Assembly (NCBI GenBank): GCA_947447155.1
Contig: CANFIN010000018.1
Coordinates: forward strand, 1-32,221
DNA: 32,221 nt
Reading direction: 5' to 3'
Source: Bacteroidota bacterium
GTDB taxonomy: Bacteria > Bacteroidota > Bacteroidia > AKYH767-A > OLB10
In this document: positions 1-32,221 of the stretch, piece by piece
Layout: each line of letters starts with the position of its first letter
Numbering within the stretch: the first letter of the stretch is position 1
Position numbers and translations under genes: made by a program
Notes under the pieces: model-generated
What the model saw: the letters and a program-made list of their open reading frames with translations, nothing else
The model's database searches: none
Told to the model about the DNA's origin: nothing

Positions 1-803
1 TCGCTTCCCGATGCAATTCCGCAAGCGTTATTATGCTTGATAATGGTTACTGTTGGCGCTGTGAATTCTTGAATTAAGCCTAAGGCTGCATCAACATCTA
101 GTAAATTATTGTAGGATAATTCTTTTCCATTTAATTGTTCGAATAATGCACTTAAATCGCCAGAGAAAGATGCTTGCTGATGTGGATTTTCTCCGTAACG
201 TAGTACTGTATTTTGCTTTTTACTGAACCATGTGTGGATTGCACCATCGTAACCACTACTCACTTCAAACGCACGCATTGCAAGATTTTTTCTTTCTTCT
301 AATGTTGTGGTAGCTGAATTATGATCAAGGATTTTTTGCAATGTAGCATAGTCGTTTACTGAAGGAATAATAACAACATCATTAAAGTTCTTTGCAGCTC
401 CTCTTATTAATGAAATCCCTCCTATATCAATCTTTTCAATAATATCTTCTTCGCTACCACCAGTACTTACCGTTTTTTCGAAAGGGTATAAATCAACTAT
501 CACTAAATCAATAAATGGAAGCTGATATTTTTCCATCTGCGCCTTATGCTCTTCATTCTCGCGAATAGCTAAAATACCTCCGAAAACAGCAGGGTGTAAG
601 GTCTTTACACGCCCATCTAATATTGAAGGATATCCTGTTATGTTTTCTACTGGCGTAACCGGAATATTCATTGCCTGAATAAAGTCGAACGTGCCACCAG
701 TAGCGTAAAGGTGAACGTTGTTTTTGTGTAGTGAAGTTACCAGTTGGTCGAGACCATCTTTATGAAAAACAGATAGTAGGGCCGATTTTATCGTCTTGAT
801 CAT
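1..803 (-). CDS. purH: Bifunctional AICAR transformylase/IMP cyclohydrolase, 5' part (truncated by window edge)
   Basis: PurH carries out the last two steps of de novo IMP synthesis in the cytoplasm: formylation of AICAR, then ring closure. Reading the minus strand from ATG at 803 gives about 267 residues with no stop before the window edge. The N-terminal MGS-like cyclohydrolase domain is visible through LYATGGTF (about residue 32), GRVKTLHPAVFGGIL (about 64-78) and DLVIVDLYPF. The start of the transformylase domain is marked by LRYGENPHQQA, LSYNNLLDVDAAL and KHNNACGIASG. Roughly the second half of the usual 510-residue protein lies outside. The gene is single at this edge, and its leader holds a -7 motif and a perfect hairpin, listed separately. 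Identity is secure from several family motifs. Confidence 0.96.
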   Translation of the reverse strand, partial: MIKTIKSALLSVFHKDGLDQLVTSLHKNNVHLYATGGTFDFIQAMNIPVTPVENITGYPSILDGRVKTLHPAVFGGILAIRENEEHKAQMEKYQLPFIDLVIVDLYPFEKTVSTGGSEEDIIEKIDIGGISLIRGAAKNFNDVVIIPSVNDYATLQKILDHNSATTTLEERKNLAMRAFEVSSGYDGAIHTWFSKKQNTVLRYGENPHQQASFSGDLSALFEQLNGKELSYNNLLDVDAALGLIQEFTAPTVTIIKHNNACGIASGS

Positions 804-804
804 A

Positions 805-833
805 GTGCTTTAATTAATTGGGAATTAAAGCAC
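805..833 (-). promoter_or_regulatory. Perfect 11-bp inverted repeat in the purH leader
   Basis: GTGCTTTAATT at 805-815 and its exact reverse complement AATTAAAGCAC at 823-833 flank a 7-base spacer. The right end of the transcript hairpin stops one base before the purH ATG, and the -7 element at 835-842 lies just upstream, so the repeat would form almost the whole 5' leader. It could be an operator for a dimeric repressor or an RNA hairpin that limits ribosome access. The repeat is seen directly; the role is inferred. Confidence 0.55.
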
Positions 834-834
834 G

Positions 835-842
835 CAAAGGTA
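835..842 (-). promoter_or_regulatory. Candidate -7 promoter element of purH
   Basis: On the minus strand the bases read TACCTTTG, an exact match to the Bacteroidota -7 consensus TAnnTTTG, 31 bases ahead of the purH start. A TTG lies upstream at 859-861, with a 16-base gap that is shorter than the usual 19-20. Transcription would begin at about the outer edge of the hairpin at 805-833. Confidence 0.5.
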
Positions 843-886
843 ATATTCAATTACATGACAACACTGAGTTTTGTAAAATTAAATTC

Positions 887-917
887 AAAAAAAAAGCCGC
901 CTCGAAAGGCAGCTTTT
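887..917 (-). terminator. Rho-independent terminator after the DUF5689 lipoprotein gene
   Basis: On the minus strand GCTGCCT (913-907) pairs with AGGCGGC (902-896) around a short TTCG loop, flanked by AAAA and followed by nine T residues. One pair is G-U only when read on the minus strand, which favours that direction. It lies 19 bases past the stop of the 936-2474 gene and closes the receptor/lipoprotein unit. Confidence 0.8.
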
Positions 918-935
918 ACTAAATATTTAATCTAA

Positions 936-2474
936 TTAGTTTACATCACCAGGAGAACGAACATTTAATTGAAGTCCGTTAAATTCTGATACAATAGCTG
1001 TAACAGAGGTTCCAGCAGGAATAGCTGCATTTGCAAATGTCGCTTGAAAAGTCCCTGAACAATCAGTGTATAAAAGTACAGTGCCAGTAGCGTCAACAAC
1101 ATTTGTTGTAGCTGTGAAAGTAGTTGTAGAGAAAGTAACATTATTGATTTTAATTAATGTTGATTCCCAGCTTTGGGTTCCTGCCATATTTGCGATTAAG
1201 TCAGCAGCAGTAACAACTCTCGGAGTAATGGTACCAGTTCCTACTTTAGTTCCGTAGGCGATTGGTATAGATGGAGATGTTCCACCAACTTGTAATAAGC
1301 CATTGTATTCTGATAATGATTGGCCAGTTACATTCACTACGATTGAATCACCTAATGCAAATGAATGTGTAGCATCAAAACGAACTACAATACCACCTGT
1401 AGCATCCTGTATCACTACATTTTGACTATTTAAATTTTGGAATAGCGAATTAGAAATAACTACACCCGTAATTTTATAACTTCCAGAAACTGTTGTTGCA
1501 GAACCTGTATACTGTGAACGAATGTTTGCAATAGATGTCATTGTAGCAGCTGGTGGAGGAGGTACTGGTGCAGAACCACATGCGCCAGATGTAAAGCGAG
1601 CTGTATCCATTAAGCAGTCAGAAGGATCTCTTAATGTTAATTGTTTATCTGTATTATAAACACTGTAAATGCCAATGATAGAACCTGAAGTAGTCGGAGT
1701 TAAGTCGTTAGCGAAATCAGAATACCCACTTGTTCTTACAATGATGCCTCCGATTGATGTTGGGAATGAATAGCAGCACTCTAAAAAGCGATTTACAGAT
1801 CCTAATGCTGGTTGGTTAGCCCAAACTTGGCCAGCATCAGCCGACTGAAACTGAACTTTCTCAATTTTAATCAAACGACTTTGCCATTTATATGCTGCAG
1901 CACTTTTTCCATCTGATCCTAAGTCTGCAAAGTTTACCGAGAAAGGAGTAACAGTATGTCCCCATGTTCCGCCAATAATGTAATTACGTACCAAGCCAGC
2001 AGGAATAGACGCTAAGCTTGGAGAAGCATTTACAGTGTCTTTAAAACCTCCGATTTGTACTAACCCACCATAGTAGCTTAATGTTAAGCCTTTCAGTTTT
2101 ACATATACTTCACGTCCTACAGGATAATCAGTATAGAAATTTGAGATGTCTAATTTGATAGCAATACCTGCAGTGCCATCATCAACAACCATTGTTTTGT
2201 ATAAGTTTCCGCTCTTATCATCACCAATAACGGTTGCTTTAATTGTCCAATCGTTATCAATTTTGATGTAAGGAATCGCAGAATAACTTGTTAGCTGAGA
2301 ACGATAGATATTCTTTAATGAATCTAAAGTCATGTTTACTGTCAAGCCTGGATCAGCACCAGTCACAGGTGGCTCGTCGAATTGGTCATCGCGACAAGAG
2401 TTAAAACTAAATGCAATTGTTAAAGCAGCTAAGATTAACCAAGCATTAAATTTGAATTTTTTAATAAGTATCAT
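936..2474 (-). CDS. DUF5689-type lipoprotein with two homologous halves
   Basis: This is a 512-residue surface or periplasmic lipoprotein of unknown function. The N-terminus has a hydrophobic segment ending at Cys27 (FSFNSC), a loose lipobox typical of Bacteroidota. The protein falls into two halves, about 51-288 and 314-512, joined by a short proline run (304-308). Each half holds a small beta-rich unit with a GLxxSxYxGLxQxGG motif (129-143 and 384-398), a segment with (W)xSxLIKIxxVxF, and a closing LxxRxPxD motif. The pattern VVIQDATGGIVVRFD resembles OB-fold modules of YhcR-type nucleases and DUF5689 proteins. It follows the TonB-dependent receptor gene by 30 bases, so it is likely co-transcribed and may be the receptor's surface partner. 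The family call is fairly sure; the ligand is unknown. Confidence 0.8.
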   Translation of the reverse strand: MILIKKFKFNAWLILAALTIAFSFNSCRDDQFDEPPVTGADPGLTVNMTLDSLKNIYRSQLTSYSAIPYIKIDNDWTIKATVIGDDKSGNLYKTMVVDDGTAGIAIKLDISNFYTDYPVGREVYVKLKGLTLSYYGGLVQIGGFKDTVNASPSLASIPAGLVRNYIIGGTWGHTVTPFSVNFADLGSDGKSAAAYKWQSRLIKIEKVQFQSADAGQVWANQPALGSVNRFLECCYSFPTSIGGIIVRTSGYSDFANDLTPTTSGSIIGIYSVYNTDKQLTLRDPSDCLMDTARFTSGACGSAPVPPPPAATMTSIANIRSQYTGSATTVSGSYKITGVVISNSLFQNLNSQNVVIQDATGGIVVRFDATHSFALGDSIVVNVTGQSLSEYNGLLQVGGTSPSIPIAYGTKVGTGTITPRVVTAADLIANMAGTQSWESTLIKINNVTFSTTTFTATTNVVDATGTVLLYTDCSGTFQATFANAAIPAGTSVTAIVSEFNGLQLNVRSPGDVN

Positions 2475-2504
2475 ATGATTGATGTTTATCGGTTTGTTGT
2501 TTTG

Positions 2505-5279
2505 TTAATTGAATCGAAGTGTAAAGTTTACGAAATAGTTGGTTCCAAATCCATAGTATGATTTAGGAGCAAATTTGTTGATGTTTTTCTCTGCAAAGTC
2601 AAATCGCAGCTGCTCGTAACCGTTAGTGATAATGTTGGTATTGTTTAATACGTTATTAACACCAATGTTTACTAAGAAGAATGTTTGCTTTTTCATTGCA
2701 GGGAAGTAGTTATTAAGCTTCCATGATTTACCAAAGGAGATATCCATTGTAAATTGTCCACTTGCCTGCAACTGATCAATAATTGCTTCACGAATTGCTC
2801 CCTCACTATAAGGCGCTACACCCGAAATCGTACGGCGTGCTGGATTAAAGTCATACCAGATTTTGTCGAAATAATTTAGATTTAAGTACGCATTCCAGTA
2901 TTTCTTTGCTCTGTATTTTAATCCTAAGGTGTAAGCCGATTGCGGTCCGCCTGCAACATAAAAGTTCTTAGAATAAATTGTTTCGTTCTCTGCTAATATT
3001 CCCGCAGAGTTATCGGCAGTAACAATCGCATTCATGCGGTCTGTATAGTAATATTGACCGATAGCAATTGCTGTTGATGCAGAAAATCCTTGACCTAAAT
3101 TCTGCTCAGCGCCAAACTCAATTCCAATATGTCTTCTATCCATATTGCTTAATGAATAGTTAACAAGTGTTCTGTAATCTTCGTGGTAGAAAGTTAAATT
3201 GTTGATTCCATCGTTCATTTGCGTGTAGTATGCAGTTGCCCTGATTTTAGTTTTAGGAGCTCTCAATAAATAACCAGCTTCGATAGCGGTAATTTTTTCA
3301 TTCGTTGCATTCGGGTTTGTTAGATCGCGCGTACGTGGAGAAATGAATACATCTTCAAATAGTGGCGCTCTAGTCTCTGATGAAGCATTTAGGAATACAT
3401 AATTCCTTCCATTAATCTTATAAGTTGCACCCGCTTTAATTCCGTAATTGCTGAATGTTTCAGTAGTCGATTCTCCAATTGAATTATTTTGGAATACACC
3501 ACTACGATAATATCCTGTACGATAATAAGAAGTGTTCATGATTTGTAATCCAACAAATCCATCTACTCTGTTAAACTTAAATTGTGGTTGAATCCAAATA
3601 CCTTTTCTGTTAACAGTTGCTTTATAATCGTAACCATATTTATCTCCAACTTGAAGAATTCTATTTGGGATATCTAAGTTGTTTTGTAAAACCTGAAAGC
3701 TATCTGGATATGCTAACTCAGCAAATTGATTTAAGTCGACGTAAAAATCACCACCTAATAAATCATTAACACGGCGATAATATTCTGTTTCCTGATGTTG
3801 AATGTTTAATCCCGCAGTAACAATTAAATGGTCGTTAATCGTATTGTTGTATGTCGATGAAATTGAATAACGTTTAGTGTCCTGAACTCGCTCACTCATG
3901 ATGTAGCGGCTTCTTTTTCCAGAAACAGAATTTCCTGCAATACCATTTGCACTGTCAATGGTTTCGTAGTTATTCATATTTACTTCGTAAAGATTCTCCC
4001 AGTTGATTTGACGATAAGACTCATCGTTTTGCCATAAAGAAGTTGCTTGAGCAGCCATCGTAGGATCTTCAATATAACTTGGAAGACGACGATAAAAATC
4101 AGGACGAGGATCTGGGGCGTTAAACCAATCTAAACCAGTCACACTATATGATCCAAACTGATACCCTAATGAAGTTTTTAAATCTGATTTGTCATCAATT
4201 TTCCACTCGTGAGCTAAAATTGTCAGCGGACTTTCTTGTCTTCCTACATTAGCACTTCTTTTCTCGCCATTCTGAAATCCCCAGCTTGGATTGTAATAAT
4301 TACTTCCTGCAAGATCATATACTTCTTGCACTACTGCTGTTGCTCTTCCATTAACAGTATTAGCACCAAATTGCGTTAAGCTTATGCTCTGATTGGTGCC
4401 AAATCTTTTTTCAATACTTGCAAACCAAGAAATCCCATTATAAAATGTTCCTTGAACATAGCCTTCATTAGCCCATCTTCTGCTTACTGAAGCTGCAAAT
4501 GCCCAACCACCTTTCATCAAGCCAGTTCCATATGTAGCCATTAAGCGATTATCATAAGTTCTGTTTGATAATGCATAGGACACTTGTAATTGCTTACGTT
4601 GGCGACTCGCTTTAGCATCAATATTACTTGAGCCATTAAGTCCGCCATAACCGTATGTCGAAGGATTTAAACCATAAGTACTCTCACGGCTTCTTACAAC
4701 ATCGTTCAATCCGCTCCATGAACTGTATAAGCCACGACTATTAACCAAATCTTCCATTAATAAGCCATTCATATAAGTCTGGTCTTCGTATTGGTATCCA
4801 CGAGGACGAAAGCGAGCTGAACTAAAGGTAAACATGCTAGCTGATTCAAACGGGTCTCTAGTTGAAGTTAAAACTCCACTCACATTAGAATTAGAGCTTT
4901 CTTTAACCTGGTCGTCGCCCATTGATACTGTTGGAATGTTTTCATCTCCAATATCAAGGTGATTCATATTGACAACAGGAATCTCCACTATTGGTTGATT
5001 TACGTCCACGTTTAGAATCGTCTGGATAAATCCATCCATGTCGATTGTTAACGTGTACTTGCCATAGGGAACATTTTTTAATTCATAGTTTCCGTCTGGG
5101 CCAGACAATACATTGGCTCTATGGCTCGGATTGTCTAAATTGATTGTAGCTCCGGAAGTAGCAGACTGCGTTTCGGCATCTTTTACACTTCCTTTGAGCG
5201 TAGCGTTTTGTGCCACTAATAGCATTGGCGCCAGCATCAAACTAATCAACACTAATCGGATTAAGTACTTTATTTTCAT
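2505..5279 (-). CDS. TonB-dependent outer-membrane receptor with CarboxypepD_reg-like N-terminal domain
   Basis: This is a 924-residue outer-membrane active transporter powered by TonB/ExbBD. A signal peptide (MKIKYLIRLVLISLMLAP then LLVAQ) is followed by a carboxypeptidase-regulatory-like beta-sandwich (about residues 25-105, with GPDGNYELKNVPYGKYTL), a plug region (about 120-230) and a long beta-barrel ending in Phe-x-Asn (FTLRFN), a typical barrel-closing signal. The reading frame extends to a GTG at 5300, but that codon falls inside the -7 element at 5300-5307, so ATG 5279 is the better start. No SusD-like partner is present; the next gene is a DUF5689 lipoprotein, and a secreted EEP nuclease is transcribed divergently. 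The substrate cannot be read from the sequence. The absence of SusD argues against a standard glycan-uptake pair. Confidence 0.9.
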   Translation of the reverse strand: MKIKYLIRLVLISLMLAPMLLVAQNATLKGSVKDAETQSATSGATINLDNPSHRANVLSGPDGNYELKNVPYGKYTLTIDMDGFIQTILNVDVNQPIVEIPVVNMNHLDIGDENIPTVSMGDDQVKESSNSNVSGVLTSTRDPFESASMFTFSSARFRPRGYQYEDQTYMNGLLMEDLVNSRGLYSSWSGLNDVVRSRESTYGLNPSTYGYGGLNGSSNIDAKASRQRKQLQVSYALSNRTYDNRLMATYGTGLMKGGWAFAASVSRRWANEGYVQGTFYNGISWFASIEKRFGTNQSISLTQFGANTVNGRATAVVQEVYDLAGSNYYNPSWGFQNGEKRSANVGRQESPLTILAHEWKIDDKSDLKTSLGYQFGSYSVTGLDWFNAPDPRPDFYRRLPSYIEDPTMAAQATSLWQNDESYRQINWENLYEVNMNNYETIDSANGIAGNSVSGKRSRYIMSERVQDTKRYSISSTYNNTINDHLIVTAGLNIQHQETEYYRRVNDLLGGDFYVDLNQFAELAYPDSFQVLQNNLDIPNRILQVGDKYGYDYKATVNRKGIWIQPQFKFNRVDGFVGLQIMNTSYYRTGYYRSGVFQNNSIGESTTETFSNYGIKAGATYKINGRNYVFLNASSETRAPLFEDVFISPRTRDLTNPNATNEKITAIEAGYLLRAPKTKIRATAYYTQMNDGINNLTFYHEDYRTLVNYSLSNMDRRHIGIEFGAEQNLGQGFSASTAIAIGQYYYTDRMNAIVTADNSAGILAENETIYSKNFYVAGGPQSAYTLGLKYRAKKYWNAYLNLNYFDKIWYDFNPARRTISGVAPYSEGAIREAIIDQLQASGQFTMDISFGKSWKLNNYFPAMKKQTFFLVNIGVNNVLNNTNIITNGYEQLRFDFAEKNINKFAPKSYYGFGTNYFVNFTLRFN

Positions 5280-5299
5280 GATAAGTTTTAAAGGGAGCA

Positions 5300-5307
5300 C
5301 AAAGGTA
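5300..5307 (-). promoter_or_regulatory. Candidate -7 promoter element of the TonB-dependent receptor operon
   Basis: The minus strand reads TACCTTTG, an exact TAnnTTTG match, with TTTG 18 bases upstream (5326-5329), close to the expected -33 element. It lies 21 bases ahead of ATG 5279 and overlaps the alternative GTG at 5300, which argues for the downstream start. Confidence 0.6.
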
Positions 5308-5397
5308 AAATATTAAATGTATCCTCAAAGAAATTTAATTTTATTCCCTAAGCGACAATTATATGAATCTTATAATAGATAAGTCCCATGCTTTTTA

Positions 5398-5405
5398 TAG
5401 GTTTG
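5398..5405 (+). promoter_or_regulatory. Candidate -7 promoter element of the EEP-family gene
   Basis: TAGGTTTG matches TAnnTTTG and is followed by CATC, a frequent context. It lies 24 bases before ATG 5430 and downstream of the in-frame ATG at 5388, so the longer reading frame would start upstream of its own transcript. No convincing TTG is seen at the -33 position. Confidence 0.5.
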
Positions 5406-5429
5406 CATCTGAAATTTATTATTAACGAA

Positions 5430-6476
5430 ATGCAAAAAATCGTAAAGTGTTTGTTGCTTGTAATCCTTGCAGCAAATATCCAGTCAGTTAGCGCTCAGGA
5501 TAAACAATACAAAGCTGGTGTTGTGGCCTTTTACAACCTGGAAAATTTATTCGATACAATCAATCAGCCAGAAGTAAATGACGAAGATTTTACACCTACA
5601 GGGGCAAATCTTTATACAGGAAATGTTTACTTAGATAAGTTGTCAAAACTTGAATCTGTTTTAAGTCTTATTGGAACCGATATTACACCCGATGGATTTT
5701 CTGTTCTTGGGTGCGCGGAGGTTGAAAATATTACGGTCTTACAGGATTTACTTAATCAGCCAAAACTAAAACCAAGAGGATATAAAATAGTTCATTACGA
5801 TTCTCCTGACAAAAGAGGAATTGATGTGGGTTTTATTTATAACCCCAAATATTTTAAGGTGCTATATTCAGAGCCATTATTTGTTCCTTTAAAAGGAGAT
5901 GATGGTATGCCTTACTTTACGCGTGATGTATTATACGTTTATGGAATGTACGATGGAGAGCCTATGCATTTTTTTATTAATCATTGGCCTTCTCGAAGAA
6001 ATGGTGAAGAAGCATCCGCTCCTAATCGCGCACTGGCTGCTTCCGTTGCTAAAGCAAAAATCGACTCGATTAATGCAGTAGATCCTCACGCAAAAATTAT
6101 TTTAATGGGCGACTTAAACGATGATCCTGTAAGTCCGAGTGTGACTAAAACATTAGGAGCTACAGGCAATGCCGATAAGATAAAAGATAATGGATTGTAT
6201 AACCCTTGGGTGAAATACTATAAAGACGGAATTGGAACATTGGCGTATGGCGATGCATGGAATCTCTTTGATCAGATCATGATGTCAAATGCGTTTATGA
6301 ATAAAGAGCAAAAAGGATTTTTCTTTCAAAAGGCAAATATCTTCAGCAAGGAATTTATGATTCAAAAAACAGGAAGATATAAAGGTTATCCTTTACGCAC
6401 GTATGATTTTAGTGTTTATCAAGGCGGATATTCTGACCATTTTCCTACTTATCTGCTTCTTTTAAAAGAAAAATAA
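5430..6476 (+). CDS. Secreted endonuclease/exonuclease/phosphatase (EEP) family protein
   Basis: This is a 348-residue metal-dependent phosphoesterase of the DNase I-like EEP superfamily, exported by a signal peptide that ends near SVSAQ. EEP landmarks are in the expected order: NLEN (36-39), AEVEN (96-100) with the metal-binding Glu, NHWPSR (184-189) with the catalytic-type His, GDLNDDP (227-233) with the Asp/Asn pair, and the closing SDHFP (335-339). Substrates of this superfamily range from DNA and RNA to phospholipids and inositol phosphates, so the exact one is open; similarity to extracellular nucleases is the best guess. It is divergent from the TonB receptor/DUF5689 pair, and its stop is one base from the SixA-like gene. 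The start was chosen from the promoter element at 5398. Confidence 0.9.
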   Translation: MQKIVKCLLLVILAANIQSVSAQDKQYKAGVVAFYNLENLFDTINQPEVNDEDFTPTGANLYTGNVYLDKLSKLESVLSLIGTDITPDGFSVLGCAEVENITVLQDLLNQPKLKPRGYKIVHYDSPDKRGIDVGFIYNPKYFKVLYSEPLFVPLKGDDGMPYFTRDVLYVYGMYDGEPMHFFINHWPSRRNGEEASAPNRALAASVAKAKIDSINAVDPHAKIILMGDLNDDPVSPSVTKTLGATGNADKIKDNGLYNPWVKYYKDGIGTLAYGDAWNLFDQIMMSNAFMNKEQKGFFFQKANIFSKEFMIQKTGRYKGYPLRTYDFSVYQGGYSDHFPTYLLLLKEK

Positions 6477-6477
6477 T

Positions 6478-6978
6478 ATGCTTAAGCGGATTGTATTGAT
6501 AAGACATGGGAAATCGCTTTATGATGAATATGTTGCAAATGACATTGAGCGACATTTAGCGGCTCGTGGTTATCATGATGTTGAGCAAACTGCCGCATGG
6601 TTAAAAAATAATTCTATTTTTCCCGATGCGATGGTTACCAGTCCGGCAATCAGAGCTTATTCAACTTGTTTAATCATAGCTAATCATTTTGCATTTGATT
6701 TAAATAATATTACAATCAAAGGTGCAATTTACGAAGCATCTGACAATGCACTGATGTATGTTATTAATGAGTTGCCAAACGAAGCACAAACGATTTTTTT
6801 GTTTGGACATAATCCTTCTTTAACATCAATCGTTGGTAAGCTTACAACTCAAGAATTAGGGCATTTACCAACATCAGCAATTGCAGTTATTGATTTTGAA
6901 AATGTAACATGGAATGAAATCAAATTACATTCTGGAAGGTTAACAAATTCTTTTTGTTGTCATAAAAGTATTGATTAA
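6478..6978 (+). CDS. SixA-like histidine phosphatase
   Basis: This is a 166-residue member of the histidine phosphatase (phosphoglycerate-mutase-like) superfamily. The catalytic RHG is at 9-11 with the phospho-accepting His10. The second-half His111 sits in FGHNPSLT, and SPAIRA (55-60) carries the supporting Arg. The short length and the late LPTSAIAVIDF segment are typical of SixA-like phosphohistidine phosphatases rather than mutases. E. coli SixA dephosphorylates phosphohistidine; the target here is unknown. The gene follows the EEP gene by one base and precedes the lysine-rich protein and ppk1. Ppk1 works through a phosphohistidine intermediate, so a functional link is possible but is inference. 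The Cys-rich C-terminal tail (SFCCHK) is unremarkable. Confidence 0.88.
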   Translation: MLKRIVLIRHGKSLYDEYVANDIERHLAARGYHDVEQTAAWLKNNSIFPDAMVTSPAIRAYSTCLIIANHFAFDLNNITIKGAIYEASDNALMYVINELPNEAQTIFLFGHNPSLTSIVGKLTTQELGHLPTSAIAVIDFENVTWNEIKLHSGRLTNSFCCHKSID

Positions 6979-7053
6979 TTATAATGATATTAAGTTATTG
7001 TTATAAAATCTGCACTTAAAATTTATCTTAATGTTATCTTTTTAAACTTAAGG

Positions 7054-7083
7054 TTGAATTAAACTTTCTTTTTAAAATATTTG
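7054..7083 (+). promoter_or_regulatory. Weak candidate promoter ahead of the lysine-rich protein and ppk1
   Basis: TTG at 7054-7056, a 19-base gap and AATATTTG at 7076-7083 give correct spacing but one mismatch to the TAnnTTTG core. It sits in the 124-base AT-rich gap between the SixA-like gene and the lysine-rich gene, where I see no other structure. It would let the ppk1 unit be transcribed apart from the EEP/SixA genes. Confidence 0.3.
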
Positions 7084-7102
7084 TGCAACATCAAATTTTA
7101 AA

Positions 7103-7393
7103 ATGGTTATGCATAAAAAACAACGAAAAGAAATTGAGCAACAATTGTCAATTACAATTGCTTATTTTTTAAAAAAGCAACACCCTGTTGCAGCAAAAGA
7201 AATGACTAAAGCGATTAAATCATCTGCAAAAGATGTCGCTAAAAAATTTGTTAAAGCGATTGAAAAAATTGAAAGCAAAAAAGAAGCGCCCAAGCCGTCG
7301 GTTAAGTCAGTTAAAAAAGCATCTCCGGCAAAAAAGAAATCAGCAGTAAAAAAAACAAATAGTAAAAAAACGGTTACTAAGGCCGGCAAATAA
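7103..7393 (+). CDS. Small lysine-rich, histone H1-tail-like protein upstream of ppk1
   Basis: This 96-residue protein has no signal peptide or membrane segment. Residues 4-57 look like a small helical domain (IEQQLSITIAYFLKK, then AAKEMTKAIKSSAKDVAKKF). Residues 58-96 form a low-complexity basic tail with 15 Lys in 39 residues, built from KK separated by A, S, T, V and P, as in histone H1 or AlgP-type tails. There is no Arg in the tail. An ATG at 7109 is an alternative start. The stop is six bases before ppk1, so the two are almost certainly co-transcribed. Lysine-rich tails bind nucleic acid and can also bind or be modified by polyphosphate. A nucleoid- or polyphosphate-binding role is inferred from composition and neighbourhood. 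I do not recognise a named family. Confidence 0.75.
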   Translation: MVMHKKQRKEIEQQLSITIAYFLKKQHPVAAKEMTKAIKSSAKDVAKKFVKAIEKIESKKEAPKPSVKSVKKASPAKKKSAVKKTNSKKTVTKAGK

Positions 7394-7399
7394 TTTTTT

Positions 7400-9454
7400 A
7401 TGAAGCGGGAAGAATTGCTTATTGTAAATCGTGATATAAGTTGGCTATCATTTAATGATAGGGTGCTGCAAGAAGCAAATGATCCTAGCGTACCTTTGCT
7501 AGACAGACTAAAGTTTTTAGGTATTGTTTCAAGTAATCGTGATGAATTTTTTCGTGTTAGAGTAGCCTCTATAAAGAGAATGGTGCGCCTTGGCAAGAAA
7601 GGCGAAGAGTTGATGGGCGAGAATCCAAATCAACTCCTTGATAGTATTCAAAGTATCATTGTTAGGCAGCAAGAGGAGTTTGATGATAGCTTCCAGAAAA
7701 TTTTAAGTGAGCTTGAAAGAAAAGGAATTTTTTTATTGAACGAAACGCAGCTTACAAAAGAGCAAGGAGCTTTTGTAAAAGAATATTTTTATGAAAATGT
7801 TCAGCCTGCATTAGTGCCAATTTTACTTGATAATCTGAGTGAATTTCCATCGATGAAAGATAGGAGCATTTACTTTGTAATAATGATGCAGAAGGGAGGC
7901 TCCAAAACAAAATATGCATTGCTGGAAATTCCGAATGAGGTATTGCCGCGATTTGTAGTTATTCCTAAAGAAAATAAATACATTATATTACTTGATGATG
8001 TAATTCGGTATTGCTTGGATGATTTATTTTTTAGTTTTGATTATGATTTTATTAGTGCATATACAATCAAAATAACCAGAGATGCTGAGCTTGATTTAGA
8101 ACAAGATGTTACTAAAAGTCTAGTTAAAAAAGTAGCAGAGAGTATTAAAAATCGTCGTAAAGGACAACCTACTCGTTTAATTTACGATGAATCTATGCCA
8201 ACTGAAGCGTATAAGTTTTTATTGAAAAAAATTCAATTAAATAAAGAAGAGCATCCAATATCAGGTGGTCGATATCACAACTTTGTCGATTTTATGAAAT
8301 TCCCATCGCTAAATCGATTGGAATTAAAACAAAAAAATGCGCCGTCTTTACCTCATAAAGCAATACCACCACGAACAAGTATGTTCAAAATTATTGCTAA
8401 ACAAGATATCTTGCTTTCTTTTCCTTATCAATCGTATACGCATGTAATTAATTTGCTTCGCGAAGCATCTATTGATCCCAAGGTGACAGAAATTAGTATC
8501 ACATTGTATCGAATGGCTAATAATTCACGAATTATTAATTCGCTGATTAATGCTATTAGAAATGGAAAAAAAGTAACAGCAATAGTTGAGTTGCAGGCTC
8601 GATTTGATGAAGAAGCAAATATACGCTGGGCAAATAAACTTAATGAGGAAGGTGTTAAAGTAATTTATGGAGTACCGGGAATTAAGCTGCATAGTAAGTT
8701 GTTTTTAATAACAAGACAAGAGCAAAATAAGATTGTTTATTACGCTCATGTTGGAACCGGCAACTTTAATGAAGATACGGCCAAGCTTTATGCTGATTAC
8801 AGCTTGCTAACTGCCGATAAAAGAATTACTGATGAAGTTAGTAAGGTTTTTAATTTTTATAATGATAATTTAAAAGTAGGTACTTACAAGCATTTAATTG
8901 TATCTCCATTTAATACACGCAAAAAATATATTCAATTTATAAATACTGAAATAGAAAATGCTAAGCTCGGCAATAATGCATGGATATTTATTAAGATGAA
9001 TAGTTTGACAGATCATGAAATGATTAAAAAGCTATATGAAGCATCATCAGCGGGAGTTAAAATTAGAATAATTGTAAGGAGTATTTGTTCGTTAGTTCCA
9101 GGTATAAATATGCTAAGCGAAAATATTGAAGCAATTAGTATTGTAGATAAATTTCTAGAGCACTCTCGAGTTTTTGTTTTTGCAAATAATGGAGATACCA
9201 GAGTATATCTTTCTTCAGCAGATTGGATGACAAGAAATCTTGATCACCGCAGTGAAGTTGGGGTTCCTGTATACGATGTTGAACTGAAAAAGCAATTAAT
9301 TGAAATGCTGGAAATTCAATGGAATGATAATACAAAAGCAAGAAGCATAAATGTTTTTCAATCCAATCCGTATCACCACTCGAAAGTAAAAGGTAAATAT
9401 AAATCGCAAGAAGAAATTTATAAATACCTCGAAAAAAATAATAATACAAATTAA
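7400..9454 (+). CDS. ppk1: Polyphosphate kinase 1
   Basis: Ppk1 reversibly transfers the gamma phosphate of ATP to a growing polyphosphate chain through a phosphohistidine intermediate. The 684-residue length fits the family. The N-terminal domain opens with the hallmark NRDISWLSFNDRVLQEA and SSNRDEFFRVRVA. The phospholipase-D-like catalytic half carries the autophosphorylated His431 in GIKLHSKLFLI, TGNFNE in the following segment, and His588 in LEHSRVF; these correspond to E. coli His435 and His592 and have the same 157-residue spacing. DHRSEVGVPV lies at about 615-624. The gene is six bases after the lysine-rich protein and 32 bases before ppx, giving a polyphosphate synthesis/degradation unit. 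All key residues are intact. Confidence 0.97.
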   Translation: MKREELLIVNRDISWLSFNDRVLQEANDPSVPLLDRLKFLGIVSSNRDEFFRVRVASIKRMVRLGKKGEELMGENPNQLLDSIQSIIVRQQEEFDDSFQKILSELERKGIFLLNETQLTKEQGAFVKEYFYENVQPALVPILLDNLSEFPSMKDRSIYFVIMMQKGGSKTKYALLEIPNEVLPRFVVIPKENKYIILLDDVIRYCLDDLFFSFDYDFISAYTIKITRDAELDLEQDVTKSLVKKVAESIKNRRKGQPTRLIYDESMPTEAYKFLLKKIQLNKEEHPISGGRYHNFVDFMKFPSLNRLELKQKNAPSLPHKAIPPRTSMFKIIAKQDILLSFPYQSYTHVINLLREASIDPKVTEISITLYRMANNSRIINSLINAIRNGKKVTAIVELQARFDEEANIRWANKLNEEGVKVIYGVPGIKLHSKLFLITRQEQNKIVYYAHVGTGNFNEDTAKLYADYSLLTADKRITDEVSKVFNFYNDNLKVGTYKHLIVSPFNTRKKYIQFINTEIENAKLGNNAWIFIKMNSLTDHEMIKKLYEASSAGVKIRIIVRSICSLVPGINMLSENIEAISIVDKFLEHSRVFVFANNGDTRVYLSSADWMTRNLDHRSEVGVPVYDVELKKQLIEMLEIQWNDNTKARSINVFQSNPYHHSKVKGKYKSQEEIYKYLEKNNNTN

Positions 9455-9486
9455 TACTTCAACCACTTTTTAATTACTTTGGTACA

Positions 9487-10389
9487 ATGTTAAAATTTGC
9501 TGCTGTAGATATAGGTTCAAATGCTGTTCGTCTTTTATTATGCAACGTATTTGAAGAAGGAAGTGAACCTGTTTTTAAAAAAGCAGAGTTGGTGAGGATG
9601 CCTATCCGTTTAGGTGAAGATGTTTTTCGATTTGGAAAAATATCAGAAGAAAAGAAGAAGCAACTTGCCAAATCAATGAAGGCTTTCAAGATGCTTGCTG
9701 AAGTATTTGGGGCTATTGATTTTCGTGCCTGTGCAACCTCCGCAATGCGAGACGCTACTAATAGCGAAGAAATTGTAGAGTATGTACAATCATACAGTGA
9801 TGTAAGTATAGAAGTTATTGATGGCAAAACAGAAGCTCATATTATTTATTCAAATCATATTGCAGAGCATCTTGAATTTGAGCAATCCTATTTGTATATC
9901 GATGTAGGTGGCGGAAGTACTGAGTTGACATTATTTTCGAAGAATAAAATTATAGCCGCTCAGTCATTTAATATTGGCACCATTCGTTTACTTCATGATC
10001 AGGTTAAAAAGGAAACATGGAGTATTTTTAAAGATTGGATTCGTGAAAACACAAAACTATATCACCCGCTTACTGCCATCGGTTCTGGAGGTAATATTAA
10101 TAAGCTATTTAAAATGGCAGACCGAAAAGAACATAAGCCGTTGCCTACTGAGAAAATCAAAGAGATTTATGATTTTCTTAAAGAATATTCTCTTGAAGAG
10201 CGCATTTTGAAATTGGGATTAAATCCCGATCGTGCTGATGTGATTATTCCAGCAACTAAAGTGCTACTTACAGCATTAAAAACTGCGGAGATTGATAGGG
10301 TATTTGTGCCTCAGGTTGGTTTGTCAGATGGTATTGTACACCTCTTATATGAAAAGTATAAAGGCATGCCTGAAATTCCATTTAGTTAA
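9487..10389 (+). CDS. ppx: Ppx/GppA family exopolyphosphatase
   Basis: This 300-residue phosphatase belongs to the actin-like ASKHA superfamily and releases terminal phosphate from polyphosphate or pppGpp. Phosphate 1 motif AAVDIGSNAVRLLL is at the N-terminus, ACATSAMRDATN follows near residue 80, GKTEAHIIYSNH carries the expected catalytic-type Glu, and phosphate 2 motif DVGGGSTEL begins at 139. The C-terminal GSGGNINKL segment closes the second ASKHA lobe. It is the short form, without the HD-like C-terminal domains of E. coli Ppx (513 residues), so substrate preference is uncertain. It follows ppk1 by 32 bases and ends in a four-base stop overlap with the convergent sprT-like gene. No terminator separates them. 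Confidence 0.92.
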   Translation: MLKFAAVDIGSNAVRLLLCNVFEEGSEPVFKKAELVRMPIRLGEDVFRFGKISEEKKKQLAKSMKAFKMLAEVFGAIDFRACATSAMRDATNSEEIVEYVQSYSDVSIEVIDGKTEAHIIYSNHIAEHLEFEQSYLYIDVGGGSTELTLFSKNKIIAAQSFNIGTIRLLHDQVKKETWSIFKDWIRENTKLYHPLTAIGSGGNINKLFKMADRKEHKPLPTEKIKEIYDFLKEYSLEERILKLGLNPDRADVIIPATKVLLTALKTAEIDRVFVPQVGLSDGIVHLLYEKYKGMPEIPFS

Positions 10390-11006
10390 TCAATTAAGCG
10401 TGCATCCATATGCGGAGGTACAAAATATAACAGCCCTGTTTTCGCATCGTGGCAATTATAATTCTTTCTTCTAAGTTCACCTCGGATAAATTGTTGTCCG
10501 TTTTTTATTTCAAACTTTGCATCTAACGGAATATCCTCAACATGCATCCATCCTTCATCACGATTGTCGAATGCTTTTAATGATTTCATTAAATTGGAAT
10601 CGCTACAGCTCGATGCCGCAGGATTTTTAATGTAGTTAAGCAATGCACTTCTTACGCCGTCAGGGAAAATATCTTCTTTAATGAATGGAATTAGCAATTG
10701 CCTGAATTCTTCTTTCCACTCCAAGCCATGAGGCATAACGCGGTTGCCATGTTTGATAAAACAAGTTAAATGTGCAACTTCATGTGTGAAAGTTATTAAG
10801 AAGGCGTAAGGGTTTAAATCGTGGTTAATCGTAATGGTGTGATTGGCGCCGTTAAAAGGTGGACGGTAATCTCCATTTTTTGTGGTGCGCGTATGTTTTA
10901 TTCTTACGCTGATTTTATGTTTTCTAATCCATTCAACGCATGTTGTAACAGCATCTTCTGGAATATATTTTAATAAAGCTATTCGAAGTTGATCTTCGGT
11001 AACCAT
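10386..11006 (-). CDS. SprT-like zinc metalloprotease-domain protein
   Basis: This 206-residue cytoplasmic protein has a SprT-like domain. The metal site is HEVAH at 75-79 plus His93 in PHGLEWKEEF, the typical third ligand. The C-terminal part includes a Lys/Arg-rich RGELRRKNYNCHD segment resembling the second half of SprT proteins. SprT/Spartan relatives process DNA-protein crosslinks in eukaryotes; the bacterial role is poorly known. I chose ATG 11006 because it overlaps the feoB stop as TAATG and because the preceding 26 codons of open frame lie in feoB and look like membrane-gene shadow. Overlap implies translational coupling with feoB. The gene converges with ppx, and the two stops share TTAA. 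Confidence 0.87.
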   Translation of the reverse strand: MVTEDQLRIALLKYIPEDAVTTCVEWIRKHKISVRIKHTRTTKNGDYRPPFNGANHTITINHDLNPYAFLITFTHEVAHLTCFIKHGNRVMPHGLEWKEEFRQLLIPFIKEDIFPDGVRSALLNYIKNPAASSCSDSNLMKSLKAFDNRDEGWMHVEDIPLDAKFEIKNGQQFIRGELRRKNYNCHDAKTGLLYFVPPHMDARLID

Positions 11007-13144
11007 TACTTTAATATTTGATATACAATTAAAGAAGTAAAATATGCTAATCCTGAAAGGTAAAGAAATTGTATAACCGGCCACTTCCAGCTACCTGTTT
11101 CTCTTCTAACAACAGCAAGTGTACTCATGCATTGCATCGCAAATGCATAAAACAACATCAATGACCATCCAACTGCAACGGAGTAACGAGGTTTGCCTGT
11201 TAAAACATCTTTTTCAAGTCGCATTTTTTCTTTAACAGTTAAATTTTCATCTGATCCAACACTATAAATTGTGGTCATTGTACCAACAAAAACTTCTCTA
11301 GCTGCAAATGATGTTACAAGTGCAATTCCTATTTTCCAGTCAAATCCCAACGGTTTAATTGCCGGCTCTAACAAATGACCAAGTTGCCCCGCATAAGAAT
11401 ATTCTAACTTCAAAGATTCTAAATGCAATCTTTTTTGGGTGTTAGTTGTATCTGATGATAATTGCGAAATCTTCTGATTTACTTTTTCAAATTTCTCTCC
11501 AGGTCCGCGAGAAGAAAGAAACCATAATACTATGCTAATAGCAATTATTATTTTACCTGCATCAATTAAAAATATTTTTACTTTATCAAGAATAGAGTAG
11601 CCAATGTTAGACCATCTCGGCATACGGTACACCGGAATCTCCATTATGAAGTAACTCTTTTGTTTAGCTTTTATAAAACCGCTTATTACAATTGATGCCA
11701 TTAATGCTGCAATAAATCCGATAAGATAAAGCGACATTAATACTAATCCTTGCAAATTAAAGACACCAATATAATTGGGAGGAATTATTAAGGCAATCAA
11801 TAATGTGTAGACTGGTAATCGCGCAGAACAACTCATTAATGGAGTAACTAATATTGTTACAATCCTTTCTTTCCAAGAGCTGATTGTTCTTGTCGACATT
11901 ATTGCAGGTACTGCACAAGCAACGCCACTCATCAATGGAATAACAGAACGGCCATTTAATCCAAAATTGCGCATTAATTTATCCATTAAAAAACTAACGC
12001 GAGCCATGTACCCTGTATCTTCTAATATTGCGATGAACATAAAAAGCATTGCTATTTGGGGAACGAAGATTATAATCCCTCCAATCCCTGCAAGAACTCC
12101 TTTTACGATTAAATCATTTAAAACGCCTTGTGGTAAAAAATCTTTGACGATATTGATAAAGCCTGTAAATGTTTCATCAATAAAATTCATTGGAAATTCT
12201 GTCAATGAAAAAATAGATTGAAAGATGATAAATAATATGCAAATGAAAATTGCATAACCCCAGATGCGATGTACCAACAATTTATCAATGCGCGCACTAA
12301 AAGAAACTTTTTTCTCGTTCGGTAGTCGCACACAACTTTCAATAATTTGTTGTATCGATTTATATCGTTCTAATGATTCAAACGATTGAATTTTATTTTC
12401 GTCATATTCAACATCAACAAATAAATTTTTAAGATTTGTTTGTTGTTCTTTTGAAATTTGAAAATGATCGAGTGTGTTGATGTGATTAGCAATTTGCAAT
12501 GCGGCATAATTACTTTTTAGATTTAGTTCCTTACAAATGCCAGCTAAAAGCGTTGGTTTAATAAGGGTAGTATCATAAACATAAGTAGTAGGAACGGGAA
12601 GGTGGTTAATTAATGCTTGCTTTAATTCTTCAATGCCTACACTTTTACGAGCTATAATCGGACAAACGCGAATGCCTAATCTTCTTTCTAATTCGTCAGG
12701 ATTAATTTTAATTCCTTGTGCTTGCACTAAATCCATCATGTTTAAAGCGAGCACGCTCGGTATCTTTAAATCAATAACCTGTGAAGCAAGAAATAAACTG
12801 CGTTTTAAGTTAGTTCCATCTGCCAGAATAATAACTAAATCAGGATGGTCTTCATTGATTGGGTCGCACAAAACTTCGAAAGGAATCCGTTCATCTGGAG
12901 AATTAGGGTATAAGCTATAGGTCCCAGGTAAGTCAACAATTTCTAAGTAATTTGCATCACCAGTGGCAGAGTTGAAAATGGTAGCGCTACCTGTTTTTTT
13001 TTCAACAGTAACGCCAGGGAAATTTGCTATTTTTTGATGTAGCCCAGTCAATAAATTGAAAAGTGTACTCTTCCCAATATTTGGATTACCTATTAAAGCA
13101 ACTTTGAGTTTTTTATTCGTATTCTGCACACCCTTACGCTCCAA
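11006..13144 (-). CDS. feoB: Ferrous iron transport protein B
   Basis: FeoB is the inner-membrane Fe(II) importer. The cytosolic G domain shows G1 GNPNIGKST (19-27), a G2-region NFPGVTVEKKTG, G3 DLPGTYSLYP and G4 NMMD. The membrane part has the two gate repeats, including SGVACAVPAIMSTRT and PLMSCSARLPVYTLL, with several hydrophobic helices out to the C-terminus, for 712 residues, normal for the family. No ATG precedes G1: the frame opens with TTG at 13144, and GTG at 13129 (with GGAG nine bases upstream) is an alternative. feoA ends three bases upstream, and the sprT-like gene overlaps the stop, so feoA-feoB-sprT forms one unit. The function is secure; the start is not. Confidence 0.95.
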   Translation of the reverse strand: MERKGVQNTNKKLKVALIGNPNIGKSTLFNLLTGLHQKIANFPGVTVEKKTGSATIFNSATGDANYLEIVDLPGTYSLYPNSPDERIPFEVLCDPINEDHPDLVIILADGTNLKRSLFLASQVIDLKIPSVLALNMMDLVQAQGIKINPDELERRLGIRVCPIIARKSVGIEELKQALINHLPVPTTYVYDTTLIKPTLLAGICKELNLKSNYAALQIANHINTLDHFQISKEQQTNLKNLFVDVEYDENKIQSFESLERYKSIQQIIESCVRLPNEKKVSFSARIDKLLVHRIWGYAIFICILFIIFQSIFSLTEFPMNFIDETFTGFINIVKDFLPQGVLNDLIVKGVLAGIGGIIIFVPQIAMLFMFIAILEDTGYMARVSFLMDKLMRNFGLNGRSVIPLMSGVACAVPAIMSTRTISSWKERIVTILVTPLMSCSARLPVYTLLIALIIPPNYIGVFNLQGLVLMSLYLIGFIAALMASIVISGFIKAKQKSYFIMEIPVYRMPRWSNIGYSILDKVKIFLIDAGKIIIAISIVLWFLSSRGPGEKFEKVNQKISQLSSDTTNTQKRLHLESLKLEYSYAGQLGHLLEPAIKPLGFDWKIGIALVTSFAAREVFVGTMTTIYSVGSDENLTVKEKMRLEKDVLTGKPRYSVAVGWSLMLFYAFAMQCMSTLAVVRRETGSWKWPVIQFLYLSGLAYFTSLIVYQILK

Positions 13145-13147
13145 AAA

Positions 13148-13405
13148 TTAATCAATAACTTTTACTAAAATATTTTCGGCCTCATCTTTACGAATACACA
13201 AAACAGTACCTGCAACACTAATGGCAATTGGGCAACCCAAAGGAGCGAATCGGTCAATCGTAATAACTTCACCAGGCAAACAACCCATATCAAGCATCTT
13301 CTGCTGCATGTTTTCATCCATGTAGGAGTCAACTATGCATTTCTCTCCTTTTTTTAAAAGTGAAAGTTTTTTAGATGAGTTAGCCATTTCCTTATTTAGA
13401 ATCAT
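13148..13405 (-). CDS. feoA: Ferrous iron transport protein A
   Basis: FeoA is a small cytoplasmic SH3-like protein that supports FeoB. The 85 residues (79 if the second Met, ATG 13387, is used) contain LSLLKKGEKCIVDSYM, LDMGCLPGEVITIDRFAPLG and PIAISVAGTVLCIRKDEA, the FeoA core with its conserved LxxxGxxPGxxI pattern. The start at 13405 overlaps an inverted repeat, so 13387 may be the real initiation codon if the repeat is an operator. feoB starts three bases after the stop. Iron-responsive control is expected from the family, and the repeat is the only visible candidate site. Confidence 0.93.
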   Translation of the reverse strand: MILNKEMANSSKKLSLLKKGEKCIVDSYMDENMQQKMLDMGCLPGEVITIDRFAPLGCPIAISVAGTVLCIRKDEAENILVKVID

Positions 13406-13417
13406 TCTACGAGAATG
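13403..13417 (-). promoter_or_regulatory. Inverted repeat at the feoA start, possible operator
   Basis: CATTCT-ACG-AGAATG is a perfect six-base inverted repeat with a three-base spacer, flanked by TTAGAAT on the left and CTAAGAT on the right, which extend it imperfectly. It lies 16-30 bases ahead of ATG 13387 and overlaps the alternative ATG 13405. It could bind an iron-responsive dimeric regulator. It does not match a standard Fur box, so the assignment is tentative. Confidence 0.35.
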
Positions 13418-13512
13418 CTAAGATACTATTTACATGCATATCGAAGCAAACATCTAATTAAACTTTTTTCGATTGTGCTTTATTTCAATTTGTTAATAGT
13501 GAATGATTTTCC

Positions 13513-13653
13513 TCAGCAAGGTTTTTTAGGTGCTAGCTCATTTGTGCTTGCCTTCCCAAAGCTAGGGCAATGACAATTCTTTTTGAATAATTTACAACCC
13601 GACAAGCAGCTAACGAGGATAAGGATGATTAAAATTTGTTTAGTCTTTTTCAT
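13513..13653 (-). CDS. Small Cys-rich lipoprotein (46 residues)
   Basis: This short gene reads MKKTKQILIILILVSCLSGC, then KLFKKNCHCPSFGKASTNEL and APKKPC before a TGA. It has a Lys-rich n-region, a hydrophobic core and a good lipobox LSGC with Cys20 (Cys16 is a weaker alternative). The mature part would be about 27 residues with three further Cys, two of them as CHC. It starts six bases after the adenine deaminase stop on the same strand, so it is probably co-transcribed. Tiny lipoproteins with a CxCPxFG-type core look familiar in Bacteroidota, but I know no function. The spacing, start codon and signal sequence support a real gene. Confidence 0.72.
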   Translation of the reverse strand: MKKTKQILIILILVSCLSGCKLFKKNCHCPSFGKASTNELAPKKPC

Positions 13654-13659
13654 ATAATC

Positions 13660-15294
13660 TCAACTAATTTGTAATGAGGTAAATTTAAAATTTCCACCAT
13701 CAAAAAGTCCTTTATCGCTTAACTTTAATTCTGGAATTACTAATAATGCCATGAAGGATAGCAGCATATATGGTGCTTTTAATTCACTCCCCAGTTTTTT
13801 TGCTAATTGATCGATTTCCGCATATTGTTTGCCGATTGTCACAGCGTCATTATCGCTCATTAATCCTGCAACTGGCAATCCAATAACTCTGTTCTCATCA
13901 TTACATACAAGGCTTAAACCGCCCCCGCATTCAATAATCAAATTTGTTGCTTTGCACATGGATATATCATCAACTCCAACAACAATTATATTATGCGAAT
14001 CATGTGCAACGCTTGACGCAATAGCACCTTGTTTTAATCCGAAATTTTTTATGAAAGCCGTTGCAACTAATGCTTTTTGATAGCGGTTAACAACAGCAAT
14101 TTTTAAAATGTCTTCATCTGTATTACTAACTAAATTACCATCAATTATTTTTGCTTTTTCTTTTGATGATTTTGTTATCAATTGTCCATCTAATGCATTT
14201 ATAACATTAATAAATTCACCTTCTGCTTTGATTTTGAAAACCGAATCTTCAATTTGCTCAGTAATAAATTGATTTGGTGTTGCATGTTTTTTTTCTTGCA
14301 GTATTGCATTTTTGCCATCAAAAACTTCTTCTCCATTAATGATTGTTTTGAGAACTTTGAAATCGGTCAAGTTGTTAACAGAGATAAAATCTGCATAGTC
14401 TCCAACTCGCAATGAACCCACTTTCATTTTATAATGCGCTATCGGATTAATACATGCAATTGTTAACACATCAAATAAGTTGTAACCTAACGCTATGGAC
14501 TTACGAACATGTTCATCAATATGAAATAATAAAAGTTCATCAGGATGTTTGTCGTCACAACAGAACATTATTTTTTCTGGAAATTTGTTAATTAGTGGGT
14601 GTAAAGCATCGAAATTTCTTGCTGCAGAACCTTCTCTGATTAAAATTTTCATTCCATACTGAATCTTTTCTTCTGCTTCATCATAGCTGAAACACTCATG
14701 GTCTGTTGTAATACCAACACTAGCATATTTCTTTGCAGTATCTCCTCTTAATCCTGGAGCGTGACCGTCAATGGGTTTGTTGTATTTTTTTGCGAGTTTT
14801 ATTTTCTGAATTACTTCATCGTCTTCGAATAATACCCCAGGGTAATTCATCATCTCACTTAAATAAAAAATATCATCTGATTTAAGAAGTTCCTCAATTC
14901 CATTCACATCGATAATTGATCCTGCTGTTTCAAAATTTGTAGCAGGCACACAAGATGGTGCACCAAAATGAAATTTCAATTTCGCTGGCTTGGCATTCTC
15001 AATCATATATTTAACGCCGCTGATACCTAAAACATTTGCTATTTCATGTGGGTCGCTAATAGTAGCTACTGTTCCATGTTTTAATGCAACTCTAGCAAAT
15101 TCATAGGGAACTAACATGGATGATTCGATATGAATATGAGCATCAATAAAGCCAGGCAAAAAATATAAATCTGAATCATTATCCTCTTCTCGTATGTTTG
15201 ATATTTTATCATCTATTACTTCAATCACACCTTTAAATATTCTTCTATTGTAAAGGTCAATAATATTACCGCAGTATTCTTTTATTGTGTTCAT
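13660..15294 (-). CDS. ade: Adenine deaminase
   Basis: This enzyme hydrolyses adenine to hypoxanthine and ammonia for purine salvage. The 544 residues fit the AdeC-type amidohydrolase family. The metal-binding HxH is in [14 protein letters not shown] (His53, His55), followed by [26 protein letters not shown] with a further ligand His, [11 protein letters not shown], and [11 protein letters not shown]. The characteristic C-terminal half is present, including [14 protein letters not shown] and [12 protein letters not shown] 15294 is clear. The upstream sequence has TTACTTTCG, only a rough -7 match. The small lipoprotein gene follows after six bases. purH at the window start is also purine-related but is not part of this unit. 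Confidence 0.95.
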
Positions 15295-15395
15295 ATGAGC
15301 GAAAGTAAGGAAAGCAATTTTATTTTAGTCGCTTTAAATTAAGGAATAAAATTCATTTAGTTGGATTGCGGTATGGTTTTGTTATAGTTTTTAGC

Positions 15396-15403
15396 TACAT
15401 TTG
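15396..15403 (+). promoter_or_regulatory. Candidate -7 promoter element of the cold-shock gene
   Basis: TACATTTG matches TAnnTTTG exactly, 30 bases before the ATG at 15434. The predicted leader is only about 25 bases, so there is no room for the long cold-responsive leader known from E. coli cspA. No TTG is found at ideal spacing. Confidence 0.5.
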
Positions 15404-15433
15404 TGTTTATCATCAATTATTAATTATTATTAA

Positions 15434-15628
15434 ATGAAAACAGGCAAAGTAAAATTCTTCAATGAAGCGAAAGGTTATGGCTTTATTATCGAAGACGAAA
15501 CAAACAGAGAAATCTTTATTCACCACAGTGGTTTAATCGACAAAGTTCGTGAGAATGATGAGGTTACTTATGAGGTGATTGAAGGACGTAAAGGTTTGAA
15601 CGCTGTATCAGTGAAAAAAGTGCAATAA
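15434..15628 (+). CDS. Cold-shock domain protein
   Basis: This 64-residue single-domain CSD protein binds single-stranded RNA/DNA as a small beta-barrel. The N-terminal MKTGKVKFFNEAKGYGFI holds RNP1 (KGYGFI), and IFIHHSGL is RNP2. The remaining strands end in NAVSVKKVQ. It is a complete, standard-length CspA-like chaperone. It has its own promoter element and a strong terminator, so it is monocistronic. The short leader does not suggest an RNA thermosensor. The family call is secure; which paralogue it is cannot be said. Confidence 0.95.
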   Translation: MKTGKVKFFNEAKGYGFIIEDETNREIFIHHSGLIDKVRENDEVTYEVIEGRKGLNAVSVKKVQ

Positions 15629-15656
15629 TCATATACTATTGTATTTTCGAGTAACA

Positions 15657-15686
15657 AATCCCGTCTCAATGAGTCGGGATTTTTTT
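15657..15686 (+). terminator. Rho-independent terminator after the cold-shock gene
   Basis: AATCCCG (15657-15663) pairs with CGGGATT (15675-15681), with an inner CTC/GAG pair around AAT, followed by a run of T. It stands 28 bases after the stop and about 34 bases before recG. Confidence 0.9.
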
Positions 15687-15707
15687 ATTGAGTTCATTGA
15701 ACTTTTG

Positions 15708-15715
15708 TAAATTTG
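15708..15715 (+). promoter_or_regulatory. Candidate -7 element very close to the recG start
   Basis: TAAATTTG matches TAnnTTTG and ends only four bases before the recG ATG at 15720. TTG at 15688-15690 is 17 bases upstream. If this is the promoter, the recG transcript would be leaderless or nearly so. Confidence 0.35.
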
Positions 15716-15719
15716 TTTT

Positions 15720-17831
15720 ATGTTGCAGCGCCGTGAATTTTTTGATACGCCAATTGAATATTTAAAGGGAGTTGGCCCTCAAAGAGGAGATGTGTTTAAA
15801 AAAGAATTTTCAATTTTTACATTCGAAGATTTATTGCATCATTATCCTTTTCGATACATCGACAGGTCGAAGTTTTACAACATTGTTGAATTAAATGCTG
15901 AAATGCCTTATATACAAATCAAAGGTAAATTAACTCGCATTCATTCGCATGGAGATAAAAGAACCACTCGTATTTCTGCTGTGTTTTCTGATCATACTGG
16001 TTCAATAGAATTGGTCTGGTTTCAAGGGCTTAAATGGATAAAAAATTATATCAAAACGAATGTTGAGTATATTGTTTTTGGCAAACCCTCTTCTTTTAAC
16101 GGCAAAATAAATATTGTTCATCCGGAAATTGAAGAATCTTCTAAAGCTGAACTATTTAATGGCCCCTCGTTAACGGGTATTTATAGTGTTACTGAAAAAG
16201 CACGGGCTTTCGGTTTAGATACAAAAGCAATTGTAAAACTTCAACGACATTTAATCGCATCTCTTCCAGTATTTATTCAGGATATTTTTAATGCAGATAT
16301 TTTGCAAAAGCATACATTAATGTCGTTGCGAGAAGCCTACGTAAATATTCATTTCCCGAAGGATGAATTGTCGTTAAGATTAGCAACTAGAAGGTTGAAG
16401 TTTGATGAATTGTTTTTTGTTCAATTACGCTTATTAAGAGCAAAGGCACATCGTAATGAAACATATAAAGGGAAAGTAATCTCAGTGATTGGAGAGGTGT
16501 TTAATACATTTTTTAAAAACCATCTTCCATTTGAATTGACCAATGCGCAAAAGCGAGTGCTTAAGGAAATAAGAATAGATATGGGTACCGGAAAGCAAAT
16601 GAACCGATTGCTGCAAGGTGATGTAGGAAGCGGAAAGACAATGGTTGCGCTCCTAAGTATTTTAATGCTGATAGATAATGGTTATCAAGCTTGCTTAATG
16701 GCGCCAACAGAAATATTAGCTAACCAGCATTATATTTCAATAAGTGAATTATTAAGCCCTATGAATATTCAGGTTGAATTACTCACTGGAAGTACAAAAA
16801 CGGCTAAGCGTAAAGTGATCCTACAGCAATTAAGTGAAGGACATTTAAAAATTATTATTGGTACGCATGCGCTCATTGAAGATCGAGTGCAGTTTAGTAA
16901 TTTAGGATTGGTTGTAATTGATGAACAACATCGATTTGGAGTACAACAAAGAGCTAAGTTATGGATGAAAGATGGAATTGCCCCTCATGTACTTGTTATG
17001 ACGGCAACGCCTATCCCCCGTACGCTTGCTATGACTCTTTATGGTGATCTTGATACCTCTGTGATTGACGAACTACCTCCCGGTAGAAAGCCAATAACAA
17101 CAACGCATCGGTTTGAATCTGCTCGACTCGCAGTAATCGGTTTTATGAAAAGTGAAATTGCAAAAGGCCGACAGGTTTATGTAGTCTATCCTTTAATTGA
17201 AGAATCAGAAAAATTAGATTATGCTAATTTATTTGAAGGATATGAAGCGATTTGCCAAGAGTTTCCTTTGCCTCAGTATTCTGTAAGTATTGTCCATGGA
17301 AAAATGAAGCCCGCTGAAAAGGAGGCGGAGATGCAGAGATTTGTTAGTGGTAAAACAAATATTATGGTTGCAACAACAGTAATTGAAGTAGGAGTGAATG
17401 TGCCAAATGCTTCTATAATGGTAATTGAGTCCGCTGAGCGTTTTGGATTGTCTCAGTTACATCAGTTACGCGGACGAGTTGGTCGTGGTGCTGATCAAAG
17501 CTATTGTATATTGATGACAGGAATTAAACTAAGTAATGAAGGTCGCTTACGTTTAAAAACAATGTGTGATACGAATAATGGATTTGAAATTGCAGAAGTA
17601 GATTTAAAATTAAGAGGTCCTGGCGATATTACAGGAACACAACAAAGTGGTATCGTTGATCTACATATTGCTGACCTTGCAAAAGACCGCGCCATCATGG
17701 AAGAAGCAAAAGTAGTTGCAGAAGAAGTGGTTAATAAAGATTACAAATTAGAAGAAGCAAGGCATTTATTTATCCGCGAAAAATTAATGCGTCTCGATAA
17801 AGAAAAAACTAATTTCAGCAGGGTAAGTTAA
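15720..17831 (+). CDS. recG: ATP-dependent DNA helicase RecG
   Basis: RecG remodels stalled replication forks and Holliday junctions. The 703 residues carry the N-terminal wedge domain (IEYLKGVGPQRG, then HHYPFRYIDRS, and an OB-fold of about 60-160). The helicase core follows: Walker A GDVGSGKT (300-307), MAPTEILANQH, DEQHRFGV (401-408; DEQH box), MTATPIPRTLAMTLYGDLD, and the motif V/VI region with TTVIEVGVNVPNA and QLRGRVGRG. The C-terminal LRGPGDITGTQQSG is RecG-specific. No other Met precedes the wedge domain, so ATG 15720 is the start despite its nearness to a -7 motif. The stop shares TTAA with the convergent ispF gene. Confidence 0.97.
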   Translation: MLQRREFFDTPIEYLKGVGPQRGDVFKKEFSIFTFEDLLHHYPFRYIDRSKFYNIVELNAEMPYIQIKGKLTRIHSHGDKRTTRISAVFSDHTGSIELVWFQGLKWIKNYIKTNVEYIVFGKPSSFNGKINIVHPEIEESSKAELFNGPSLTGIYSVTEKARAFGLDTKAIVKLQRHLIASLPVFIQDIFNADILQKHTLMSLREAYVNIHFPKDELSLRLATRRLKFDELFFVQLRLLRAKAHRNETYKGKVISVIGEVFNTFFKNHLPFELTNAQKRVLKEIRIDMGTGKQMNRLLQGDVGSGKTMVALLSILMLIDNGYQACLMAPTEILANQHYISISELLSPMNIQVELLTGSTKTAKRKVILQQLSEGHLKIIIGTHALIEDRVQFSNLGLVVIDEQHRFGVQQRAKLWMKDGIAPHVLVMTATPIPRTLAMTLYGDLDTSVIDELPPGRKPITTTHRFESARLAVIGFMKSEIAKGRQVYVVYPLIEESEKLDYANLFEGYEAICQEFPLPQYSVSIVHGKMKPAEKEAEMQRFVSGKTNIMVATTVIEVGVNVPNASIMVIESAERFGLSQLHQLRGRVGRGADQSYCILMTGIKLSNEGRLRLKTMCDTNNGFEIAEVDLKLRGPGDITGTQQSGIVDLHIADLAKDRAIMEEAKVVAEEVVNKDYKLEEARHLFIREKLMRLDKEKTNFSRVS

Positions 17832-18310
17832 TTTGTTTTTTGAATTAATACTACAGCATATGCTGCAACACCTTCTTCTCTTCCAACATAACCAAGTTTT
17901 TCATTGGTAGTTGCTTTTATAGAAATGTCTTCTAAATCAATCTTTAATATCGGTGCTAATTGCACTTTCATCTCATCAATATGAGGTTTGATTTTTGGTT
18001 TTTCTAAAACTAAACTGATATCGGCATTACTTACAGAATAATTTCGTTCTTCAATTAATTGAATAACCTTTTCCAATAGAATTTTACTGTCAATATTTTT
18101 AAAAGAAGCATCTGTGTCAGGAAAATAAAAGCCAATGTCTTTTAATCCAGCTGCACCTAGTAATGCGTCGCATAATGCATGTATAATTACATCAGCATCA
18201 GAATGTCCTAGAGCACCTTTCTCGTGCGCGATTTCAACACCTCCAAGTATTAGCCTTCTACCTACTTGTAATTGATGAACATCGAAACCAAATCCTACTT
18301 TAATTTTCAT
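17828..18310 (-). CDS. ispF: 2-C-methyl-D-erythritol 2,4-cyclodiphosphate synthase
   Basis: IspF closes the cyclodiphosphate ring in the non-mevalonate isoprenoid pathway. The 160 residues match the family length. Metal ligands are Asp10 and His12 in GFGFDVH and His44 in VIIHALCDAL. LGHSDADV (35-41), GLKDIGFYFPDTD, IKPHIDEM and the C-terminal TTNEKLGYVGREEGVAAYAV are all typical. It lies downstream of porV on the same strand, separated by a stable hairpin at 18324-18347 only 14 bases from its ATG. Expression may therefore rely on read-through or on a promoter I cannot see. It converges with recG, with a four-base overlap of stops. Confidence 0.97.
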   Translation of the reverse strand: MKIKVGFGFDVHQLQVGRRLILGGVEIAHEKGALGHSDADVIIHALCDALLGAAGLKDIGFYFPDTDASFKNIDSKILLEKVIQLIEERNYSVSNADISLVLEKPKIKPHIDEMKVQLAPILKIDLEDISIKATTNEKLGYVGREEGVAAYAVVLIQKTN

Positions 18311-18323
18311 ATTGTTTAAAATG

Positions 18324-18347
18324 AAACAAGGGCTTTCGCCCTTGTTT
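18324..18347 (-). terminator. Hairpin terminator or attenuator between porV and ispF
   Basis: AAACAAGGGC (18324-18333) and GCCCTTGTTT (18338-18347) form a perfect 10-bp stem. On the minus strand the loop is GAAA, a stable tetraloop, followed by CATTTT. The T run after the stem is weak on the minus strand and stronger on the plus strand. It lies just after the porV stop, so a minus-strand terminator with partial read-through into ispF is likely. Confidence 0.65.
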
Positions 18348-18349
18348 TT

Positions 18350-19561
18350 TTATTCTGTATCTTCATTATTCTTGTTCACTGAATTTGCATCAAAGTCAAA
18401 TGTGAGTGTAAAGTGCAATGTGTTTTCTAGAGGGTTACGTTGGTCTGTTGGAATTAAATAAGCCAGGTCTAATCCAAAAACATTGTATTTTAAACCAGCG
18501 CCTAATGTGAAATATTTTCTGTTCCCTTTTGTTTTATCTTCATAAAAATAGCCAGCTCTGAATGCAAATTGCTTGTCATACCAATATTCCATTCCAAATC
18601 CAATATTAACTTCTCTCAATTCTTCTTTTGCTCCGCCTGGCGCATCGCTAAACGATTGGAAAATTCCTTGAGCAATTCCTACATCAGGATCTTTTCCGAA
18701 TAAGATAACAGAGTTAGAACTATTAGTTGAATCTTGCGTGTAGATAGGAGGGGTAGGAACTAATAATTTATTAAAATCTAAACCGAATGATAAATCATTA
18801 TACTCATTTAGCTTAAGTTTTAATCCAGGACCTAATCGAAGGTTTGTTGGAATAAAGTTTTTTGTTCCAGTTTCAGTGTAAGAGATTTTTGCTCCGATAT
18901 TACTAATGTTGATTCCTGCAGTAACTATGGCATCCATTCCACCTAATTCTATTTCTTTTTGATAAAAACCAGAAACGTCGGCTGCTACTGAATTCCCAGC
19001 TTTGCTGTCAGTACCTTCAACAGCAGTTCCTCCAGTTAAATTAGAATGAATGTATCGTAATGCCATTCCACCACTAAAATTATCACTTAATTTTCTAGAG
19101 TACGCAATATCAAATGCAAATTCATTTGGTTTAAAATCGCGGATAGTATTACCATTGTTATCTGTAAAAGTAATATTTCCTAGTGAAAAATATCTTAATG
19201 AACTACCTATTGCTTGATTCCCTTTTAATTTTGAATAGCCTGAAACATATGCAATAAACATATCATTTACTAAAGCTTTTAACCAAGGAGTGTACGATAC
19301 TGCAAACCCGGATTTCTTTTCATTGAATGCAAGTTTCGCAGGGTTCCAATGTATTGAGTTTACATCAGCGGATGATGAAACTCCAATGTCGCCCATACCA
19401 CCTGCGCGTGCTTCAGGAGAAATCCCTAAAAATGGTACTGCTGTGGTGATAGTATTTATTTGTCCTAATAAGTTAGATTGACTAGAAGTCTGAGCACTAC
19501 CAATCTGACTAACTCCAAGAAAGATGGTAAAAACAAGTTGGGCTTTAAAGTTCAATTTCAT
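18350..19561 (-). CDS. porV: Type IX secretion system outer-membrane protein PorV
   Basis: PorV is a FadL-like outer-membrane barrel that carries T9SS cargo from the translocon to the PorU sortase complex. From ATG 19561 the protein has 403 residues: a signal peptide ending GSAQ, then the hallmark N-terminal region (TTAVPFLGISPEARAGGMGD and SIHWNPAKLAF), then barrel strands to TLTFDFD near the end. The open frame extends to a TTG at 19594, but that codon overlaps a -7 element. porU lies 69 bases upstream on the same strand, the classic porU-porV pairing. The hairpin at 18324 follows. Confidence 0.94.
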   Translation of the reverse strand: MKLNFKAQLVFTIFLGVSQIGSAQTSSQSNLLGQINTITTAVPFLGISPEARAGGMGDIGVSSSADVNSIHWNPAKLAFNEKKSGFAVSYTPWLKALVNDMFIAYVSGYSKLKGNQAIGSSLRYFSLGNITFTDNNGNTIRDFKPNEFAFDIAYSRKLSDNFSGGMALRYIHSNLTGGTAVEGTDSKAGNSVAADVSGFYQKEIELGGMDAIVTAGINISNIGAKISYTETGTKNFIPTNLRLGPGLKLKLNEYNDLSFGLDFNKLLVPTPPIYTQDSTNSSNSVILFGKDPDVGIAQGIFQSFSDAPGGAKEELREVNIGFGMEYWYDKQFAFRAGYFYEDKTKGNRKYFTLGAGLKYNVFGLDLAYLIPTDQRNPLENTLHFTLTFDFDANSVNKNNEDTE

Positions 19562-19591
19562 AATAGATGATTCTTCTATTTTATAAGTAAG

Positions 19592-19599
19592 CAAATATA
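19592..19599 (-). promoter_or_regulatory. Candidate -7 promoter element of porV
   Basis: The minus strand reads TATATTTG followed by C, an exact TAnnTTTG match, 30 bases before ATG 19561. TTA stands 20 bases upstream, one base from a TTG. It suggests that porV can be transcribed independently of porU. Confidence 0.5.
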
Positions 19600-19630
19600 G
19601 GGATTTCGGTAATTAAATCTAATTTTCTTT

Positions 19631-22600
19631 TTAACGAAGGATCACCAGTTTTTCGATTTTCTCTGCCGTCTCTCCATCCGCAGTTCTTATCTTTAATCTG
19701 TAAATGTAGGCTCCTTGTCCTATTTTATCTCCAAATTCATCCTTACCATCCCAAGTTAAAGGATTGTTTCTATAACCATCGCAAATTTGATAGTTGCTTA
19801 AAGTGCGAATTAGCTTACCTGAAACAGTAAAGATTTGAACCTGAATTGTCATGCCAGTGCATGGTTTATTATGTTCAAAGTAAAAAGAAGTATTAGTGCT
19901 AAAAGGGTTTGGATAATTAAGTAAATGATCAATAGAAAGAGTCGACGAATTTGAAACAGTAAATTCTGTTGTAGTTAATGAGGAGTTGCCATTAATGTCC
20001 CAAGCTTTTAATGTTAGTGTGTGTGGCCCTTCCGATAAGTCGGATAATTTATATTTCACGATTCCTTTTTGATAGCTATTTAATTCTGATTCATAATAAT
20101 CATTGAGAACGAGAACTGATTGCTGATTATTGTCTAAAACGGCTGTAATATCATGTCCAATTCCATTTCCAACGGTATTTATACCACTTGAGTCTGATAA
20201 TTTTGCGTAAATGATTGGGCTTTCGCTAGTCATTCCGCCTGATGTAAAATTATCATCATTAAGGTATAAATTAATTCTTGGCCCATCTTGATCATTTAAC
20301 CCATTAGCCGAAATGCCTCCGATTGTAACTGACTCATCAAAGCCATTGCCATCGATGGTTTCATCGTGTGCATAGTAACTTAAACGACCAACACCAAATT
20401 GGTAATTTATATCCTTTGGGACAATGAAACTGCAATTAAAAATCCCATTGGTCACTGACGATTTTCCCCTGTATATAATATTCTTTCGCAATAAAAAACT
20501 ATCAGGCAAACTAACATCATTTCCATTTGCATCATTAACCAAATTATAAATCATGCTTTTCTTATCATAAATGGTTGTATAAACAGTTCCATTAAAATTT
20601 GATTGAACGGAATTAGTTTGATCAACTACTTTTCCTTTGATTGTTATTTTACTAAGTGCTTTAATGGTGTCAGATATTAATCCGTCTTGTGTGATTTCGT
20701 CAGTAATAATTTTTAAAGCAGGATAGGCCAATTGAATTGAGGGGTCTCCTAGTAATGTGACATTTCGATTGCCTGGATTTTCAATTTTTGCTAAACGTTG
20801 TATATCACCTATACGTGGCATTTCTCCGTTAATAGGCGTGAACATATATTTTAATAAGTCCGCATTAATCACCTCATTGTCTAAAGCAAATGCAAGACGA
20901 ACTGTTGTGAATAAACAAATTCCACCACCTTTATTATTCAATAGAATAAGTTCTCCTGCTGCAGTTCTTTTGGGATCGTCAAATCTGCTGAACTCGCAGG
21001 TCGCTGTTATAAATGCCGGCATACTATTAATATTCGTCCAGCTATTAATCATGTCAATATTTAATATTGATTCTGCAGACCAGCCAAGTTCTCCACCATG
21101 ACCTGTATAATTAATTAAGAAGGCGCCCTTTTCAATTCTTTTATTGATGGCCTCATTTACCTCGGGATATCGTTGACCACCAGGAGTGGATTGTTGTTCG
21201 TAGGCGTCGCTAACAATTTTATCAATATTATAAACAGGATTGTTATTTGAAACGGTTGTGGCTATACGCTCACTTTGTCGGAAATGCAAATTTCGATCTT
21301 GATCATCGGCAACAAAACAAAGTACGTTTCTCCAGTCGCCAAAGCGCGAAGAATTATTAGATGCACAGGATGCTGCGGAAGTTGTGCTTCCAGGAGTTTC
21401 ATAGGTAATAATTTTATCAATCATTAAACGAGCATCGGTAATATCTCTGACCGGAATTCGACCGATTCCAACATCTATTAATTCTGCACCTGTAAGTGTT
21501 CCTTCATTAGAATCCAGCATTCCAAAAAAATCATCGGAAGTATAAGATGCAATTAATGATATTGAATTTTCAGATTGAAATGTTGTGATGTAATTAGTAT
21601 TTCCTCCAATCCTGTTCTTAGGGTCGTAGGAACCATCTCCGAATAATAATACATATTTAGGTGGAGTGCCTAAAGAAACAGATCGGTCATAAAACATTTT
21701 AATATAATCACGAATTGCTGCTACATCTTGAGAGCCTGAACCAAATTCATTGAAAATCTCTTCTGTTGTTGCTATTGCTACTTTCATTCCGTCATGAGTT
21801 CTTCTAAAATTAGCTAATCGTTCTGCTTCGGAAAGAAAATCAGGATGTGTAATAATTAAAAAATCACTTTGGGGTAAGCCATGTAAATTTTGATTCTTTA
21901 ATCTTCCACAATAGGCAGGCGACTTAAAACTATTATTAAAGATATAATACTGTTTAACTTCATTTATTTGAGAATTTGAATGAAAGGTCCCAGTTGAATT
22001 ATTAAAATCGTAAATCTGATTTGAGACGTTAGTAACATCACTAATATTCCAAATATTTTCTGAGCCTGATAAATTACTGATTAAATATTGGCTTATTGCA
22101 TTTGGATTTAAGGTGTCTACATCTCTAAATAGCATTTCAGATCCAACATGCTTAAGTTTCCTTATTGCATTTAATTCAATATAATTAATCCACCCAGTAG
22201 AAGAAGAATTGTATGGAGTATAGTTATAGTTTAAACTGATATTATCTGAGCCGCTAAAAAATGTCGACGTAGCTGTATTTCCTCTGGCAAAGTCATCTGT
22301 ATAATTAGTTCCAACATTAGAAATTGTTTGAGTTAATATTGTTGAACCATTAAAGCTGATGGAAAATTTACTGCTGCTAAATGTACTTGTTGAAGTTCTT
22401 GAAATAACAGCTGAAGTAAAATTAACTGAACCTGGTTGAATGTTGGGGAAGCTAAAGTCAAAGTTTTGATTTAAATCAACATCAAAGGCATCGCCATACC
22501 AATTGCGCCCAGATTTAATAAAGTTGAATTCGTCTTTCTCGTGGAATGCACAATCAATAAACTGATCTACAATTCTGGTTGCTGGTATTCCTGTTAACGA

Positions 22601-23467
22601 TGGGATATCTTGAATTCTTTTGCCTAATCCATTATTGTTGATTGTAATAAAATAATAGGTGCTGTCACTAAACAAGTTTTTAGAGTGAATGTATTTTTTG
22701 TCGTTGGTAATCCATTTCCATGTATTCTGCGAAGAGCCATAAAAAATAAAATAATCACCATTATTAAATATTCCATTATTGTCAACATCGTAAATTTGAA
22801 TTGCATTTTCTTGAAGGTCATCTAAACGGAATTCGTTGTTTGATAATGGGAGCATTCCTCCGCCATTACCGTATAATTTTAAATCATTAATATTTATGTC
22901 GCCAACGACTAATCCACATTGTTTAATAAAATCATAGTCTATTTTATAGACCCCATTGTCGAAAGTGGCAATTTTGGCCCAATTTCCCGAAGATAAAATT
23001 GAGTTGGAGGCTGTCGCCGAACTGTAATTAGTTATTCGCCCAAGACTTTTTTGAATTTGAATTGTGATAGAATCTAGCTTTTCGTAACCACCTTGTATGT
23101 TTCTTCTAAATGGGTTGATTTTTAAAATTGTGTAGTGTGATTTATTAGAAATAGCAGATTCTTTAGATAGAACCTGACTAAAATCCAAACTGGCCTTTTC
23201 AAGTAATTTATTTTCTTCATCCGAACACTTCGAATAATAGGCACTAGAGATTGAAAACTGAGCAATTCCTTCAATCGTTTGCTGGATAAATGGATAGTTT
23301 TCATTTTCATAATTGCAATTAGTGCAATAAATAGTTGGACTTCCAGCAATATCCGATGAAACACCGCTCCAATTGGGGGTTATTTTTAAGGTTTGTCCTA
23401 TACCTGTTAAGACAATAAGGTTAAATAAAATTAAAAGCGCATTTCTAAGGGCAAATGAATTATGCAT
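19631..23467 (-). CDS. porU: Type IX secretion system sortase-like peptidase PorU
   Basis: PorU is the surface C25-family (gingipain-like) cysteine peptidase that removes C-terminal signals from T9SS cargo. From ATG 23467 the protein has 1278 residues; the longer frame would need TTG 23488. A signal peptide ends near GIGQ. The C25 domain occupies roughly the central third: PKYVLLFGDGSYDPKNR, the catalytic His790 in NYTGHGGELGW and Cys824 in TATCEFSRFDDP, 34 residues apart as expected. GGGICLFTTVRLAF follows. The C-terminus has YPNPFSTNTSFYFEH and WDGKDEFGDKIGQGAYIYRL, a FlgD-like/T9SS C-terminal domain. It is divergent from the porP-like gene and followed by porV. The identification is secure. 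Confidence 0.95.
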   Translation of the reverse strand: MHNSFALRNALLILFNLIVLTGIGQTLKITPNWSGVSSDIAGSPTIYCTNCNYENENYPFIQQTIEGIAQFSISSAYYSKCSDEENKLLEKASLDFSQVLSKESAISNKSHYTILKINPFRRNIQGGYEKLDSITIQIQKSLGRITNYSSATASNSILSSGNWAKIATFDNGVYKIDYDFIKQCGLVVGDININDLKLYGNGGGMLPLSNNEFRLDDLQENAIQIYDVDNNGIFNNGDYFIFYGSSQNTWKWITNDKKYIHSKNLFSDSTYYFITINNNGLGKRIQDIPSLTGIPATRIVDQFIDCAFHEKDEFNFIKSGRNWYGDAFDVDLNQNFDFSFPNIQPGSVNFTSAVISRTSTSTFSSSKFSISFNGSTILTQTISNVGTNYTDDFARGNTATSTFFSGSDNISLNYNYTPYNSSSTGWINYIELNAIRKLKHVGSEMLFRDVDTLNPNAISQYLISNLSGSENIWNISDVTNVSNQIYDFNNSTGTFHSNSQINEVKQYYIFNNSFKSPAYCGRLKNQNLHGLPQSDFLIITHPDFLSEAERLANFRRTHDGMKVAIATTEEIFNEFGSGSQDVAAIRDYIKMFYDRSVSLGTPPKYVLLFGDGSYDPKNRIGGNTNYITTFQSENSISLIASYTSDDFFGMLDSNEGTLTGAELIDVGIGRIPVRDITDARLMIDKIITYETPGSTTSAASCASNNSSRFGDWRNVLCFVADDQDRNLHFRQSERIATTVSNNNPVYNIDKIVSDAYEQQSTPGGQRYPEVNEAINKRIEKGAFLINYTGHGGELGWSAESILNIDMINSWTNINSMPAFITATCEFSRFDDPKRTAAGELILLNNKGGGICLFTTVRLAFALDNEVINADLLKYMFTPINGEMPRIGDIQRLAKIENPGNRNVTLLGDPSIQLAYPALKIITDEITQDGLISDTIKALSKITIKGKVVDQTNSVQSNFNGTVYTTIYDKKSMIYNLVNDANGNDVSLPDSFLLRKNIIYRGKSSVTNGIFNCSFIVPKDINYQFGVGRLSYYAHDETIDGNGFDESVTIGGISANGLNDQDGPRINLYLNDDNFTSGGMTSESPIIYAKLSDSSGINTVGNGIGHDITAVLDNNQQSVLVLNDYYESELNSYQKGIVKYKLSDLSEGPHTLTLKAWDINGNSSLTTTEFTVSNSSTLSIDHLLNYPNPFSTNTSFYFEHNKPCTGMTIQVQIFTVSGKLIRTLSNYQICDGYRNNPLTWDGKDEFGDKIGQGAYIYRLKIRTADGETAEKIEKLVILR

Positions 23468-23546
23468 TTTTATCGATTGCTTAATCAAAATCTATTTTCA
23501 AATATTTTTTTTGTAAAATAAGTAAATTCAAAGAAGAAAAATTAAA

Positions 23547-23575
23547 TTTGTCGGTGCGATGTATAACTTATTTTG
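23547..23575 (+). promoter_or_regulatory. Weak candidate promoter in the porU/porP divergent gap
   Basis: TTTG at 23547-23550, 17 bases, then TTATTTTG (23568-23575) followed by CATC resembles the -33/-7 pair used elsewhere here, with one mismatch to TAnnTTTG. It would give the porP-like gene a leader of roughly 115 bases. The rest of the 233-base gap (23468-23700) is AT-rich and I see no other structure. Confidence 0.3.
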
Positions 23576-23700
23576 CATCTTTGAAGTATAAATGGAAGTT
23601 TTAACGGATGTCTCTAATGGTTTATTGCAATTAAAATTATTATTTGTGTAACATATTTTAGATACTCCGTATAAGTTGCCGAAGTCAAAAGTAAATCATT

Positions 23701-24711
23701 ATGATAAAGAAAATATTATTGGGTTTGTTATTGTTTGCTGGCATATCTGCTAGAGCTCAAGACCCTCAGTTTACGCAGTTTTATGCGAACCCTATGTATC
23801 TGAACCCTGCTTTTGCAGGCTCAGCACGTTGCCCTCGTGTAGCCATAAATTATAGGAATCAATGGCCAGCCCTAAAGAAAACTTACATTACCACTTCAGC
23901 ATCTTATGATCAGCATTTTGATATGCTAAATGGAGGTGTTGGTTTAATGGTGATGAATGATAAAGCTGGTGAAGGCACAATTGCAACTACTAATATTAGT
24001 GGGATATACGCTTATCAATTGAATCTTAATCGAAAGGTATCTATGCGTTTCGGACTTCAAGGGACTTATGTTCAAAAGAAACTTGATTGGGACAAATTGA
24101 CTTTTGGAGATATGATTGATCCACGATATGGCTTTGTTTATGAAACTCAAGAGGTTCGTCCTAAGGAATCACGTTCATTCATGGATTTTTCAAGCGGAAT
24201 GATTATTTATTCGAGTAAATTGTATGGAGGCTTAGCTTTGCATCACATGACACAACCAGATGAGGCCTTTATAGTGAAAGGCTCAAGTAAATTACCAATG
24301 AAAATCACAGCACATATGGGAGCCTTATTGCCAGTTGGCGATGGTGCCGGTCGTGGTTACAGAGGAAGTGTAAATAAGGATGAAGGAACTTTTATTTCAC
24401 CTAATATTTTATTTCAACAACAAGGTTCATTTAATCAATTAAATGTAGGTATGTACATCCTCCATTCCCCAATTGTGGGTGGATTATGGTACCGCGGGAA
24501 CTTTGGAAAGGATAAATTTATTTCTAGTGATTCATTTATTGCATTAATTGGATTGCAAAGAGGAATGTTCAAATTTGGGTATAGTTATGATGTAACTGTT
24601 TCATCTTTAAGCAATTCAACTGGAGGTTCCCATGAGCTTAGCTTGGGTCTGCAGTTTGAGTGTAAGCCAAAAAAGAAAAGATTCCGTGCAATAAGTTGCC
24701 CTAGTTTTTAG
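23701..24711 (+). CDS. PorP/SprF family type IX secretion system membrane protein
   Basis: This is a 336-residue outer-membrane beta-barrel of the PorP/SprF family. A signal peptide ends ISARAQ and is followed by the family signature DPQFTQFYANPMYLNPAFAG and YRNQWPAL. NGGVGLMVMNDKAGEG, YAYQLNLN and GLALHHMTQPDEAF are also typical, and the protein ends in a basic stretch and ISCPSF. PorP anchors the T9SS PorK/PorN ring; SprF is needed for export of SprB-like adhesins. Many paralogues exist, so I do not assign porP itself. It is paired with gldJ (39 bases) rather than with gldK-L-M-N, and is divergent from porU-porV. Confidence 0.92.
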   Translation: MIKKILLGLLLFAGISARAQDPQFTQFYANPMYLNPAFAGSARCPRVAINYRNQWPALKKTYITTSASYDQHFDMLNGGVGLMVMNDKAGEGTIATTNISGIYAYQLNLNRKVSMRFGLQGTYVQKKLDWDKLTFGDMIDPRYGFVYETQEVRPKESRSFMDFSSGMIIYSSKLYGGLALHHMTQPDEAFIVKGSSKLPMKITAHMGALLPVGDGAGRGYRGSVNKDEGTFISPNILFQQQGSFNQLNVGMYILHSPIVGGLWYRGNFGKDKFISSDSFIALIGLQRGMFKFGYSYDVTVSSLSNSTGGSHELSLGLQFECKPKKKRFRAISCPSF

Positions 24712-24720
24712 TTTATTTAC

Positions 24721-24728
24721 CATATTTG
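24721..24728 (+). promoter_or_regulatory. Weak candidate -7 element between the porP-like gene and gldJ
   Basis: CATATTTG followed by CG differs from TAnnTTTG at one base and lies 22 bases before the gldJ ATG. It could give gldJ its own transcript in addition to read-through from the porP-like gene. Confidence 0.3.
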
Positions 24729-24750
24729 CGAATTCAAAGCTTCAAAAAAC

Positions 24751-26208
24751 ATGAATATGAAAAGCCATTTGCTTCCAATCTTAGCTGCAGGAATGATGAT
24801 TATGTCATCTTGTAACAACAGTAATGAAAAATCAGGTGCAACAAGTTGGAACTACAATGATGAAAAAAACGGAGGATTTGAATCCGTTGATTATACAGAG
24901 CAGGAAACAGGTCCTGGTTTAGTACTTATTGAAGGTGGAACTTTCACAATGGGAAGAACCGAGCAAGATGTTGTTCAGGATTGGGATAATATTCCGCGCC
25001 GTGCAACCGTAGCTTCTTTTTATATTGATGAAACAGAAGTATCTAATGAATATTATCGTGAATATGTTTATTGGTTAGAACGAGTTTTTGGAACTGATTA
25101 TCCAGAGGTTGCTCGTAAAGCATTGCCTGATACATTAGTATGGCGTGATCGTTTAGCTTTTAATGAACCTTATGTAGAGTTGTATTACAGACATCCTGCT
25201 TACAAGGATTACCCGGTTGTCGGTGTAAATTGGTTGCAAGCTAATGATTATTGCGCATGGAGAACTGATCGTGTTAACGAACAGATATTAATTCGTGAAG
25301 GCGTTTTGCGAGTTAATCCAGCTCAGGTAAATGAAGATAATTTTAATACAGATGCATATTTAGCAGGTCAGTACGAAGGTCTTGTTAAAAGTCCATTGCA
25401 AGATTTAAATCCAAATGTGGATACTCGTAAAGTAAGAATGGAAGATGGTATTTTATTACCTCATTATCGTTTACCTACTGAAGCGGAATGGGAATATGCA
25501 GCACTTTCATTAATAGGACAAACCGTTTTTGAAAACGTAAATAATCGTAACTTATATCCATGGCAAGGACATGCGGTGCGTGACGCTGATGATAAATTCA
25601 AAGGAGAAATGCTTGCAAACTTTAAGCGTGGTCGTGGCGATATGATGGGAGTTGCAGGGAAATTAAATGATAATGCTAGTATTACAGCACCCGTATATTC
25701 GTATTTGCCAAATGATTTCGGTTTATATAATATGGCAGGTAACGTTTCTGAATGGGTAATGGATGTTTACCGTCCGCTTTCACATGAAGATGTTTCTGAT
25801 TTTAACTCTTTCCGTGGTAATGTGTTTCAAACACAAACACGCGATGAAGAGGGTGCAATTGCTGAGAAGGATAGTTTAGGACGAATCACTTACCGAGCTG
25901 CAACAGACGAAGAAGCGAGTATCCGTAGAAATTATAAGCGTGCTGATAACATTAATTACTTAGATGGTGACGACGAATTAGATGAAGATGGAAATGGTCT
26001 AGGGTCTAAATATATTTCTGGAAAATCTACTTTAATTGACGATAAAGCTCGCGTAGTTAAAGGTGGGTCATGGAAAGATTTAGCTTACTATTTAACACCT
26101 GGAACAAGAAGATTTTTAGATGAAAATCAACAAACTGATTGGTTAGGGTTTAGATGTGCAATGGCTCGTGTGGGAAGCCCAACTGGCATTGGATCTAAAA
26201 AGAAATAA
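24751..26208 (+). CDS. gldJ: Gliding motility lipoprotein GldJ
   Basis: GldJ is a SUMF1/formylglycine-generating-enzyme-like lipoprotein needed for gliding and stable T9SS assembly. The 485 residues start with a lipoprotein signal ending at Cys21 (MIMSSC). The stretch NDEKNGGFESVDY then QETGPGLVLIEGGTFTMGR is characteristic of GldJ rather than GldK. Further SUMF1 marks are FYIDETEVSNEYY, LPTEAEWEYAA, YNMAGNVSEWVMDVYRP, VKGGSWKD and WLGFRCAM. ATG 24757 is an alternative start. It follows the porP-like gene and is closed by a strong terminator, with no gldK/L/M/N nearby, which also favours GldJ. In Flavobacterium johnsoniae gldJ also neighbours porU-porV. Confidence 0.93.
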   Translation: MNMKSHLLPILAAGMMIMSSCNNSNEKSGATSWNYNDEKNGGFESVDYTEQETGPGLVLIEGGTFTMGRTEQDVVQDWDNIPRRATVASFYIDETEVSNEYYREYVYWLERVFGTDYPEVARKALPDTLVWRDRLAFNEPYVELYYRHPAYKDYPVVGVNWLQANDYCAWRTDRVNEQILIREGVLRVNPAQVNEDNFNTDAYLAGQYEGLVKSPLQDLNPNVDTRKVRMEDGILLPHYRLPTEAEWEYAALSLIGQTVFENVNNRNLYPWQGHAVRDADDKFKGEMLANFKRGRGDMMGVAGKLNDNASITAPVYSYLPNDFGLYNMAGNVSEWVMDVYRPLSHEDVSDFNSFRGNVFQTQTRDEEGAIAEKDSLGRITYRAATDEEASIRRNYKRADNINYLDGDDELDEDGNGLGSKYISGKSTLIDDKARVVKGGSWKDLAYYLTPGTRRFLDENQQTDWLGFRCAMARVGSPTGIGSKKK

Positions 26209-26223
26209 TCATTTTTAAAATAC

Positions 26224-26255
26224 AAAAAAGGGACTTCGGTCCCTTTTTTATTTTA
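26224..26255 (+). terminator. Rho-independent terminator after gldJ
   Basis: AAAAAAGGGAC (26224-26234) and GTCCCTTTTTT (26239-26249) form a perfect 11-bp stem with a TTCG tetraloop, followed by ATTTT. It begins 15 bases after the gldJ stop and is one of the clearest terminators in the window. Confidence 0.92.
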
Positions 26256-26311
26256 AACCATATGGGTTGATAAACTTATTTTTGTAAAGCGATACCAAGC
26301 ATTTCAATTAT

Positions 26312-26319
26312 TAAATTTG
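26312..26319 (+). promoter_or_regulatory. Candidate -7 promoter element of the small gene and ftsE-like unit
   Basis: TAAATTTG matches TAnnTTTG, 20 bases before ATG 26340, and lies downstream of the gldJ terminator, where a new transcript must begin. A second match, TATTTTTG, is at 26277-26284. Neither has TTG at ideal spacing. Confidence 0.4.
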
Positions 26320-26339
26320 TTTGAAAGATTAGTTAAGGT

Positions 26340-26555
26340 ATGAGAGTTTATTATTTATTAAAAATTAAAGGCAAGGCTAAAATTCCTGATTATGTTCAAT
26401 TGCGCGATGAAAAGTTTTCATTGCTAGCCTATTTTCGTCTCGATCGTCCCGAAAAATCATTAAGTAAAATTGGATTGGCTGAGGAAGAGCCTCAAATAAT
26501 GAGTTTTTTAAGTGATATACCGTTTGGTATCGTTTCTAAATTAGAATTAAATTAA
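26340..26555 (+). CDS. Conserved-looking 71-residue protein of unknown function upstream of ftsE-like gene
   Basis: The 71 residues begin MRVYYLLKIKGKAKIPDYV and continue with FSLLAYFRLDRPEKSLSKIG before ending FGIVSKLELN. There is no signal peptide, membrane helix or Cys. The mix of short hydrophobic strands and charged turns suggests a small soluble alpha/beta fold. The stop is five bases before the FtsE-like ATPase gene, so the two are very likely co-transcribed. It follows a terminator and a -7 element, making it the first gene of the unit. I recognise no named family. A link to the ABC ATPase is inferred from position only. Confidence 0.72.
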   Translation: MRVYYLLKIKGKAKIPDYVQLRDEKFSLLAYFRLDRPEKSLSKIGLAEEEPQIMSFLSDIPFGIVSKLELN

Positions 26556-26560
26556 GCCCT

Positions 26561-27262
26561 ATGAATACGCCAGTTATTACATTAAATGATGTTGTCGTTT
26601 CTCACGATGACTTAGTTGTTTTAAATAATGTCTCAATATCTATTTACAAAGGAGATTTTGTTTATTTAATTGGGAAGACAGGAAGTGGCAAAAGTTCTTT
26701 ATTACAATTATTGTATGGAGAACTACCCGTTTTTAATGGCACTGCAGAAGTAGTTGGAGTTGGTTTGAATAACCTAAAATCAAGTGCAATTCCTGATTTA
26801 AGACGAAAAATTGGAATAGTGTTTCAGGATTTTCAATTATTGACAGATCGTTCAGTGGAGGACAACCTTGTTTTTTATTTAAAAGCAACAGGTTGGAAGT
26901 CGAAGGTTGATATTAAAGATAGAGTCGATACGCTATTAGAAAAAGTTGGTTTGCTTGGTAAAAGAACTATGTTTCCTAATGGACTATCTGGTGGAGAACA
27001 ACAACGTTTAGCTATCGCTCGTGCATTACTTAATGATCCTGAATTGATAATAGCAGATGAGCCAACTGGGAATTTGGACCCGGATTCTAGTAATGATATC
27101 ATGAAGCTTCTATTCGAAGTTGCAAATAGTAACCGGGCTGTTTTAATGGTAACGCACAATTATTCAATTATTGATAGATTCCCGGCGCGTGTTATAAAAA
27201 TTGAAAGTGGTAAATTATTAGAGCTTGGAACGGAAGTTCAAAAATGGGCTTCCTTATCTTAA
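26561..27262 (+). CDS. ftsE: FtsE-like ABC transporter ATP-binding protein
   Basis: This is a 233-residue ABC ATPase. Walker A is GKTGSGKS (38-45), the Q-loop lies in GIVFQDFQLL, the signature LSGGEQQR is at 142-149, Walker B IIADEP is at 163-168, the D-loop is in GNLD and the switch His is in MVTHN (about 197-200). The short length, IFxDFxLL-like Q-loop region and TGNLDP are typical of the FtsE/LolD group. FtsE with FtsX controls peptidoglycan hydrolysis at division. No FtsX-like membrane gene is adjacent, so FtsE versus another exporter ATPase rests on sequence feel. The 3' end overlaps the convergent glycosyltransferase gene by nine bases. Confidence 0.85.
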   Translation: MNTPVITLNDVVVSHDDLVVLNNVSISIYKGDFVYLIGKTGSGKSSLLQLLYGELPVFNGTAEVVGVGLNNLKSSAIPDLRRKIGIVFQDFQLLTDRSVEDNLVFYLKATGWKSKVDIKDRVDTLLEKVGLLGKRTMFPNGLSGGEQQRLAIARALLNDPELIIADEPTGNLDPDSSNDIMKLLFEVANSNRAVLMVTHNYSIIDRFPARVIKIESGKLLELGTEVQKWASLS

Positions 27263-28384
27263 TAGTTGGTTTATTATATCAATAATTCTTATAACATTAT
27301 TATTGTTGTCAAAAAATCTATTTAATTGAATTAGGCGATTTTTTTTTTCTTCACTCGATAATGGGTTCTTCATTTTTTCATTTACAAGATCAATTATTTC
27401 ATCTGATTTATTTGCAATGCTGATAATTTCAGGCAAAGGAAATCCTTGTGCCATTTGTTGATTCGCAATAACATGATTTCCCTTATATAAAGAGTCGATG
27501 AGTTTTAATTTTATTCCTGTCGATTGAAAAGTAGGCAATACAATTACTCGAGCTGATTTAACCAAATCTTCTATTTTTTCATTGGAAGGGTTTTCGATTA
27601 ATTCAATGTTAGGATATGTTGTAAATTTGTTTTTGAATTCAATATTATTGTTAAGTCCCGCTACAACGTATTTTTTTTTCTTATCAATAAAAATTTCTTT
27701 TAATAAATAATCAACGGCTAAAATGTTTTCAGCAACATTTAAATTGCCATGATATAGAATAAAAGGCTGGTCATTAATATTAGTTGCTGTGCTATTGAAA
27801 GAATGAAAAGGAGGAATGGTGGAAATGTTTTTAAAATAATTGTCTTTTAATTTAAATGCGTCATCTTCAGATATAGCAATATTATATGCTGATTTTTGTA
27901 CCTTCTTTAGGAATAACTTTAATTTGATTGATTCTATATAATAGAATATTTTTCTGAAGATGTTTTTATCAGAATCAAATAAGCCTTTGTAGTAATCATG
28001 TTCAATATTATGATGTCTAATTATGCTTCGTTTGAATAAATTGTTATCGCAAATTAATGGATGAGTTGTATGTACTCCTTCAAATAGTATTGGAAAATTG
28101 TTTTCTGAAAGTCGTTTGTTTAATTGAGATGAGTTTCGTGACTTAACAATAAATGGCAATAAGCTTAATTGGTTAATAAATCCTTTTTTTCTTTTGTATA
28201 TATAAATCTGTTCACAAAATTTCTTTAAAGGTTCAATTTGCAAATTCGAGTCGGTAAAAATGTGCAGGTGTATTTTTATTCCTGTGTTTGAAAGCGCAAC
28301 CAACTTATAAAACACATCAATTGCACCACCATAAACTGGGGGATAAGGATTGTCAAAAGCAACTATGTTTAAGTGTTTATCCAA
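27254..28384 (-). CDS. Glycosyltransferase, GT4-like (GT-B fold)
   Basis: This 376-residue protein is a probable cytoplasmic sugar transferase for surface polysaccharide or glycolipid. The N-terminal half begins with the Gly-rich acceptor-side loop NPYPPVYGGAIDVFYKL. The C-terminal half has PFILYHGNLNVAENILAVDY, the usual opening of the nucleotide-sugar domain, and VIVLPTFQSTGIKLKLIDSL, the EX7E-like region in which Gly-x-Lys-x-Lys replaces the more common first Glu. The sequence is rich in Asn, Ile and Lys (FDNNNNVIRI near the end), more AT-biased than its neighbours. It overlaps the upstream glycosyltransferase gene by eight bases, so the pair is translationally coupled. Donor and acceptor are unknown. 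Confidence 0.83.
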   Translation of the reverse strand: MDKHLNIVAFDNPYPPVYGGAIDVFYKLVALSNTGIKIHLHIFTDSNLQIEPLKKFCEQIYIYKRKKGFINQLSLLPFIVKSRNSSQLNKRLSENNFPILFEGVHTTHPLICDNNLFKRSIIRHHNIEHDYYKGLFDSDKNIFRKIFYYIESIKLKLFLKKVQKSAYNIAISEDDAFKLKDNYFKNISTIPPFHSFNSTATNINDQPFILYHGNLNVAENILAVDYLLKEIFIDKKKKYVVAGLNNNIEFKNKFTTYPNIELIENPSNEKIEDLVKSARVIVLPTFQSTGIKLKLIDSLYKGNHVIANQQMAQGFPLPEIISIANKSDEIIDLVNEKMKNPLSSEEKKNRLIQLNRFFDNNNNVIRIIDIINQLLR

Positions 28385-29504
28385 TTTTCTTAAATATTGC
28401 TAATAGCTTTTCTTTCTCTTTATCCCAATTAAATTCTTTCGCAGCAAATATCGTATTATCCTCCCAGATTTCCATCTTGTCTTCTGATTCTATCATTTCC
28501 CTAATGCAATTTGCAATTGTTTTGGGCTTATGGTCGGGACAAATTTTACCAATATTATATTGGGTAACAATTTTACTAATCTCAGGTAAGTTGCTTGCAA
28601 GAACGGGTATTCCTGCATGAATATAATCGAATATTTTGTTGGGCAAACTGTATTTGTAGTTTATGTTAGTGTCTTTGTCTAATGTGACTCCTAAATTTGA
28701 AGCAGCTGTGTACTTTCTTAAAACATCAATAGGTTGTTTAGAAATAAAAAACACATTTTGTTTTAAATTATTTTTAGAAACTATCTTCTTTAACTTCGGA
28801 AGCACATCTCCACTTCCTACAATAAGTAAAAGATAATCGTTTAGGTAAGTCATCGCCTCTACAAGTTCCTCGGCGCCTCTGTCAATATTAATTCCTGCTC
28901 CTTGCAAAATAATAATGTGTTTGTTTTGAGGTAGGCCAAGTTCAGTGCGTAGTGATGAACGATCTTTTAAAAACGGCTTTGTTATATTTGGAACATTTCT
29001 AATGACCTCAAAGCTTTTATTGTATTCTTCTTTATAGATTTTTGCGATACTGTCGTTAACGGTTATTGCTTGATCAACATTGGGCAGGCAAATTTTTTCA
29101 ATTCGCTTCCAAATTCTTTGTATTCTGGGACGATTGCTTAATTCAGGAACGCCAGTAAAATATTCGTGACTATCAAAAACCAAAGGAATTTTTTTAAGCT
29201 TAGCTGCTAAAAAATTGGCAGGCAATGTATCCAAATCGTTACTAACGAGTATATCTGCGTGATGCCATATCAGAAACCAAAAAAGCCGTATGTTGAAAAG
29301 CGCATAAAACAATGGCCCTTTCTCAACCCATAATTTAAATCTTAAGGTTCTGTACCGCTTAGGACTGGCTTCTGCACTGGTTTTCAGCACTCTACCTATT
29401 ACCAATACTCTGTATCCAGCCTCTTTCAAGGTTGTTGAAGTCCGGTTTACCCTTTGGTCCGTAGTTAAATCGCTTGTTACTGAAATAAGAATTCGCTGAG
29501 CCAT
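28377..29504 (-). CDS. Glycosyltransferase, GT4/GT1-like (GT-B fold)
   Basis: This 375-residue protein starts RILISVTSDLTTDQRVNRTS, a form common in Bacteroidota family-4 transferases, followed by DILVSNDLDTLPANFLA, PLVFDSHEYFTGVPEL and VDQAITVNDSIAKIYKEEY. The C-terminal donor domain shows IILQGAGINIDRGAEELVEA, LLIVGSGDVLPKL and YKYSLPNKIFDYIHAGIPVL (sugar-nucleotide binding with the usual PxKxxDYxxAGxP pattern). It is the first gene of a two-gene unit with the second glycosyltransferase. The pair probably adds sugars to a surface polymer, with the exact product unknown. A -7 element lies only seven bases before the ATG. SecDF is divergent on the other side. Confidence 0.88.
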   Translation of the reverse strand: MAQRILISVTSDLTTDQRVNRTSTTLKEAGYRVLVIGRVLKTSAEASPKRYRTLRFKLWVEKGPLFYALFNIRLFWFLIWHHADILVSNDLDTLPANFLAAKLKKIPLVFDSHEYFTGVPELSNRPRIQRIWKRIEKICLPNVDQAITVNDSIAKIYKEEYNKSFEVIRNVPNITKPFLKDRSSLRTELGLPQNKHIIILQGAGINIDRGAEELVEAMTYLNDYLLLIVGSGDVLPKLKKIVSKNNLKQNVFFISKQPIDVLRKYTAASNLGVTLDKDTNINYKYSLPNKIFDYIHAGIPVLASNLPEISKIVTQYNIGKICPDHKPKTIANCIREMIESEDKMEIWEDNTIFAAKEFNWDKEKEKLLAIFKKIG

Positions 29505-29511
29505 GTTTGGG

Positions 29512-29519
29512 CAAAATTA
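29512..29519 (-). promoter_or_regulatory. Candidate -7 element close to the glycosyltransferase start
   Basis: The minus strand reads TAATTTTG, a TAnnTTTG match, ending seven bases before ATG 29504. If used, the mRNA would have almost no leader. No TTG is at ideal spacing, so support is modest. Confidence 0.35.
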
Positions 29520-29581
29520 TAATTGTCGTTCAAATAATCGAACGATTCCCTTATATTTCGAATAAATCATTGTTTTTTCAA

Positions 29582-29612
29582 TTGTTTCGTATCATTCGTT
29601 CGACTATATTTG
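29582..29612 (+). promoter_or_regulatory. Promoter of secDF (-33 TTG and -7 TATATTTG)
   Basis: TTG at 29582-29584, a 20-base gap, and TATATTTG at 29605-29612 match both parts and the spacing of the Bacteroidota housekeeping promoter. The expected leader to ATG 29640 is about 20 bases. This is the best promoter match in the window. Confidence 0.7.
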
Positions 29613-29639
29613 CGCCTCTGAAAATTAACAATAAAATCG

Positions 29640-32221
29640 ATGCAAAGTAAAGGCGCAGTTAAGTTATTAGCCATCCTCTTGGCACTTGTATGTTTGTACC
29701 AAATATCATTTACATTCATTACACGAGGTGTTGAAAATGATGCGAAAGAATTCGCAAAGGGTGACGAACAAAAGGAAAAGAACTATCTAGATTCATTATC
29801 TAGCAAAGGAGTTTACAACCTTTTTGTAAAAGAATATTCCTATCAGGAATGTAAAGAAAGAGAAATCAATTTAGGTCTTGATTTGAAAGGCGGAATGAAT
29901 GTTACACTGGAAGTTTCGGTTGTTGACTTAGTTCGTTCGTTGGCTGGTGCAAATCAAAATGATCCAAATTTTAAGAAAGCAATTGATCGTGCTCTTGAAT
30001 TACAAAAATCTTCCAATAAAGGATTTGTAGATTTATTTGGACAAGCTTATAAGGAAATTGATCCTAATGCTAGTTTAGCTGCAGTTTTTGCTAATATCGA
30101 AAATCAAGATAAAATTAATTTCAATAGCACAAACGATCAAGTTTTAAAACACTTGAACGAAGAATCTGCCGCTGCTATCAGTAGATCATTTAACATTTTA
30201 AGAACTCGTATCGATAAGTTTGGTGTAACTCAACCAAACATTCAGCAATTAGGTTCTGGTCGAATTTTAGTTGAATTGCCAGGAGTGAAAGAACCAGAAC
30301 GCGTTCGTAAATTATTACAAGGAACAGCTAAGCTTGAATTCTGGGAGACTTACACTTTTGGAGAGGTTGCTCCAGGATTAGTTTCAGTTAATAAAATGCT
30401 TGCGTCTCAATCTACATCTGAAAAGAAGGATAGTGCGATAACATTATCTGGTGTTAGTAAAGATTCTACTAGTGTTGCTAATGATACATCTAAAGCTACT
30501 GCCTCTACAGACACAACTAAGAAGGCCGGAACATTAACTACAAAAACAGATTCTGCTAAGAAAGACACATCAAAACAAACATTCGAACAATTCTCAAAGG
30601 AGAATCCTTTATTCGCTTTATTATTCCCAGCTGATGGTCAGGTAAAAACTCAAGAAGATAAAAATGCAGTTGATAAGCAAGCAATTGTTGGATATTGCGC
30701 CGTAAAAGATACAGCGAAACTTAACGAGCTTCTTGCTCGTGAAGATGTAAAGCAACTTCTACCAAGAAATTTAAGATTGTTATGGTCTGTAAAGTCAATT
30801 AGCCCTGAGTCAAAAACTTTACAGTTAATTGCAATTAAAGTTTCTAGTAGAGACGGTTCAGCACCTTTAGATGGCGGTGCTATTTCTGATGCTCGTCAGG
30901 ATTTCAGCCAGTTTAATAACAAGCCTGAAATTAGCATGAAAATGAATTTAGAAGGTGCTAAAATCTGGAAGCGTTTAACTGCTGAAAATGTAGGAAAGCA
31001 AGTTGCAATTGTATTAGATGATTATGTTTATTCTTTCCCTAACGTACAAGGTGAAATTCCTAATGGTAGTTCAAGTATTACTGGAAACTTTACAATTAAC
31101 GAAGCAAAAGATTTAGCGAATATTCTTAAGGCTGGTAAATTGCCTGCTCCAGCAAGAATCGTTGAAGAAGCAGTTGTAGGACCTTCATTAGGTAAGGAAG
31201 CAATTAACAATGGATTGATTTCATTTATTGTTGCATTGTTGATTGTATTCGTATTCGTTTATTTCTACTATAGCACAGCAGGCTTGGTTGCCGATATTGC
31301 CCTTATTTGTAATATGTTTTTTATCATGGGTGTGTTAGCATCATTAGGTGCAGTATTAACACTTCCTGGTATTGCTGGTATTGTCCTTATTATCGGACTT
31401 TCAGTAGATGCGAATGTCTTAATCTTTGAGCGTATTCGTGAAGAATTAAGAGCAGGTAAAGGATTGCGATTAGCAGTTACTGATGGTTATAAGCATGCAA
31501 TGTCGTCAATCGTCGATTCAAACTTTACAACATTAATTTTAGGTGTCATTCTTTATGCATTTGGTAGTGGGCCAGTTCAAGGTTTCGCAACTACATTAAT
31601 CATCGGTATCCTTTGCTCAATGTTCTCTGCAATCTTCATCACTCGATTAATATTCGAAGGAATGTTAGATAAAGGTAAAGACATTAAATTCTGGAATAAT
31701 TTCTCTAAAAATGCATTCCAAAATATCAATTTGCCATTCATCGAAAAACGTAAAATTTATTATACAGTTTCTGGTTTAGTAATCGCAGCAGGTATTGCTT
31801 CAATTGCTACTAAAGGTTTCAACTTCGGTGTTGATTTCGATGGAGGTCGTACTTATGTTGTTCAATTTGATAAGTCGTTGACTACTGAAGATATCAGAAC
31901 ATCCTTAGCTAAGAACTTAGGTGAGGCGCCAGATGTGAAGACTTTCGGTACCGATAACCGCTATAAAATCACAACTGATTTCTTGATTAATGAAAATAGC
32001 GCTGATGCTGAATCTAAAGTTACATCGGCACTTTTTGATGGATTAAAAGTTTTTTATCCTTCAGGATTGACAGTTGATAAATTCAAGTCTGATAACATTA
32101 TCAATTCACAAAAAGTAGGACCTACAGTAGCAGATGATATTAAGTCTTCCGCTGTATGGGCAATCTTATTCGCATGTGTATTAATGTTTATCTATATCTT
32201 ATTACGATTTAAGAAATGGCA
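29640..32221 (+). CDS. secDF: Fused protein translocase subunit SecDF (3' end outside window)
   Basis: SecDF uses the proton gradient to pull Sec substrates through the inner membrane. From ATG 29640 there are 860 codons with no stop. A first membrane helix (about 8-27) precedes the periplasmic P1 region with LGLDLKGGMNVTLEV (78-92) and RIDKFGVTQPNIQQL. The SecD C-terminal membrane part carries VDANVLIFERIREELRAG, and the SecF half starts near YYTVSGLVIAAG with NFGVDFDGGRTYVVQFD (from 728). Residues about 258-312 are a Ser/Thr/Lys/Asp-rich low-complexity insert in the P1 domain. Fusion of SecD and SecF is normal in Bacteroidota. The last membrane helices of SecF lie beyond the edge. Confidence 0.96.
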   Translation, partial: MQSKGAVKLLAILLALVCLYQISFTFITRGVENDAKEFAKGDEQKEKNYLDSLSSKGVYNLFVKEYSYQECKEREINLGLDLKGGMNVTLEVSVVDLVRSLAGANQNDPNFKKAIDRALELQKSSNKGFVDLFGQAYKEIDPNASLAAVFANIENQDKINFNSTNDQVLKHLNEESAAAISRSFNILRTRIDKFGVTQPNIQQLGSGRILVELPGVKEPERVRKLLQGTAKLEFWETYTFGEVAPGLVSVNKMLASQSTSEKKDSAITLSGVSKDSTSVANDTSKATASTDTTKKAGTLTTKTDSAKKDTSKQTFEQFSKENPLFALLFPADGQVKTQEDKNAVDKQAIVGYCAVKDTAKLNELLAREDVKQLLPRNLRLLWSVKSISPESKTLQLIAIKVSSRDGSAPLDGGAISDARQDFSQFNNKPEISMKMNLEGAKIWKRLTAENVGKQVAIVLDDYVYSFPNVQGEIPNGSSSITGNFTINEAKDLANILKAGKLPAPARIVEEAVVGPSLGKEAINNGLISFIVALLIVFVFVYFYYSTAGLVADIALICNMFFIMGVLASLGAVLTLPGIAGIVLIIGLSVDANVLIFERIREELRAGKGLRLAVTDGYKHAMSSIVDSNFTTLILGVILYAFGSGPVQGFATTLIIGILCSMFSAIFITRLIFEGMLDKGKDIKFWNNFSKNAFQNINLPFIEKRKIYYTVSGLVIAAGIASIATKGFNFGVDFDGGRTYVVQFDKSLTTEDIRTSLAKNLGEAPDVKTFGTDNRYKITTDFLINENSADAESKVTSALFDGLKVFYPSGLTVDKFKSDNIINSQKVGPTVADDIKSSAVWAILFACVLMFIYILLRFKKW

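Follow-up and report, generated by a model that had tools for sequence, protein, structure and literature searches.

A lysine-rich protein encoded directly upstream of ppk1 in Bacteroidia, a candidate polyphosphate-handling protein

The ppk1 locus and its lysine-rich gene

The window, that is, the whole 32,221-nucleotide stretch of Bacteroidota DNA that was analyzed, carries a polyphosphate (polyP) locus on its forward strand. The ppk1 gene (7400..9454, +) encodes a polyphosphate kinase 1 of 684 amino acids, identified by its Pfam PP_kinase domains and by TIGR03705 (793.9 bits, cut-off 465.85), and is followed by ppx (9487..10389, +), which encodes an exopolyphosphatase-like protein of 300 amino acids (PF02541, E 5.8e-36; TIGR03706, E 1.8e-61, under its cut-off). 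A terminator-like hairpin found 3' of ppx as a consensus match (10483..10500, +) is a possible end of the operon, the number of such hairpins found being not above chance. On the 5' side lies a gene for a SixA-like histidine phosphatase (6478..6978, +; PF00300, E 3.4e-8; TIGR00249, E 1.5e-14, under its cut-off), which is kept upstream in most relatives. A gene of the endonuclease/exonuclease/phosphatase family (5388-6476; PF19580, E 5e-114) ends 1 nt 5' of the SixA-like gene. Downstream of the latter, an AT-rich gap of about 130 nt (6979..7108, +), similar in length to that of many relatives (about 110-150 nt), might hold a separate promoter; promoter scans gave promoter-like matches at chance level only.

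Between this gap and ppk1 lies the gene of a small lysine-rich protein. A preliminary description of this DNA had placed it at 7103-7393, six bases before ppk1, and the open reading frame indeed has 96 codons on the + strand and a stop 6 nt 5' of the ppk1 ATG at 7400. The end at 7393 was retained, but the start was moved: since homologues begin M-x-K-K/x-x-R-K, translation more likely starts at the third codon (7109), which gives a protein of 94 residues encoded at 7109..7393 (+), whereas a start at 7103 would add 2 residues. In the sister genome L018 the protein was identical, and its gene differed from that of the window by 11 synonymous and 0 non-synonymous changes. Two more distant genomes gave a dN of about 0.10-0.14 in the N-terminal domain and 0.42-0.49 in the tail, with synonymous sites near saturation. 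As dN was far lower in the N-terminal domain, it is the sequence that is conserved in this part, and mainly the composition in the tail. Judged from its sequence, and with this purifying selection on the protein, the lysine-rich frame is a real gene.

Architecture of the protein

The helical N-terminal domain (residues 1-58; 7109..7282, +) was delimited by three alignments and by AlphaFold2 run on five sequences, which predicted helices at residues 3-24 and 26-58 with a pLDDT of about 83-91 over most of both, in agreement with the preliminary description, according to which the first half looked helical. The second helix is amphipathic (its hydrophobic moment was matched by 1% of shuffles), whereas the first is not by the same measure. 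The remainder (7283..7390, +) is a predicted disordered tail of Lys, Ala, Ser, Pro and Thr without Arg, modeled at a pLDDT of 40-50. The whole model had a mean pLDDT of 70 and a pTM of 0.33, and therefore no tertiary arrangement is to be read from it. Direct reading of the sequence bore out the earlier count of 15 Lys and no Arg in the last 39 residues, a count that holds for the 41-residue tail as well; the net charge of the 94-residue protein is +22.

The same helical domain and Lys-rich tail were found in 38 further copies linked to ppk1. Their alignments revealed a conserved 53-residue core, MxKxxRKxLExxLxxxIxxxLxKxNxxAxxxIxKxxxxAxKxxAKKFxK, while the 39 homologous tails, mostly of 30-70 residues, together contain 31% Lys, 16% Ala, 6% Pro, 15% Ser plus Thr and 3% Arg; the median net charge of the homologues is +23. 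Because the tails stay Lys-rich at loci of 50-54% G+C, AT-rich DNA does not account for them. Scans of the window protein and 15 homologues against Pfam and NCBIfam yielded no family match, only scattered sub-threshold matches, and a comparison of the profile with PDB sequences gave nothing significant, the best hit being a small DNA-binding protein at E 0.18.

Occurrence beside polyphosphate kinases and elsewhere

A first search of 61 relatives retrieved 16 copies, each flanked on one side by ppk1 and on the other, where the contig extends that far, by a SixA-like gene. Later searches employed a profile built from the N-terminal domain. In the family set, a copy was present in 14 of 24 genomes, namely in 14 of the 18 with ppk1 and in none of the 6 without it. 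The order set gave 17 matches in 16 of 29 genomes, every match lying immediately 5' of ppk1; 16 of 20 ppk1-bearing genomes and 0 of 9 ppk1-less genomes had a copy (hypergeometric 7e-5, uncorrected for phylogeny). One genome (G041) carries ppk1 twice, and each ppk1 is accompanied by a SixA-like gene and a lysine-rich copy of its own; another (G011) has a diverged copy just 5' of ppk1 that was initially missed. In a class sample of 296 genomes, the best 22 matches all adjoin ppk1, directly upstream of it, and in one family (f25) a copy lies beside ppk1 in 12 of 12 genomes. The ppk1-linked copies number 39 in 38 genomes, with a median gap to ppk1 of 20 nt, and the two genes occur together across at least six families (counts uncorrected for shared ancestry). 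The carriers are apparently draft genomes, and those with a title shown were mostly assembled from metagenomes. Hence the question whether homologues sit beside ppk1, raised in the preliminary description, was answered in the affirmative, and the scatter without a ppk1 link that was named there as a refutation was not seen, the ppk1-less genomes of the order having no copy. In one relative (L057/L058, G008:C22:77838-79256), ppk1 is split into two parts, of which the first contains a stop; the SixA-like gene and ppx are kept there and the lysine-rich gene is absent.

Only about 23 of the 251 ppk1-bearing genomes of the class sample had a copy, and about nine in ten had no detectable one, so that the protein is not needed for polyP synthesis. 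A phylum-wide sample of 325 genomes, mostly of other families, gave no other carrier at E 1e-5, which indicates a clade-restricted family; by these searches, it is confined to a small number of Bacteroidia lineages, most of them uncultured.

The small size of the gene and a gap to ppk1 of 3-20 nt in about half of the 39 copies would suit a short upstream reading frame that aids translation of ppk1 and has no function of its own. However, the gap reaches up to 136 nt, the domain is conserved in all 39 copies, relatives occur in other contexts and the protein is under the strong purifying selection described above; this explanation is already largely refuted and we give it hardly any credence.

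Weaker matches revealed a second, diverged type of relative, type 2, which proved homologous to the ppk1-linked type in a profile-profile comparison (hhalign P 2e-9); profile scores were 21-25 bits, whereas none of 1,600 shuffled decoys scored above 12. The class sample held nine clear type-2 places. One copy (G035) forms a single open frame with the SixA-like gene, upstream of ppk1. In two genomes of different families (G064 and G150), called ppk1-less because no ppk1 match was found at E 1e-30, the gene order is PPK2, SixA-like, type 2, with kinases that matched PF03976 at about 1e-91 and exceeded the cut-off of TIGR03707. Since PPK1 and PPK2 are unrelated and have the polymer alone in common, this setting is the strongest individual argument for a role of the protein in serving polyP rather than one enzyme. 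The link to polyP put forward earlier therefore has good support from gene context, with ppk1 as the neighbor and, in these two genomes, PPK2.

The same observations might be taken to mean that the protein is a small subunit that assists or regulates the kinase; its helical part would bind PPK1 while its tail guides the growing chain, so that activity, processivity or chain length would be altered and granules affected only secondarily. The very tight, order-fixed place 5' of ppk1, the single partner for each of the two ppk1 copies in G041 and the partnership with PPK2 in ppk1-less genomes are all compatible with such a subunit, as are a few PPK1 proteins with a basic N-terminal tail of their own (best case L125, 'MSKKRIIKKKIVGKSSAKSGVKKKIVRKAPAKKKATHKK'). 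Nevertheless, two unrelated kinases as partners fit binding of a shared product better than binding of one enzyme, and basic tails on PPK1 are uncommon and, even among members of one genus, not conserved; we thus regard a kinase subunit as rather unlikely. The PPK1 proteins of L125 (G074) and L068 (G027) have Lys/Arg-rich N-terminal extensions of 40-50 residues, and a separate lysine-rich gene is absent there. As a fusion argument these tails were set aside, for they turned out to be sporadic and not conserved in near relatives on a wider look, and they are a hint only.

Several relatives of types 2 and 3 are not located near any polyP gene, which argues that the helical domain itself is not polyP-specific. 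Dps proteins serve in DNA protection during starvation, and type 3 (54-60 residues, Lys-rich) was found directly beside a Dps gene at two loci, L139 (G099:C39:20100-23100) and L130 (G078:C66:29500-32500); a BON-domain-like gene, recognized by eye, is near in L130 and L142. At L167 (G285:C295; 596-1348 and 1402-1704, minus strand), a type-2 gene is directly upstream of a gene for a ParA-type ATPase (NF041546, E 6.4e-26, below its cut-off), a pair reminiscent of organelle positioning. In G128 and G056, type-2 genes are located beside genes of similar-looking helical proteins of about 200 residues (L127, 4750-5337, -; L134, 1957-2592, +), which are at most weakly phasin-like (PF09361, E 0.011 for one of the two). 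The remaining type-2 copies are near other genes. Several of these settings of the domain outside polyP loci also point to starvation, granules or the nucleoid.

Proposed role and comparison with known systems

These findings led us to hypothesize, with moderate confidence, that the lysine-rich protein is a dedicated polyP-handling protein, whose tail would bind polyP and whose helical part would oligomerize or dock on the kinase, so that granules are nucleated or spaced. This hypothesis was supported by the following observations: (i) the linkage to ppk1, (ii) the co-loss with ppk1, (iii) the PPK2 context, (iv) the frame shared with the SixA-like gene, (v) selection on the protein, (vi) the predicted helices and tail, (vii) the precedents set by AlgP and by polyP-binding Lys-rich segments of Escherichia coli proteins, both discussed below, and (viii) the scarcity of CHAD phosins in the order. 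The disordered tail would bind the polyP chain electrostatically, the helical part would oligomerize or dock on PPK1 (on PPK2 for type-2 relatives), and several tails would gather nascent chains into granules, whose number and spacing would be controlled in this way. As the tail resembles those of histone H1 and AlgP, it may in addition tether granules to the nucleoid, which is the least certain step. A Lys-rich tail is, on the other hand, expected to bind any polyanion, and this counts against a polyP-specific reading.

No CHAD phosin was detected in the window genome, a weak absence given that the genome is 85% complete, and 37 of the 42 genomes of the order are without one; the lysine-rich protein may therefore replace CHAD phosins. 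In G041, a CHAD (phosin) gene lies about 2 kb 3' of ppk1 in a cassette that also has the lysine-rich gene (L184, G041:C269:153080-153658).

A broader proposal, which we consider speculative and on balance doubtful, would be an undescribed polyP-scaffold family that accompanies whichever kinase is present, be it PPK1 or PPK2, and connects the polymer with the nucleoid. It would belong to a larger superfamily of helical proteins with Lys-rich tails in Bacteroidota; together with the other branches, beside Dps, ParA-type and phasin-like genes, it would make up a common toolkit by which storage and stress bodies are positioned. The bacterial proteins known as binders or organizers of polyP are few. 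A small protein whose gene stays next to that of the kinase, and which is paired with PPK2 in genomes lacking PPK1, makes a clean candidate for granule nucleation or spacing; if this is true, H1-like tails are used for polyP organization more than once in bacteria.

Several known proteins offer a comparison. PhaF-type phasins tether PHA granules to the nucleoid by means of a helical oligomerizing part and an H1-like DNA-binding tail. The lysine-rich protein resembles them in its helical part, its H1-like tail and a storage-granule context, the partner polymer here being presumably polyP; Pfam phasin models gave no match up to E 1 in 15 members. PASK stretches are poly-acidic and Ser/Lys-rich, and were sought as 20 residues with at least 75% Asp, Glu, Ser or Lys, a threshold adopted here. 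The window protein reached a maximum of 65% and is Lys-rich, not poly-acidic. Since a PASK composition was lacking and the covalent nature of lysine polyphosphate modification is disputed (PMC12345225), the earlier suggestion that the protein is a target of this modification is weak and was set aside. Disordered Lys-rich segments of Escherichia coli YihI and Rnr do bind polyP, and the tail would likewise be expected to bind it without a fold, but those segments belong to translation proteins and the tail described here to a kinase-linked one (PMC12345225).

The preliminary description knew of no protein in this role next to ppk1. This agrees with our search of openly available papers, in which we found no description of a lysine-rich protein beside ppk1 in Bacteroidota, but it does not extend to polyP-binding proteins in ppk operons generally, as the gene of PptA, a CHAD phosin of Streptomyces, is transcribed together with ppk (PMC8003754). 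Both are encoded with ppk, and binding of polyP is proven for CHAD and inferred for the lysine-rich family; CHAD is, however, a folded helical module of about 230 residues (PMC8003754, PMC6537752). The CHAD domain (PF05235) had no Pfam match in the lysine-rich protein or its homologues.

The earlier comparison with AlgP of Pseudomonas aeruginosa was apt, because AlgP is a proven organizer of polyP granules: it has a predicted helical N-terminus and a disordered H1-like tail, sits on the granules and requires this tail for their even spacing (PMC9239181). Either PPK1 or PPK2A alone suffices for AlgP foci, and without polyP kinases AlgP appears to be associated with the whole nucleoid (PMC9239181). 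The latter behavior, the H1-like composition of the tail and the relatives beside Dps (type 3, two genomes) and a ParA-type ATPase (one type 2) would also agree with a nucleoid protein of the H1/AlgP kind, acting on DNA and merely co-expressed with ppk1 in starvation, with polyP competing with DNA. A general nucleoid protein should nonetheless outlast the loss of ppk1, whereas the ppk1-less genomes of the order are without a copy, and neither Hc1, Hc2 nor linker-histone Pfam models matched any of 15 members up to E 1; we find this alternative improbable. By the tests made, the lysine-rich protein is not a CHAD phosin, a phasin, an Hc1/Hc2 protein or a PASK protein.

For a polyP-handling protein, the likeness to AlgP thus comprises the helical N-terminus, the disordered Lys/Ala-rich H1-like tail, the link to polyP and the association with both PPK1 and PPK2 (PMC9239181). 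The helical N-terminus with a disordered Lys/Ala-rich tail, common to AlgP and PhaF, was recovered by AlphaFold2 and by composition. In contrast, the AlgP tail comprises 154 residues of KPAA repeats and variants, an array absent here (no KPAA motif in the window protein, at most one in any of 39 members), the tails of the family are mostly 30-70 residues long, and its gene is fixed beside ppk1. The protein would accordingly be AlgP-like in design, the likeness being one of overall build. With its own set of features, i.e., the 53-residue helical core, the Lys-rich tail and the place upstream of ppk1, found in 39 copies from 38 genomes, the protein is most aptly regarded as representing a new family within a functional kind already known, probably with an AlgP- or phosin-like job, in a few Bacteroidia lineages.
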